A stretch of DNA of 64,000 bases from Rhodospirillaceae bacterium SYSU D60007. Lineage in GTDB: Bacteria > Pseudomonadota > Alphaproteobacteria > Reyranellales > Reyranellaceae. The notes under the pieces are model-generated. The model saw nothing but the letters and a program-made list of their open reading frames with translations, did no database searches and was not told the origin of the DNA. Within the stretch, counting starts at the first letter, position 1, and the number at the start of each line of letters is the position of its first letter. The position numbers and the translations under genes are program-made. Location: contig QOCQ01000004.1 in the NCBI GenBank assembly GCA_003574685.1, forward strand, positions 1 through 64,000. The letters run 5' to 3'. This document shows positions 1 to 64,000 of the stretch, in pieces.

Positions 1-236
<236 letters not shown>

Positions 237-244
237 AGCCACCG

Positions 245-266
245 GGCGCGGCGACTTCGCCGCGCC
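245..266 (+). other. GC-rich hairpin between tuf and rpsJ
   Basis: A perfect 9-bp stem (GGCGCGGCG at 245-253 with CGCCGCGCC at 258-266) closes a 4-nt loop just downstream of the tuf stop. No U-tract follows, so a simple intrinsic terminator is unlikely. It could be a processing or attenuation structure in a tuf-S10 transcript. The function is inferred from position only. Confidence 0.4.
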
Positions 267-285
267 GCGCCGCGGGAGCGAGACC

Positions 286-600
<315 letters not shown>

Positions 601-625
601 CAGCCAGGCGCTGAGGGGATCGAAC

Positions 626-1366
626 ATGCGCACCGGACTGGTCGCACAGAAGGTCGGCATGACCCGCGTCTTCAACGACGCCGGCGAGCACGTGCCGGTG
701 ACCGTGCTGAAGCTGGACAACGTCCAGGTCGTGGCGGTCCGCACCGAGGAGAAGAACGGCTACAACGCCGTCCAGCTCGGCATCGGCAAGGGCAAGGTCA
801 AGGCCAAAAAGAAGAAGAACGGCGGCAGGATGCGCGGACGCGGCCTGTCGGATGCCATGCGCGTGTACTTCGACAAGCAGGGCGTGCCGCCGAAGCGCAA
901 GCTGGTCGAGTTCCGCGTCAGCAAGGACGGGTTGCTGCCGGTTGGGGCCGAGATTGCCGCCACGCATTTCCTGGCGGGCCAGTTCGTCGACGTCACCGGC
1001 ACGACGATCGGCAAGGGCTTCGCCGGCGCCATGAAGCGCTGGAACTTCGCCGGCCTCGAGGCCACGCACGGCGTGTCGATCTCGCATCGCAGCCACGGTT
1101 CGACCGGCAACCGCCAGGATCCGGGCCGCACCTTCCCCAACAAGAAGATGGCGGGACATCTCGGGGTCGAGCGCGTCACCACGCAGAACCTCAAGATCGT
1201 GTCGACCGACGCCGACCGCGGACTGATCCTGGTGCAGGGCGCGGTGCCTGGTCATGAGGGTGCCTATGTGCTGGTGCGCGATGCCGCCAAGCGCAAGGCG
1301 CCGCAGGACGTGCCGTTCCCGGCCGCGCTGAAGACGGCGCCCGACGGCGAAGCGAACAAGGGCTGA
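626..1366 (+). CDS. rplC: 50S ribosomal protein L3
   Basis: A 246-residue L3, one of the first proteins bound in 50S assembly, reaching toward the peptidyl-transferase centre. It begins [16 protein letters not shown] and contains the conserved block [20 protein letters not shown]. It is longer than the E. coli protein (209 aa), with a basic internal insert ([17 protein letters not shown], around residues 54-70) and a polar tail after [13 protein letters not shown]. The gap to rplD is 4 bp, indicating one transcript. Confidence 0.98.
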
Positions 1367-1370
1367 TGTC

Positions 1371-1991
1371 ATGAAGCTCAACGTCACCACCCTTGAAGGT
1401 ACGTCGGCCGGGGAGATCGAGCTCGCCGACGCGGTCTTTGCCGCGCCGGTGCGCAAGGACATCCTGCAGCGCTGCGTCGTCTGGCAGCTAGCGCGTCGCC
1501 GCGCCGGCACGCACAAGACCAAGGGCCGCTCCGAGGTCAAGGCCACCTCGAAGAAGGTGTGGTCACAGAAGGGCACTGGCCGCGCCCGCCACGGCAACCG
1601 CGCCGCGCCGCAGTTCCGCGGCGGCGGCAAGGCTTTCGGCCCCGTCGTGCGCAGCCACGAGATCGATCTGCCCAAGAAGGTGCGCAAGCTGGCGCTGCGT
1701 TCGGCGCTGGCCTCCAAGGCCGCCGAGGGCAAGCTTGTAGTGCTCGAGTCGGCGGTCGTGGCGGAACCAAAGACCGGCAAGCTGGCGGCCTCGCTGAAGA
1801 AGCTCGGCATCGCCAACGCTCTGATTATCGGCGGCGCCGAGATCGAGGCGAATTTTGCGCGCGCCGCGCGCAACATCGCCCAGCTCGACGTGCTGCCGCA
1901 GCAGGGCGCCAACGTCTACGACATTCTGCGCCGCGACACGCTCGTGCTTACGCGCGACGCAGCAAAGCATCTCGAGGAGCGCCTGCAATGA
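1371..1991 (+). CDS. rplD: 50S ribosomal protein L4
   Basis: A 206-residue L4. It has the basic extended loop ([22 protein letters not shown]) that lines the peptide exit tunnel, then [24 protein letters not shown]. In enterobacteria L4 autoregulates the S10 operon; no comparable leader is visible here, because only 49 bp separate tuf from rpsJ. The last base pairs overlap the rplW start (ATGA), so translation is probably coupled. Confidence 0.98.
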
Positions 1992-2305
1992 GCGTTGCCC
2001 GCAAGCCAACCCTCTCTCGCGCGCGCATGTACGAGCTGGTGCGCCGGCCCGTCATTACAGAAAAGTCGACCGGCGGCAGTGAGCACGGCCAGGTGACGTT
2101 CGAGGTGCCGCTGGACGCCAGCAAGCCGGAGATCAAGGCGGCCGTCGAGGGGCTGTTCAACGTCAAGGTCAAGGCGGTGAACACCATCGTCGTCGGCGGC
2201 AAGAAGAAGGTCTTCAAGGGCATCCGCGGTCGTCGCAGCGACTGGAAGAAGGCTGTCATCTCGCTGGCCGAGGGCAGCAAGATCGACGTCACCACGGGTC
2301 TGTGA
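1988..2305 (+). CDS. rplW: 50S ribosomal protein L23
   Basis: A 105-residue L23, the tunnel-exit protein that docks trigger factor and SRP. The start is ATG at 1988, overlapping the rplD stop by 4 bp, giving [28 protein letters not shown]. The conserved core is VITEKST, then [21 protein letters not shown] and [15 protein letters not shown] longer in-frame extension upstream (to 1559) runs through rplD in another frame and is not used. Confidence 0.97.
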
Positions 2306-2318
2306 GGCGGACTGAACC

Positions 2319-3149
2319 ATGGCGCTGAAATCCTACAAGCCGGTCACCCCCTCGCTGCGCCAGCTCGTGCTGGTCGATCGCTCGGGGCTGCACAAGGGCA
2401 AGCCGGTCAAGGCCCTCACCGAGGGCAAGCGGAACACCGGCGGCCGCAACAATCATGGCCATGTCACCGGGCCGCACCGCGGCGGCGGGCACAAGCGTCG
2501 CTACCGCGTGGTCGACTTCAAGCGTCGCAAGTTCGACCAGCCGGCGACAGTCGAGCGGCTGGAGTACGATCCCAACCGAACCGCTTTTCTGGCGCTGGTG
2601 AAGTACGCTGACGGTGAGTTGGCCTATATCCTGGCGCCGCAGCGCCTGAAGGCCGGCGACCAGGTTGTCGCGGGCGAGCGGGTCGACATCAAGCCTGGCA
2701 ATGCCATGCCGCTGGCGAACATGCCGGTCGGCACCATCGTGCACAACGTCGAGATGAAGCCGGGCAAGGGCGGCCAGATCGCGCGTTCGGCGGGCACCTA
2801 TTGCCAGCTCGTCGGCAAGGACGCGGGCTATGCCCAGCTCAAGCTGTCGTCGGGCGAGGTGCGCATGGTGCGCGGCGAGTGCCTGGCAACGGTCGGTGCG
2901 GTGAGCAACCCCGACCAGCAGAACGTGAACTACGGCAAGGCGGGCCGCATCCGCTGGCTCGGCCGCCGGCCGGTGACGCGCGGTGTGGCGATGAACCCCA
3001 TCGACCATCCGCATGGCGGCGGCGAAGGGCGCACCTCGGGCGGCCGTCATCCGGTCACCCCGTGGGGCAAGCCGACCAAGGGGAAGAAGACCCGGCGCAA
3101 CAAGTCGACGGACCGGTTCATCATCCGCCGTCGCCAGGCGACGCGCTGA
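2319..3149 (+). CDS. rplB: 50S ribosomal protein L2
   Basis: A 276-residue L2, of normal length, needed for subunit association and peptidyl-transferase function. It has the typical start [20 protein letters not shown], the [22 protein letters not shown] block, and the C-terminal signature around the functionally critical histidine ([20 protein letters not shown]). It is followed 24 bp later by rpsS in the usual S10-operon order. Confidence 0.98.
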
Positions 3150-3173
3150 GCGTCGGGTCAGAGGAGGACGATC

Positions 3174-3452
3174 GTGGCACGTTCCGTCTGGAAAGGTCCG
3201 ATGGTGGACGGCTATCTGCTGAAGAAGGCAGACACCGCCCGGCAGTCGAGCCGCAACGAGGTCATCAAGACGTGGTCGCGGCGCTCGACGATCCTGCCGC
3301 AATTCGTCGGGCTGACGTTCGGCGTCTATAACGGCCACAAGTTCATTCCCGTCCTGGTGAGCGAGGAAATGGTGGGCCACAAGTTCGGCGAGTTCGCGCC
3401 GACGCGGGTCTTTCATGGCCACTCCGGCGGCGACAAGAAGGTGAGCAAGTAG
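3174..3452 (+). CDS. rpsS: 30S ribosomal protein S19
   Basis: A 92-residue S19 of the 30S head, a partner of S13. It starts with GTG at 3174, preceded by a strong GAGGAGG at 3161-3167, so the protein begins [19 protein letters not shown]. The conserved end [19 protein letters not shown] is present. The gap to rplV is 8 bp. Confidence 0.97.
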
Positions 3453-3460
3453 GTCGCGCC

Positions 3461-3853
3461 ATGAGCAAGCCTGCACGTCCCCGCCGGCTGGCGGACACCG
3501 AATCCCGGGCAGTGGCGCGGATGATCCGTGTCAGCCCGCGCAAGCTCAACCTGGTCGCCGGCCAGATCCGCGGCAAGGCCGCCGCCGCCGCGGTGAACGA
3601 GCTCAGGTTCTCGCGCAAGCGCATCGCCGAAGACGTGCGCAAGGCGCTGGAGTCGGCGATTGCCAACGCCGAGAACAACCACCAGCTCGACGTCGACCGG
3701 CTGGTCGTCGCCGAGGCCAGCGTCGGCAAGGCGCTGGTGCTGAAGCGATTTCACGCCCGCGCCCGCGGCCGCGGCGCCGGCATCCTGAAGCCGTTCAGCA
3801 ACCTCACCATCGTGGTGCGGGAGCGCGAGCAGGCGGCGGAGGAGACGGAGTAA
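3461..3853 (+). CDS. rplV: 50S ribosomal protein L22
   Basis: A 130-residue L22 whose beta-hairpin lines the exit tunnel (macrolide-sensitive region). The core is [21 protein letters not shown] through [21 protein letters not shown]. It carries an N-terminal extension of about 14 residues ([14 protein letters not shown]) relative to E. coli. The TAA stop shares its last base with the ATG of rpsC, so the genes overlap by 1 bp. Confidence 0.97.
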
Positions 3854-4536
3854 TGGGACAGAAGGTCAATCCCATCGGCCTGCGCCTGGGTGTGAACCGC
3901 ACCTGGGATTCGCGCTGGTACGCCAGCAACGAGTACGCCAACCTGCTGCACGAGGACCTGCGCCTGCGCAAGTTCCTGCGCGGCCGGCTGGCGCAGGCCG
4001 GCGTCAGCAAGATCATCATCGAGCGGCCGGCGAAGAAAGCGCGCGTAACGATCCACACCGCGCGTCCGGGCGTGGTGATCGGCAAGAAGGGCGCCGACAT
4101 CGAAAAGCTGCGCCAGGACCTGGCCCGGCTGTCGAGCTCGGGCGAGGTCAGCCTCAACATTGTCGAGATCCGTAAGCCCGAGATCGATGCCACCCTGATC
4201 GCCGAGAGCATTGCCCAGCAGCTTGAGCGCCGCGTCGCGTTCCGCCGGGCGATGAAGCGGGCGGTGCAGTCGGCCATGCGTCTGGGCGCCCAGGGTATCC
4301 GCATCAACTGCTCGGGACGCCTCGGCGGCGCTGAGATCGCGCGCATGGAGTGGTATCGCGAGGGCCGCGTGCCCCTGCACACGCTGCGCGCCGATGTCGA
4401 TTACGGCACTGCGACTGCCTTCACCACCTTCGGTACCTGCGGAGTCAAGGTGTGGGTGTTCAAGGGCGAGATCATGGTCCACGACCCGATGGCCCAGGAC
4501 AAGCTCGCCGCGGAAACGCAGCAGGGCCGGGCCTGA
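3853..4536 (+). CDS. rpsC: 30S ribosomal protein S3
   Basis: A 227-residue S3 located at the mRNA entry tunnel. It begins [22 protein letters not shown]. The KH domain shows the motif [14 protein letters not shown], and the C-terminal domain has [35 protein letters not shown]. Length matches the family. Its start overlaps the rplV stop by one base. Confidence 0.98.
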
Positions 4537-4556
4537 TCGGAAGGTAGTACGCCGCC

Positions 4557-4982
4557 ATGATGAGTCCCAAGAGAACCAGGTTCCGCAAGGCCTTCAAGGG
4601 CCGGATCAGCGGTGCTGCCAAGGGCGGCACGACGCTGGCGTTCGGCGCCTTCGGCCTGAAGGCGTTGGAGCCCGAGCGTGTCAGCGCCCGCCAGATCGAG
4701 GCCGCCCGTCGTGCCATCACGCGCCACATGAAGCGTACCGGCCGCGTCTGGATTCGCCTGTTCCCGGACGTACCTGTGTCCAGCAAGCCGGCCGAGGTGC
4801 GCATGGGCAGCGGCAAGGGTGCGCCCGAGTTCTGGGTGTGCCGCGTCAAGCCGGGCCGCATCATGTTCGAGATCGACGGCGTGCCGGAGCCGATTGCGCG
4901 CGAGGCCTTCGCGCTGGGTGCCGCCAAGCTGCCGATCAAGACCAGGTTCATCAGCCGCAGCATGACCGTGGGAGGCGCATGA
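4557..4982 (+). CDS. rplP: 50S ribosomal protein L16
   Basis: A 141-residue L16 (or 140 if the second of two adjacent ATG codons is used) near the A-site. Residues [25 protein letters not shown] and the later [20 protein letters not shown], with [20 protein letters not shown], are diagnostic. Its TGA at 4980-4982 overlaps the start region of rpmC. Confidence 0.97.
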
Positions 4983-5236
4983 TGAGCGATGCTTCCGATC
5001 TGCGGGCGAAGACCGTGGACGAGCTCAAGACGCAGCTCACCGACCTGCGCCGCGAGTCGTTCAATCTCCGCTTCCAGAAGGCCAGCGGCCAGCTCGACAA
5101 CACGGCCCGCATGCGGCTGGTCCGGCGCGACATCGCCCGTATCCGCACGCTGCTGGTCGAGAAGACCGGCGACACGGCCCGCGCGCGCCGCGCCCGCCAG
5201 CAGGCGGCGCGCGCCCAGGCCAGGGCCGCAGGCTGA
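4982..5236 (+). CDS. rpmC: 50S ribosomal protein L29
   Basis: A small helical L29 (84 residues from ATG 4982; 85 from the adjacent ATG at 4979, which would give a 4-bp ATGA overlap with rplP). It starts [19 protein letters not shown] and contains the family motif [14 protein letters not shown] and [15 protein letters not shown]. It ends in an Arg/Ala-rich tail ([18 protein letters not shown]) longer than in E. coli L29 (63 aa). It lies near the tunnel exit beside L23. Confidence 0.95.
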
Positions 5237-5246
5237 GGAACCCGAG

Positions 5247-5489
5247 ATGCCAAGAAGAATCCTGCAGGGCGTCGTCGTCAGCGACAAGATGGACAAGACC
5301 ATCGTCGTCGAGGTCGAGCGGCGCGTTCAGCACCCCATCTACAAGAAGTTCATCCGCCGCTCGAAGCGGTACCACGCGCATGACGAGTCCAACGCCATCA
5401 AGATCGGGCAGACCGTGCGCATCATCGAGAGCCGGCCGCTCAGCAAGACCAAGCGGTGGGTCGTCCTGACGGAAGGAGCGGCGTCCTGA
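5247..5489 (+). CDS. rpsQ: 30S ribosomal protein S17
   Basis: An 80-residue S17 with the OB-fold signature [20 protein letters not shown], then [19 protein letters not shown] and [16 protein letters not shown]. The ATG at 5247 is preceded by GAGGAACCCGAG. It lies 10 bp after rpmC in canonical order. Confidence 0.97.
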
Positions 5490-5510
5490 CGCCGTGCCGG
5501 GGAGCAGATC

Positions 5511-5879
5511 ATGATCCAGATGCAAACCAACCTGGACGTCGCCGACAACTCCGGCGCGCGCAGGGTGCAGTGCATCAAGGTGCTCGGCGGCTCTAAGCGC
5601 AAGACCGCCACGATCGGCGACGTGATCGTCGTGTCGATCAAGGACGCCATTCCGCGCGGCAAGGTCAAGAAGGGCGAGGTGCACCGGGCCGTAATCGTGC
5701 GCACCGCGCGCGAGATCAGGCGGCCGGACGGTAGCGCCATCCGCTTCGACCGCAACGCCGCCGTGCTGATCACCAAGCAGGACGAGCCCATCGGGACACG
5801 CATCTTCGGGCCGGTGACGCGCGAGCTGCGCGCCCGCAAGTTCATGAAGATCATCTCGCTGGCACCCGAGGTGCTGTAA
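5511..5879 (+). CDS. rplN: 50S ribosomal protein L14
   Basis: A 122-residue L14, exactly the family length, at the subunit interface. It starts [27 protein letters not shown] and contains [13 protein letters not shown] and [13 protein letters not shown]. It is separated from rpsQ by 21 bp. In E. coli the spc operon starts with this gene; no separate promoter is clear here. Confidence 0.98.
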
Positions 5880-5892
5880 GGAGCGCCCAGAC

Positions 5893-6216
5893 ATGCCGAA
5901 GATGAAGATCAGGAAGGGCGACCGCGTGGTGGTCATCACCGGCCGCGACAAGGGCAAGCAGGGCGAGGTGGTGCGCGTGCTGCCGGACGAGAACCGCGTG
6001 GTCATCGCCGGCATCAACCTGCGCAAGCGCCACAAGAAGGCGCGCACGCAGGCCGAGCAGAGCCAGATCGTCACGTTCGAGGCGCCGATTCATGCCTCCA
6101 ACGTCGCCCATATCGATCCCGCGAACGGCAAACCGACGCGGGTCGGCTACAAGTTCCTTGAGGATGGCCGCAAGGTGCGCGTGGCGCGCGCCTCGGGCGA
6201 GCAGATCGACCGGTAG
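5893..6216 (+). CDS. rplX: 50S ribosomal protein L24
   Basis: A 107-residue L24, a 50S assembly initiator. The KOW motif is visible near the N-terminus ([36 protein letters not shown], read in parts). The C-terminal zinc-free form ends [12 protein letters not shown]. It lies 13 bp after rplN, with AAGGAG 12 bp before its ATG. Confidence 0.97.
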
Positions 6217-6225
6217 GGAAGAACC

Positions 6226-6768
6226 ATGGCCTCCCGTCTGCAAGAGCACTACGAGAAGACGATCAAGCCGGCGCTACGCCAGGAGTTCGGCTACGGCAAC
6301 GCCCTGGAAGTGCCGCGCATCGAGAAGATCGTCATCAACATGGGCGTCGGCGAAGCCGTCGGCGACCGCAAGGCCGTCGAGAACGCCGCCGCCGAGCTGG
6401 CTCTCATCAGCGGCCAGAGGGCGGTGATCACCAAGGCCCGCAAGTCGATCGCCACCTTCAAGGTGCGCGAAGGCATGCCGCTGGGCTGCAAGGTGACGCT
6501 GCGGCGCGAACGTATGTACGAGTTCCTCGATCGCCTGGTGAATATCGCGCTGCCGCGTGTGCGCGATTTCCGCGGCCTGAACGGAAAGTCCTTCGATGGC
6601 CGCGGCAACTACGCGCTCGGCCTGAAGGAGCAGCTCGTGTTCCCCGAGATCGACTATGACAAGGTCGACAAGGTCCGGGGCATGGACATCATCATCTGCA
6701 CCACCGCGCAGACGGACGCCGAGGCCAAGGCGCTGCTGCGGGGCTTCGATTTCCCCTTCTACAACTGA
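6226..6768 (+). CDS. rplE: 50S ribosomal protein L5
   Basis: A 180-residue L5 that binds 5S rRNA in the central protuberance. Family blocks are [37 protein letters not shown] and the C-terminal [17 protein letters not shown] followed by [11 protein letters not shown]. Length is normal. It is 9 bp downstream of rplX. Confidence 0.98.
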
Positions 6769-6786
6769 GGGGCGGGAGACGGTCAC

Positions 6787-7092
6787 ATGGCCAAGACGAG
6801 CATGGTCGAAAAGAACAAGCGCCGCCAGAAGCTGTCGAAGCAGCAGCTCGCGCGGCGTGCGGCCCTCAAGAAGATCGTGATGGATCGCTCCAGGCCGATC
6901 GAGGAGCGCTTTGAAGCGCAACTCAGGCTCAACGAGCTGCCGCGCAACGGTGCGCGCGTTCGCGTACGCAACCGCTGCGAGATGACCGGGCGCCCGCGCG
7001 GTGTCTACCGCAAGTTCCGGCTGTCGCGCATCGGCCTGCGCGACCTGGCCTCGCGAGGCCAGCTTCCGGGCGTGGTCAAGTCGAGCTGGTGA
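6787..7092 (+). CDS. rpsN: 30S ribosomal protein S14 (zinc-independent type)
   Basis: A 101-residue S14 of the long C-minus class, with no CxxC zinc pairs. It begins [20 protein letters not shown] and ends with [39 protein letters not shown] (quoted in parts). It binds in the 30S head next to S19 and S10. Its single cysteine in [10 protein letters not shown] does not form a zinc site. Confidence 0.97.
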
Positions 7093-7108
7093 GACGGAGA
7101 AACCGATT

Positions 7109-7507
7109 ATGGCGATGAGCGATCCCGTCGGTGACATGCTGACACGGATCCGGAACGGGCAGTCGGCCCGTCTGGACAGTGTCACGGCGCCCGCCTCGCG
7201 GCTGCGCGCCAACGTGCTCGACGTCCTGCAGCGCGAAGGATTCATCCGCGGCTTCTTCGAGGAAGAACTTCGTCCCGGCGTGCGCGAGCTGCGCATCGAG
7301 CTGAAGTACGACAACGGACGGCCGGTGATCCGCGAGATCAAGCGCGTCTCCAAGCCTGGCCGGCGGATCTATTCGAAGATTGCCGACCTGCCCAAGCACT
7401 ACAACGGGCTTGGCATCTCGATCCTGTCGACGCCCCGCGGCGTCATGTCCGACAACGAGGCCCGCGTCGCCAATGTTGGCGGCGAGGTCATCTGCAAGGT
7501 GTTCTGA
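7109..7507 (+). CDS. rpsH: 30S ribosomal protein S8
   Basis: A 132-residue S8 that binds the central domain of 16S rRNA. The ATG at 7109 gives [18 protein letters not shown]. Conserved segments are [22 protein letters not shown] and [24 protein letters not shown]. In E. coli S8 represses spc operon translation; whether that holds here cannot be seen. It is separated by 2 bp from rplF. Confidence 0.97.
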
Positions 7508-7509
7508 CC

Positions 7510-8043
7510 ATGTCGCGCGTCGGCAAGAATCCCGTTCCCATCCCGGCGGGTGTCACCGTCGAAGTTGCGGGGCAGACGGTCAAGGCCAAGGGCAAGAAGG
7601 GCGAGCTGTCGCTGCGTGTCGCCGACGAGATCATCGTGGCCCGCGAGGGCAACGAGATCACGGTGAAGATGCGCGAGGACACCAAGCGCTCCCGCGTGCT
7701 TTGGGGCACCAGCCGCGCCCTGCTGCGCAATCTGGTCCAGGGCGCTCACGAGGGCTATACCGTCAACCTTCTGATCGAGGGCGTGGGCTACCGCGCAGCG
7801 GCGGACGCGAAGGCCCTGAAGCTGCAGTTGGGGTTCAGCCACGAGGTCACCTATCCGATCCCCACCGGCATCGGCATCAAGACGCCGAAGCCGACGGAGA
7901 TCGAGATCAGCGGTGCTGATCGCCAGCGGGTCGGCCAGGTGGCAGCCGAGATTCGCGGCATGAAGCCGCCCGAGCCCTACAAGGGCAAGGGCATCAGGTA
8001 CGCGGGCGAGCACATCCTGCGCAAGGAAGGCAAGAAGAAGTAG
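7510..8043 (+). CDS. rplF: 50S ribosomal protein L6
   Basis: A 177-residue L6, of normal length, near the sarcin-ricin loop and GTPase centre. It starts [19 protein letters not shown]. The two duplicated alpha/beta domains are evident, and the C-terminal signature [24 protein letters not shown] is complete. Confidence 0.98.
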
Positions 8044-8058
8044 GGCCGGAGCACGACC

Positions 8059-8415
8059 ATGTCCGAGAGTCTGTTCGAACGGCGCCGGCGGCGCGTGCGG
8101 CATCAGCTCCGCAGCAAGGCAGGCGAGCGTCCGCGGCTGAGCGTGTTCCGCTCCAGCAAGCACATCTATGCCCAGGTGATCGACGATGCGAAGGGCCATA
8201 CCATGGCAGCCGCGTCATCGGCGGATGCCGAGCTGAAGGGCAAGCTCAAGACCGGCGCCGACAAGGCAGCGGCGGTCGAGGTGGGCAAGCTCATCGCGGC
8301 GCGCGCCATCAAGGCCGGGGTCAGCCAGGTGGTGTTTGACCGCGGTGCTTACCTTTTCCATGGCCGCGTCAAGGCGCTGGCCGACGCCGCCCGCGAAGGC
8401 GGTCTGGCGTTCTGA
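8059..8415 (+). CDS. rplR: 50S ribosomal protein L18
   Basis: A 118-residue L18 that binds 5S rRNA with L5. Motifs are [18 protein letters not shown] and the C-terminal [26 protein letters not shown]. Length is typical. The gap to rpsE is 17 bp. Confidence 0.97.
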
Positions 8416-8432
8416 TCAGGAGACGATAGACC

Positions 8433-9071
8433 ATGGCACGTGCACCGGGTTCGGGCCGCGGCCCGCGCGAGGGCGGCGAAGGCGCCGGCGGCCGCGGCCG
8501 CCGGTCGGATCGCGAGGGCGGTCGCGGCCAGCGGCGCGATGCGGGCGCCGAGCGCGAGGAGAGCGAACTCGTCGACCGCCTCGTCGACATCAACCGTGTG
8601 TCCAAGACGGTCAAGGGCGGCAAGCGCTTCGGCTTTGCTGCCATCGTGGTTGTCGGCGACCAGCGCGGGCGTGTCGGTTACGGCACCGGCAAGGCGCGCG
8701 AGGTGCCCGAGGCGATCCGCAAGGCGACCGAAGCCGCCAAGCGCGGCATGATGCGGGTGGCGCTGCGCGAAGGCCGCACGCTGCATCATGACGTGGTGGG
8801 CCATTTCGGCGCCGGTCGCGTGGTGCTGCGCTCGGCACCGGCCGGCACCGGCATCATTGCCGGTGGCGCCATGCGCGCCGTGTTCGAGACGGTGGGGCTG
8901 AAGGACGTCGTTGCCAAGTCGGTGGGAACTTCCAATCCCCACAACATGATCAAGGCAACCTTCGATGCCCTGGGCAGCGTCCAGTCGCCGCGTACGGTGG
9001 CGGCGCGCCGCGGCAAGAAGGTGGCTGACATTCTCGGCCGCCGCGACGAGCAGGCGGTCGAAGCGGCCTGA
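8433..9071 (+). CDS. rpsE: 30S ribosomal protein S5 with Gly/Arg-rich N-terminal extension
   Basis: A 212-residue S5, compared with about 167 in E. coli. The first 45 or so residues are a low-complexity Gly/Arg/Glu stretch ([20 protein letters not shown], then [15 protein letters not shown]) that should be disordered. The conserved protein starts near [18 protein letters not shown], followed by [19 protein letters not shown] and [10 protein letters not shown]5 helps decoding fidelity and lies at the mRNA entry. Extensions of S5 are known in alphaproteobacteria; the RG-richness here is notable. Confidence 0.97.
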
Positions 9072-9082
9072 GGAGAGCGATC

Positions 9083-9274
9083 GTGTCCGCCAAGCCGACC
9101 ATCAAGGTGACCCAGATCGGCAGTCCGATCGGTCGCACCAGGAGCCAGCGTGAGACCCTGATCGGTCTCGGTCTCAACAAGCGCCATCGCAGCCGCGTGC
9201 TTGAAGACACGCCCGCGGTGCGCGGCATGATCAACAAGGTCCATCACCTCGTCCGGATCGAGCCGGCGAAGTGA
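9083..9274 (+). CDS. rpmD: 50S ribosomal protein L30
   Basis: A 63-residue L30 starting at GTG 9083, after GAGGAG at 9070-9075. The protein begins [20 protein letters not shown] and contains the family's [25 protein letters not shown] (in part). Size is normal. It is followed 49 bp later by rplO. Confidence 0.96.
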
Positions 9275-9323
9275 GCGGCCAGCGGCCGGTTGCGGCCGCG
9301 CCTGGCGTTCGGGAACCGCAGTC

Positions 9324-9803
9324 ATGAAGCTGAATGAAATCTCCGACAATCCCGGTGCGCGCAAGCCGCGCATGCGGGTCGGCCGTGGCATCGGCTCGGG
9401 CAAGGGCAAGACGGGCGGCCGCGGCGTGAAGGGCCAGAAGTCGCGCGCGGGCGTAGCCGTCAAGGGGTTCGAGGGTGGCCAGATGCCGCTCCACCGCCGG
9501 CTGCCCAAGCGCGGGTTCGTCAAACCGTTCCGGCGCGAATATGCCGAAGTGAACCTGGGTGCCTTGCAGAAGGCCATCGACGCCGGCCGGCTCGACGCCA
9601 GCAAGCCGGTTGATGCCGCTGCCTTGCAGGCCGCCGGTCTCGTTACCAAGTTGCGTGATGGCGTGCGCCTGCTTGGTAAAGGCGAGCTGACGGCCAGCGT
9701 AACCCTTTCCGTCGCCGGGGCCTCCGGGCCGGCCATTGCGGCCGTCGAGAAGGCGGGAGGCAAGGTGGAGATCGCCGGGACCGGCCAGAAGGCTGCCGCC
9801 TAG
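9324..9803 (+). CDS. rplO: 50S ribosomal protein L15
   Basis: A 159-residue L15, a late 50S assembly protein. It shows [20 protein letters not shown], the glycine-rich [22 protein letters not shown] region, and the [18 protein letters not shown] block. The C-terminal domain is complete. It lies 62 bp upstream of secY. Confidence 0.97.
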
Positions 9804-9865
9804 GCATCCACGCCGCCCAGAGTGAGTCCGGCGGGACGCCGTCGGCTCGTCGAGGATCAAACCGC

Positions 9866-11209
9866 ATGGCATCCGCCGCCGAACAGCTCGCCAGGAACCT
9901 CAACTGGGCGAATATCAGCAAGGCAACCGAGCTGAAGAAGCGCCTGTGGTTCACCCTGGGCGCGCTGATCGTCTATCGCATCGGCAGCTACATTCCGGTC
10001 CCGGGCATCGATCCGGCAGCTCTTGCGGAAGTCTTCCAGCAGCAGGCGGGGGGCATTGCCGGCCTGCTTGATGTGTTCTCGGGCGGATCGATCGGCCGCA
10101 TGTCGATCCTCGCGCTCAGCATCATGCCGTACATCTCGGCCTCGATCATCATGCAGATCCTGACGACGGTGGTGCCGTCGTTCGAGGCGATGAAGAAAGA
10201 GGGCGAGGCGGGCCGCAAGAAGATCAACCAGTACACACGATACGGTACGGTATTCCTTGCGGCGCTGCAGGCCTACGGCATCGCCGTCGGCCTGGAGGCC
10301 CAGACCAGCAGTGTCGGCCCTGTCGTGGTCGAGGCGGGACTCTATTTCCGCTTCGTGACCGTCGTGACCCTGACCGGCGGCACGATGTTCCTGATGTGGC
10401 TCGGCGAACAGGTGACGGCACGCGGTGTCGGCAACGGCATCTCGCTGATCATTTTCGCCGGCATCGTTGCGGCCATGCCGGGCGCGCTGGTGCACACGCT
10501 GGAACTGGGCCGTACCGGCGCGTTGTCGGCACTGTTCATCATCGGGCTTGCCGTCGGCGCCGTGGCCGTGGTGGCTTTCACCGTTTTCGTGGAGCTCTCG
10601 CAGCGGCGCATCCTCGTTCAGTATCCCAAACGGTTCACGGGCTACGGCTCGCAGGTGACCACCAATTACCTGCCGCTGAAGATCAACACCTCGGGCGTCA
10701 TTCCGCCGATCTTTGCATCGTCGCTGCTGCTGTTTCCGGCGACGATCGCCGGCTTCCAGGGTGGCCAGACCTCGGGCTGGATGCAGACGATCTCCGTCTA
10801 TTTCGGTCACGGACAGCCGGCCTACCTGCTGACCTATGTCCTGCTGATTGTCTTCTTCACGTTCTTCTACACCACGGTCGTGTTCCAGCCGAGCGAGACG
10901 GCCGAGAACCTCAAGAAGTACGGTGGCTTTCTGCCGGGTATCCGTCCGGGCAAGAATACCGCCGACTACCTGGAATATGTGCTGACACGCATCACGGTGA
11001 TTGGCGCTGCGTATCTGGCGTTCGTCTGCATCATCCCGGAGGTGCTGATCGCGCGCGGCGGCGTGCCGTTCTACTTCGGCGGCACCAGCCTGCTGATCGT
11101 GGTGTCGGTCACGCTGGACACCATCAACCAGGTGCAGTCGCACCTGATGGCCTATCAGTACGGCGATCTGATCGGCCAGGCACGCCTCAAGGGGAGCAAG
11201 GGACGATGA
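9866..11209 (+). CDS. secY: Preprotein translocase channel subunit SecY
   Basis: A 447-residue inner-membrane protein with about ten predicted transmembrane segments, forming the Sec channel with SecE and SecG. Diagnostic stretches are YRIGSYIPVPGIDP at the N-terminus, ISALS-like core ILALSIMPYISASIIMQIL, GNGISLIIFAGIVAAMP, and the late cytoplasmic loop ENLKKYGGFLPGIRPGKNT. Length matches the family. The stop overlaps the adk start as ATGA, a coupling typical of alphaproteobacterial spc operons. No rpmJ follows it. Confidence 0.98.
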   Translation: MASAAEQLARNLNWANISKATELKKRLWFTLGALIVYRIGSYIPVPGIDPAALAEVFQQQAGGIAGLLDVFSGGSIGRMSILALSIMPYISASIIMQILTTVVPSFEAMKKEGEAGRKKINQYTRYGTVFLAALQAYGIAVGLEAQTSSVGPVVVEAGLYFRFVTVVTLTGGTMFLMWLGEQVTARGVGNGISLIIFAGIVAAMPGALVHTLELGRTGALSALFIIGLAVGAVAVVAFTVFVELSQRRILVQYPKRFTGYGSQVTTNYLPLKINTSGVIPPIFASSLLLFPATIAGFQGGQTSGWMQTISVYFGHGQPAYLLTYVLLIVFFTFFYTTVVFQPSETAENLKKYGGFLPGIRPGKNTADYLEYVLTRITVIGAAYLAFVCIIPEVLIARGGVPFYFGGTSLLIVVSVTLDTINQVQSHLMAYQYGDLIGQARLKGSKGR

Positions 11210-11790
11210 AGCTCATCCTGCTGGGCCCCCCGGGTGCCGGGAAGGGGACACAGGCGCGCCGGCTGGAGGAGGAGTTCGGCCTGCGCCAGCTCTCCACCGG
11301 CGACATGCTGCGCGCGGCCGTCGCTGCCGGTACGGAGCTTGGCCTGCGCGCCAAGGACATCATGGCGCGCGGCGATCTGGTGCCGGACGACCTGGTGGTG
11401 AGCTTGCTGCTGGAACGCATCAAGGCGCCTGACTGCGCTCGCGGTTTCGTGCTTGACGGTTTTCCGCGCACCGTCGCGCAGGCAAAAGCGCTCGACGACG
11501 CACTTCAGGCACAGGGCCTCCAGATCGACCGCATCGTCGCCCTCAGGGTCGATGAGAAGGTGCTGTTCGACCGCATCGACAATCGGGCTCGCGAAGCGAA
11601 GGCAGCAGGCCAGCCCCTGCGCCCGGACGACAACCCCGAAACCCTGAAACAGCGTATCCGCGTTTACAACGAACAGACTGCACCGATCCTGCCCTGCTAC
11701 GAAAAGGCGGGGCGGCTGCAGTGGATCGATGGCATGGCCGCGATCGACGAGGTCTACCGTCAGCTCAAGGAAGCCCTTGGAAAGGCTTGA
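11206..11790 (+). CDS. adk: Adenylate kinase
   Basis: A 194-residue cytoplasmic enzyme interconverting ATP + AMP and 2 ADP. The P-loop GPPGAGKGTQA (residues 7-17) and AMP-site LSTGDMLRAA are present, with FVLDGFPRTVAQA following. The LID is the short form, with no zinc cysteines, as expected for this length. The ATG at 11206 overlaps the secY stop. A strong promoter and the rpsM gene follow. Confidence 0.97.
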   Translation: MKLILLGPPGAGKGTQARRLEEEFGLRQLSTGDMLRAAVAAGTELGLRAKDIMARGDLVPDDLVVSLLLERIKAPDCARGFVLDGFPRTVAQAKALDDALQAQGLQIDRIVALRVDEKVLFDRIDNRAREAKAAGQPLRPDDNPETLKQRIRVYNEQTAPILPCYEKAGRLQWIDGMAAIDEVYRQLKEALGKA

Positions 11791-11802
11791 CAAAGCCGGG
11801 AA

Positions 11803-11830
11803 TTGACTCGCAGGTCGCGATTCATATAAT
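11803..11830 (+). promoter_or_regulatory. Sigma-70-type promoter for the alpha operon
   Basis: TTGACT at 11803-11808 and a perfect TATAAT at 11825-11830 are separated by 16 bp, in the 117-bp gap between adk and rpsM. The expected transcription start is near 11837, about 70 nt upstream of the rpsM start. It would let rpsM-rpsK-rpoA-rplQ be transcribed independently of the S10-spc genes. Seen by eye; activity is inferred. Confidence 0.75.
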
Positions 11831-11907
11831 CCCCCGCTTTCCGGAGCGCCGCGGGTGTTGTCTCCATGCCATGGAGCGCGCCCTAAGTATTTGAAGGAGC
11901 AAGGAAA

Positions 11908-12282
11908 TTGGCTCGAATTGCCGGCGTCAACATCCCCACCGCGAAGCGCGTCGTGATCGCGCTCCAGTACATTCACGGCATCGGTCCCGCCAAGGCCAAT
12001 GAAATCTGCAACAAGGTCGGCGTTACGCTTGATCGGCGCGTCAACACGCTGAGCGACGATGAGGTGCTGCGCATCCGCGAGGCGATCGATCGCGACTATG
12101 TCGTGGAGGGCGATCTGCGGCGCGAAGTCGCAATGAACATCAAGCGGCTCATGGACCTCGGCTGCTATCGCGGGCTGCGGCATCGTCGCGGCTTGCCGGT
12201 ACGCGGCCAGCGTACGCATACCAACGCGCGCACGCGCAAGGGACCGGCGAAGCCGATTGCCGGCAAGAAAAAGGCTGTCTGA
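11908..12282 (+). CDS. rpsM: 30S ribosomal protein S13 (TTG start)
   Basis: A 124-residue S13 that contacts tRNA and 23S rRNA across the subunit bridge. The only start compatible with the conserved N-terminus [19 protein letters not shown] is TTG at 11908, preceded by AAGGAG at 11894-11899. The helix-two-turn-helix segment ([19 protein letters not shown]) and the basic end [20 protein letters not shown] are intact. A UUG start for such a highly expressed gene is unusual and may cap its translation rate. Confidence 0.96.
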
Positions 12283-12305
12283 GCCCCAGAGGATAGGATC
12301 AACAC

Positions 12306-12722
12306 ATGGGCAAAGCTCCCGCCGCCGCGGGCACCGCGGCCGCCGCCGGCAGGCCGCGGCGCCGCGAACGCAAGAACATCACGTCGGGCATCGCCCACGT
12401 GAATGCGTCCTTCAACAACACGATCATCACCATCACCGACGTCCAGGGCAACACGATCGCCTGGTCGTCGTCGGGAGCACAGGGTTTCAAGGGATCGCGC
12501 AAATCGACGCCGTTCGCCGCCCAGATGGCCGCCGAGGATGCCGGCCGCAAGGCGATGGATCACGGCATGCGCACCCTGGAGATCGAGGTCCGCGGCCCGG
12601 GCTCCGGCCGCGAGTCGGCGCTGCGCGCCTTGCAGGCGGTGGGCCTCAGCGTGACTGCAATTCGCGATGTGACGCCGATTCCGCACAATGGCTGCCGGCC
12701 GCCCAAGCGGCGCCGCGTCTGA
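12306..12722 (+). CDS. rpsK: 30S ribosomal protein S11
   Basis: A 138-residue S11 of the 30S platform. After an Ala/Arg-rich N-terminal extension ([20 protein letters not shown]) the conserved protein runs from [21 protein letters not shown] to the ending [19 protein letters not shown]. It lies 23 bp after rpsM and 139 bp before rpoA. Confidence 0.97.
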
Positions 12723-12861
12723 CGCTTTCCCGGTGCGCCGGCGCCAGCCGGCTGCGCCGACCGGTTTTCAAGCCGCGATGCCGCAAGGCGTCGCGGTGTT
12801 CGACGTAGAGGGGGTCGCCGCCCTGCCGCCGGCCTCCAACCCGATCCGAGAGGTATCCCCC

Positions 12862-13878
12862 GTGCTCCAGAAGAATTGGGAAGAACTGATCAAGCCGACC
12901 AAGCTGCAGATCGAGCCGGGTGCCGAGCCGGCGCGGCAGGCGACACTGGTTGCCGAACCGCTGGAGCGCGGCTTCGGCCTGACGCTTGGCAACGCGCTGC
13001 GCCGCATCCTGCTGTCGTCGCTGCAGGGCGCGGCCGTGACGTCGATCAAGATCGATGGTGTGCTGCACGAATTCTCGTCCATTCCCGGCGTTCGCGAGGA
13101 TGTGGTCGACATCGTGCTGAACATCAAGTCGATGGCGGTCAAGATGCAGTCGGACCGTCCGCACCGGCTGATCCTGCGCGCCACCGGACCGGGCGAGGTG
13201 ACCGCGGGCATGATTGAAACCACGGGCGACATCCAGATCATGGATCCGAAGCTCGTGCTCTGCACGTTGGACGACGGCGCCTCGCTGCACATGGAGCTCA
13301 CCGTCTCGACCGGCAAGGGCTACGTGCCGGCCACGGCAAACCGGCCGGCAGACGCGCCCATCGGCCTGATCCCGGTCGATGCGCTGTTCAGCCCGGTCAA
13401 GAAGGTCTCCTACAAGATCGACAACAGCCGCGTGGGCCAGGTCACCGACTACGACAAGCTGTCGATGACCATCGAAACCGACGGCACGGTGAGCCCGGAG
13501 GATGCCGTGGCACTGGCGGCCCGCATCCTGCAGGACCAGCTCCGCCTGTTCATCAACTTCGAGGAGCCGCAGGCGGCGCGGCCGGTCGAAGCTGCCGACG
13601 AGCTGCCGTTCAACCGCAACCTGCTGCGCAAGGTCGACGAGCTCGAGCTTTCGGTCCGCTCTGCCAACTGCCTGAAGAACGACAACATCATCTATATCGG
13701 CGATCTGGTGCAGAAGACCGAAGCCGAGATGCTGCGGACTCCCAATTTCGGGCGCAAATCGCTGAACGAGATCAAGGAAGTCCTGGCGCAGATGGGCCTG
13801 CATCTGGGCATGGAAATCCCCAACTGGCCGCCCGAGAACATCGAGGAGCTGGCCAAGCGTCTGGAGGAGCCGTACTGA
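12862..13878 (+). CDS. rpoA: DNA-directed RNA polymerase alpha subunit
   Basis: A 338-residue alpha subunit, the normal alphaproteobacterial length, when started at GTG 12862 (begins [20 protein letters not shown]). GAGAGG at 12847-12852 is a suitable ribosome-binding site. The N-terminal assembly domain has [26 protein letters not shown] (in part). The C-terminal domain has the DNA-contacting [17 protein letters not shown] and [16 protein letters not shown]. The frame stays open upstream to 12688 with no homology, so that extension is rejected. Confidence 0.97.
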
Positions 13879-14005
13879 CATTCCTGCTTCCCGCCAGCGC
13901 GGGGAGAAACCAGGGCGTCCTCGTTCCGCCGTTGCGGCACGAGGGTGACCCCAACGCGTGCGCCGGCTTGCCGCCGCACGTCGATAAACACAAAGGAGAC
14001 TGCAC

Positions 14006-14443
14006 ATGCGACACGGATTGAATGGCCGCAAGCTCAATCGGCCGTCGGGGCACCGCAAGGCCCTGTTCATGAACCTGGAGCTGGCGCTGCTCAAGCACGA
14101 GCAGATCCGCACCACGCTGCCCAAGGCCAAGGACCTGCGGCCGCAGGTCGAACGCCTGATCACGCTGGGGAAGCGCGGCGGACAGCATGCCCGGCGCCAG
14201 GCGCTGGCGGCGCTGGCCAATGACGAGGCCATTGTCGACAAGCTCTTCACGACGCTGGCCGACCGCTACAAGAACCGCAAGGGCGGCTACACGCGGGTGC
14301 TGAAGGCCGGGTTCCGCTATGGCGACGCCGCCCCGATGGCGGTGATCGAGCTGGTCGACCGCGACCCCGACGCCAAGGGGAAGGACAGCGGTCCCACCGC
14401 CGAGAAGGCGACGGAGGAAGAAGCCGAGCAGGCCCAGGCCTAG
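14006..14443 (+). CDS. rplQ: 50S ribosomal protein L17
   Basis: A 145-residue L17 at the tunnel exit, last gene of the supercluster. It begins [20 protein letters not shown], preceded by AAAGGAG at 13992-13998. The [20 protein letters not shown] block is present, and an acidic, low-complexity tail follows ([10 protein letters not shown]). No clear intrinsic terminator follows; the next 280 bp hold an inverted-repeat element. Confidence 0.96.
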
Positions 14444-14472
14444 CCTTTGCGGCATCCAATGTCGAAACAGCC

Positions 14473-14580
14473 TTCATGGTGAGCACAGGTGGATGCTTCG
14501 CATCCACCGGGTCGAACCATGAAGGCGGTGCAGCGCGGCGAGGCCGGCCGCTTCATGGTTCGACAAGCTCACCATGAAGC
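14473..14580. repeat. Paired REP-like palindromes (BIME-like), family A
   Basis: Two oppositely oriented palindromic units lie downstream of rplQ. The second (14550-14580) has 10-bp arms GCTTCATGGT / ACCATGAAGC around an asymmetric 11-nt core TCGACAAGCTC. The first (14473-14523) carries the same outer arms, but a separate hairpin GGTGGATGC-TTC-GCATCCACC (14489-14509) interrupts its core. The same family recurs as an opposed pair at 31378-31467. Such REP pairs are usually dispersed, transcribed-end elements. Confidence 0.85.
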
Positions 14581-14663
14581 GGTGGTCCCAGGTCTCGCCA
14601 GCGGAGCGACACGGGTAATCAGGATCCGAATGAAGCGGGGCGGCCATTGTGCCGCCTCTTTCT

Positions 14664-14693
14664 TTGTCCACGTCAGGCGTGACCGGCTAGAAT
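14664..14693 (+). promoter_or_regulatory. Candidate promoter for the degP-like gene
   Basis: TTGTCC at 14664-14669 and TAGAAT at 14688-14693 with an 18-bp spacer lie 32 bp upstream of the protease start. Match to the housekeeping consensus is moderate (4/6 and 5/6). No extracytoplasmic-stress sigma motif was recognised. Confidence 0.4.
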
Positions 14694-14724
14694 AGTCACG
14701 CCGACAGGCGGAACGATCGTCATC

Positions 14725-16149
14725 ATGCGCAGACTCCTGCTTGCGGCCGGCGCCGCACTTGTCTTCTTCGGCCCTGTTCAGGCGGCCGCGCAGGATCATT
14801 CCGGCCCGCTGCTGGCGCAGTCGGTGCCCGCGAGCCGCGAGCAGATCCAGCTTTCGTTCGCGCCGCTGGTGCGGCGAGCCTCGCCGGCGGTCGTCAACAT
14901 CTATACCCGCACGCGCATCAAGACCCAGCGGCCGTCCTTTGCTGACGATCCGGTGTTTCGCCGTTTCTTCGGTGACCGGTTCATGCGTGCCCTGCCGCGC
15001 GAGCGCGTGCAGAACGCGCTGGGATCCGGCGTCGTGGTGCGGCCCAACGGGCTGATCGTCACCAACGCCCATGTCGTGCGCGATGCCGACGAAATCCAGG
15101 TCGTGTTCGCCGACAAGCGCGAGTTTCCGGCCAAGGTCGTGCTGTCGGACGGGCGGTATGATCTCGCCGTGCTGCAAATCGATACCGGCGGCGAGACGCT
15201 GCCCTGGCTTGAGCTGCGGGACTCGGACACCGTCGAGGTTGGCGATCTTGTGCTGGCCATCGGCAATCCGTTCGGCCTGCAGCAGACCGTCACCTCCGGC
15301 ATCATCTCCGCCGTTGCCCGTAGCGGCGGCAGCGTTACCGAGAGCGGCTTCTTCCTGCAGACTGACGCGGCGATCAATCCAGGCAACTCCGGCGGTGCGC
15401 TGCTGACCACCGACGGGCGGGTGGTCGGAATCAACACCGCGATCTACTCGCAGAATGGCGGCAGCATCGGCATCGGCTTTGCGACGCCATCCAACATCGT
15501 GGCCCGTATCATCGATGCGGCCGAGAAGGGCACGCGGCTGTCGCGGCCGTGGCTTGGCGTCAGCGTGCAGCGGGTCACCGCGGATCTGGCACAGTCCCTG
15601 GGCATGCCGCGCCCGCAGGGGGTGATCGTGCGGATCCTGGCCGAAGACGGGCCCGCGGCGCGCGCCGGCGTGAAGGTCGGCGACGTCCTGCTGACCATCA
15701 ACGGACAGCCCATCGATGACGAGAGTGCCTTGCGCTTCCGGCTGGCGACGCAGCCGGTCGACGCCACCGTCAAGGTGCGGGCGCTGCGCAAGGGGCAGGA
15801 AGAGACGTTCGTCGTCAAGATCACCGCGCCGCCGGAGTCGCCGCCACGCGACCGCACGCGTCTGACCGGCCGGCAGCCGCTGACCGGCATCACGGTGATG
15901 AACATGTCGCCAGCCGTGGCCGACGAGATGGCGCTGGAGCAGCCGCCGCCCGGCGTGATCGTGGCGGAAGTCCCGCAAGGCGTGTTCGCCGCCCAGTTCC
16001 TGAAGGTTGGCGACTACATTGTGGGCGTGAACGGCAGGGAGATCGACTCGGTCGCGACGCTGCGGGCGATCGTTGGCGGCCAGTCCGAACGGTGGAGCGT
16101 GTCGGTGCGCCGCGATGGCGACGTGCGCACGTTCAACTTCCGCGGCTGA
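14725..16149 (+). CDS. degP: Periplasmic Do/DegP-family serine protease
   Basis: A 474-residue HtrA-type protease/chaperone of the envelope stress response. An N-terminal signal peptide (MRRLLLAAGAALVFFGPVQA) is followed by a trypsin-like domain with the triad His116 (TNAHVV), Asp146 (GRYDLAVL) and Ser222 (NPGNSGGALL). Two PDZ domains follow (about 265-365 and 380-474; WLGVSVQRVT and GVIVAEVPQGVFA). It substitutes DegP, DegQ or DegS-like roles; with two PDZ domains and no membrane anchor it is DegP/Q-like. The rarA gene starts 12 bp later, an arrangement common in alphaproteobacteria. Confidence 0.93.
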   Translation: MRRLLLAAGAALVFFGPVQAAAQDHSGPLLAQSVPASREQIQLSFAPLVRRASPAVVNIYTRTRIKTQRPSFADDPVFRRFFGDRFMRALPRERVQNALGSGVVVRPNGLIVTNAHVVRDADEIQVVFADKREFPAKVVLSDGRYDLAVLQIDTGGETLPWLELRDSDTVEVGDLVLAIGNPFGLQQTVTSGIISAVARSGGSVTESGFFLQTDAAINPGNSGGALLTTDGRVVGINTAIYSQNGGSIGIGFATPSNIVARIIDAAEKGTRLSRPWLGVSVQRVTADLAQSLGMPRPQGVIVRILAEDGPAARAGVKVGDVLLTINGQPIDDESALRFRLATQPVDATVKVRALRKGQEETFVVKITAPPESPPRDRTRLTGRQPLTGITVMNMSPAVADEMALEQPPPGVIVAEVPQGVFAAQFLKVGDYIVGVNGREIDSVATLRAIVGGQSERWSVSVRRDGDVRTFNFRG

Positions 16150-16161
16150 GGCACGCGGTTC

Positions 16162-17463
16162 ATGGCGTCGGGCGAGCTCCTGAGCGCATTGGCACCAACA
16201 CCCTTGGCGGAGCGGCTGCGTCCGAAGCGGCTGGAGGACATTGTCGGCCAGGATCATGTGCTGGCGCCCGATGCGCCGCTTGGCCGCATGCTGGCGGCCG
16301 GCCGCCTGGGCTCGCTGATCCTGTGGGGCCCGCCGGGCTGCGGCAAGACGACGATCGCGCGCCTGCTGGCCGACCGCGTCAGGCTGCATTTCGAACCGCT
16401 TTCGGCCGTGTTCTCCGGTGTGGCTGATTTGCGCAAGGTGTTCGAGGCAGCGCGGCAGCGGCGGCAGGGCGGCCGCGGCACGCTGCTGTTCGTGGACGAG
16501 ATCCACCGCTTCAACCGGGCGCAGCAGGACGGTTTTCTGCCCTATGTCGAGGACGGCACGGTGACGCTGGTCGGCGCCACCACCGAGAACCCCTCGTTCG
16601 AGCTCAACGCCGCGCTGCTCTCACGCTGCCAGGTGCTGGTGCTGCGCCGACTCGATACGCCGGCACTGATGACGTTGCTCGACCGCGCCGAGGCTGCGCT
16701 CGGGCGCAAGCTGCCGATCAACGACCAGGCGCGTGAAGCGCTCTGTGCCATGGCCGATGGCGACGGCCGCTACGTGCTGACCATGGCGGAGCAACTGGCT
16801 GATGTGACGCCCGAAGCGCCGCTGTCGCCGGATGAGCTGGCGCGCCTGCTGCAGAAGCGGGCGCCGATCTACGACAAGGCGCAGGAGAGCCACTACAACC
16901 TTATCTCCGCGCTTCACAAATCGCTGCGCGGGTCGGATGTCGATGCGGCGCTGTACTGGTACGCGCGCATGCTCGATGGCGGCGAAGACCCGCTCTATCT
17001 CGCCCGCCGTCTGGTGCGCTTCGCCTCGGAAGACGTCGGCATGGCCGATCCGCAGGCACTGGTCCAGGCGCTGGCCGCGTGGGATGCCTATGAGCGGCTT
17101 GGCTCGCCCGAGGGCGAGCTGGCGATCGCGCAGACCGTGGTCTACCTCGCCACCGCGCCGAAATCGAATGCACTCTATGTTGCGAGCGGCGCTGCGGCGC
17201 GTGCGGCGCGCGAGACGGGTTCGCTGGCGCCGCCGATGCACATCCTCAATGCGCCGACCCGGCTGATGAAGCAGCTCGGCTACGCCAAGGACTATCAGTA
17301 CGACCACGAGTCGCCCGACGCCTTCTCGGGCCAGAACTATTTTCCCGACAGCATGCCGCGGCGCACGTTCTACAACCCTGCCGAACGCGGCTTTGAGCGC
17401 GAGATCCGCAAGCGCCTCGAATACTGGGCGAAGCTGCGGGAGAAGCGCCAGAAGGACGAATAG
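16162..17463 (+). CDS. rarA: Replication-associated recombination AAA+ ATPase RarA/MgsA
   Basis: A 433-residue clamp-loader-like ATPase acting at stalled replication forks. Near the N-terminus is LAERLRPKRLEDIVGQDH. Walker A GPPGCGKTT spans residues 56-64 and Walker B VDEIHRFN has Asp112/Glu113. The sensor ATTENPSFELN and the C-terminal oligomerisation region (PLYLARRLVRFASEDVGMADP) are typical. It is probably co-transcribed with the protease gene and ends at an intrinsic terminator. Confidence 0.95.
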   Translation: MASGELLSALAPTPLAERLRPKRLEDIVGQDHVLAPDAPLGRMLAAGRLGSLILWGPPGCGKTTIARLLADRVRLHFEPLSAVFSGVADLRKVFEAARQRRQGGRGTLLFVDEIHRFNRAQQDGFLPYVEDGTVTLVGATTENPSFELNAALLSRCQVLVLRRLDTPALMTLLDRAEAALGRKLPINDQAREALCAMADGDGRYVLTMAEQLADVTPEAPLSPDELARLLQKRAPIYDKAQESHYNLISALHKSLRGSDVDAALYWYARMLDGGEDPLYLARRLVRFASEDVGMADPQALVQALAAWDAYERLGSPEGELAIAQTVVYLATAPKSNALYVASGAAARAARETGSLAPPMHILNAPTRLMKQLGYAKDYQYDHESPDAFSGQNYFPDSMPRRTFYNPAERGFEREIRKRLEYWAKLREKRQKDE

Positions 17464-17483
17464 GCCGGAGCAGTCGGCCTTTT
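17463..17483 (+). terminator. Intrinsic terminator after rarA
   Basis: GGCCG (17463-17467) pairs with CGGCC (17475-17479) over a 7-nt loop, followed by TTTT. It starts inside the rarA stop codon and ends just before the convergent L,D-transpeptidase stop. The stem is short. Confidence 0.55.
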
Positions 17484-17484
17484 G

Positions 17485-19104
17485 CTAACGCATCCGCGTG
17501 CGGGTGCGACGCAGGGCGGCGAACACCAGCCGGTCGCGCCCGTAGATGTCATCGCGGAACTGGACCGTTCCGGACTCATCGACGAACACCGTCTGGTAGG
17601 TCACGTGGATCTGGATGGGCGCAGGGAACCGGAACGTTGCCTGCCGGCCGGAATTGGCCGTTGCCTCCACCACCGCACGGCCCACGTCGCTGCCTTTCAT
17701 CGCCCGCTCGATGAAATCGAACGGGTTCTGGAGGCGGATGCAGCCATGACTGAAATTGCGGCTGCCCTGAGTGAACAGGAACCGGCTTGATGTGTCGTGC
17801 AGATAGATGCCGTACTTGTTGGAGAACGGAAAGAAGATGTAGCCCAAGGCGTTGCCGGCGCCCGGCTCCTGGCGAATGCGGAAGGGGAACGCCTTGGGAT
17901 TGACGCTGGTCCAGTCGATGGTTGCGGGGTCAAGCTCCGTGTCGCTCGACCAGTCGGCGAAGATGCGCATGTTCGATTTCTGCAGCGCCAGCGGGTCCTT
18001 GCGCAGCAGCGGCAGATATTCTTCCCCGGCAATCGAGCTTGGCACGGTCCAGTAGGGATTCGTCTGGAAGGTCAGCATGGTGCTGCTGATCTCGGGTGTC
18101 TGGTCCTTGGGCGTGCCGACAATCACCTTGCTGCGCCAGGCGACCTGCCCCTCGTCAACGAAGACGACCGAGTAGTCCGCGGCGTTGATCCAGAGATAGC
18201 GCTCGCCGTGGGTCTCGGGCGCCCACCGCCGCCGCTCCATGTTGACGATGATCTGCTGTACCTTCTCCTCGATCGAGATGTTCAGCGAGGCCGTCAGCTT
18301 GGGACCGACGACCCCGTCGACGGTGAGGTTGTGTGCCTCCTGGAAGCGCTTGACCGCTTCCACCAGCGCCTCGTCGTAGCAGTTGGGATCGCCGGTCGCC
18401 GCCGGGACATCAGGTTCGGTTTCGGCCAGGCGCTTGCGAATGAACGGCACACGCTCGTCGCACTTGCCCGCTCGCAGCAGGCCGCCGCGCGGCACCTTGG
18501 TATAGGTCTCGGTCTTCGCCCGCTCGCGCCATTCCGCCAGCGCCCTCTTCAGCGCCGGATACTGCCGCCCCGCGGGGGCGAGCGACTGGATGAAGGCGCC
18601 CGGGTCGGCCGCTACAAGCCCGTCGCGGGCCAGCATCGTGTAGTCCGGCCGGCGCTGGACGGGCGACATGTCCTTGGCAATGGCATTGGCGTTGACCCGG
18701 CCGCTGGACATGTCGGCCCCGGCCATGATCAGCGCCCGGCTCATCAGGAAGTCTGCCTGCGCGCGATCGATGGCGGTCTCGGACGTGATCAGCTTCTCGA
18801 TGACAGAGACGTCGTAATCTTCCGGCTCGAGCCCGTCCTCGTGAATGGACTTCAGCGCAGCGATCAGCCGCTCGGCCCGCGGGGTAAGCTTGTCCTCGTC
18901 ATACCAGAGCGGTGCATGGTCCCGGTCGGCGTAGACCTTGCCCAGCGCCACCAGCATCGGTTCCGAGCCATCGGTGGCCGACCGCAGGGCTGTCTGAATC
19001 CGGTACTTCAGCGCAGCCGCAACGGCATCGCTGGCCCAGGCTGCGGGGATATCGGCAACGGCCCAGACCACCAGGGCGGTCAGGCAGGCCCGGCCGATCC
19101 GCAT
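17485..19104 (-). CDS. L,D-transpeptidase, YcbB/LdtD type
   Basis: A 539-residue periplasmic enzyme that forms 3-3 cross-links in peptidoglycan. The start at 19104 gives MRIGRACLTALVVWAVADIP, a signal peptide with cleavage near AWA-SD. A scaffold region is followed by a peptidoglycan-binding domain (VEAVKRFQEAHNLTVDGVVGP) and the YkuD catalytic domain with SHGCIRLQNP, whose nucleophile is Cys455. An open frame extends to 19518 but contains no credible start or homology. It is on the opposite strand to its neighbours and has its own upstream gap of 158 bp. Confidence 0.9.
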   Translation of the reverse strand: MRIGRACLTALVVWAVADIPAAWASDAVAAALKYRIQTALRSATDGSEPMLVALGKVYADRDHAPLWYDEDKLTPRAERLIAALKSIHEDGLEPEDYDVSVIEKLITSETAIDRAQADFLMSRALIMAGADMSSGRVNANAIAKDMSPVQRRPDYTMLARDGLVAADPGAFIQSLAPAGRQYPALKRALAEWRERAKTETYTKVPRGGLLRAGKCDERVPFIRKRLAETEPDVPAATGDPNCYDEALVEAVKRFQEAHNLTVDGVVGPKLTASLNISIEEKVQQIIVNMERRRWAPETHGERYLWINAADYSVVFVDEGQVAWRSKVIVGTPKDQTPEISSTMLTFQTNPYWTVPSSIAGEEYLPLLRKDPLALQKSNMRIFADWSSDTELDPATIDWTSVNPKAFPFRIRQEPGAGNALGYIFFPFSNKYGIYLHDTSSRFLFTQGSRNFSHGCIRLQNPFDFIERAMKGSDVGRAVVEATANSGRQATFRFPAPIQIHVTYQTVFVDESGTVQFRDDIYGRDRLVFAALRRTRTRMR

Positions 19105-19262
19105 ACTCGAACAAATCACCCCAACCACTAGCAATCTCCCACCTTTTGCCCTGTTATAGGGAAAAATGAGCGACTGCGCCAGTCTCGTGACGCTACCCGC
19201 GGCGGTTACCGCTGGCACTTTTATGAACGTCGCCGGCGGGTGCGGGTTCGGACTGGTCGCGT

Positions 19263-20195
19263 TCAGTTGAATGCGCGCCCACGCAGAAAGGCAACCAGGT
19301 CGTCCGCCGCCCGTTCGCGCAGGGCAACCGTGCCGCCGCCCGCATGAGCCCCCAGCCGCAGCAGGCCCGCCTCCCGCACCCAGAGGCGGTACTCGGCCTC
19401 TGTCATGGCCCGACCGGCGGCGGCCACGAAGTGACGACCGTCGTCTTCGATCAGGTTGGGGCAATCCGAATAATTCTGTGCCAGGGGGATGTGATAAAGG
19501 GGCCCCACTGACTCCCAACCGTGATGGGCCTTGTAGATCTTGATGCGGACGTCGCTGCTGCCGGCTGCCCGCATACGGGCAGCGTAGGCGAGTGCGTAGT
19601 GGGCGGGCGTGTAGTCATCGTATTCGGCCAGCATGAAGAACATCGGTGCGCCCGTCGTCGCGGGATCGCGGTGCTGCGCCACGCAGCCCGGGCAGATGGC
19701 AACGTGCAGTGCGAAGGTCTCTTCGACGCCGCGCCAGTGACGCCGCACGGCGAGCGCGCTGTTCACCGCGGTAACCCCGCCCTTGGAGACACCCATGATG
19801 CCAATGCGCGCCCGATCAATACCGCGGTCGCGCTGCAGGTAGCGCAGTGCGGCATGGGCATCGCATTCCATCTGAAAGGCGGTCACGAGGCTCTGATCGG
19901 CGACGGTGGAGCGCACGCCGCGCGGTCCGAAGCTGTCCACCACGCAGGCCGCGATGCCGGCGCGCACCAGCCGGGCCGCGTAGAACAGCTCCCGATGTCG
20001 CTGGATGCCCGCGCTGCTGGAGAGGATCACCATCGCTGCCACCGGCCCGCTGCGATCGGGCCGGAAAAGCCGGGCGCTGACAGTCTGTGGCTGCACGGCA
20101 ATCGGCGAAACGGGCGCCAGCGAGTCGATGGCGATCCGCTCGGGCACGAGAAGGCCGTCAACGGTGTCCGTGCAGGAAAGGGTGATGGCGGACAT
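19263..20195 (-). CDS. Dienelactone-hydrolase-like alpha/beta hydrolase
   Basis: A 310-residue alpha/beta hydrolase. The nucleophile elbow GVSKGG has Ser137; candidate acid Asp193/194 (AEYDDYTP) and His224/225 (KAHHGWES) complete a plausible triad. Spacing fits the DLH family, although classical dienelactone hydrolase uses Cys where this has Ser. The N-terminal 30-40 residues form a beta-rich addition. No lipoprotein signal is seen. The substrate is unknown. It starts 71 bp from the divergent pseudouridine synthase gene. Confidence 0.75.
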   Translation of the reverse strand: MSAITLSCTDTVDGLLVPERIAIDSLAPVSPIAVQPQTVSARLFRPDRSGPVAAMVILSSSAGIQRHRELFYAARLVRAGIAACVVDSFGPRGVRSTVADQSLVTAFQMECDAHAALRYLQRDRGIDRARIGIMGVSKGGVTAVNSALAVRRHWRGVEETFALHVAICPGCVAQHRDPATTGAPMFFMLAEYDDYTPAHYALAYAARMRAAGSSDVRIKIYKAHHGWESVGPLYHIPLAQNYSDCPNLIEDDGRHFVAAAGRAMTEAEYRLWVREAGLLRLGAHAGGGTVALRERAADDLVAFLRGRAFN

Positions 20196-20266
20196 GATCC
20201 TGAGCTTGCACGGACAGCTTCCAGGGGTCGCTTGTTCCGGTCAAGCCGCGTCGATAGGTTCGGTGC

Positions 20267-21256
20267 ATGAAGCCAGCGCCCTCCGTCGCGGTGGCGATCA
20301 TCGCCGTGCGTGATGACGATGCCGGCTTGCGCCTGGACCGGTGGTTCCGCCGGCACTACCCGGCCGTGCCCCATGGCCGGCTGGAAAAGCTGCTGCGCAC
20401 GGGCCAGGTTCGCCTTGATGGCCGGCGGGCGCAGGCGGGCGATCGTCTCGCGCCCGGGCAGCAGATCCGGATACCGCCCCTGCCGTCCGTGGAAACGGTA
20501 CCGACCGCGCCGCGCATTGAGGACGAGGAGGCTGCCGCCGCGCTGGTCCGCAGCGTTGTCTACAAGGACGATGAGCTGATTGCGCTGAACAAGCCGCAAG
20601 GGCTGGCGGTGCAGGGCGGCAGCCGCACCAGGCTGCATGTTGATGGCCTGCTCGATACGCTGCGCTTCGGTTCGGCCGAGCGGCCGCGGCTGGTGCATCG
20701 CCTCGACAAGGATACAAGCGGGTTGCTGCTGGTGGCGCGGAGTGCGCCGGCGGCGGCGCGCCTGGCCGAGGCATTTCGCAATCGCCAGACGCTGAAAGAA
20801 TACTGGGCTGTTGTCGTGGGCGTACCGCGCGTGACCCGCGGCACGATCGACCTGGCCCTGTCGAAGGCCGGCGGCGCTGCATTCGGCCGCGAGGCGATGA
20901 CTGTCGATGAAGCAGGCGACAGGGCCGTTACGGACTATGAGGTCGCGGATTGCGCCGGCAAGCGCGCGGCGTTACTTGTCTTGCGGCCCCTGACCGGGCG
21001 GACCCACCAGTTGCGCGTGCATTGCGCATCGCTGGGTACGCCGATCCTGGGCGACGGCAAGTATGGCGGCGACAATGCCTTCATTGACGCCGCAGACATC
21101 GCGCGGCGGCTGCACCTGCACGCAGCACGGCTGGAGTTGCCGCGGCCGGGCCGGGACAGGCTGCGACTGTTCGCCCCGCCGCCGCCGCATTTCCGGGCGA
21201 CGGTCCAGGCGCTGGGGCTCGAAATGCCGCGCGACGCGCGGGCTGGTTCCCGGTAA
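20267..21256 (+). CDS. rluC: Large-subunit rRNA pseudouridine synthase, RluC/RluD family
   Basis: A 329-residue cytoplasmic enzyme converting uridine to pseudouridine in 23S rRNA. An S4-like RNA-binding domain at the N-terminus (LDRWFRRHYPAVPHGRLEKL) precedes the catalytic domain with HRLDKDTSGLLLVAR; Asp147 is the catalytic residue. The C-terminal motif GRTHQLRVHCASLGTPILGD is complete. RluC is favoured over RluD because alphaproteobacterial copies between rarA and ATP12 are usually called RluC, but target uridines cannot be read from sequence. Confidence 0.88.
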   Translation: MKPAPSVAVAIIAVRDDDAGLRLDRWFRRHYPAVPHGRLEKLLRTGQVRLDGRRAQAGDRLAPGQQIRIPPLPSVETVPTAPRIEDEEAAAALVRSVVYKDDELIALNKPQGLAVQGGSRTRLHVDGLLDTLRFGSAERPRLVHRLDKDTSGLLLVARSAPAAARLAEAFRNRQTLKEYWAVVVGVPRVTRGTIDLALSKAGGAAFGREAMTVDEAGDRAVTDYEVADCAGKRAALLVLRPLTGRTHQLRVHCASLGTPILGDGKYGGDNAFIDAADIARRLHLHAARLELPRPGRDRLRLFAPPPPHFRATVQALGLEMPRDARAGSR

Positions 21257-21282
21257 ACAATAAAGAACAGCGCCGCAGCGGT

Positions 21283-23418
21283 TTGGCGGTGCAGCCTGAC
21301 AAGGCGGGTGAGCGGGTGAGACGCTTTCTCAGGATCACGGCTCTCATATTGGCGGTAGCGGTCCTGGTGCCGGCCGGACTGTACCTGTGGGCCAGCAGCC
21401 GCGATCTCAGCCGCTACCAGAATCAGATCGCCGAACAGGTGCGCAAGGCGACGGGCCGCGAGCTTGCCATGCACGGCGGCCTGCATGTCAACTTCACGCT
21501 GTCGCCATCGGCGGTCGCCGAGGATGTGGTGCTGGCCAACGCGCCGGGCGGCTCGCGGCCGGAGATGGCCCGCATCAAGCGGCTGGTCTTCCATCTCGAC
21601 CCGGTCTCCCTGCTGCTGGGCGAGGTGCGCATTGCCCGCCTTCAGTTGTTTGGCGCCGATATCCTGATCGAGGAAGACGGCGAAGGCCGCAGCAATCTGG
21701 CGATGGAGCCGCCGGTGGAGGGCTCGGGGCCGCATCCCAGCGAGCACCGTTCGCTGCGGGTGAGAACAACGCCCACCCTTCCATGGATCAGCCAGATCGA
21801 CGTCGAAGCCTCCACATTGACGCTGCGCGCCAGCAACCAGCCGCCAGTTGTTCTGGTCATTGACCGGTTCTCCGGCACGGCCCCGAACGCGGGCGCGGTC
21901 GTGAGCGGCGAGTTTGTTGGACGTATCAACAACAGCGAGCCGCTGTCGCTCGCCTTGATCAGGGCCGGGACCTTCGACGGCTGGCTGAAAGGCTTGCCCG
22001 GCGACCTCGAGATGCGTGGCACGCTGGGCGGCTCGCCGGTGTCGCTGTCGGGCTCCGTAGTCGCGCGCCGGACGGAGGTGTCGGCCGAGCTCGAGGGGCG
22101 CAGCCTTGCCGGCCTGGGGCGGTTGCTGAACTTGACGCTGCCAGAGACGGCACCGTTTGCTCTGAAGGTGAAGCTGACGAACCCTCGCAGCGGAACGAAG
22201 CTCGACGTCGCCACGCTGAAGGTCGGGGACACTGTCTTCCAGGGCGACATCGTCTTGCGCCCGGGCCGGTCGGGCAAGCCGCCGACGATTGCCGCCACTC
22301 TCGCCAGCGAACGGCTGGACGTGGCCGACTTCAAGGCACGCGCCGCGGCATTGGCACCACCCGCCGGGGCCCCGCCCGCCGGCAGCGCGCAGGCCGCGGC
22401 ACCGGCAGCCCCGCCGCCAGCGCCACCACCTCCGGCAACGCCGGCGCCTTCGGGCAACACGACGCCGGACGATGGCCGTGTCATTCCGAACGACCGCTAT
22501 CCGCTGGACTTCATCCGAAGCTGGCACGGATCCCTGGCGTTGCGTGTAAACCAGGTGGTTGGCGCTGCCGTGGAGATGCAGGCGGCCTCCCTGAACGTGA
22601 CCGTGAACGATGGCAAGCTCGCCGTTCGGCCGGTCGCAACGATCGGGTCTGGCCAGATCGGGCTGGAGGCACAGATTGATGCCAGCGGTTCGGCGCCCGT
22701 GCTGACGCTGAGCGCGACGGCCTCCAAACTGCCGCTCGATGCGCTCTTCGCGCTGCTGGATATCAGCTCCGGTGTCAAAGGCGGGATGGTCGATCTCGAA
22801 ATGCGGCTGCGCGGCTCCGGCCGTTCGCTGCGGGAGTCGCTGGGCCTTGCCGTCGGCAATCTCGATTTCGTCCTGGGCAAGGCGGAGATCACCCGCGAGG
22901 CAGCGCATCTGTTCACCGCCGAGTGGACCCGCATCCTGGGCCTGAAGGACAAACCAGCGGTGTTGAACTGCGCCGCCGGCCGGATCGAGTTCGGCGGCAG
23001 GCCCGAAGGCGAGCGTGGTGCTGCCAACATCCGCAAGCTGGTGCTGGATGCTCCGCGCTTTACCGCGATCGGTGGCGGCTACATTCACATGCGCAACGAA
23101 CAGGTCGGCCTGCTGATGTGGCCGGAGCCACGCGAGCTGGCTTTGTTGACCGTCGCGCTGCCGCTGCGCTGGACGGGCACGCTGGCCCAGGCATCGGCTG
23201 AAACGGACACCAGCGCGATCATGAAAGTGCCAGCAGGCCAGCGGGTCGCCAGCCTGACCGCGGCGATCACGGCTGCAGGTCGCGCGCCGGGAGGACTGAA
23301 TCCCTGTGCTTCCGTGCTGGCGCGGCTCGAAAGGCTGCGCCCCAACCTGCGGGCGCAACTGCCGAAGCCACCGGCAGTCAAGCCCGAGTACGTGCCGCCA
23401 CGCATTCGGCGTCGTTGA
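21283..23418 (+). CDS. AsmA-family envelope protein
   Basis: A protein of up to 711 residues with an N-terminal membrane anchor (ITALILAVAVLVPAGLYLWA) and a large periplasmic part typical of AsmA/TamB-like lipid-transport or envelope-biogenesis proteins (SRYQNQIAEQVRKATGRELA, later C-terminal AsmA region around FVLGKAEITREAAHLF). A Pro/Ala-rich linker of about 40 residues (around 360-400) splits it. The start is uncertain: TTG 21283 is the longest, while GTG 21289 and GTG 21316 are also possible, the last giving MRRFLRITALILAVAV. It lies between rluC and ATP12. Confidence 0.82.
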   Translation: MAVQPDKAGERVRRFLRITALILAVAVLVPAGLYLWASSRDLSRYQNQIAEQVRKATGRELAMHGGLHVNFTLSPSAVAEDVVLANAPGGSRPEMARIKRLVFHLDPVSLLLGEVRIARLQLFGADILIEEDGEGRSNLAMEPPVEGSGPHPSEHRSLRVRTTPTLPWISQIDVEASTLTLRASNQPPVVLVIDRFSGTAPNAGAVVSGEFVGRINNSEPLSLALIRAGTFDGWLKGLPGDLEMRGTLGGSPVSLSGSVVARRTEVSAELEGRSLAGLGRLLNLTLPETAPFALKVKLTNPRSGTKLDVATLKVGDTVFQGDIVLRPGRSGKPPTIAATLASERLDVADFKARAAALAPPAGAPPAGSAQAAAPAAPPPAPPPPATPAPSGNTTPDDGRVIPNDRYPLDFIRSWHGSLALRVNQVVGAAVEMQAASLNVTVNDGKLAVRPVATIGSGQIGLEAQIDASGSAPVLTLSATASKLPLDALFALLDISSGVKGGMVDLEMRLRGSGRSLRESLGLAVGNLDFVLGKAEITREAAHLFTAEWTRILGLKDKPAVLNCAAGRIEFGGRPEGERGAANIRKLVLDAPRFTAIGGGYIHMRNEQVGLLMWPEPRELALLTVALPLRWTGTLAQASAETDTSAIMKVPAGQRVASLTAAITAAGRAPGGLNPCASVLARLERLRPNLRAQLPKPPAVKPEYVPPRIRRR

Positions 23419-23422
23419 GTCG

Positions 23423-24151
23423 ATGGCAACCGGCACGATCAGGCGTTTCTACAGAGCCGCAACGGCCGAGCCGGCCGAAGGCGGCTTCGATGTACGTCTC
23501 GACAGACGGCCGATCCGCACGCCGGCGGGCCGGCCACTGATCCTGCCGGACGCACGCCTTGCCGAAGCCATTGCCGGTGAATGGAACGACCAGCCTGAGC
23601 AGGGCGACATCCGGCCCCTGGAGATGCCCTTGATGCGCCTCGCGGCCACGGCCATCGACCGGGTCAGCGGCCAGCGCACCAGGGTCATTGAGGACACCGC
23701 CAAATACGCCGGTTCCGACTTGTTGTGCTATCGCGCTGCGACGCCGACCGAACTGGTGGTCCGCCAGGCGCGCATCTGGCAGCCGCTGCTCGACTGGGCT
23801 GCGAGCCGCTATGGAGCGCCCCTCGAGCTGGCCGAAGGCGTGCGCTACCGCCCTCAGCCGGCGGCATCCCTGGACGCCATCACACGGGCTGTCGCCGCGC
23901 ATAGCGATTTCGGCCTGTCGGCGCTCTTCAACCTGACGGCCGCCATGGGCTCTGTCGTCCTTGCGCTCGCGGTGGCAGAGGGGCGCATTGGTTCGGCGGC
24001 TGCGTTCGAGGCGGCGGAGCTCGATGCCCTCTACGAGATCGAAAAGTGGGGTGAAGATTCTGAAGCGACCGCACGCCACCAGCGCCTGAAGCACGACATC
24101 GACGCTGGGGCCCGGTTTCTGGATCTGCTGGGCACTGCACGTCTGCTGTAG
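23423..24151 (+). CDS. ATP12-family F1-ATPase assembly chaperone
   Basis: A 242-residue ATP12-like protein. In mitochondria ATP12 binds the F1 alpha subunit during assembly, and the bacterial homologues are restricted mainly to alphaproteobacteria. Features are the N-terminal RRFYRAATAEPAEGGFDVRL, PLEMPLMRLAATAIDRV, the DTAKYAGSDLLCYRA motif and ELDALYEIEKWGED. It starts 4 bp after the AsmA gene, so the two are probably co-transcribed. It supports the taxonomic call. Confidence 0.92.
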   Translation: MATGTIRRFYRAATAEPAEGGFDVRLDRRPIRTPAGRPLILPDARLAEAIAGEWNDQPEQGDIRPLEMPLMRLAATAIDRVSGQRTRVIEDTAKYAGSDLLCYRAATPTELVVRQARIWQPLLDWAASRYGAPLELAEGVRYRPQPAASLDAITRAVAAHSDFGLSALFNLTAAMGSVVLALAVAEGRIGSAAAFEAAELDALYEIEKWGEDSEATARHQRLKHDIDAGARFLDLLGTARLL

Positions 24152-24207
24152 TAGGATTTTTGCAGTCGGGCCGCTGCCAGGCCCGGTCATGCGGGGGAGA
24201 GTAGTTG

Positions 24208-25107
24208 GTGGTTGGCAGAGTTGTTGCCTTTGCGGTGGCGTGGTTCGCGGCGTTTCCTGTCGCCGCCCAGCATCATCCCGTGCAGATCGCCGAGCGTTCG
24301 ATGCGGCCGGTTGCGGCGACGGCCAGCCGGGCGCCTGTGTACTCTTCGGCCGTTCTGGACCTGTCGAGCCACAACACGATTCCGATCGACAGTACGCTGC
24401 GCAAACGCTTTGGCATTCACCTGGTGATCCATCGCGCGACGCTGGGGCGCGACATGGGCACGCCCAACGATATCGATGCGGCGTTTCCGGATCGCTTCCA
24501 GCAGGTTGCGCGCGCCGGTTTGCGGCTGGGCGCGTATCACTGGGCAACCCCGAGCGATAGCGGTGACCGCCAGGCCGACGACTTCCTGCGCATCGTGAAA
24601 GCGGCATGCGATCAGTTGCCGAAAGCCAAACGCCGGGTCGTGCTGGCACTCGACTGGGAGCCGCACGGCAATGACCGGGACCATTACATGCGTGCTGCGG
24701 AGGTCGGCCGCTTCCTGCGCCGCGCCATGACGCGCACGGAGCGGGACGTCCTGGTGTACGCGTATGAGAACTTCATCCATGAGCAGCGCGCCGAGATCAT
24801 AGCCACGCCAGGCCTGTGGCAATTGCTGGGGCGGAACCCGCTGTGGATTGCCAATTACAAGGTCAACACGGACCATCTCGGCAATGCCCTGCGCGGCGGC
24901 ATGATCCTGCCGCGCCTGGCGGGTACGCCGTGGTCGAGCTGGAGCCTGTGGCAATACACCAGCGGCGACAACGGTCCCATCGCCGACTTCCCCGCCGGCA
25001 AGATCGGCCGCGAGCTGGTCGACCGCAGCGTCTTCCGCGGCGCCCGCGGCGATCTCGACCGCTTCATCGACCGCCATAGCTGGGACTGCGTCTACCGCGG
25101 GCGCTAA
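24208..25107 (+). CDS. Secreted GH25 lysozyme (muramidase)
   Basis: About 299 residues from GTG 24208 (TTG 24205 is an alternative; GGGGGAGA at 24192-24199 suits either). The hydrophobic N-terminus (VVAFAVAWFAAFPVAA) is a signal peptide. The GH25 domain starts near VLDLSSHN, with IHLVIHRATLGRDMGTPN, the conserved LGAYHWATPS and VVLALDWEPHG holding catalytic acidic residues, and ends SLWQYTSGDNGP. It cleaves the beta-1,4 bond of peptidoglycan glycan strands. The role could be cell-wall remodelling or attack on other cells. A long hairpin repeat follows immediately. Confidence 0.88.
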   Translation: MVGRVVAFAVAWFAAFPVAAQHHPVQIAERSMRPVAATASRAPVYSSAVLDLSSHNTIPIDSTLRKRFGIHLVIHRATLGRDMGTPNDIDAAFPDRFQQVARAGLRLGAYHWATPSDSGDRQADDFLRIVKAACDQLPKAKRRVVLALDWEPHGNDRDHYMRAAEVGRFLRRAMTRTERDVLVYAYENFIHEQRAEIIATPGLWQLLGRNPLWIANYKVNTDHLGNALRGGMILPRLAGTPWSSWSLWQYTSGDNGPIADFPAGKIGRELVDRSVFRGARGDLDRFIDRHSWDCVYRGR

Positions 25108-25113
25108 ACGCTA

Positions 25114-25242
25114 GTCCTTCCCCCGGAGGGGGAAGGTGGCGCGCCAGCGCCGGAAGGGGGATGCCTCAACCAGCGCGGCGCCGTAGGTGTTGCGCCATCC
25201 CCCTTCCGCCCTTCGGGCACCTTCCCCCTCCGGGGGAAGGAC
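25114..25242. repeat. Long nested inverted repeat, family B
   Basis: A 129-nt element in the gap between the GH25 gene and pccB. The outer arms are a perfect 25-bp inverted repeat (25114-25138 with 25218-25242), each arm itself a palindrome built on CCTTCCCCC / GGGGGAAGG. The inner arms CGGAAGGGGGATG (25151-25163) and CATCCCCCTTCCG (25196-25208) are a second perfect match of 13 bp. The whole can fold as a long hairpin or as two small ones. No protein is encoded. It resembles dispersed intergenic mosaic elements. Confidence 0.88.
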
Positions 25243-25357
25243 AAAGCGCGCTGCGCAAACCACGCAAGATTGTTTCGTCATGCGGTGCCGGTCGCTGGCA
25301 AGGCGTCCTGTCAGGTGCTATGGGCAACCGCCGTCAGCCAAGCGCGGGGACCATCAC

Positions 25358-26890
<1,533 letters not shown>

Positions 26891-26916
26891 GCATGCCAGG
26901 GCGCGGACGCAATCTG

Positions 26917-27053
26917 TCCTTCTCCCCGCGAAGGCGGGGAGAAGGTGCCCGAAGGGCGGATGAGGGGCTTCGCAGCCTATCCTCATCGAGCGCCGTCAAG
27001 CCCCTCATCCGGCGCTTCGCGCCACCTTCTCCCCGCCTTCGCGGGGAGAAGGA
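26917..27053. repeat. Long nested inverted repeat, family C
   Basis: A 137-nt element between pccB and the oligopeptidase gene. The outer arms form a perfect 31-bp inverted repeat (26917-26947 with 27023-27053), built on CTTCTCCCCGC / GCGGGGAGAAG. The inner arms CGGATGAGGGGCTT (26957-26970) and AAGCCCCTCATCCG (26998-27011) match over 14 bp. Linkers CCCGAAGGG and GCGCTTCGCGC add small stems. The plan matches the family B element 1.7 kb upstream, but the sequence differs. Confidence 0.88.
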
Positions 27054-27063
27054 AGTGTGAAGC

Positions 27064-29154
27064 ATGCCGGCGCGTTCTTTCCGCCAATCGGCGTTTGCGG
27101 CGCCGCCGCGGGCGGGGCAGGTGGCCTATCGCCATGTCGATGGCCGTGAGGATCCGTTCCACTGGTTGCGTGATCGCAACTATCCGGACGTGAAGGACGA
27201 GGCCGTTCTCGAGTATCTGCGCGCCGAGAACGCGTATGTTGATGCGGTGCTGGGCGGTGAGCGTGATCTGCGGCCGGCGCTGCTGGAGGAATTCAGGGCG
27301 CTGGTGATTCCCGACGAAAGCCCGCCACCGGAATGGATCCACGGCCAATGGTACGGCGCGCGTTTTGAGCCGGGCCGCGAGTATCCGCTGTGGTACCGCA
27401 AGCCGGCGCCCGATGCGCCCGGGACCATCATCCTCGATGCCAACCGCGAGGCCGAGGGGCTCGGCTTCTACGCCGTGCGGGACTGGGCCGTGGCGCCGAA
27501 CCATCGCTGGCTGGCGATTCTCGATGACATCGACGGCTCCGAGCGGCTGCGCCTGCGCATCCGCGATCTGGCGAGCGGTGAGGACGTGCACACGGCCGCT
27601 GTTCACTGCGCACCGGGTCTCGGCTGGTCCCTCGATTCAGGCACGCTGTTCTACATCCGGCAGGATGACAGGCAGCGGCCGCGCTGGGTGCATCGGCACC
27701 GGCTGGGCCGGGCCGGCGAGGATCCACTGGTCTACGAGGAAACCGATCCCGTCTACTTTCTCGGGCTGGGCGAGACGGCCTCGGGCCGGTTCCTGCATAT
27801 CGAATCGGAGGCGAAGAACAGCAGCGAGACACGCCTGCTGCCGCTCGCCGATCCGGAAGGCGAACCGCGCGTGGTGCTGCCGCGCCGGCCCGATCATGAG
27901 TACGACGTGGTCCATCGCGGCGACGAGCTGCTGATTCGCACCAATGACCGTCACCACAATTTCCGCATCGTGCGCGCGCCGCTGGACGATCCGCGCGAAG
28001 CGGCGTGGCAGGAGGTGGTGCCGCCGTCGGATGACGTGCTGATCAGCGGCCATGGTGCTGCCCGCGATTTCTGGTGGATGGTCGAACGTACCGGGGCGCA
28101 GAAGCGGGTCCGCGTGGTGCCTGGCGGCCACGAGCACGCGTCGGCCGCGCGGGTCGTCGGCTTCCCCGACGCCGCCTACACGATCTCCGCCATGGACGGC
28201 CACCAGTGGAACCGTCGCACGCTGCGGCTCATCTACGAATCGCCGGCGCGGCCGCGCACCTGGTACGACTACGACGTGCCCGAGGCGCGCCTTGATGTTG
28301 TCCAGGAGACAAAGGTCCCCACGCATCAGCAGCAGGACTATGTCGTCGAGCGGCGCTGGGTGTCGGCGAAGGATGGCGTGCGTGTGCCGATCTCCCTCGT
28401 GCGTCACCGGTCCGTGCCCGCGGACGCGCCCGCGCCGGTGATGCTCTACGGCTACGGAGCCTACGGCGCCTCGATGGATGCCGGCTTCTCGGCCAACCGG
28501 CTGCCCTTCCTGCGGCGCGGCATGATCTGGGCCATCGCGCATATCCGCGGCGGGCAGGAGATGGGCCGCGCCTGGTACGATGACGGCAAGCTTCTGAAGA
28601 AGCGCAACACCTTCGACGACTTCATTGCCTGTGCCGGGCATCTGATCGCGTGCGGCATCGCGGCACCGGACAAGATCGTTGCCATGGGCGGCAGCGCCGG
28701 CGGCATGCTGATGGGCGCGGTCGCCAACCAGCGGCCGGAGCTGTTCGCGGCCGTTCTCGCCATGGTGCCCTTCGTCGACGTGCTCTCGACCATGCAGGAT
28801 GCGACCCTGCCGCTGACGCCGCCCGAATATGTCGAATGGGGCAATCCCACCGATCCCGCGTACCGCGCCTACATTGCAAGCTACAGCCCGTACGACAACG
28901 TGCGGCCGCAGGCCTATCCTGCGATGCTGGTGAGCGCCGGCCTGAACGATCCGCGCGTGACCTACTGGGAGCCGGCAAAGTGGGTGGCGAAGCTGCGGTC
29001 GATGAAGACCGACGATAGCGTGCTGCTGCTGCACACCGAGATGGAGGCCGGCCACGGCGGCGCCTCGGGCCGCTACAAGGCCCTGGTGGAAATCGCCGAG
29101 CGGCTGGCGTTCGTGATCCGCGTGCTGGACCTGCCGGAACGGCCGCTACATTGA
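27064..29154 (+). CDS. ptrB: S9A prolyl-oligopeptidase family peptidase (oligopeptidase B-like)
   Basis: A 696-residue cytoplasmic serine peptidase. The N-terminal half is a seven-bladed beta-propeller that limits access to small peptides. The C-terminal alpha/beta-hydrolase half has Ser544 (MGGSAGGMLMGAV), Asp629 (GLNDPRVTYWEPAKW) and His664 (EAGHGG). Motifs YGYGAYGASMDAGF and AHIRGGQEMGRAWYDDGK are typical. Oligopeptidase B cleaves after basic residues. It sits between pccB and pccA; its TGA is 20 bp before the pccA start, so they are likely co-transcribed. Confidence 0.92.
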   Translation: MPARSFRQSAFAAPPRAGQVAYRHVDGREDPFHWLRDRNYPDVKDEAVLEYLRAENAYVDAVLGGERDLRPALLEEFRALVIPDESPPPEWIHGQWYGARFEPGREYPLWYRKPAPDAPGTIILDANREAEGLGFYAVRDWAVAPNHRWLAILDDIDGSERLRLRIRDLASGEDVHTAAVHCAPGLGWSLDSGTLFYIRQDDRQRPRWVHRHRLGRAGEDPLVYEETDPVYFLGLGETASGRFLHIESEAKNSSETRLLPLADPEGEPRVVLPRRPDHEYDVVHRGDELLIRTNDRHHNFRIVRAPLDDPREAAWQEVVPPSDDVLISGHGAARDFWWMVERTGAQKRVRVVPGGHEHASAARVVGFPDAAYTISAMDGHQWNRRTLRLIYESPARPRTWYDYDVPEARLDVVQETKVPTHQQQDYVVERRWVSAKDGVRVPISLVRHRSVPADAPAPVMLYGYGAYGASMDAGFSANRLPFLRRGMIWAIAHIRGGQEMGRAWYDDGKLLKKRNTFDDFIACAGHLIACGIAAPDKIVAMGGSAGGMLMGAVANQRPELFAAVLAMVPFVDVLSTMQDATLPLTPPEYVEWGNPTDPAYRAYIASYSPYDNVRPQAYPAMLVSAGLNDPRVTYWEPAKWVAKLRSMKTDDSVLLLHTEMEAGHGGASGRYKALVEIAERLAFVIRVLDLPERPLH

Positions 29155-29174
29155 AGACTTTGGAGGAGAAGGCG

Positions 29175-31307
<2,133 letters not shown>

Positions 31308-31377
31308 GCCCTGTCATGTCTCGCGCCGCGACGCAGGCGAGGTACAGCGCCGAAGAAGCCTTCATGGTGAGCCCGTC

Positions 31378-31467
31378 GCCTTCATGGTGAGCCTGTCGAA
31401 CCATGAAGGCGTCGCAGAGCCGCCGATGCGAGCCGCTTCATGGTTCGACAAGCTCACCATGAAGCGG
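31378..31467. repeat. Paired REP-like palindromes, family A
   Basis: Downstream of pccA, two palindromic units face opposite ways. Arms GCCTTCATGGT / ACCATGAAGGC (31378-31388, 31400-31410) and CCGCTTCATGGT / ACCATGAAGCGG (31433-31444, 31456-31467) surround cores GAGCCTGTCGA and TCGACAAGCTC. A half-unit (CCTTCATGGTGAGCCCGTCG, 31359-31378) precedes them. This is the same family as the pair after rplQ. Confidence 0.85.
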
Positions 31468-31510
31468 TTCTCTGAACCAGACGTTTGCCCAGTGGAGGCA
31501 AGCGGTCTTT

Positions 31511-31540
31511 CTGTCATGTCGAGCGCAGCGAGACATCTTT
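31511..31540. repeat. Isolated repeat unit with GAGCGCAGCGA core
   Basis: The stretch around GTCATGTCGAGCGCAGCGAG (from 31513), ending ACATC, has ATGTC/GACAT arms around GAGCGCAGCGA. The same core is inside the inverted repeat at 32768-32870, which suggests a related dispersed element. It occupies the leader just upstream of the TauE gene. Confidence 0.5.
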
Positions 31541-31561
31541 CCGCGGCTCGCTACTCCCCCG

Positions 31562-32317
31562 ATGATCCCGGTTGACCTGATCGTCCTGCTGGCGGGCGCG
31601 CTGGTGGCGGCGTTCGTGTCGGGGCTGTCGGGGTTCGCCTTCGCGCTGGTGTCGCTGTCGTTCTGGATCTGGCGGTTTCCGCTGGCCGAGTTGTCGGCGA
31701 TCGTGGTGTTCGGTTCGCTGGTCTCGCAGGCGACGGCGATGCCCGGCGTGCTGCGACACGTTCAGCCGCGCCTGCTGCTGCCGTTCGTCGGCGGCGCCGT
31801 GTTCGGGCTGCCGGTCGGCACGATCCTGATCGCACATGTCAACCAGGGCGCGTTCCGTCTTGGAGTCGGCCTGCTCCTGCTGGTGTTCTCCGGTTTCCAG
31901 CTTCTGCTGGGGCCGGTGCGCCGGCCATGGCAGGGCGGCGGGCTGGCGGCCGAGGCGGCTATCGGCTGGATCAGCGGCGTTCTGGGCGGACTGGTCGGAT
32001 TGAGCGGCGTCGCGCCCGCCATGTGGTCGGTCGTGCGGGGCTGGAGCAAGGAGCGGCAGCGCGGCCTTTTCCTGGTCTTCAACAGCTTCTGCCACGTCGT
32101 GGCACTGGCAGGACTTGCGGTCGCGGGCTACATCACGGCCACGACGCTGGAACGCTTCGCCCTGTTGCTGCCTTGCCTGGTCGGCGGTGCATGGCTTGGC
32201 ATGCAGGCCTACGGCCATGTGTCGCCCGACCAGTTCCGGCGCATCGTGCTGATGCTGTTGGCGGCTTCGGGCGTCGTGCTGACGGTGCAGAACGGCTGGC
32301 GTGCCCTGTCGGGTTGA
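31562..32317 (+). CDS. TauE/SafE-family membrane permease
   Basis: A 251-residue hydrophobic protein with about eight transmembrane segments, in two related halves each carrying a Gly-rich first helix ([40 protein letters not shown]). The family exports sulfonates, sulfite or related anions. No substrate is indicated, since the neighbours are unrelated. The start ATG at 31562 lacks a strong ribosome-binding site. Confidence 0.85.
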
Positions 32318-32334
32318 AATGCCGGAGGGTGAGG

Positions 32335-32634
32335 ATGGCGGCCTCCGACGCAGAAGGGGACATCGCATTCCAGGTCCGCATCCGCGGCCGGGTGCAGGGC
32401 GTGGGCTTCCGCGACTGGACCATGCGCCGGGCCGAAGCGCTGAGCCTGCGCGGCTGGGTGCGCAACCGCGCTGACGGCTCGGTGGAGGCGCTGTTCGCCG
32501 GCCCGCGCGCTGCAGTCGAGCGCATGATCGCCGACTGCCACCGCGGCCCCTCGATGGCACGCGTCGATTCCGTTGACGCCCAGCCCGCCAGCGCCACTCC
32601 TGGCCCCGGCTTCACCTTCCGCCCGACAGTCTAG
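32335..32634 (+). CDS. acyP: Acylphosphatase
   Basis: A 99-residue cytoplasmic enzyme hydrolysing acyl phosphates. The catalytic signature is complete: VQGVGFRDW with the phosphate-binding Arg26 and [12 protein letters not shown] with Asn44. The ATG at 32335 is preceded by GGAGGGTGAGG. Length is typical (90-100). It follows the permease gene by 17 bp and is probably its operon partner by position only. Confidence 0.95.
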
Positions 32635-32767
32635 TATTGCCTTTCCGTAACATACACTTTATATACAGAAGAAGCATTCAACCGCCCGTTCGGCCTCGCG
32701 CATTGGCCGTCGTCATCCCTCGCTGGCGCTCGCGACGACGGGACCGCTGGACATCTGACGATTTGCT

Positions 32768-32870
32768 GTCGTCCTGAGCGCAGCGAAGGACCTTGCGCTG
32801 GTTCGGTGATTCACCGGTCCTGTTGTGACGGTCGCACGATCGCAAGGTCCTTCGCTTCGCTCAGGACGAC
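32768..32870. repeat. Inverted repeat, family D
   Basis: Arms of 30 bp (32768-32797 and 32841-32870) match at 29 of 30 positions and carry the core CTGAGCGCAGCGAAGGACC. A 43-nt spacer separates them. A weaker CGTCGT...ACGACG inverted repeat (about 32709-32741) lies just before. The element is in the gap between acyP and lipB, where no gene is evident from 32635 to 33022. Confidence 0.8.
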
Positions 32871-32910
32871 GGCATCTGGCGATCGAAGGCAACAAAAGCA
32901 TGCGACGTCT

Positions 32911-33120
32911 ATCTGTCTCAACCTGTCTCCATCTGTCTCCGGCTGTCTCAACCAACCAACCCCCCTCAACGTGTCTCCATCTGTCTACCTGTCCACATCT
33001 GTCCTACATCTCTACACCTGTCCTACGTGTCCACACCTGTCCTACGTGTCCACACCCGTGCACCTGTCTCCGGCTGTCTCCCTGTCTCAACCTGTCTCAA
33101 TGTGTCTCCGGCTGTCTCCG
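32911..33120. repeat. Degenerate CTGTCTC minisatellite array
   Basis: About 210 bp made of units near 10 bp (CTGTCTCNNN, for example CTGTCTCCAT, CTGTCTCCGG, CTGTCTCAAC). A higher-order perfect 19-bp tandem duplication (CCTGTCCTACGTGTCCACA) occupies 33017-33035 and 33036-33054. The strand composition is strongly biased: almost no guanine-rich tracts, pyrimidine-rich on the plus strand. It overlaps the 3' end of lipB. The unit length is not a multiple of three, so copy change would shift frame. Confidence 0.9.
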
Positions 33121-33796
33121 CGAAGACCTCGTCGAAGGTGGCGCGCAGGGCGGTGTCGAAATCGGGCATGCTCACCGGCAGGCCGAGGTCGAGCAGGGAG
33201 GTCACGCCGTGATCGGCGATGCCGCAGGGCACGATCCCGCTGAAATGCGAGAGGTCGGGGTCGATGTTGACGGCCACGCCGTGGAACGCCACCCAGTGGC
33301 GCACGCGCACGCCGATGGCGGCGATCTTCTCCTCTGTCGCCTTGTCGGGCCGTACGACCCAGACCCCGATGCGGTCGGCACGCCGCTCGCCGCGCACGTT
33401 GAAGCGTGCCAGGGCGCGGATGACCCATTCCTCCAGCGCATGCACATACCGGTGCACGCCGATGCCGCGGCGGCGACGCAAATCGAGCATCGCGTAGATC
33501 ACGCGCTGGCCAGGGCCGTGATAGGTGTACTGGCCGCCGCGGCCGGTCGGGTAGACGGGGAAGCGGTCGGGCACGAGCAGGTCCGAGCGCCGGGCGCTGG
33601 TGCCGGCGGTGTAGAGCGGCGGGTGTTGCAGCAGCCAGACCTGCTCGGGCGCCGTGCCGGCGTGGATCGCCGCCACCCGCGCGTCCATCGCCGCCAGCGC
33701 CTCGGGATAAGGCACCAGGCGATCCTCGATCCGCCATTCCACGCCGGCTGTCTCCCTCATGACGACAATATGGGGCGAGGCGCTTGCGGGGTCCAT
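33023..33796 (-). CDS. lipB: Octanoyl-ACP:protein octanoyltransferase LipB
   Basis: About 257 residues from ATG 33796 (ATG 33760 is an alternative, giving [13 protein letters not shown]). It attaches octanoate to lipoyl domains, the first step of lipoate synthesis. Motifs are [20 protein letters not shown], Lys157 ([19 protein letters not shown]) and the acyl-accepting Cys191 ([10 protein letters not shown]). The conserved protein ends near DEVFAE. The last 32 or so residues ([20 protein letters not shown] onward) are encoded by the CTGTCTC array, so the tail is repeat-derived. It is divergent from the tRNA-Leu gene. Confidence 0.9.
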
Positions 33797-33908
33797 CAGG
33801 CCGGGCGTGGCGAACTTGCCCTTGGCGGCCCTATTTGCTATCTCCCGCGCCGGTTCGACGGCCGGCCGACGCGGGCGTCCCCGGACCAGCCAAGCCGGCC
33901 GATCGGAT

Positions 33909-33993
33909 GCGGCCGTGGCGGAATTGGTAGACGCACCAGCTTGAGGTGCTGGCGGGTAACACCGTGGAAGTTCGAGTCTTCTCGGCCGCACCA
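33909..33993 (+). tRNA. tRNA-Leu (anticodon GAG)
   Basis: An 85-nt class II tRNA with encoded CCA. The acceptor stem GCGGCCG (33909-33915) pairs with CGGCCGC (33983-33989). The anticodon arm CCAGC-TTGAGGT-GCTGG gives anticodon GAG, reading CUC/CUU. A long variable arm (GGCGGGTAACACCGT region) and the TTCGAGTC T-loop are present. It is followed 35 nt later by an intrinsic terminator. Confidence 0.96.
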
Positions 33994-34028
33994 TTCCGGT
34001 CAGCGCCGGCAGGGTAATATGCGAAACA

Positions 34029-34055
34029 GGCCGCCCCCAAGGGCGGCCTTTTCGT
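34029..34055 (+). terminator. Intrinsic terminator after tRNA-Leu
   Basis: GGCCGCCC (34029-34036) and GGGCGGCC (34041-34048) form an 8-bp GC-only stem with loop CCAA, followed by TTTTCGTT. Position and shape are textbook. The maeB start lies 15 bp beyond, so maeB must have read-through transcription or an unrecognised promoter. Confidence 0.9.
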
Positions 34056-34069
34056 TCCACGGGGGAAAC

Positions 34070-36349
34070 ATGGCCGAAGACCTCGCCGACAGCGCCTTGC
34101 GCTATCACCGCCAGCCCCGGCCGGGCAAGATCGAGGTGGTGCCCACCAAGCCGCTGGCCACCCAGCGCGACCTGTCGCTGGCTTATTCGCCAGGCGTGGC
34201 GGCGGCCTGCAATGCCATCGTCGCCGATCCCGCGGCTGCCGCCGAGATGACCGCGCGCGCCAATCTGGTGGCGGTGGTCACCAACGGTACGGCCGTGCTG
34301 GGGCTGGGCGCGATCGGCCCGCTGGCGGCCAAGCCGGTGATGGAAGGCAAGGGGGTGCTCTTCAAGAAGTTCGCCGGCATCGATGTCTTCGATATCGAGG
34401 TGGCGCAGACCGATCCCGACAGGCTGGTGGAGATCGTGGCGGCGCTGGAACCCACGTTCGGCGGCATCAATCTGGAGGACATCAAGGCGCCGGAGTGCTT
34501 CGCGGTCGAGCGGGCGCTGCGCGAGCGCATGAAGATCCCGGTATTCCACGACGACCAGCACGGCACCGCGATCATCGTCGGCGCCGCCGTGCTCAATGCC
34601 CTGGAGCTGGTCGGCAAGGACATCGGCCAGGTGAAGCTGGTGTGCAGCGGCGCTGGCGCCGCGGCGCTGTCGTGCCTTGACGTGCTGGTGATGCTGGGCG
34701 TGCCGCTCGAGAACATCTGGGTCTGCGACATTGAGGGCGTGGTCCACAAGGGCCGCACCGTGCTGATGGACCCATGGAAGGAGCGCTACGCCCGCGAGAC
34801 CGGCCTGCGCACCCTCGGCCAGATCATCGATGGCGCCGACATCTTCCTCGGCCTCTCCGCCGGCGGGGTGCTCAAGTCAGAGATGGTGGCCCGCATGGCG
34901 CCAAGGCCGCTGATCCTGGCGCTGGCCAACCCGACGCCGGAGATCCTGCCGGAAGAGGTCAAGGCGGTGCGTGACGATGCCATCGTCGCCACGGGCCGCA
35001 GCGACTATCCGAACCAGGTCAACAATGTGCTGTGCTTTCCGTTCATCTTCCGCGGGGCGCTCGACGTCGGCGCCACGACAGTGAACGACGAGATGAAGAT
35101 CGCTTGTGTGAAGGCGCTGGCGAGGCTGGCAAAGCAGGAGACGTCGGAGGTGGTGGCCAAGGCCTTCGGCCAGCAGGCCGACGATTTCGGCGCCGAGCAG
35201 ATCATCCCGCGCCCGTTTGATCCGCGGCTGATCGTGGAGCTGGCCCCGGCGGTGGCCAGGGCGGCGATGGATAGCGGCGTGGCCACACGGCCGATCGACG
35301 ATTTCGACGCCTATCGTCAGCGGCTGAGCCAGTTCGTGTTTCGCTCCGGCCTCATCATGCGGCCGGTTTTCGATCAGGCCAGGCGCGAGACGAAGCGGGT
35401 GATCTTCAGTGCCGGCGAGGACGATCGCGTGCTGCGGGCGGTGCAGGTGCTGCTCGACGAGAAGCTGTGCCAGCCCATCCTGATCGGCCGCCCTGACATC
35501 GTCCAGCGCCGCATGGCACGCCTGGGCTTGCGCTTCCGGCCCGGCGCCGACGTCGAGCTGATCGATCCGTCAAGCGATCCGCGCTTCGACGATTACTGGC
35601 GCACCTATCATCGGCTGATGGAGCGGCGCGGCGTCACCGAACCCACGGCGCGCAACCTGGTGCGCTCCAGCCCGACGCTGATCGGCGCGCTCGCGGTGCA
35701 CAAGGGCGATGCCGATGCGCTGATTGCCGGCGCGTTCGGCCGCTTCCGCACTCATTTCAGCCACGTGCGCGACGTGGTGGGGCTGCGGCCGGGCGTCGAG
35801 CGCATGGCTGCGGTCAGCCTGCTGGTGATGCCCGCCCGCTCCCTCTTCATCTGCGATACCTTCGTGAACGAGGATCCGGATGCCGAGGAGATCGCCGATA
35901 CCACGCTGCTGGCGGCAGACGAGGTGCGCCGCTTCGGCATCGAGCCCAAGGTGGCGTTGCTCTCGCACTCCAATTTCGGCAGCTCGGACTATCCCTCGGC
36001 GGTGAAGATGCGCGAGGTCCTGCGGCTGCTCAACGAGCGCGCGCCGGATCTGGAGGTGGAAGGCGAGATGCAGGGAGATGCGGCGCTGGACGAGGATATC
36101 CGCCTCAGCCTCTTCCCGCGCTCGCGGCTCCAGGGCGTCGCCAATCTTCTGGTGTGTCCTTCCCTTGATGCGGCCAACATTGCCTTCAACCTGCTGAAGG
36201 TGGCGGCCGACGGCCTGCATGTGGGCCCCATGCTGCTGGGCACGACGCGGCCGGCGCATATCCTCACCCCGTCGGTGACGGCCCGCGGCATTGTCAACAT
36301 GGCGGCGCTCGCTGCCGTCGATGCCCAGGACCACGCACGGCGCGCGTAG
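34070..36349 (+). CDS. maeB: NADP-dependent malic enzyme with phosphotransacetylase-like domain
   Basis: A 759-residue MaeB-type fusion that oxidatively decarboxylates malate to pyruvate and CO2 with NADPH formation. The ATG at 34070 follows GGGGGAAAC. The malic N-domain has [16 protein letters not shown] and the catalytic/metal region [16 protein letters not shown]; the NADP fold is [19 protein letters not shown]. From about residue 430 it continues into a phosphotransacetylase-like domain ([33 protein letters not shown]). In this family that C-terminal domain is regulatory rather than catalytic. Confidence 0.95.
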
Positions 36350-36488
36350 GGCCAGCATTTCGCTTGACCGCGGCCGGCGTCGCGGCCAATGGAAGAGCCC
36401 GTCCGCCGTCCCTCGCGTGCGGACGCCCCTGCACACTGCAACATGACGCTGTCGGTCGACGGCAGCGACCGGATCGGGTGGACCAGCC

Positions 36489-37871
36489 ATGACCGACGCC
36501 GTGCGCGATACCGCCGAGCCCCGGATCAGCCTCGACGAGGTGACGCCCGAGTTCATCGACGACGTTCTCCAGCATCTGGAAGGCGGGCAGGTGGACTCCA
36601 TTCGCGCCGCCGTGGCGGTGCTCAGTCCGACGGGAGTCGCCTGGCTGCTCGAGCAGGTGTCCTCCGATGTGCGCGGCCAGCTCGTGGGTATCCTCAAGGA
36701 CCTACTCGATCCCAAGACCTTGGTCGAACTTGACGAGGAGGTGCGCGAGGAGGTGCTGGAGCATCTCCACCCCAGGGACATCGCGGCGGCAGCCCAGGAG
36801 CTGGACACCGACGATGCCGCGGAAATCATCGAGGATCTGTCCGAGGTCGAGCGGCGCGAGGTCCTGTCGGAGCTGCCGGCTGCCGAGCGGGCGGCGATCG
36901 AGCAGACCCTGTCCTATCCCGAGGACAGCGCCGGCCGCCTCATGCAGCGCCGGCTGGTGGCCGTGCCCGACACCTGGACGGTGGGCCAGGTGATCGACTA
37001 TTGCCGCGATGCCATCGATCTGCCCGACGACGTCTACGACCTGTTCGTGATCGATTCGGAGCGGCGGCTGCGCGGCAGCGTCGCGCTGGGCCGCCTGATT
37101 CGCACGAAGCGGCCGGTACCCGTCATCGATATCATGGATCCGGAGATACCCAGCATTCCGGTTACCGCCGACCAGGAGGAAGTGGCGCATATCTTCCGTG
37201 ACCAGGATCTCGTGTCCTGTCCGGTCGTGGATGATGAACGGCGGCTGCTGGGTGTCATCATGATCGATGACGTCGTGGACGTGATCGACGAGGAGGCCGA
37301 GGACGATCTCGCGCATATGGGCGGCGTGGCCGGAGTCGACATCCATGAGGCGCCCGTGGAGACTGTTCGTTCGCGCTCGCGCTGGCTGCTGGTCAATCTC
37401 GGTACCGCCTTTCTCAGCTCGGCCGTGATCGGACTGTTCGAAGCCGAGCTTCAGACCGTCGTGGCGCTGGCCGTGCTGATGCCCATTGTCGCGTCGATAG
37501 GCGGCAATGCCGGCACGCAGACCGTGACGGTCACGGTGCGTGCCCTGGCGATGGGCGAGCTGACCATGGCCAATGCGCTCCGGTTCGTCGGCAAGGAGGT
37601 TATTGTCGGCGGGTTCAACGGGCTGCTGTTCGCCACCCTGGTCGGCATGGTGACCTGGCTGTGGTTCCGGGAAATCGGCATTGCGCTGATCATCGGCGCA
37701 GCCATGGCGATCAACCTGATGGCCGCGGCGCTCGCCGGTTCGGTCATTCCCCTGACACTTGAGCGGCTGCGGATCGACCCGGCGGTGTCGTCACCGGTCT
37801 TTCTTACCACCGTGACGGACGTGACCGGATTCCTGTCCTTTCTGGGCCTGGCGGCAGTACTACTGCTCTGA
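36489..37871 (+). CDS. mgtE: Magnesium transporter MgtE
   Basis: A 460-residue inner-membrane Mg2+ channel/transporter. The N-terminal superhelical domain (LHPRDIAAAAQELDTDDAAE) and a CBS pair (about 140-260; DIMDPEIPSIPVTADQEEV) gate the pore. About five transmembrane helices follow from residue 295, with the pore-region block GGNAGTQTVTVTVRALAMGE. No M-box riboswitch was recognised in the 139-bp leader. Confidence 0.94.
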   Translation: MTDAVRDTAEPRISLDEVTPEFIDDVLQHLEGGQVDSIRAAVAVLSPTGVAWLLEQVSSDVRGQLVGILKDLLDPKTLVELDEEVREEVLEHLHPRDIAAAAQELDTDDAAEIIEDLSEVERREVLSELPAAERAAIEQTLSYPEDSAGRLMQRRLVAVPDTWTVGQVIDYCRDAIDLPDDVYDLFVIDSERRLRGSVALGRLIRTKRPVPVIDIMDPEIPSIPVTADQEEVAHIFRDQDLVSCPVVDDERRLLGVIMIDDVVDVIDEEAEDDLAHMGGVAGVDIHEAPVETVRSRSRWLLVNLGTAFLSSAVIGLFEAELQTVVALAVLMPIVASIGGNAGTQTVTVTVRALAMGELTMANALRFVGKEVIVGGFNGLLFATLVGMVTWLWFREIGIALIIGAAMAINLMAAALAGSVIPLTLERLRIDPAVSSPVFLTTVTDVTGFLSFLGLAAVLLL

Positions 37872-37919
37872 CCGGGAGTCAGGCTATCGTCCGGCGCCGG
37901 TCTGACGGGGGATGGGGGA

Positions 37920-38390
37920 ATGGGACCGATTACGTCCGCACGCCGCGCAGTGGCCGTTTTGTTCGCAATGGCGCTGCTGCTGGCGGGCTTTGCCGCTTCG
38001 CCACCGGCGGCCGCACAGAAGCCGCCAGGGCCGGTCGAGCTGGAGGCCTTGATCAAGTCGACGCTGCTGACCTTCAACGAGGCCAATATCACCGGCAACT
38101 ACACGGTCTTTCATGCCCGGCTGGCGCCGCCGTTTCGGGATCAGTTCAGTCCCGATCGCCTGAAGGAGGCTTTCAGGAGTTTCTCGCAGCAGTATATCGA
38201 CTTCTCCATCATTGCCGCGTTGAAGCCGAAGCTCACCGAAGATCCGCGGATTGATGAACGGGGTGCCCTTCTGCTGCGCGGCCATTTCGAAACGTCGCCC
38301 AACCGGGTGACATTTGAGCTCGACTACATCCAGCCGGACGGGGAGTGGCACCTGATCAACATTCACGTCAAGGTGCAGCCGCCGGAGTGA
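37920..38390 (+). CDS. Small secreted protein of unknown function
   Basis: A 156-residue protein whose N-terminus is a typical signal peptide (AVAVLFAMALLLAGFAASPP, cleavage near AAA-QK). The mature part is small and alpha+beta (GPVELEALIKSTLLTFNEAN, VTFELDYIQPDGEWHLINI). The pattern resembles NTF2-like/ketosteroid-isomerase folds, but I do not recognise a specific family. It sits 15 bp before ivd, so co-transcription is possible though a functional link is not obvious. Confidence 0.75.
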   Translation: MGPITSARRAVAVLFAMALLLAGFAASPPAAAQKPPGPVELEALIKSTLLTFNEANITGNYTVFHARLAPPFRDQFSPDRLKEAFRSFSQQYIDFSIIAALKPKLTEDPRIDERGALLLRGHFETSPNRVTFELDYIQPDGEWHLINIHVKVQPPE

Positions 38391-38405
38391 ACAGGAGCGC
38401 CGGAC

Positions 38406-39578
38406 ATGATCTCCAACACCTTTCCGCCCTTCGATTTCGACCTCGGCGAAACCGCGGACGCGGTGCGCGAGCAGGTGAGCCGCTTTGCTGCCGACGAGGT
38501 GGCGCCGATCGCGGCCGAGCTCGACCGCACGGACCGGTTCCCGCGGGAGCTGTGGCCGCGCATGGGCGAGCTCGGCCTGCTGGGCATCACGGTGGAAGAA
38601 GAGTACGGCGGTGCCGGCCTGGGCTATCTGGAGCAGGCGGTGGCGCTGGAAGAGCTGAGCCGTGCGTCGGCGGCCGTGGGCCTCAGCTACGGCGCGCATT
38701 CCAACCTTTGCGTCAACCAGATCCGCCGCCATGCCACGCCCGAGCAGAAGACACGCTATCTGCCGAAGCTGATCTCGGGTGAGCATGTCGGCAGCCTCGC
38801 CATGAGCGAGACCGGCGCGGGCTCGGATGTGGTCGGGATGAAGCTGCGCGCCGACAGGAAGGGCGATCGCTACGTGCTGAACGGCACGAAGATGTGGATC
38901 ACCAACAGCCCCGACGCGCAGGTGGTGGTGACCTATGCCAAGACCGATGTAAATGCCGGCCCGCGCGGTATTACCGCCTTCATCGTCGAGACGGGCTGGA
39001 AGGGCTTCAAGGTGGCGCAGAAGCTCGACAAGCTCGGCATGCGCGGCTCCTCGACGGGCGAGCTGGTGTTCGAGGATTGCGAGGTGCCGGCCGAAAACGT
39101 GCTGGGCAGCGTCGGCAAGGGCGTGAACGTGCTGATGAGCGGGCTCGACTACGAGCGGGCGGTGCTGGCTGCCGGGCCGCTGGGCATCATGCAATCGTGC
39201 ATGGACGTCGTCGTGCCCTATGTGCACGAGCGCAAGCAGTTCGACCAACCGATCGGCACGTTTCAGCTCATCCAGGGCAAGCTGGCGGACATGTACACCA
39301 CGATGAATGCCTGCAAGGCGTATGTCTACGCAGTGAACAAGGCCTGCGATGCCAACCGCACGACGCGCAAGGACGCTGCCGGCGCCATCCTCTACGCGGC
39401 GGAGAAAGCAACCCAGGTGGCCCTCGATGCCATCCAGATCCTGGGCGGCAACGGATATATCAACGATTATCCGACCGGACGCTTCCTGCGCGATGCCAAG
39501 CTCTACGAGATCGGCGCCGGCACCTCGGAAATTCGCCGATGGCTGATCGGCCGCGAGCTGTTCGAAGAGACGGCATGA
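38406..39578 (+). CDS. ivd: Isovaleryl-CoA dehydrogenase
   Basis: A 390-residue FAD enzyme of leucine catabolism, oxidising isovaleryl-CoA to 3-methylcrotonyl-CoA with electron transfer to ETF. The acyl-CoA dehydrogenase signature [19 protein letters not shown] and the C-terminal [23 protein letters not shown]-type motif ([18 protein letters not shown] here) are present. The catalytic base is Glu250 in [10 protein letters not shown]; this helix position is used by isovaleryl- and long-chain enzymes, not by short/medium-chain ones. AGGAG precedes ATG 38406. No methylcrotonyl-CoA carboxylase lies in the window. Confidence 0.9.
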
Positions 39579-39597
39579 GCCGGCATCAAGAGCTGAC

Positions 39598-40233
39598 GTG
39601 CCGAAGATCCTGACGCAAGGCGATATCGACGAGTTTCGCGCCGCGCTTTGCCGCGTGGCGACAGAGCGGTTCGCGCGCCTGGGCTATGACGGCGTAACCA
39701 TGCGGCAACTGGCCCAGGTACTGGGCTGCAGTCCCAAGACGCCCTATCGCTACTTCAAGGACAAGGCCGACATCCTGGCCAGCGTACGGGCAGTCGCCTT
39801 CGGCCGCTTCGCCGATGCGCTGGAGGAAGCTGCGGCGTCATCTGCCGATCCCGCCGAGCGTTCGCGGCGAGTGGGCCAGGCCTATGTGGCCTTTGCGCTG
39901 GGGAATCCCGCCGCATACCGCATCATGTTCGACATGAACGTGCCCGAGGCCACGGACCATCCGGAGCTGCGTCGCCAGTCCGCCCGCGCCCGGCGGTTCA
40001 TCACTCGCCAGGCGGAGGACCTGGCGCGCGCCGGCCTGATCGAGGCTGACCCCCAGATCGTTGGCTGGGCGATGTGGGCCGGCGTGCACGGGCTTGTCGT
40101 GCTGAAGCTCGCCGGATTGTTGAAAGAAGGCCCCGACCTGGACGTGCTTCACAAGGCCATGATGCGCCTGATCATCGAGGGTGCCCGGATCAAGGAGACG
40201 GCCGGTTCACGCCGCCGGCGAGCGCTCGACTGA
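39598..40233 (+). CDS. TetR-family transcriptional regulator
   Basis: A 211-residue repressor-type protein starting at GTG 39598 (MPKILTQGDIDEFRAALCRV). The HTH is at residues 30-52 (VTMRQLAQVLGCSPKTPYRYF). The C-terminal domain (AYVAFALGNPAAYRIMFDMN) resembles the WHG/TetR_C_33 type. It lies 19 bp after ivd, so it could regulate ivd or the overlapping MFS gene. Its 3' end overlaps that gene tail-to-tail by 27 bp. Confidence 0.87.
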   Translation: MPKILTQGDIDEFRAALCRVATERFARLGYDGVTMRQLAQVLGCSPKTPYRYFKDKADILASVRAVAFGRFADALEEAAASSADPAERSRRVGQAYVAFALGNPAAYRIMFDMNVPEATDHPELRRQSARARRFITRQAEDLARAGLIEADPQIVGWAMWAGVHGLVVLKLAGLLKEGPDLDVLHKAMMRLIIEGARIKETAGSRRRRALD

Positions 40234-41529
40234 TGGCCTGGCAGGGGATACCAGGATCCACAGCAAGGCGGCTACCTGAAGGACAGTGAAAGCCGCAACG
40301 CCCACTGCGTAGCCTTCCGGCGCGTAGCCAATTCCGGTTTTCGGCCACAGGTCGAGGATCTTGCCCAGACCCCATTGTCCCAGCAGCACCGCCGGGAAGA
40401 CCACGAAGTTGAGGCTGGTCGTGGCCCGGCCCGACAGCTCGATCGGGAAGGCCTGCTGCAGCGGCGTGAAGTAGATGATGGCGATGGTTCCGAGAAACCC
40501 GAACGACAGCATCAGCGCCGTCACCTGCCAGTCTGGCGCGCCGCGCCAAAGGTCCGTGAAGGCCATGGTGGCATTGACGATGAGGAACAGCGCGCTCGCA
40601 GCGTTGGCGGACGCGAAGTAGGAGATGCCGCGCTGGGCCAATGCACCGGTGCCCCAGCCGGTGGCCACGAATCCCACTGTCATGCCGATGGCCATCCAGG
40701 AGAGCTGGCTTGTACCGGCCGCCCGGTCGAGGCCCACGACGTCGCGCAGCCAGGGTCCGGTCCACAGGGACTGAAAGGCGAAGAACGATGCCTGCTGCAA
40801 GGCGACCAGTGGCGCCAGCCGCCAGAAGTAGCCGTCGCGCATGATGCGGCCGACGGCGCGGAACTGCGCTCCCACCGGCGGCGATCCGATGGCCGCCGCC
40901 TCATGGCGCTCCGGCACCATGGTGAACAGCATGGCTGAAACAGCGATCGTCACCGCGCCGAGACCGAAGAACACATGGCGCCATCCCGCCAGCCCCAAAG
41001 CCGCCTCGACCGGATGTGTGGCAGCAAGGGCACCAAGACCGCCGGCCGCCATGTGCAGGCCGATCATCAGCGACCAGCGTTGCGGCGGATACCACAGCGT
41101 GATGGCCTTGATGGCCGACATCAGGCCGCCGGCCACGCCCAGCCCGATCAGGGCACGTCCTGCGGCCAAGCCGGCTACGGACGCGGCGGCACCGAAGACG
41201 ATGCTGCCCAGCGCCGCGAACAGCACGAGGCCTGACTGCACGCGCCGTGGACCGAAACGGTCCAGCATCACCCCCAGCGGGATCTGCACGGCCGTGAAGA
41301 ACAGGAAATACATGCTGGTCAGGAAGCCGAGATCGCCGGCCGTCAGGTCCGGGATGTCGCGCTCCAGACTCGGGAAGATCACGCTGTTGACGGTGCGGAA
41401 CAGGTAGGAGAGCACATAGGCCAGGGCGAAGGGAATGTAGACGCGAAGCAGCGTGATCAGGGCCGGTGTGTCCGGCGCACGGGCCGTTGTAGCCAGATCG
41501 GCGCTCATCCCGCGGGATCCCCGGTTCAT
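40207..41529 (-). CDS. MFS transporter
   Basis: A 440-residue membrane protein with about 12 transmembrane helices. It has the MFS loop 2-3 signature region (PLGVMLDRFGPRRVQSGLVL) and a repeated second half. The start ATG 41529 has GGAAG seven bases upstream on the minus strand; ATG 41508 is an alternative. The substrate is unknown. The 3' end overlaps the TetR gene by 27 bp, and the 5' end is 73 bp from the VWA gene. Confidence 0.88.
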   Translation of the reverse strand: MNRGSRGMSADLATTARAPDTPALITLLRVYIPFALAYVLSYLFRTVNSVIFPSLERDIPDLTAGDLGFLTSMYFLFFTAVQIPLGVMLDRFGPRRVQSGLVLFAALGSIVFGAAASVAGLAAGRALIGLGVAGGLMSAIKAITLWYPPQRWSLMIGLHMAAGGLGALAATHPVEAALGLAGWRHVFFGLGAVTIAVSAMLFTMVPERHEAAAIGSPPVGAQFRAVGRIMRDGYFWRLAPLVALQQASFFAFQSLWTGPWLRDVVGLDRAAGTSQLSWMAIGMTVGFVATGWGTGALAQRGISYFASANAASALFLIVNATMAFTDLWRGAPDWQVTALMLSFGFLGTIAIIYFTPLQQAFPIELSGRATTSLNFVVFPAVLLGQWGLGKILDLWPKTGIGYAPEGYAVGVAAFTVLQVAALLWILVSPARPSVERSPAA

Positions 41530-41602
41530 TCTTCGTCTTCCGCACTGGACGTGCGCTACAGGGGCTCACCATATTGGGGGTTGTCCGGAGGGTCAAAGAA
41601 AC

Positions 41603-42322
41603 ATGCCCGGTGCCGACCGCAAGCCTTCCATGCCGGTGCGGCGCGACAGTGCCGCCGCGGTCGAGGCGTTCCTCGACAAGGCGCGTAGCGTGCCTGCCGC
41701 CGTGGACACGATGGCGGAGCGGGGGCGGCTGCTGTTCTGCATGGATGCGACGGCGAGCCGCCAGCCGGCGTGGGATCGGGCGGCGCGTATCCAGGGCGAG
41801 ATGTTCGTTGCCGCAGAGGCACTGGGCGGGCTGAACGTGCGACTGGCGTTCTATCGGGGCTTCGACGAATTCAAGGCATCGAAATGGACGGCAGATGGCG
41901 TCGAGCTGGCGCGCCTTATGGCACGGGTCGAGTGTCTGGCCGGCAACACCCAGATCGGACGGGTGTTTGCCTTCGCGGCCGAAGAGACGCGGCGGCACAA
42001 GCTTCACGCTCTGGTCTTTGTCGGCGACTGCTTCGAAGAGAACATCGATCAGGTCGGCGCGCTGGCCGGGCAACTGGGGCTGCTCGGCGTCCCGGCCTTC
42101 ATGTTCCAGGAAGGCAGCAACCCGGTCGCCTCGCGTGCGTTCGCGCAGTTCGCCCGGCTGACCAACGGGCGGCATTGTCACTTCGATGCCTCAAGCCCCG
42201 ACGCGTTGCGTCGATTGCTGGGCGCCGTAGCCGCCTATGCCGCAGGGGGCGAACGCGCCATGACCGACTATGTCAGGCTCCATCGCGTTGAGGCCTTGCG
42301 TCTGACCAGTACGCGGCGCTGA
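41603..42322 (+). CDS. VWA-domain-like protein
   Basis: About 239 residues from ATG 41603. A von Willebrand A-type fold is suggested by the strand [16 protein letters not shown], whose DATAS resembles a MIDAS DxSxS with Thr in the second position, and by [22 protein letters not shown] later. No signal peptide or transmembrane helix was seen. The next gene (10 bp downstream) is a membrane J-domain protein, so the two form a likely operon. The biochemical role is unknown. Confidence 0.75.
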
Positions 42323-42332
42323 CAGGCTGGCC

Positions 42333-43094
42333 ATGCCCCAGTTGCTCCTCGGGCTTCTGGTGCTGATCGGGCTGGCGCTGGTGCTGCGCTGGTTTGCCAC
42401 CGCCAATCCGGCGGCGCTGGCCGGCACGATCCGCACGGTAGCGATCGGCTTTGGCGCCATTGCCGGCATTGGCGTGGTGCTGGCGATGCTGGCGCGCAAT
42501 CCGCTGGTGTTCGTGGAGTTCGCTCCCTTTCTGCTGCCCTTCCTGTACTGGCTGTGGCGCCGCTGGCGCGCGAAGCAGTCGCTGGGCGCCGGGTGGGGTT
42601 CCCCGCACACGCAGTCCTCGGCCACGGGCGGGATTTCGAAGGTACGAACTGCCTGGCTTGAGATGTCGCTGAACCACGCAACCGGCGAGATGAGTGGCAT
42701 GGTCCTGCGCGGCATCCATGTCGGACGTTCGCTGGATGGCCTGCCCGAGCCATTGCTGTTTGAATTGCTGGGCGAATGCGCAAATGACGATGATTCCGTG
42801 CGTGTTCTGGAAGCTTACCTGGACCGGCGCTTCGGCCCGGCGTGGCGTCACCGCGCATCGGCGCACGCCGCGGGCGGCGGACCGCAAGCCGGTGCACCGC
42901 CGCCGCAGGGATCGCGGACCGACATGAGCGTCGATGAAGCCTACGCAATCCTCGGGCTTCAGCCCGGCGCGTCACCCGATGCCATCCGAGCGGCGCACCG
43001 CAAGTTGATGCTGCTCAACCATCCCGACAAGGGCGGCTCGGACTGGCTGGCGGCCAAGATCAACAGGGCCCGCCAGGTGCTGCTGGGTGATTGA
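42333..43094 (+). CDS. Membrane-anchored J-domain protein
   Basis: A 253-residue protein with two N-terminal transmembrane segments ([39 protein letters not shown]), a soluble middle part ([20 protein letters not shown]), and a C-terminal J domain ([20 protein letters not shown]) with intact HPD (LNHPDKGG). It resembles mitochondrial Pam18/Tim14-like or bacterial DjlA-type cochaperones that recruit DnaK to the membrane. The client is unknown; the VWA neighbour is a candidate. Confidence 0.82.
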
Positions 43095-43222
43095 GGAAGA
43101 CCGCCTTGCTCTTGCCGCATGCAGATGGTGATTGCCCGGTCACCAGCATGCCGCAGGTGGACTGGGCGAAACGGGTTAATGTATGGACACTTGCAGGCAA
43201 CCACCCATCGAGCGAGCGCCGC

Positions 43223-44098
43223 ATGGCACGAGTCCGTAAAGCCGTCCTTCCCGTTGCCGGTCTTGGCACACGTTTTCTGCCCGCGACCAAGGCGATTCCC
43301 AAGGAAATGCTGACCATCGTCGACCGGCCGCTGATCCAGTATGCGGTCGAGGAATGCCGGGCGGCGGGAATCGAGGAATTCGTGTTCGTCACCGGCCGCA
43401 ACAAGCAGCCGATCGAGGACCATTTCGACCACGCCTATGAGCTGGAAGCCACGCTGGAGGCCCGCGGCAACAAGCAGGTCGAGCTGGCACAGACGCGCGA
43501 GGCCACGATCACCACGGGCAAGGCGATCTTCACGCGCCAGCAGAAACCGCTGGGGCTGGGTCATGCGGTATGGTGCGCCAGGCCGTGGATCGGCAATGAA
43601 CCGTTTGCCGTGCTCCTTCCGGACGAGCTCACGCTCTCGACGCCGGGTTGTACTGCCGAACTGGTTGCGCTCAGCGAGAAGACCGGGGGCAGCGTCATTG
43701 CCGTCATGGATGTGCCGCGCGAGCAGACCAGCCGCTACGGCATCGTGGCCATCCGCAACGATGACGGCACGGTGGCTGAGGTCACGGGAATGGTCGAGAA
43801 GCCCAAGCCGGCCGACGCGCCGTCTACCCTGTCGATCATCGGCCGCTATGTGCTGTTGCCCGAGGTCTTCGACCATCTGGACAAGCATGAAACCGGCGCC
43901 GGTGGCGAGATTCAATTGACCGACGCCATGGCCCGGATGATCGGCCGCAGCCCGTTCCATGCCATGCGCTATCGCGGCGCGCGCTACGATTGCGGCAACC
44001 GGCTGGGATTCCTCAAGGCCAATGTCGCGGTGTCGCTGGCGCGGCCTGATATCGCCCGGGAGTCACGCGCCCTTCTTGCTTCCCTGCTGAAGTCGTAG
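43223..44098 (+). CDS. galU: UTP--glucose-1-phosphate uridylyltransferase
   Basis: A 291-residue enzyme making UDP-glucose. The start at ATG 43223 gives MARVRKAVLPVAGLGTRFLP, matching the nucleotide-binding start of the family. EMLTIVDRPLIQYAVEE, GLGHAVWCARPWIGNEPFAV and EKPKPADAPSTLSIIGRYVL are further hallmarks. An upstream in-frame extension to 43091 has no homology. It is followed 44 bp later by ugd, with which it forms a UDP-glucuronate route. Confidence 0.95.
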   Translation: MARVRKAVLPVAGLGTRFLPATKAIPKEMLTIVDRPLIQYAVEECRAAGIEEFVFVTGRNKQPIEDHFDHAYELEATLEARGNKQVELAQTREATITTGKAIFTRQQKPLGLGHAVWCARPWIGNEPFAVLLPDELTLSTPGCTAELVALSEKTGGSVIAVMDVPREQTSRYGIVAIRNDDGTVAEVTGMVEKPKPADAPSTLSIIGRYVLLPEVFDHLDKHETGAGGEIQLTDAMARMIGRSPFHAMRYRGARYDCGNRLGFLKANVAVSLARPDIARESRALLASLLKS

Positions 44099-44142
44099 CA
44101 GGGACGGGCCCGCGCGGGGCCTGTTAGTTCCGGAGGCAATTC

Positions 44143-45465
44143 ATGCGGATCGCGATGATAGGCACGGGTTATGTCGGGCTGGTGTCCGGCACGTGCTTTT
44201 CGCAGTTCGGTATCGATGTCGTGTGCGTCGACAAGGACCAGGGGAAGATCAGGGCGCTGGAGTCAGGGCACATCCCGATCTACGAACCGGGGCTGGACAA
44301 GCTCGTGCAGGATAACCGCGACGCCGGGCGCCTGACGTTCACCACGGATCTGGCGGAAGCCGTGTCGGGCGCCGACGCCGTCTTCATTGCCGTGGGAACG
44401 CCCACCCGGCGCGGCGACGGGCATGCCGATCTCAGCTACGTCTATGCCGCAGCCAGCGACATCGCCGATGCCCTGAACGGCTATACCGTGATCGTCACCA
44501 AGTCGACGGTACCGGTCGGCACCGGCCGCGAAGTCCACCGGATCGTGCGCGAGCGGCGGCCGGATGCATCGTTCGACGTCGTGTCCAATCCCGAGTTCCT
44601 GCGCGAGGGAGCCGCCATCGAGGACTTCATGAAACCCGACCGCATCGTGATCGGCGTCGAAAGCGACCGCGCGCGGGAGGTGATGCGGGCGATCTACCGG
44701 CCGCTGTACCTGATCGAGACGCCCATGGTGCTGACGAGCCTCGAAACGGCGGAGCTCATCAAGTATGCGGGCAACACCTTCCTTGCGACCAAGATCACGT
44801 TCATCAACGAGATGGCTGATCTGTGCGAAAAGGTGGGCGCCGATGTGCACGACGTCGCGCGCGGCATCGGGCTGGACGGCCGTATCGGCCGCAAGTTCCT
44901 GCATCCCGGCCCCGGCTATGGCGGCTCGTGCTTTCCCAAGGATACGCTGGCGCTCGCCTATACGGCGCGCGAGGCGGGCTCGCCGGTGACGATTGTCGAG
45001 CAGGTCATCCAGGTCAACACCGAACGCAAGAAGCGCATGGCACAGCGGGTGATCGAGGCGTGCGGCGGTTCGGTGGCCGGCAAGACCATCGGCGTGCTGG
45101 GCCTGTCGTTCAAGCCCAACACCGACGACATGCGCGACGCACCATCGCTCGATATCCTCCCGGCGCTCGTTGCGGCGGGGGCGCGCGTACAGGCTTATGA
45201 TCCCGCAGCGATGGGCGAGGCAGCACGACTGCTCAAGGGTATCGAATACCGTGACAGCGCCTACGAGGCGGCGAAGGATGCCGACTGCCTCCTCGTGCTG
45301 ACCGAGTGGACGCAGTTCCGCGCGCTTGATCCGGGCCGCCTCAAGCAACTCTTGCGGCAGCCGGTCGTGGTCGATCTGCGCAATATCTTCAATCCCGACG
45401 AAATGCAGGGCATTGGGTTCCGGTATCATGGGGTCGGTCGGCCACAGCCTCGCCACAACGCGTGA
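44143..45465 (+). CDS. ugd: UDP-glucose 6-dehydrogenase
   Basis: A 440-residue NAD-dependent enzyme oxidising UDP-glucose to UDP-glucuronate. The Rossmann start MRIAMIGTGYVGLVSGTCFS, the central STVPVGTGREV and the catalytic Cys263 (GGSCFPKDTLAL) are present, with GLSFKPNTDDMRDAPSL near the end. GGAGG (44132-44136) precedes ATG 44143. Between galU and a phosphohexomutase, it suits exopolysaccharide or LPS precursor supply. Confidence 0.95.
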   Translation: MRIAMIGTGYVGLVSGTCFSQFGIDVVCVDKDQGKIRALESGHIPIYEPGLDKLVQDNRDAGRLTFTTDLAEAVSGADAVFIAVGTPTRRGDGHADLSYVYAAASDIADALNGYTVIVTKSTVPVGTGREVHRIVRERRPDASFDVVSNPEFLREGAAIEDFMKPDRIVIGVESDRAREVMRAIYRPLYLIETPMVLTSLETAELIKYAGNTFLATKITFINEMADLCEKVGADVHDVARGIGLDGRIGRKFLHPGPGYGGSCFPKDTLALAYTAREAGSPVTIVEQVIQVNTERKKRMAQRVIEACGGSVAGKTIGVLGLSFKPNTDDMRDAPSLDILPALVAAGARVQAYDPAAMGEAARLLKGIEYRDSAYEAAKDADCLLVLTEWTQFRALDPGRLKQLLRQPVVVDLRNIFNPDEMQGIGFRYHGVGRPQPRHNA

Positions 45466-45511
45466 CCGGCCTGTTGGCTAGAATCGGGATTTTCAGGAGA
45501 TCAACCCGGAC

Positions 45512-46906
45512 ATGACAGCCCATCGCTTTGATCCGACGATCCTGCGCGAATACGACATCCGGGGCATTGTCGGCAAAACCCTGCATCCGGCCGACGCGCG
45601 CGCCATCGGCCGCAGCTTCGGCACGCGCGTGGCGCGCGGCGGCGGTAGAAGAGTCGCGCTCGGCTATGATGGCCGCCTCAGCTCGCCTGGCTTGCAGGAG
45701 GCCTGTGTCGAAGGCTTGCGCGCTGCCGGCATCGATGTCGTTCGCATTGGTCTGTGCGCCACGCCGATGCTCTATTTCGCGGTCTACGAGCTCAATGCCG
45801 ATGGCGGCATCATGATCACGGGCTCGCACAACCCGCCCGATTACAACGGCTTCAAGATGATGCTGGGCAAGAAGCCATTCTACGGCGCCGACATCCAGCA
45901 GCTCGGAGAGATATCGGCGTCGGGCGACGTTGCGTCGGGCAGCGGTAGCATATCCGAGCACTCGATCAAGGATGCGTATGTGGCGCGGGTCCTGCGTGAT
46001 GTGCGGCAGGGCCGCAAGCTCAGGGTCGTATGGGATACCGGCCACGGCGCGGTCGGCGTATCGATTCGCGACGTCGTCTCGCGCCTGCCGGGCGAGCACA
46101 CGGTTCTCTTCGAGCGGGTCGATGGCACTTTTCCTGCCCACCATCCGGACCCGACCGTTGAAGCCAATCTGGAGGACCTGAAGCGCGAGGTGCGGCAGCG
46201 CAAGGCTGATCTCGGCATTGCCTTTGATGGTGACGGCGATCGCATCGGCGCCGTGGACGGACAGGGGCGTATCCTGTGGGGCGACCAGTTGCTGGCGATC
46301 TGGGCGCGCGACGTGCTCAGAGAGCGGCCGGGCGCCACCATCATCGCCGACGTGAAGGCAAGCCAGGTGCTGTTCGACGAGATCGCGGCGGCCGGCGGCA
46401 AGCCGCTGATGTGGAAGACCGGCCATTCCCTGATCAAGATCAAGATGGCCGAAATCGGCTCGCCGCTGGCCGGCGAGATGAGCGGGCATGTCTTCTTCGC
46501 CGACCGGTGGTACGGCTTCGATGACGCGCTCTATGCCGGCGTACGCCTGCTGGACGTGCTGGCCACCTCCGACAAGTCGCTGGCCCAGATGCGCGATGAG
46601 CTGCCGCAGCCCGTCAATACGCCGGAGCTGCGCTTCGACTGCGCGGAGGAACGCAAGTTCAAGGTCGTCGACGAGGTCAAGGCGCGGCTGAAGAAGGCGG
46701 GTGCAGACTTCAGCGACATCGACGGCGTGCGGGTGAGCACACCGGACGGCTGGTGGCTGCTGCGCGCCTCCAACACTCAGGCCGTGCTGGTCGCGCGCTG
46801 CGAGGCACGGGATGATGCGGGCCTTGAACGGCTCAAGGGCGCGGTCAAGGCGGCGCTGGCGGCCAGCGGGGTCGAGATGCCGGAGAACCCGTCGGCCGGC
46901 CACTAG
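45512..46906 (+). CDS. Phosphomannomutase/phosphoglucomutase
   Basis: A 464-residue alpha-D-phosphohexomutase of the AlgC/ManB type. The phosphoserine loop is [16 protein letters not shown] with Ser105, the Mg-binding loop is [13 protein letters not shown], and the sugar-binding loop GEMSGHVFF is complete. It interconverts hexose 1- and 6-phosphates, feeding GalU (glucose-1-P) or GDP-mannose synthesis. Mannose versus glucose preference cannot be assigned. AGGAG (45496-45500) precedes the ATG. Confidence 0.92.
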
Positions 46907-46912
46907 AATCAT

Positions 46913-47353
46913 ATGCGCTTCTTCTTCTACGGCACGTTGATGGACCGGGATGTTCTGATCCGGGTGCTGGGCCGTCCTGTACAGGCAGCGGCGCTGAAAC
47001 CGGCAGTCCTGCATGGCTGGCGCCGTACCGCCATAAAGGGCGCGAGCTATCCGATCGTGTTGCGGGACAGGTCCGCGTTCGTTGAAGGCATCACGCTCGA
47101 CGGCGTGTCGCGGCCCGAGTCTGAACGTCTGGCGGCCTATGAAGGCGACCGCTACCGGTTGGTGCAGGCCTTTGCCGAGTTTCCGGAGCGAGGACCGCGT
47201 GCGGTGTTCCTGTTCCTCCCGCGGCCCGGCGCGTTTCAGTCCTTCGACGAGGAATGGTCGCTGACGGCTTGGCAAGCGACACACAAGGAGCGATTTCTCG
47301 CCCGGTTGGCGGCCGCTGTACGTGACGCGGCCAACGCTGCGGACCAGCCCTGA
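46913..47353 (+). CDS. Gamma-glutamylcyclotransferase (GGCT/AIG2)-like protein
   Basis: A 146-residue protein with the GGCT substrate-binding motif FFYGTLM at the N-terminus and the catalytic-type acidic residue Glu77 in AAYEGDRYRL. The family releases 5-oxoproline from gamma-glutamyl peptides, but small AIG2-like members are often uncharacterised. It begins 6 bp after the phosphohexomutase stop and converges on dacA (8 bp gap). Confidence 0.82.
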   Translation: MRFFFYGTLMDRDVLIRVLGRPVQAAALKPAVLHGWRRTAIKGASYPIVLRDRSAFVEGITLDGVSRPESERLAAYEGDRYRLVQAFAEFPERGPRAVFLFLPRPGAFQSFDEEWSLTAWQATHKERFLARLAAAVRDAANAADQP

Positions 47354-47361
47354 CCGGAAAC

Positions 47362-48828
47362 TCAGTCGGCGCGTGCCTCGATCGCCACCGGGGTGCAGTA
47401 GAACAGACGGGCCGCCTTCAGACTGCGGCAGCCGCGTGCTGCCGCGGCCTCGTCCAGGTTGACCAGTCGGGCCCGATAGGCAGGCCGGCCCCGCTGGTCC
47501 TTGACGGTGTCGACGCTGGGACGCGCCTCGTTGCGCAGATCAGGGAGCCGCGACAACGCCGTACGCAGGGCGCTGCTTGCTGCCGATCGGGTGGAGAAGG
47601 TGCCGCCGAGTTGCATGGCCCAGCCGCCTGGAGCGTCGCTTGCGTGGCTGCCTTCGGCCGTCGACGCACGGGTTGTCGCCAGCACCGGCATGCTTGCCGG
47701 CCGGCTGCTGGCCATCACGTCCGCCACCAGGTCAGGCAGCGTGCGGCCGGCCGTCTGGCCGCCCGGAGCAGGGGCACTGAAGTTTCGCGCCACCTGGCGC
47801 TGGGGCTCGGCTGGCGGTGCACCGGGTGTGAAATTCATCGCCGTGTAGTGCGCGCCCGGAGGAGGCGCGGGCTGCTGCCAGGCCGCGAGATCCAGCGCGC
47901 GTGCCTGCTCGAAACCGCGGTCCATCATGTCAGCCATGGTCGCGTCGCGCTCGCCGACGCTGTTGCCGCCCATGACCACGCCGATCAGCCGCCACCCGTT
48001 GCGCATTGCCGACATGACCAGATTGAACCCAGACGCGTTGATGTAACCAGTCTTGATGCCGTCTGCCCCGGCATAGCTGGTCAGCATCCGGTTGTGGTTC
48101 CTGAGGACATGCCGCCCATACGGCCAGGAGGTCATGGAGAACAGGGGATAGTAATGCGGGAAGTCGCGCAGCATTGCCTGTGCCAGACGTGCGAGATCGC
48201 GCGCCGTCGTCACTTGCCAGGTCGCCGGCAGCCCCGAGGCATTGCGGAACACTGTGCTGGTCATGCCAAGCTGGCGGGCCTTCTGTGTCATGAGCTGGGC
48301 AAACGACGCCTCGTCTCCAGCGAGCGCTTCCGCCAGGACGACGGCGGCGTCATTGGCCGAACGCGTGATCAGACCCATGATGGCATCACGCACCATCAGC
48401 GTGCCGCCCACAGGCGCCGACATTTTCGACGGCTGCACGGCGCCTGCGCGAACCGAGACCGGCAGCCGGTCGCTCAGCCGGAGCTGCCCGGAGTCCAGCG
48501 CCGCGAAGGTCAGGTACAGCGTCATGATCTTGGTCAGCGATGCGGGGTGGCGGAGCTCGTCCGCGGCCTGCGCCTCCAGCTCGCGTCCGCTCTGCGCATC
48601 GATCAGCAGCATCGCGTCGCGGCCGGTGACGTTCGGATTGACGGCAACCGTCGACGGCACGGCCCGACGACGCGGCGCGCGCTTGGCAATGTATTTGGCT
48701 GTACCGGATCGCACGACTTTCCGCGTCTGCGCATCCGCAGGCGAGGGCAGCGTGGCCATGACGAAGATCAGAGCCGATGTCAGGGCGAGGGGGATCAGCC
48801 AGACGCCGGCAGTACGCGACATCAACAT
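47362..48828 (-). CDS. dacA: D-alanyl-D-alanine carboxypeptidase with SPOR-like C-terminus
   Basis: About 488 residues from ATG 48828 (ATG 48822 and TTG 48837 are alternatives). The N-terminus is a signal peptide (VWLIPLALTSALIFVMATLP). The S11 penicillin-binding domain carries SLTK (Ser97), SAN (TRSANDAAVV) and KTG (DGIKTGYINASG), so it should trim pentapeptide stems. The C-terminal 90 residues (GGWAMQLGGTFSTRSAASSALRTAL, in part) look like a SPOR domain for denuded glycan at the septum, as in several alphaproteobacterial DacA proteins. A Pro/Ala-rich linker joins the two. Confidence 0.9.
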   Translation of the reverse strand: MLMSRTAGVWLIPLALTSALIFVMATLPSPADAQTRKVVRSGTAKYIAKRAPRRRAVPSTVAVNPNVTGRDAMLLIDAQSGRELEAQAADELRHPASLTKIMTLYLTFAALDSGQLRLSDRLPVSVRAGAVQPSKMSAPVGGTLMVRDAIMGLITRSANDAAVVLAEALAGDEASFAQLMTQKARQLGMTSTVFRNASGLPATWQVTTARDLARLAQAMLRDFPHYYPLFSMTSWPYGRHVLRNHNRMLTSYAGADGIKTGYINASGFNLVMSAMRNGWRLIGVVMGGNSVGERDATMADMMDRGFEQARALDLAAWQQPAPPPGAHYTAMNFTPGAPPAEPQRQVARNFSAPAPGGQTAGRTLPDLVADVMASSRPASMPVLATTRASTAEGSHASDAPGGWAMQLGGTFSTRSAASSALRTALSRLPDLRNEARPSVDTVKDQRGRPAYRARLVNLDEAAAARGCRSLKAARLFYCTPVAIEARAD

Positions 48829-48866
48829 GACGTACAACCCGCAACCAAGGAAAATTATTATCCGAC

Positions 48867-48884
48867 AATGCCTTATATGGCATT
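48867..48884. promoter_or_regulatory. 18-bp palindrome between dacA and a divergent gene
   Basis: AATGCC-TTATAT-GGCATT is a perfect palindrome with 6-bp arms and an AT-rich centre. It lies in the 180-bp divergent gap between dacA (minus) and the next secreted protein gene (plus). It could be a dimeric regulator site overlapping promoter elements; no matching regulator is in the window. Confidence 0.4.
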
Positions 48885-49008
48885 TCTAAGGAGAGTAGTG
48901 GAATTGCGTTGGGGCTGCAACAGGGAATCGCTGCCTTGACGGCCGCCGAGTCCTCATTTTGGCCGGGAAGGCGGTCCATTGTCGGACCGTTGCAGGCTGG
49001 AGATGGCC

Positions 49009-49704
49009 ATGGTCAGCAGGTTTTCGGGTGCGATACTGGGCATCGCCCTCGCCGGCGCGGTCTCGATGCCGGGCAACGCCCAGACACGCTTCGAGCCCAA
49101 GGTCGACAACCCGCTGACCCGCAGCTTCTACTGGTTCCGCTATGTCGGCGGGACGGATATTCGCGAACGCTGTGCCTCGGGTGGGCTCAACCATATCCGC
49201 CTGGTCTACAATGCCATCTGGAACACGCAGGTGCGCACCTACGACATCGCGCTGCAAGGTACGTCTGGCGCCCACATGGTCGTACGTGTGCTGGCCAATC
49301 TCGGCGACGTTTCCCACGTCGAGATCGGGGACCTGGGCGGATTGCTGGCACCCTGGCGCGGCAAACGCGCCGAGGCACAGCTTTCCGCCGCCGACGTGTC
49401 GCGGCTGATCAGCGCCCTTGAGGCGAGCGGCGGATTTGGCCCGCCACCGGCAGGCCTGGAGCTCTACTCCAACGATTACTGGTGGACCGTCGCGTCGTGC
49501 CGTCAGGGCCGCTGGGGCTTTGCGGCTTACCACTATCCGACGGACAAATTTGCCCGTGTGCGCTTCGCCGAGTTCCTGTTCGCAGCCGACAAGAGCGGCG
49601 TTCCGGTGGCCCAGCCGCGCGATCTGCCGCCCGCGATCTTCCGCGGCGACCGCACGCGCCACTGGCGGCTTGCGATTGGCCGCGAGGGCTTGCGCGACTA
49701 TTAG
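49009..49704 (+). CDS. Secreted protein of unknown function
   Basis: About 231 residues from ATG 49009, six bases after GGAG (ATG 49003 is the alternative). A signal peptide (MVSRFSGAILGIALAGAVSM, cleavage near GNAQ-TR) is followed by a soluble domain rich in aromatic residues (SFYWFRYVGGTDIRERCASG; DYWWTVASCRQGRWGFAAYH) with two cysteines, in ERCASG and VASCRQG, that might pair. I recognise no family. It is divergent from dacA and upstream of clpS. Confidence 0.72.
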   Translation: MVSRFSGAILGIALAGAVSMPGNAQTRFEPKVDNPLTRSFYWFRYVGGTDIRERCASGGLNHIRLVYNAIWNTQVRTYDIALQGTSGAHMVVRVLANLGDVSHVEIGDLGGLLAPWRGKRAEAQLSAADVSRLISALEASGGFGPPPAGLELYSNDYWWTVASCRQGRWGFAAYHYPTDKFARVRFAEFLFAADKSGVPVAQPRDLPPAIFRGDRTRHWRLAIGREGLRDY

Positions 49705-49751
49705 GCGAATCCCGGCGGCTGCCGCGCAAATGTCACAAATTCCGGAACCCG

Positions 49752-49780
49752 TTGGGCCGCGCGGCGTATCGCGCTATGAT
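49752..49780 (+). promoter_or_regulatory. Candidate promoter for clpS-clpA
   Basis: TTGGGC (49752-49757) and TATGAT (49775-49780) with a 17-bp spacer lie in the 210-bp gap upstream of clpS. The -10 match is good (5/6), the -35 weak. Confidence 0.4.
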
Positions 49781-49914
49781 GTCTGGCCGGCAGCGGTACT
49801 TTCCGCCGGCGACGGCAGTACCTATCTTTCGGGGATCGTGGTGGATCGATCGTTGCATCGGGCGACGTGATGTTGGGCACGTGGGGCGCAAAAGCGTGGC
49901 CGGGCGGACCGGCG

Positions 49915-50265
49915 ATGACAGGCGAGCCGCCGCGGCGCGACGGCGATGGAAATGGTGGCGACCAGGGCAAACCCGGCACCGGCACGGTGACCCTGACCAA
50001 GCCCAAGACCAAAAAGCCGTCGATGTACAAGGTCCTCATGCTGAATGACGACTACACGCCGATGGAGTTCGTCGTTCACGTGCTGGAGCGCTTCTTCAGC
50101 AAGAGCCGGGAGGAAGCGACCCGGATCATGCTGCACGTGCATCAGAAGGGGGTGGGTATCTGTGGCGTCTATACCTACGAGGTCGCGGAAACCAAGGTGA
50201 CGCAGGTCATGGACATGGCCCGCAAGCACCAGCATCCGCTGCAGTGCACTTTGGAAAAGGAGTAG
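49915..50265 (+). CDS. clpS: ClpAP adaptor ClpS
   Basis: About 116 residues from ATG 49915; upstream in-frame starts at 49867-49870 would add an unlikely leader. The N-terminal 30-35 residues are flexible ([20 protein letters not shown]) and the folded part has the substrate-pocket motif [20 protein letters not shown] and the [17 protein letters not shown] block. ClpS binds N-degron proteins and hands them to ClpA. It is directly followed by clpA (33 bp) and its substrate tagger aat is also in the window. Confidence 0.94.
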
Positions 50266-50298
50266 CGAGGCGCCGCCGGCGCCCGGGAGTTCCGAGCG

Positions 50299-52602
50299 AT
50301 GTTGTCGAAGAACCTGGAACAGAGCCTGCACCGCGCGCTGCGTCTCGCCAACGAGCGGCGGCACGAATATGCCACGCTGGAGCATCTGCTGCTCTCGCTG
50401 CTGGACGACGCCGACGCGGCTGCCGTGCTGAAGGCGTGCGGAGTCGATCTGGAGCGGCTGCGTAAGGATCTGGGCCGGTATGTCGACAACGAGCTGGCCG
50501 GGCTGGTGACGGACAGCGTCGGCGATCCGCAGCCGACCGCCGGCTTCCAGCGCGTCGTACAGCGTGCCGCCATTCACGTGCAGTCGTCGGGACGCGAGGA
50601 AGTGACCGGCGCCAACGTGCTCGTGGCGATCTTTTCGGAACGCGAGAGCCATGCCGTCTATTTCCTGCAGCAGCAGGGGATGTCGCGGCTCGACGCCGTG
50701 AACTTCATCAGCCACGGTATCGCCAAGACACCCGGGCGCGGCGAGAGCCGGCGTGTGCGCGGCGTGGAAGAGGATTCGCCGGGGGCGGAGAAGGTGGTCA
50801 AGGACGGTGGCGAGGCCCTGCAGGCTTATTGCGTTGACCTCAACCAGAAGGCCCGCGACGGCAAGATCGATCCGCTGATCGGCCGCGAGCTTGAGCTTGA
50901 GCGCACGATGCAGATTCTGTGCCGGCGCACCAAGAACAACCCGCTCTACGTCGGCGATCCCGGCGTGGGGAAGACGGCGATCGCCGAAGGCCTGGCGCGG
51001 CGTATCGTCGAGGGCAGCGTGCCTGACGTGCTCAAGGCCTGCACGATCTACGCGCTCGACATGGGCGCTCTTCTGGCGGGTACGCGCTACCGCGGCGACT
51101 TTGAGGAACGGCTGAAGGCCGTGCTGCACGAGCTGAAGGCGCGCGAGGGTTCGATCCTTTTCATCGACGAGATCCATACCGTGATCGGCGCCGGCGCGAC
51201 GTCGGGCGGCGCGATGGACGCCTCGAACCTGCTGAAGCCCAGCCTGCAAAGCGGCGAGCTGCGCTGCATCGGCTCGACGACGTACAAGGAGTACCGCAAC
51301 CACTTCGAGAAGGACCGCGCGCTGGTACGGCGCTTCCAGAAGATCGATGTGCCCGAGCCGACCCAGAGCGACGCCATCAAGATCATGGAAGGTCTCAAGC
51401 CCGTTTATGAAGAGCATCATCGGGTCAGCTACACCGATGAGGCCGTGAAGGCGGCCGTCGAGCTTTCCGCGCGCTACATCAACGACCGGAAGCTGCCGGA
51501 CAAGGCGATCGACGTGATCGACGAGGTCGGCGCGGCACAGATGCTGAAGGCCGAGGACCAGCGCAAGAAGATCATCGATCTGGTCGATGTCGAGGAGATC
51601 GTCGCCAAGATCGCTCGCATCCCGCCCAAGAGCGTCTCCAAGGACGACAGCGAAATGCTGCAGCACCTGGAGCGCAACCTGAAAACTGTGGTGTACGGGC
51701 AGGACCGCGCCGTCGAGCAGCTCGTGGCGGCCATCAAGCTGGCACGTGCGGGCCTGCGCGCGCCGGAGAAGCCGATCGGTAGCTATCTGCTGGCCGGTCC
51801 TACCGGCGTCGGCAAGACCGAGGTCACGCGGCAGCTTGCCAAGCTGCTGGGCCTGGAGCTGATCCGGTTCGACATGTCGGAGTACATGGAACGCCACAGC
51901 GTGTCGCGGCTGATCGGCGCGCCGCCGGGCTACGTGGGCTTCGACCAGGGCGGCCTGCTGACCGACCAGGTCAACCAGCACCCGCATTGCGTGGTGCTGC
52001 TCGACGAGATCGAGAAGGCACACCCGGACGTCTTCAACGTGCTGCTGCAGATCATGGACTACGGCAAGCTGACGGACCACAACGGCCGCAGCGTCGATTT
52101 CCGCAACGTCATCCTGTGCATGACCACCAATGCCGGTGCCGCGGATCTCGCGAAGCCGCCGGTGGGCTTTGGCCGCGAGGTTCGCACCGACGAGGACGAC
52201 GATACGATCAACCGGCTGTTTGCGCCGGAGTTCCGCAACCGTCTCGATGCCACCATCAAGTTCGCCAATCTCGGCCCCGAGATTGTTGGCATGGTGGTGG
52301 ACAAGTTCATCGCCGAGCTGGAGGCGCAGCTTGCCGACCGCCGCGTGCTGTTCGAGTTGAGCGAAGACGCACGCAAGTGGCTGGCGGTTCGCGGCTATGA
52401 CCGGCTATATGGCGCGCGGCCGCTGGCCCGCATCATCCAGGAGCACGTCAAGAAGCCTCTGGCCGACGAGATCCTGTTCGGCCGTCTCAAGGACGGCGGA
52501 GTCGTCAAGATCCGGGTCGAGGACGATCAGCTCGTCTTCGATTTCCCGCCGCCGGCCGCCGAGAAGCCGCCCGCGCCGCCCGAACCTGTCATGGTCGAAT
52601 AG
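50299..52602 (+). CDS. clpA: ATP-dependent Clp protease ATPase subunit ClpA
   Basis: A 767-residue hexameric unfoldase. The N-terminal Clp_N repeats (about 1-150; [20 protein letters not shown]) bind ClpS. Two AAA+ modules follow, with Walker A motifs [15 protein letters not shown] and [15 protein letters not shown]. It lacks a ClpB-type coiled-coil middle domain, as ClpA should. VGFGRE and the C-terminal [20 protein letters not shown] are conserved. It works with ClpP, which is not in this window. Confidence 0.96.
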
Positions 52603-52630
52603 CGGTTCACCATCCGGGGGAGATAACGCG

Positions 52631-52897
52631 ATGGCCAGCGCGCCGCCGCGCAGCGACGAACTCGTGCTGCTGGAGACGTTCAGCGACGCTACCCAGGCCC
52701 ATATGGCCCGCGGCCTGCTCGACACAAACGGGATTCCGTCGGTGATGCTCGACGCGGCCATGGCCGAGAGCGGTCTGATCGACGCGGTGGGCGGCATCAA
52801 GCTGAAGGTTCGGGCGGCCGACCTGACTTCGGCCAAGGCGCTGCTTGTCGATCCGATGGCCTTCGAAGAGATCAACTGGAACGAGCAGGACTGGTAG
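52631..52897 (+). CDS. DUF2007-type small protein
   Basis: An 88-residue protein starting at ATG 52631 after GGGGGAGA. Residues DELVLLETFSDATQAHMARG, LLDTNGIPSVMLD and GGIKLKVRAADLTSAKALLV match the short ferredoxin-like DUF2007 pattern. Members are described as putative signal-transducing proteins, with no defined biochemistry. It follows clpA by 28 bp. Confidence 0.8.
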   Translation: MASAPPRSDELVLLETFSDATQAHMARGLLDTNGIPSVMLDAAMAESGLIDAVGGIKLKVRAADLTSAKALLVDPMAFEEINWNEQDW

Positions 52898-52913
52898 GCG
52901 CGAGTAGCGCCGG

Positions 52914-54092
52914 CTAGTCCTCGTTGTCCTTCCGGTAGGGCGAGTATTCCATTAACGCGCAGATGTCGGCTTCGACGGCGGGGCGCTCCTCGTCGAGGAA
53001 GCGGCTGACGGCATGACGGAAGCGCGGATCGCGGATCCAGTGCGCCGAGTAGGTCGCGGTCGGCAGATAGCCCCGCTGGATCTTGTGCTCGCCCTGGGCG
53101 CCGGCCTCGACACGCGCCAACTTGTGAACGATCGCGTAGTCGATCGCCTGGTAGTAGCAGGCCTCAAAGTGCAGGAAATTGAAGCTTTGAACGCAGCCCC
53201 AGTTGCGGCCGAAAAGCGCATCGTCTCCGCGCAGATTGAGTGCGCCCGCGACCAGCCGGCCATCGGCTTCGGCGACGATCAGCACCACGCGTTCGGCCAG
53301 CGAGGCGCCCAGGCAATGGAAGAAATCGCGGTTGAGATAGGGGCTGCCCCACTTGCGGTCGGCGGTATCCATGTAGAACCGGAAGAACGCATCCCAGTGG
53401 CTGGCCGTTATCTCGGCGCCGGTAAGGGGATAGAGACGCAAGCCGTCGCGTGCCAGCGATGCGCGCTCCTTGCGGATCGCCTTGCGTTTGCGCGAGTTCA
53501 GTGAGGCAAGGAACCCGTCGAAGTTCTCATAGCCGTGGTTGTACCAGTGGTACTGCCGGCCAAGCCGCCGCAGGAAGCCGTGTTCGGCGAGCCGTTGCCA
53601 CTGCGATTGCGGGCAGTAGGTGACGTGGATGGACGAGATCCGGTTGTCCTCGGCGATCCTTACCATCCCATGGACGAGGGCGTCGAAGACGCCGTCCGCC
53701 AGCGGTCCCGGCTGCAGCAGAATGCGCGGACCGGGTACCGGCGTGAACGGCGCCGCCACCTGCAGCTTGGGATAGTAGCGGCCGCCCGCGCGTTCCAGCG
53801 CATGTGCCCAACCGTGATCGAATACGTACTCGCCCTGCGAATGGCTCTTGAGAAACATGGGCGCGATGCCGCGCACGACATCGCCTTCGTCGGTGGCGAT
53901 GAGATACTGCGGCTGCCATCCCGTACGCCGGCCAAGGCAGCGGCTGTCTTCCAGCGCCTTCAGGAAGGCGTGGCTGAGAAACGGATTGCCGGCAGCCTCG
54001 GGCGAGAGGGCGCAGGCGTCCCACTGGGAAGCCGGCACCTTGCCGACACTGTCCACAATCCGCAGCTCGAGGCGCGTCTCCTGTCCGTCCAT
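52914..54092 (-). CDS. FemAB-like / GNAT-fold acyltransferase (PF04339 type)
   Basis: A 392-residue protein of the bacterial 'peptidoglycan biosynthesis/recognition' or DUF482 type. Blocks are WDACALSPEAAGNPFLSHAF, YYPKLQVAAPFTPVPGPRIL, LNSRKRKAIRKERASLA and YLPTATYSAHWIRDPRFRHA. Family members are large double-GNAT folds with no settled function in proteobacteria. It is convergent with the DUF2007 gene, ending 16 bp away. Confidence 0.82.
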   Translation of the reverse strand: MDGQETRLELRIVDSVGKVPASQWDACALSPEAAGNPFLSHAFLKALEDSRCLGRRTGWQPQYLIATDEGDVVRGIAPMFLKSHSQGEYVFDHGWAHALERAGGRYYPKLQVAAPFTPVPGPRILLQPGPLADGVFDALVHGMVRIAEDNRISSIHVTYCPQSQWQRLAEHGFLRRLGRQYHWYNHGYENFDGFLASLNSRKRKAIRKERASLARDGLRLYPLTGAEITASHWDAFFRFYMDTADRKWGSPYLNRDFFHCLGASLAERVVLIVAEADGRLVAGALNLRGDDALFGRNWGCVQSFNFLHFEACYYQAIDYAIVHKLARVEAGAQGEHKIQRGYLPTATYSAHWIRDPRFRHAVSRFLDEERPAVEADICALMEYSPYRKDNED

Positions 54093-54490
54093 GCGCTCGG
54101 CTTTCCTGTCGTGATGATCGCGCCTGGATCAGCCTACACAGGCTTGCCGCAAATGCCACTGCGCACGTCTGCATGCCAGCCCGATATGCCCGGGATGGCA
54201 CGACAAGGACTGGTTCATATTGGGAAAAGGAAGACGGATCGGCGCCGGCCTGGGGAACATGCGGCATTCCGGTGGTCGGCCGGTTCAGCCGCAGCCGGCG
54301 TCGGGATGGGGAAGGGGGCGTCGGTGGCCCCACGGTCGCCGGCTACATTGACTACATGCATTCTAGGCTGTGCAAGGCACCGTGCGCAGATCCGTCGTCT
54401 GGAGGTCGCTTCCGATCCGGCGCAGAAACGCCGGACCGGAAGCCGGATTGGCATCAGTTAGAGGGGCCAATCTCGAGTAGCCCTGAGGCC
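54093..54490. other. Intergenic stretch without recognisable gene
   Basis: About 400 bp between the FemAB-like gene's start and the lysine-rich mini-gene's stop. Open frames here have no recognisable homology and no convincing ribosome-binding site. It should contain the minus-strand promoter of the FemAB-like gene, but I could not assign one. Only weak GC-rich stems are visible. Confidence 0.5.
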
Positions 54491-54559
54491 TTACTTCTTC
54501 TTCTTCGCGGCCTTCTTCTTTGCCGGGGCCTTCTTGGCGGCTTTCTTCTTCGCAGCCAT
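54491..54559 (-). CDS. 22-residue Lys/Ala-rich peptide (histone H1-tail-like)
   Basis: ATG 54559 to TAA 54491 on the minus strand encodes MAAKKKAAKKAPAKKKAAKK ending KK, composed almost only of Lys, Ala and one Pro. A near-perfect ribosome-binding site AAGGAG lies 7 bp upstream, in a minus-strand context that would be hard to get by chance. It is 115 bp downstream of nrdJ on the same strand. Short Lys/Ala/Pro-rich proteins like H1 tails bind DNA in several bacteria, often as part of larger histone-like proteins; this one is much shorter. Role inferred, existence moderately supported. Confidence 0.6.
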   Translation of the reverse strand: MAAKKKAAKKAPAKKKAAKKKK

Positions 54560-54674
54560 GATGAGTCTCCTTGGTTTCACGTGGGATCCCGACCGCCGGA
54601 CCCCGGTTTGACGCCTGGAACGATACGCCACCACGCCTACTGAATCGCCACGCGGTAAGCCACGCGGGTCGCGT

Positions 54675-57600
54675 TCAACTGCACCCGCTCGTCGAACCAC
54701 AGGTCGTGCACTTCAGGCACGTTCCGTTGCGGACGAGGGTGAAGTTGCCGCATTCGGTACACGCGTCACCCTCGAAGCCCTTGAGCCGGGCCTCGCGGAC
54801 CTGCTCGAGCCGGTCGGTGACGGCGTGGGCCGCCGCGGCGCTGAGGACGACCGCCCGGCCGCCAGCGGCGGCGCGAGCGACGGTCTGGCCGTCCATCAGT
54901 TCGGGGGGCGTCGCTGCCGCGGCCGCGACGATAGTCGCATTGCCGTTGGCGGCTGCTTCGGTGCCGGCCTCCTGGCCGGCGCCACGCCCGCTGAGTACAT
55001 AAAGATTGCTGCGTACGAATCCGACGCTGGTCAGGGAGCTGACGGCAGGCGCCGGGGGGTCACCGCTCAACACTGCCTGGGCTTCGCCACCGCCGACGGC
55101 ATCGGCGCGCAGATCGCCGGGCTGGACGTGCGCGAGGTCGGTCCGTCCAAGGTAGGACACAGCCAGCTCGCGGAAAATGTAGTCCAGCACAGACGTCGCC
55201 ATCTTGATCGCGTCGTTGCCCTCCACCATGCCCGATGGCTCGAAGCGCGTGAAGGTGAAGGCCTCCACGAACTCTTCCAGCGGCACGCCGTACTGCAGGC
55301 CGATCGAGATCGCGATCGCGAAGTTGTTCATCAGGCTGCGGAAGGCGGCGCCCTCCTTGTGCATGTCAATGAACACCTCGCCCAGCCGGCCCTCGGCGTA
55401 TTCGCCGGTCCGCAGGTAAACCTTGTGGCCGCCGACGATGGCCTTCTGCGTATAGCCCTTCCGGCGCTGCGGCAGGCGCTGCCTGCGGCCCGAGACTTCC
55501 CGCTCGACGATCCGCTCGACAATGCGTTCTGCAATGATGCCGGCTTGCTGTACGGGAGTCCTCGCTGCCAGTGAATCCATATCGTCGGCAGAGTCATCGT
55601 CGGGCAGGACCATCGCGGCCAGCGGCTGCGACAGCTTGGAGCCGTCGCGGTAGAGAGCGGTCGCCTTCAAACCCAGCTTCCATGACATCTCGTAGGCCCG
55701 GATGCAATCCTCGACCGATGCCGCATTGGGCATGTTGATCGTCTTGGAGATCGCGCCGGTAATGAAGGGCTGGGCCGCAGCCATCATCCGGATGTGCGCC
55801 TCCATCGAGAGATGGCGCTTGCCGTCGCGTCCGCACGGCGTGGCACAGTCAAATACCGGCAGGTGTTCCGGCTTGAGGCCCGGTGCGCCCTCAAGCGTCA
55901 TGGCGCCACATACATGTCTGTTGGCGGCGTCGATCTGTGCCCGGCTGAATCCGAGATGGATCAGGATATCGAACTTCGGATCAGCGAGTTGCGCCTCGGT
56001 GAGTCCCAGTCGCTCGCGGCAGAACTCGTCACCCAGCGTCCACCGGTTAAAGGCAAAGCGCAAATCGAACGCCTGGGCAACGGCCTTCTCGAGCCGCGCA
56101 AGAGTGGCGTTATCGAAGCCTTTGGTGCGCAATGTCTCAATATTGATCGCCGGCGCATCGACCAGGGAACCGCGGCCTACGGCGTATGCGACAATCGCCG
56201 CGATCGTGGCCTCGTCGTAGCCAAGCCGCGCGAGCGCCGCGGGAACCGACTGGTTGACGATCCGGAAGTAACCACCGCCAGACAGCTTCTTGAACTTCAC
56301 GAGGGCAAAGTCGGGCTCGATTCCGGTGGTGTCGCAATCCATCACCAGGCCAATCGTGCCGGTTGGCGCGATCACCGATACCTGGGCGTTGCGATAACCA
56401 TGCTTTTCGCCGAGCGCCAGTGCGCGATCCCATGCCTGCGCTGCCGCCTCGGCCAGGCGGCGATCGGGGCAGTGCGCGCGATCGAGTGGCACCGGTGAGG
56501 TCGACAGGCGCTCATAGCCGGAAGCCTGCCCGTATGCTGCCCGCCGATGATTGCGGATGACGCGCAGCATGGCATCGCGGTTGGCCGGGAAGCCCGGAAA
56601 CACGCCGAGTTCCTTCGCCATCTCGGCCGAGGTGGCATAGGCAACGCCGGTCATGATCGCCGTGATGGCGGCACAGGCAGCATGGCCTTCGTCACTGTCG
56701 TAGGCCACGCCGTCTGACATCAGCAGCGCGCCGAGATTGGCAAAGCCCAGCCCAAGCGTCCGGTATTCATGGCTCAGCTTTGCGATCCGGGCTGACGGAT
56801 ACTGGGCCATCAGAACAGAGACTTCGAGCACGATCGTCCACAGCCGGCAGGCATGCTCGAAGCCTTGTATGTCAAAGACGGCATCGACCGGCCGAAAGCG
56901 CAGCAGGTTCAGCGACGCCAGATTGCAGGCCGTGTCGTCGAGGAACATGTACTCGGAGCACGGATTGGACGCGTTGATCCGTCCCGATTCCGGACACGTG
57001 TGCCAGTCGTTGATCGTGGTATCGAACTGCACGCCTGGATCAGCGCATGCCCACGCGGCGTAGCCGACGCGTTCCCACAGCTCGCGCGCCCTGAGTGTGC
57101 GCGCCACGCCACCGGATGTGCGCCAGATCAGATCCCAGTTCCGGTCCTCGGCCACGGCGCGCAGGAACGCGTCCGTGACGCGCACCGAATTGTTGGCGTT
57201 CTGGCCCGAGACGGTGCCGTAGGCTTCCGACTCCCAGTCCGTGTCGTAGACAGGGAATTCGATGTGCCGATAACCCTGGCGCGCGAAGGCGATGACACGC
57301 TGGATATAGTTCTCGGGAATCATCGCCTTGCGGGCCGCCACGATCTCGCGGCGCAGGGCAAGGTTGCGTGCCGGATCGAAGGCTGCTTCGCCCTCACAGC
57401 CGGCCGTGCAGGCCCGCATGATGGCGTTCAGATGCCGGTTGGCCAGTCGTGAACCGGCAACCAGCGCGGCGACCTTCTGCTCCTCGATCACCTTCCAGTC
57501 GATGAAGGCCTCGATATCGGGATGATCAACATCGACGACGACCATCTTGGCCGCCCGCCGCGTCGTGCCACCCGACTTGATAGCCCCGGCGGCGCGATCG

Positions 57601-58382
57601 CCGATTTTCAGAAAGCTCATCAGGCCGGAGGATTTGCCGCCGCCCGATAGCTTCTCGCCCAGCCCGCGGATGCGCGAGAAATTGCTGCCGGTGCCGGAGC
57701 CGTATTTGAACAGCCGCGTCTCACGCAGCCACAGGTCCATGATGCCGCCGTCGCCGACCAGGTCATCGGCGACGCCCTGGATGAAACAGGCATGCGGCTG
57801 CGGACGTGCGTAGGCGGAGTCGCTGCGCGTCAGGTCACCGGTGCGATAGTCGACGTAGTAGTGGCCCTGGCCGGGGCCATCTATGCCGTACGCCCAGTGC
57901 AGGCCGGTGTTGAACCACTGCGGCGAGTTCGGGGCCGCTATCTGCGCGGCCAGCATGAAGCAGAGCTCGTCATGGAAGGCGCGTGCATCCGCCTCGCCAT
58001 CGAAGTAGCCGCCTTTCCATCCCCAGTAAGCCCACGTGCCGGCGAGGCGATGGAAGACCTGCCGCGAGTCGTTTTCGCCGCCGAAGCGCGCGTCGGGCGG
58101 CAGCGCCGCCAGCGCTTCATCGTCGGCCTCGTGCTTCCACAGCCAGACTGGCACGTCCTCTTCGGGCACGGCACGCAACGCCGCCGGCACGCCGGCGCGA
58201 CGGAAATACTTCTGCGCGAGCACGTCGCAGGCGACCTGCGACCAGTCGCTCGGGACATGGATGCCACTCTGGTGGAAGATGACCGAACCGTCGGGGTTGC
58301 GGATTTCCGACGTAGCCGAACGGAATGCCAGCCGCTCGTAGGGCGACTCGCCTTCACGTGTATAGCGACGCTGGATTCGCAT
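54675..58382 (-). CDS. nrdJ: Cobalamin-dependent (class II) ribonucleotide reductase
   Basis: A 1235-residue NrdJ that reduces ribonucleotides to deoxyribonucleotides using adenosylcobalamin, so it needs no oxygen. Catalytic-site motifs are [20 protein letters not shown] and [20 protein letters not shown]; the start [20 protein letters not shown] is family-typical. The C-terminus holds a zinc-ribbon-like segment ([20 protein letters not shown] then CGSTSGCS), matching the cysteines used for redox relay. No cobalamin riboswitch was recognised in the leader. An inverted repeat lies 91 bp upstream. Confidence 0.96.
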
Positions 58383-58472
58383 GGTCCGTTATTTGACCCC
58401 GCCATATGTGCCCTGAACGGTTCTCGCGCTCCCGATCGCGACGGGCACATCTAGATACTGACGGATGATAGA

Positions 58473-58507
58473 TTACAAAATCTTGAGAGCGCAACAATAT
58501 TTTGTAA
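58473..58507. promoter_or_regulatory. Inverted repeat upstream of nrdJ
   Basis: TTACAAAAT (58473-58481) and ATTTTGTAA (58499-58507) are perfect 9-bp arms around a 17-nt spacer, in an AT-rich island within otherwise GC-rich DNA. On the minus strand the spacer holds a possible weak promoter (TTGCGC, 18 bp, TATCAT). A dimeric regulator of nrdJ, such as an NrdR-type or redox regulator, is a reasonable inference; the sequence is not an obvious NrdR box. Confidence 0.5.
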
Positions 58508-58699
58508 GGTAACTCACAGGCGACACTACATGATGCAATTCGGCAACACCTCATTGCCGCGCACGCGCATAACTCCCGCAGGGATCAGGCGCGCCATGCA
58601 GGGACGGTTTGCGCGTTGCCAGTGCCGCGGCGCAACGCTACAAGCGCGCCCGTGTTTTTCCGAAGCTGCCGCGCGCGGCCTGGCACAAGAGTGTGAACG

Positions 58700-59056
58700 A
58701 TGACGATCGGTACGCGGCTGTTCACATGGCTGAAGGGCGAGTACGTCGGCAGCGATTCCGAGGGCAATCGCTACTATCGCGAACGCAAGCCGGCGCCGGG
58801 CCGGCGGCAGAAGCGCTGGGTGCTTTATCGCGGCGAAGCGGAGGCTTCGCGGGTGCCACCCGACTGGCACGGCTGGCTGCATTATATTACCGACCAGCCG
58901 CCGCCGGCCGACGGACTGCCCACCCGCCCCTGGCAGCGTCCGCACATTCCAAATCTGTCCGGCACACCGCTCGCCTATCATCCGTCCGGTTCGACGCTGG
59001 CAGACGGCCGCCGCCCGCGTGCCACGGGTGACTACGAACCCTGGCAGCCGGAGTGA
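58700..59056 (+). CDS. NDUFA12-family complex I accessory subunit
   Basis: A 118-residue protein of the NDUFA12/B17.2 family. It is an accessory subunit of NADH:ubiquinone oxidoreductase, found in alphaproteobacteria and mitochondria. Motifs are WLKGEYVGSDSEGNRYYRER, RRQKRWVLYRGEAEASRVPP and DWHGWLHYITDQPP, all conserved. It stands at the head of the NDUFA12-mlaD-hypothetical-DUF2155 run. Confidence 0.94.
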   Translation: MTIGTRLFTWLKGEYVGSDSEGNRYYRERKPAPGRRQKRWVLYRGEAEASRVPPDWHGWLHYITDQPPPADGLPTRPWQRPHIPNLSGTPLAYHPSGSTLADGRRPRATGDYEPWQPE

Positions 59057-59092
59057 TATAGTCCGTCTCCCTGAACCGGCGCGGAGCGCATC

Positions 59093-59575
59093 GTGTCTCG
59101 CAACATCGTGGAAACGGTTATTGGCGCCATCGTGCTGTGCGTGGCCATCGCGTTCGGCGTCTATGCCTTCACGGCGACCGAGGCGACGGCACCCAAGGGC
59201 TACGACATCCTGGCGCGGTTTTCGCGTGTCGACGGCCTGAAGCGTGGCGCCGACGTGACCATGGCCGGCATCAAGGTCGGCACGGTGACCGGCATGGAGC
59301 TCGACAAGGACTACTACGCGGTCGTGCGCATGTCGATCCGCAACGACGTGAAGCTGACCACGGACACCTTCGCCAAGATCAGCAGCGAGTCGCTGCTGGG
59401 CGGTACGTCCGTGTCGCTGGAAATCGGCGGCAGCGAGCAGGTGCTGGCGCCCGGCAGCACGATCACCAAGACGCAGGGCGCGGTGCCGTTCACGGAGTTG
59501 CTGTCGTTGCTGGTGCAGCCCGGCGGCACGGGCGGCGGCGCGCCCAGGGAGCAGAATCCGAAGGAGCAGAAATAG
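59093..59575 (+). CDS. mlaD: MlaD-like outer-membrane lipid asymmetry protein (MCE domain)
   Basis: A 160-residue protein starting at GTG 59093. A single N-terminal transmembrane anchor (VIGAIVLCVAIAFGVYAFTA) precedes an MCE domain (YDILARFSRVDGLKRGADVT, MAGIKVGTVTGMELD, ISSESLLGGTSVSLEIGG). MlaD is the hexameric periplasmic lipid shuttle of the MlaFEDB complex. No mlaE or mlaF is nearby, so it is an orphan in this context. Its stop overlaps the next start by one base. Confidence 0.9.
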   Translation: MSRNIVETVIGAIVLCVAIAFGVYAFTATEATAPKGYDILARFSRVDGLKRGADVTMAGIKVGTVTGMELDKDYYAVVRMSIRNDVKLTTDTFAKISSESLLGGTSVSLEIGGSEQVLAPGSTITKTQGAVPFTELLSLLVQPGGTGGGAPREQNPKEQK

Positions 59576-59802
59576 TGCCAGCTCGCGCCTCGAACATCCC
59601 GGTCTGGAAGCAGCCGGACGGCAAGCCGGTATCGTGCGTCGAGAAGATCAAGGTCCTGAACCAGAATCTCGAGGAGATCCGCCAGCTTGCCGCCGATGCG
59701 TTCGAGGACGCAGTCCTGATGGGCTGTGATCCCGACCAAATTCGCGCCGTATTTCGCGAGCTTATTGAATCGATCGAGGCGCCGTACTCCGATCGCAAGT
59801 GA
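59575..59802 (+). CDS. Small conserved-looking protein of unknown function
   Basis: A 75-residue protein starting at GTG 59575, overlapping the mlaD stop by one base and preceded by AAGGAG at 59561-59566. Residues run PVWKQPDGKPVSCVEKIKVL, NQNLEEIRQLAADAFEDAVL, MGCDPDQIRAVFRELIESIE. It is mostly helical and soluble. It overlaps the DUF2155 start as GTGA. Its tight two-sided coupling argues that it is real. No family recognised. Confidence 0.75.
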   Translation: MPARASNIPVWKQPDGKPVSCVEKIKVLNQNLEEIRQLAADAFEDAVLMGCDPDQIRAVFRELIESIEAPYSDRK

Positions 59803-60293
59803 CGCACCGCATCCGACTTTCCACTCCGGCACTGGCCGCGATCTCCATGGCGGTGTTTGTGCAGGCACCGGCATGGGCGCAGCGCAGCGAAATCCCGTCG
59901 CTGCAGATGCCACCGGCGCAGACCTTCAAGCCACTGCAGCCATCGTCGGCCGCGCCGGAGGGCGAGCGCCGCGCCGTGATGCTGCAGGGCCTGGACAAGG
60001 TGACCACGCGCACCCGCCGCTTTCCCGCCGCGATCGGCGAGACGGTAGAGTTCGGCACGTTGCGGATCACCGCATCGGAATGCCTGGTGAACGTGCCTGA
60101 AGCGCCGGCCGAGGCCGCCGCTTACCTTACCATCATCGACAACAAGCCCGGGCAGGCGCCCGAGACGCTGTTCACCGGCTGGATGTTCGCGTCTTCCCCG
60201 GGCCTGTCGGCGCTGGACAGTTCGGTCTACGACATCTGGGTCGTGGCCTGTGCCAATACCGCGCAGGCTTCCGCGCCATCCATCTCCAAATAG
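59799..60293 (+). CDS. DUF2155 secreted protein
   Basis: A 164-residue exported protein starting at GTG 59799, overlapping the previous stop. The signal peptide is STPALAAISMAVFVQAPAWA. The DUF2155 core is AVMLQGLDKVTTRTRRFPAA, FGTLRITASECLVNVPEA and FTGWMFASSPGLSALDSSVY. The family is alphaproteobacterial, commonly next to aat/accC, with unknown function. Its 3' end overlaps the convergent aat gene by 67 bp. Confidence 0.88.
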   Translation: MTHRIRLSTPALAAISMAVFVQAPAWAQRSEIPSLQMPPAQTFKPLQPSSAAPEGERRAVMLQGLDKVTTRTRRFPAAIGETVEFGTLRITASECLVNVPEAPAEAAAYLTIIDNKPGQAPETLFTGWMFASSPGLSALDSSVYDIWVVACANTAQASAPSISK

Positions 60294-60880
60294 AAAGTCG
60301 CCGGAGTCGCCAGCGCCTCGGCCAGCCGCGTCCGGTACGCGGCGCGGCCGATCTCGACGGTCCCGAACTGGCGCAGGTGCTCGGTCATGAACTGGCAGTC
60401 GAGCAGCCGGTAACCACCTCTCACCAGCCTGGCGGCAAGATGGACGAGGGCCACCTTGCTGGCGTCGCGCATGCGGCTGAACATGCTTTCGCCAAAGAAC
60501 GCGCCGTTGATCGCCACGCCGTAGAGGCCGCCGACGAGCTGCGAGCCGATGCGGCACTCGACCGAATGCGCAAAGCCGCGGGCGTAGAGGGCGGTGTACA
60601 GTTCGACGATCGGCTGGTTGATCCAGCTCTGGCGCTGGCGAGGCCGCGGCGCGGCGCAGGCCTCGATCACCTGCCGGAACTCGCGATCACAACTGACCTC
60701 GAAGGGACCGTTGCGCACGGTGCGGGCAAGCCGGCGCGGCAGGTGAAAACGATCCAGCTCGATGATGGCCCGCTCGTCCGGATCGACCCAGTAAAGGGTA
60801 GGGTCCTCGCGCGTCTCGCCCATCGGGAAGATGCCCGTGCAATAGGCGCGCAGCAGCATGTCGGGCGTCAGGCGGGACAT
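60227..60880 (-). CDS. aat: Leucyl/phenylalanyl-tRNA--protein transferase
   Basis: A 217-residue enzyme adding Leu or Phe to proteins with N-terminal Lys/Arg, creating N-degrons for ClpS-ClpA. Motifs are LTPDMLLRAYCTGIFPMGE, YWVDPDERAIIELDRFHLPR, SWINQPIVELYTALYARGFA and GGLYGVAINGAFFGESMF. It is the last gene of the minus-strand aroQ-accB-accC-aat group. Its stop falls within the DUF2155 gene. Confidence 0.95.
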   Translation of the reverse strand: MSRLTPDMLLRAYCTGIFPMGETREDPTLYWVDPDERAIIELDRFHLPRRLARTVRNGPFEVSCDREFRQVIEACAAPRPRQRQSWINQPIVELYTALYARGFAHSVECRIGSQLVGGLYGVAINGAFFGESMFSRMRDASKVALVHLAARLVRGGYRLLDCQFMTEHLRQFGTVEIGRAAYRTRLAEALATPATFYLEMDGAEACAVLAQATTQMS

Positions 60881-60933
60881 GACCTATGGTGGCGCGCCCG
60901 GCACGCTGGCGCAATACGGGCAGGGTCTGGACG

Positions 60934-62277
60934 TCACTTCTTCAATCCCACCAGCCGCTCCAGCCAGTGGATGTCGTAGTCGCCGTTCACGAAATCGGCC
61001 TGCGCAATCAGGCGCTGATGCAGCGGAATGGTGGTATCGATGCCGCCGACGACGTACTCCTCCAGCGCCCGGCGCAGACGCATCAGGCATTCGTTGCGGT
61101 TGGTGCCCGAGACGATCAGCTTGGCGACAAGGCTGTCGTAGTACGGGGGCATCCGGTAGCCGGCGTAGAGCGCCGAATCGACCCGCACGCCCAGTCCTCC
61201 TGGCGGGTGATAGTCGGTGATCCGTCCCGGGCATGGCACGAAGGTCTCGGGATTTTCCGCATTGATCCGGCATTCGATCGCATGACCGGCAAACTTGATG
61301 TCGGCCTGGGTGAAGGCCAGCTCGGCGCCGGTGGCGACACGCACCTGCTCGCGCACCAGATCAATGCCCGTGATGGCCTCCGTGATCGGATGCTCGACCT
61401 GCAAGCGGGTGTTCATCTCGATGAAGTAGAACTCGCCGTCCTGGTAAAGGAACTCCAGCGTGCCTACGCCCCGGTAGCCCATCTTGCGCATGGCCTCGGC
61501 CGCGAGGCCGCCGATCCGCTTGCGCATTTCGCGGTTAAGGGCGGGCGAGGGGGTTTCCTCCAGCACCTTCTGGTGCCGGCGCTGCAGCGAGCAGTCGCGT
61601 TCGCCCAGATGCACGACATTGCCGTGCGTGTCCGCCAGGATCTGAATCTCGATATGCCGCGGCTTGCCGAGGTACTTCTCGACATAGACGGCGCCATTGC
61701 CGAAGGCGGCGGTCGCCTCCTGCCGCGCCAGGCTAAAGGCTTCTTCTGCCTGCTCCCCGCTCTCGACAACCTTCATGCCGCGCCCGCCGCCGCCGGCCAC
61801 CGCCTTGATCAGGACCGGATAGCCGATGGACTTCCCGAGTGCCTGGACCTCGGCGAGGCTTTCCACGGGACCAGGTGAACCCGGCACCAGCGGAAGGCCA
61901 AGCGCCGCTGCCGTCTGCTTGGCGACGATCTTGTCGCCCATCATGCGGATGTGTTCCGGCGTGGGGCCGATGAAGGTGAAATCGTGCTCCTCGACCAGTT
62001 CGGCGAAGCGGGCATTCTCCGACAGGAACCCGTAGCCGGGATGGATGGCATCGGCACCGACGATGGTCGCCGCCGACAGGATCGCGGGAATGTTCAGATA
62101 GCTGTCCTTGGCAGGCGGCGGGCCGATGCACACCGATTCATCCGCCAAACGCACGTGCATGGCATCGCTGTCGGCCGTCGAATGAATGGCAACGGTCTGG
62201 ATTCCCATCTCGCGGCAGGCGCGGTGGATACGCAGCGCGATCTCGCCGCGATTGGCAATCAGCACCTTGTCGAACAT
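60934..62277 (-). CDS. accC: Acetyl-CoA carboxylase biotin carboxylase subunit
   Basis: A 447-residue ATP-grasp enzyme that carboxylates biotin on AccB in the first committed step of fatty acid synthesis. It starts MFDKVLIANRGEIALRIHRA, with AVAGGGGRGMKVV (ATP loop), HIEIQILADTHGNVVHLGER and EMNTRLQVEHPITEAITGID. Length is typical (about 449). It is 38 bp downstream of accB on the minus strand. This is distinct from pccA, which also carries the carrier domain. Confidence 0.96.
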   Translation of the reverse strand: MFDKVLIANRGEIALRIHRACREMGIQTVAIHSTADSDAMHVRLADESVCIGPPPAKDSYLNIPAILSAATIVGADAIHPGYGFLSENARFAELVEEHDFTFIGPTPEHIRMMGDKIVAKQTAAALGLPLVPGSPGPVESLAEVQALGKSIGYPVLIKAVAGGGGRGMKVVESGEQAEEAFSLARQEATAAFGNGAVYVEKYLGKPRHIEIQILADTHGNVVHLGERDCSLQRRHQKVLEETPSPALNREMRKRIGGLAAEAMRKMGYRGVGTLEFLYQDGEFYFIEMNTRLQVEHPITEAITGIDLVREQVRVATGAELAFTQADIKFAGHAIECRINAENPETFVPCPGRITDYHPPGGLGVRVDSALYAGYRMPPYYDSLVAKLIVSGTNRNECLMRLRRALEEYVVGGIDTTIPLHQRLIAQADFVNGDYDIHWLERLVGLKK

Positions 62278-62315
62278 GCGGCCGTCTCCGGAAGGGGCTA
62301 TCGGGCGCGACGGAC

Positions 62316-62768
62316 CTACTCGACGATCATCAGCACCTGGCCGAATTCGACGGGCTGCGCGTTCTCGACCACCACGCGCGTCACGGTACCGGCCTTGCTG
62401 GCCTTGATCGGATTGAACGTCTTCATCGCCTCGATGATCAGCAGGGTCTGGCCGGCCGCGACCTTGTCGCCCACGGCGACGAACGGCGGCTTGCCCGGCT
62501 CCGGCGCAAGATAGGCAGTGCCGACCATCGGCGACTTCACCGCGCCGGGATGATTGTTGTCATCGGTGCCCGCGACCGTGGACTGCGGTCCGCCCGGCGC
62601 CGGCGCGGCCATCGCCGGCAGCGCCAGAGGGGCAGCAGCGGCGACGAGCGTGCGCGCCACCCGGATTCGCCGGTCGTCGGCCTCGTACTCGATCTCGCTC
62701 AGCCCCGCATCATTGAGCAATGCGGCCAGCTTCTGCACGAGATCGAGGTCGTCCTTGTTCGTGGACAT
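62316..62768 (-). CDS. accB: Acetyl-CoA carboxylase biotin carboxyl carrier protein
   Basis: About 150 residues from ATG 62768 (MSTNKDDLDLVQKLAALLND). A Pro/Ala-rich linker separates the N-terminal helix from the biotinyl domain, where Lys116 in EAMKTFN is the biotin site. The PMVGTAYLAPEPGKPPFVAV segment is typical. AAGGAAA precedes the start. It lies 34 bp after aroQ and 38 bp before accC, a classic AccBC pair. Confidence 0.95.
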   Translation of the reverse strand: MSTNKDDLDLVQKLAALLNDAGLSEIEYEADDRRIRVARTLVAAAAPLALPAMAAPAPGGPQSTVAGTDDNNHPGAVKSPMVGTAYLAPEPGKPPFVAVGDKVAAGQTLLIIEAMKTFNPIKASKAGTVTRVVVENAQPVEFGQVLMIVE

Positions 62769-62802
62769 GGCGTTGGTTTCCTTCAGGGGATGAGGTGCCA
62801 CG

Positions 62803-63285
62803 CTATTTCTGGAGCAGCCGTGCAAGTGCCTGCAGCGCCAGGAGATAGCCCTGGCTGCCAAGCCCCGCGATCATGCCCAGCGCGGCCTGGCTCACATAGG
62901 AATGGTGCCGGAAGGGCTCGCGGCGATGGATGTTAGAGAGATGCACTTCGATCACCGGCAGCCCGGCCGCATTGAGCGCGTCGAGGATGGCCACCGAGGT
63001 GTGGGTATAGGCACCGGCATTGATGACGATGCCGGCATTGGTGTCACGGGCCTGCTGGATACGGTCGACCAGTGCGCCCTCGTGGTTGCTCTGGAAGAAG
63101 TCGACCGCAAGCTCCAGGCGAGCGGCCTCTGCGCGGCAGGCCGCCTCCACATCGGCCAGCGTTTCGCGGCCGTAGATCTCCGGCTGCCGTTTGCCGAGCA
63201 TGTTCAGGTTGGGCCCGTTCAGGATCAGGACAGGCTTGCCTTGTGCAGCCATTTCAACCGCTTGCGCCAATCTGTCGACAGCCAT
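62803..63285 (-). CDS. aroQ: 3-dehydroquinate dehydratase, type II
   Basis: Up to 160 residues (ATG 63285; ATG 63252 would give the more usual 149-residue form beginning [20 protein letters not shown]). It dehydrates 3-dehydroquinate in the shikimate pathway as a dodecamer. Motifs are [47 protein letters not shown] and [17 protein letters not shown]. It heads the minus-strand group and is divergent from hpd. Confidence 0.95.
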
Positions 63286-63400
63286 CTGGAGCCGCCGCTG
63301 GCCTTATAGCATGGCGTTTCCGGCCGGCAAGGCAAGGGCAGGGCTTGGTGCGGCGCGGGCAACGTCCTACCTTAGCTGATGCTGTACGCCGGAGGACGAC

Positions 63401-64000
63401 ATGGCAGCCAGCGCCGCTGATCCAGCCCTGCGGGATGCGGATCCCGTCAATCCGATGGGCACCGACGGCTTCGAGTTCATCGAGTACACAGCGCCCGATC
63501 CGGCAGCCCTGGGCCGGCTGTTCGAGAGCCTGGGTTTCGTCGCCGTTGCCCGGCACCGCTCCAAGGACGTCACGCTCTACCGCCAGGGCGACATCAATTT
63601 CATCGTCAATGCCGAACCTGAGAGTTTCGCCCAGGGATTCGCGCGCGTGCACGGGCCCTCGATCTGCGCCATCGCCTTTCGCGTGAAGAACGCGGCGCGC
63701 GCCTACAAGCGGGCGCTGGCGCTGGGCGCGTGGGGCGTCGAGGGCAAGGTCGGTCCGATGGAACTCAACATTCCCGCCATCAAGGGTATCGGCGACAGCC
63801 TGATCTATCTGGTCGATCGCTACGCAGAGAAGGGCACGATCTACGACGTCGATTTCGACTACCTGCCGGGCGTCGACCGCAATCCGCCGGGCGTGGGGCT
63901 CACCTATGTCGATCACCTGACGCACAACGTGCATCGCGGCCGCATGGCCGAATGGGCCGAGTTCTACGAGCGGCTCTTCAATTTCCGCGAGATCAAGTAC
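63401..64000 (+). CDS. hpd: 4-hydroxyphenylpyruvate dioxygenase (partial, 5' end)
   Basis: The first 200 codons of HPPD, an Fe(II) enzyme making homogentisate in tyrosine catabolism; the rest lies beyond the window. GGAGG (63391-63395) precedes ATG 63401. The N-terminal vicinal-oxygen-chelate half is clear: [38 protein letters not shown] and the beginning of the C-terminal half [20 protein letters not shown], whose VDHLTHNV contributes an iron ligand His. The enzyme should be intact if the rest follows. Confidence 0.95.

Follow-up and report, generated by a model that had tools for sequence, protein, structure and literature searches.

Background

AlgP of Pseudomonas, a protein of about 350 residues for which a truncation of residues 157 to 352 has been described, is reported to associate with polyphosphate granules, and KPAA peptides from its tail bind DNA in vitro (PMC9239181). 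For the Chlamydia protein Hc2, pentamers are described (PMC2848022). VcdRP of Vibrio cholerae is presented as a dual-function RNA that encodes VcdP, a protein of 29 aa (PMC8672173).

The window analysed here is a stretch of 64 kb, on the minus strand of which a preliminary description had pointed out an "H1-tail-like" mini-gene downstream of nrdJ. Genes of 18-22 codons fall below usual annotation reporting. Within the open-licence PMC literature, as represented by titles and the starts of abstracts, we found no publication on this mini-gene or on the structured RNA that follows it.

Results

The mini-gene occupies 54491..54559 (-) and runs from an ATG at 54559-54557 to a TAA at 54493-54491, giving 22 codons plus the stop, with a Shine-Dalgarno (SD) sequence, AAGGAG, at 54567..54572 (-), 7 nt 5' of the ATG. 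A spacer of 115 nt (54560..54674, (-)) separates this ATG from the stop codon of the constant upstream neighbour, nrdJ (54675..58382, (-)), which we take to encode a class II (B12-dependent) ribonucleotide reductase, and whose product has a Cys-rich C-terminus. The product of the mini-gene in the window, MAAKKKAAKKAPAKKKAAKKKK, has 22 aa, comprising 12 Lys, 8 Ala and 1 Pro, with 0 acidic residues; its length, Lys/Ala composition with a single Pro, SD placement and stop were all confirmed in the sequence as the preliminary description had given them. The 64 kb window contains 438 ATG open reading frames (ORFs) with 15-40 codons; a Lys content of at least 25% occurs in just 2 of them, and the mini-gene alone among these two also had GGAG at the right SD distance. 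A longer in-frame protein (a 69-aa GTG ORF in the window) was rejected, as an in-frame stop lies between nrdJ and the ATG at 59 of the 61 loci compared, the two loci that lack it being those of the window genome (G000, 5.3 Mb) and G003.

We compared this locus across the order, here the Vineibacter/Reyranella group (76 genomes), of which Vineibacter is placed at NCBI as Hyphomicrobiales incertae sedis. The gene nrdJ was present in 97 of the 101 genomes searched. The preliminary description had named a lack of conservation in close relatives as evidence against the mini-gene and had proposed a search beside nrdJ in such relatives; this search located a mini-ORF 76-115 nt 3' of nrdJ in each of the 61 order genomes whose nrdJ 3' end was readable (60 from family f1 and one, G061, from a sister family), and likewise in 12 of 12 further genomes checked that had a recognised nrdJ C-terminus. 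Counting these 12, nrdJ is followed by the mini-gene in 73 of the 74 order genomes that are readable here. A pattern combining the SD with the ORF start matched 73 of the 76 order genomes and 51 of the 51 good-quality ones; the misses were G058 and G451, assemblies that lack the nrdJ 3' end, and G445, a draft assembly with 8% contamination, in which a deletion that starts inside the nrdJ C-terminus and reaches halfway into the RNA region takes the nrdJ end with it. At the G445 locus (L256), nrdJ passes from RNGTCLK straight into 3' RNA sequence, through either deletion or misassembly.

At the 61 loci, the mini-gene has 18 codons (n = 51), 20 (n = 1), 21 (n = 4) or 22 (n = 5), every copy opens with MAAKKK, and a GGAG-type SD lies 6-8 nt 5' of the ATG in 61 of 61. 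The peptides hold 10-12 Lys and 4-8 Ala per 18-22 residues, with an acidic residue in 1 of 61 only; that of G061 reads MAAKKKAAKKKATKKAAKKKKM. These comparisons strongly support the view that the mini-gene is a real, conserved small protein gene, and the earlier suggestion that it had been missed for its size gains equally strong support from its conservation, its invariable SD and the signs of selection described below.

Outside the order, the 16 class-level genomes in which the NrdJ C-terminus was recognised all lacked a mini-ORF within 1.4 kb behind nrdJ. Among 80 named nrdJ loci examined, 61 had a recognised C-terminus, namely 4 of Reyranella/Vineibacter type, all with the mini-ORF, and 57 others, none of which had it in the following 1.4 kb or as far as the contig ran. 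One of these 57 (L132) carries a Lys/Ala ORF of 44 codons 993 nt downstream of nrdJ.

Within the gene, the 51 18-codon copies hold 14 variant alleles in codons 2-17, of which 11 are synonymous, compared with a synonymous expectation without selection of 0.19-0.33 (P = 3e-6 to 7e-4 depending on transition bias, values that are indicative rather than exact because the copies are related). Codon 18, which lay outside that test, shows five more variant alleles, all non-synonymous; judged from these alleles, the last residue of the 18-codon peptide is free to vary. Across all 61 loci, the further codon types in codons 2-11 comprise 14 synonymous and 3 non-synonymous ones. We read these patterns as signs of selection on the predicted mini-peptide. 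Within Reyranella, mean majority conservation was 0.91 in the spacer versus 0.97 in the ORF, and because the spacer is nearly as conserved as the ORF, conservation within the genus alone is no proof of coding; the SD and the ORF are singled out by the comparison across genera and by that with G061.

Codon choice was unusual for Ala, for which GCT accounts for 90% of codons in the 51 18-codon mini-genes versus 6% in the nrdJ genes of these genomes, with 13-31% in the gene for ribosomal protein L12 (read in 4 of the 7 loci searched) and 16% in second-locus paralogues. Such a bias may point to some constraint besides the peptide itself. High-expression codon bias is insufficient as its full cause, given 13-31% in L12 versus 90% here, and the need to keep the ORF or the SD open was not supported as its cause, since in the five 18-codon rows analysed 58 to 100 of 100 sampled versions equalled or exceeded the native ORF in openness.

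A conserved structured RNA, which the preliminary description had not mentioned, follows the mini-gene. In Reyranella-type genomes it extends over about 160 nt directly after the mini-gene stop codon. Its parts are hairpin A, the stretch CCTCTAAC, and hairpins C and D, which are enclosed by a closing helix, CGCCTTTC/GAAAGGCG; CCTCTAAC is kept at 46 of 61 loci, with close variants in 5 more. In an alignment of 49 rows (2 of 51 left out), from which the structure was itself derived, 97.7% of pair cells pair, and 19 of the 43 RNA pairs show both-sided changes, a number matched by 0 of 500 shuffles; pairing drops to 40-61% when the structure is slid along the alignment. The predicted structure is thus supported by covariation, the closing helix CGCCTTTC/GAAAGGCG being less tested as it hardly varies. 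Nine Vineibacter/g5/g2 rows share a CCCCTCTAAC core and hairpin C, and have an alternative hairpin, GATTGGC/GCCAATC, with an invariant stem. In the window, the hairpin GATTGGC...GCCAATC with the conserved CCCCTCTAAC core lies at 54446..54472 (-), and the long hairpin C (GGCTTCC...GGAAGC), which shows compensatory changes, at 54408..54444 (-).

A covariance model of the RNA (R1), built from A2 rows only, matched 57 of 61 f1 genomes, each of them once, and none of 40 others. The window match (54381..54498, (-)) overlaps the end of the mini-gene and was the single match in a whole-genome search (E 0.0017); a smaller search placed the match of the three other Vineibacter genomes at the same position, and the eight R1-matching genomes outside the alignment have their match immediately 3' of the mini-ORF. 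In the sister-family genome G061 the ORF is kept and the R1 RNA is absent by the model. An Rfam search of the region returned no family at gathering score and only chance-level matches (E 0.49 or worse), and a described RNA family was accordingly rejected as the identity of the RNA. By these searches, the candidate is a new, previously unlisted, single-copy structured RNA.

The gene that follows in the window encodes a FemAB_like protein (PF04339; 52914..54092, (-)), and other genes take this place in most relatives. FemAB_like is downstream at 23 of 61 mini-ORF loci, one of them being that of G061, where just its first part is found, behind other ORFs; the other next genes include those for a TetR-type regulator (L015) and a phosphotransferase-like protein (L028), both named by eye and not by profile. 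A motif search found no CoA-transferase as next gene, the FemAB pattern in the same search caught only 17 of 61 loci, and a stop-to-stop listing of downstream genes was uninformative at the GC content here. As the next gene varies, the mini-gene belongs with nrdJ. A leader peptide for the next gene was rejected on account of this varying neighbour and of a terminator that intervenes in most Reyranella; a leader or attenuator would precede one and the same regulated gene from relative to relative, which the mini-gene does not.

Positions 54000-54800 of the window showed no promoter-like site and the (-) strand of the spacer (54560..54674) no terminator-like site, and a TTTT run is absent from 60 of 61 spacers. 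With no promoter-like site and spacers free of TTTT, co-transcription with nrdJ would be the simplest reading. Downstream, an intrinsic terminator lies within 420 nt in 48 of 61 loci (shuffled control, 2 of 61); 47 of these 48 belong to the 51 loci with 18 codons, and the window genome and most non-Reyranella rows yielded no terminator.

Elsewhere in the class, a pattern match picked up Lys/Ala genes at other loci whose start equals or resembles that of the mini-gene (17 of 385 genomes, 4 of them from f1), some being only 21-22 codons long (L090, L097). Some Reyranella carry a second MAAKKK-type gene of 44-103 aa (L093, L095, L101, L223, L227, L229; about base 1510), flanked where read by selD-like and OsmC-like genes (named by eye). 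In 6 of 6 cases read, residue 7 (A or V) is shared by this second-locus gene and its nrdJ-side counterpart in the same genome, which suggests exchange between the two. In G004 (L074 151-1, (-)), a second Lys/Ala gene, truncated by the end of the contig after at least 50 codons, lies behind the unit and shares its GGAGCAAGACC start region. Lys/Ala tails occur elsewhere in the window genome. Its contig C40 (L194 1363-1716, (+)) holds a 117-aa ORF with a Lys/Ala-rich second half, a longer H1-like candidate, and Lys/Ala C-terminal tails were seen on RidA-like and carboxymuconolactone-decarboxylase-like proteins, named by eye (L197 2294-1485, (-), and L002 805-1569, (+)).

Discussion

On balance, our results tilt towards a reading in which the nrdJ transcript ends in a module composed of a translated Lys/Ala polycation micro-peptide and a folded RNA. 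Here, nrdJ and the mini-gene would be transcribed together, the SD-led ORF of 18-22 codons would be translated into a Lys/Ala polycation, and the folded RNA after the ORF would be followed, in most Reyranella, by an intrinsic terminator. The peptide, which has no signal sequence, would stay in the cytoplasm, where its charge could let it bind DNA, RNA and possibly polyphosphate, acting as a free-standing H1-type tail produced along with NrdJ, while the RNA may stabilise or process the 3' end or be the effector itself. Binding of nucleic acid (or polyphosphate) by charge, in the manner of an isolated histone-H1-type tail, is probable in the light of the composition (+10 to +12 from Lys) and of the DNA binding reported for AlgP-type peptides (PMC9239181); composition does not tell DNA, RNA, polyphosphate and membrane binding apart. 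The polycation might even bind the folded RNA of its own transcript, giving a micro-ribonucleoprotein unit at the nrdJ 3' end. We regard this as improbable, but if true, such a unit would couple NrdJ expression, and with it dNTP supply, to a complex of peptide and RNA whose target is the nucleoid, polyphosphate or the nrdJ mRNA itself.

The same features may also be read as a dual-function RNA, in which mini-ORF and structured RNA act together as a single regulatory unit, arising from the nrdJ 3' end or from its own promoter, with the RNA base-pairing (e.g., via CCCCTCTAAC) or binding its own encoded peptide. The SD-led short ORF with signs of selection on its peptide and the conserved RNA structure beside it (in family f1 only) are both as such an RNA would have them, the two are co-conserved with the RNA in single copy, and the retention of CCTCTAAC and the terminator behind most copies point the same way. 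The window region, however, has no promoter-like site, and G061 keeps the ORF without the R1 RNA (by the model), which indicates that the two can part; we entertain this possibility only tentatively. More doubtful is the idea that the ORF acts only in cis, with ribosomes on it determining how stable the nrdJ 3' end or the following gene is or how it folds, and with no role for the peptide. The position of the ORF directly before the structured RNA and a GCT bias that the peptide does not explain are consistent with it, whereas the peptide composition is kept through lengths of 18, 20, 21 and 22 codons and into another family, and a cis role as leader for the next gene conflicts with the varying neighbour and the intervening terminator. 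That the ORF is a chance product or relic in a conserved 3' untranslated region is strongly disfavoured and would be very surprising: short as it is, and common as Lys/Ala tails are as C-terminal extensions in these genomes, it is retained at nearly all readable loci with an SD in every one of the 61 compared and mostly synonymous changes, and it survives in the sister family despite changed surrounding sequence. The transcript module with a translated peptide thus remains the reading we prefer.

Kept at one address in essentially every member of the order, the mini-gene offers a clean, testable example of an ultrashort polycationic protein. Two further testable ideas come from its constant position between nrdJ, the gene of a DNA-precursor enzyme, and an undescribed structured RNA: H1-type tails may work as free peptides, and the nrdJ end may carry a dual coding/structural module.

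Compared with known systems, the mini-peptide is, like AlgP (AlgR3) of Pseudomonas and the C-terminal domain of PhaF, a Lys/Ala(/Pro)-rich low-complexity polycation, the composition typical of the H1-like family. AlgP, however, combines a helical N-terminal domain with KPAA repeats, and H1-like proteins have a tail of at least 100 residues, usually with a further domain, whereas the mini-peptide has 18-22 residues of AAKKK type and no domain. It matched 0 families in Pfam and NCBIfam and 0 chains in PDB, searches of little power for a 22-aa low-complexity query; the label "H1-tail-like" thus holds for composition and found no counterpart in the profile or structure matches, and membership in the AlgP/Hc2 family is unsupported by length or profile. 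Chlamydia Hc1 and Hc2 share the Lys-rich repeat composition, but Hc2 has 165-237 residues and a repeat unlike that of the mini-peptide, and we know of no link of either protein to nrdJ. Longer MAAKKK-type Lys/Ala proteins of Alphaproteobacteria, including the Reyranella second-locus paralogues, share the MAAKKK N-terminus and the SD, but lie at other loci and not behind nrdJ, reach up to 154 aa and often have RKR-type ends; R1 gave no match at the 18 such loci searched. VcdRP of V. cholerae is comparable in bringing a short ORF and a regulatory RNA together; the nrdJ-side module differs from it in lying at a metabolic gene's 3' end.
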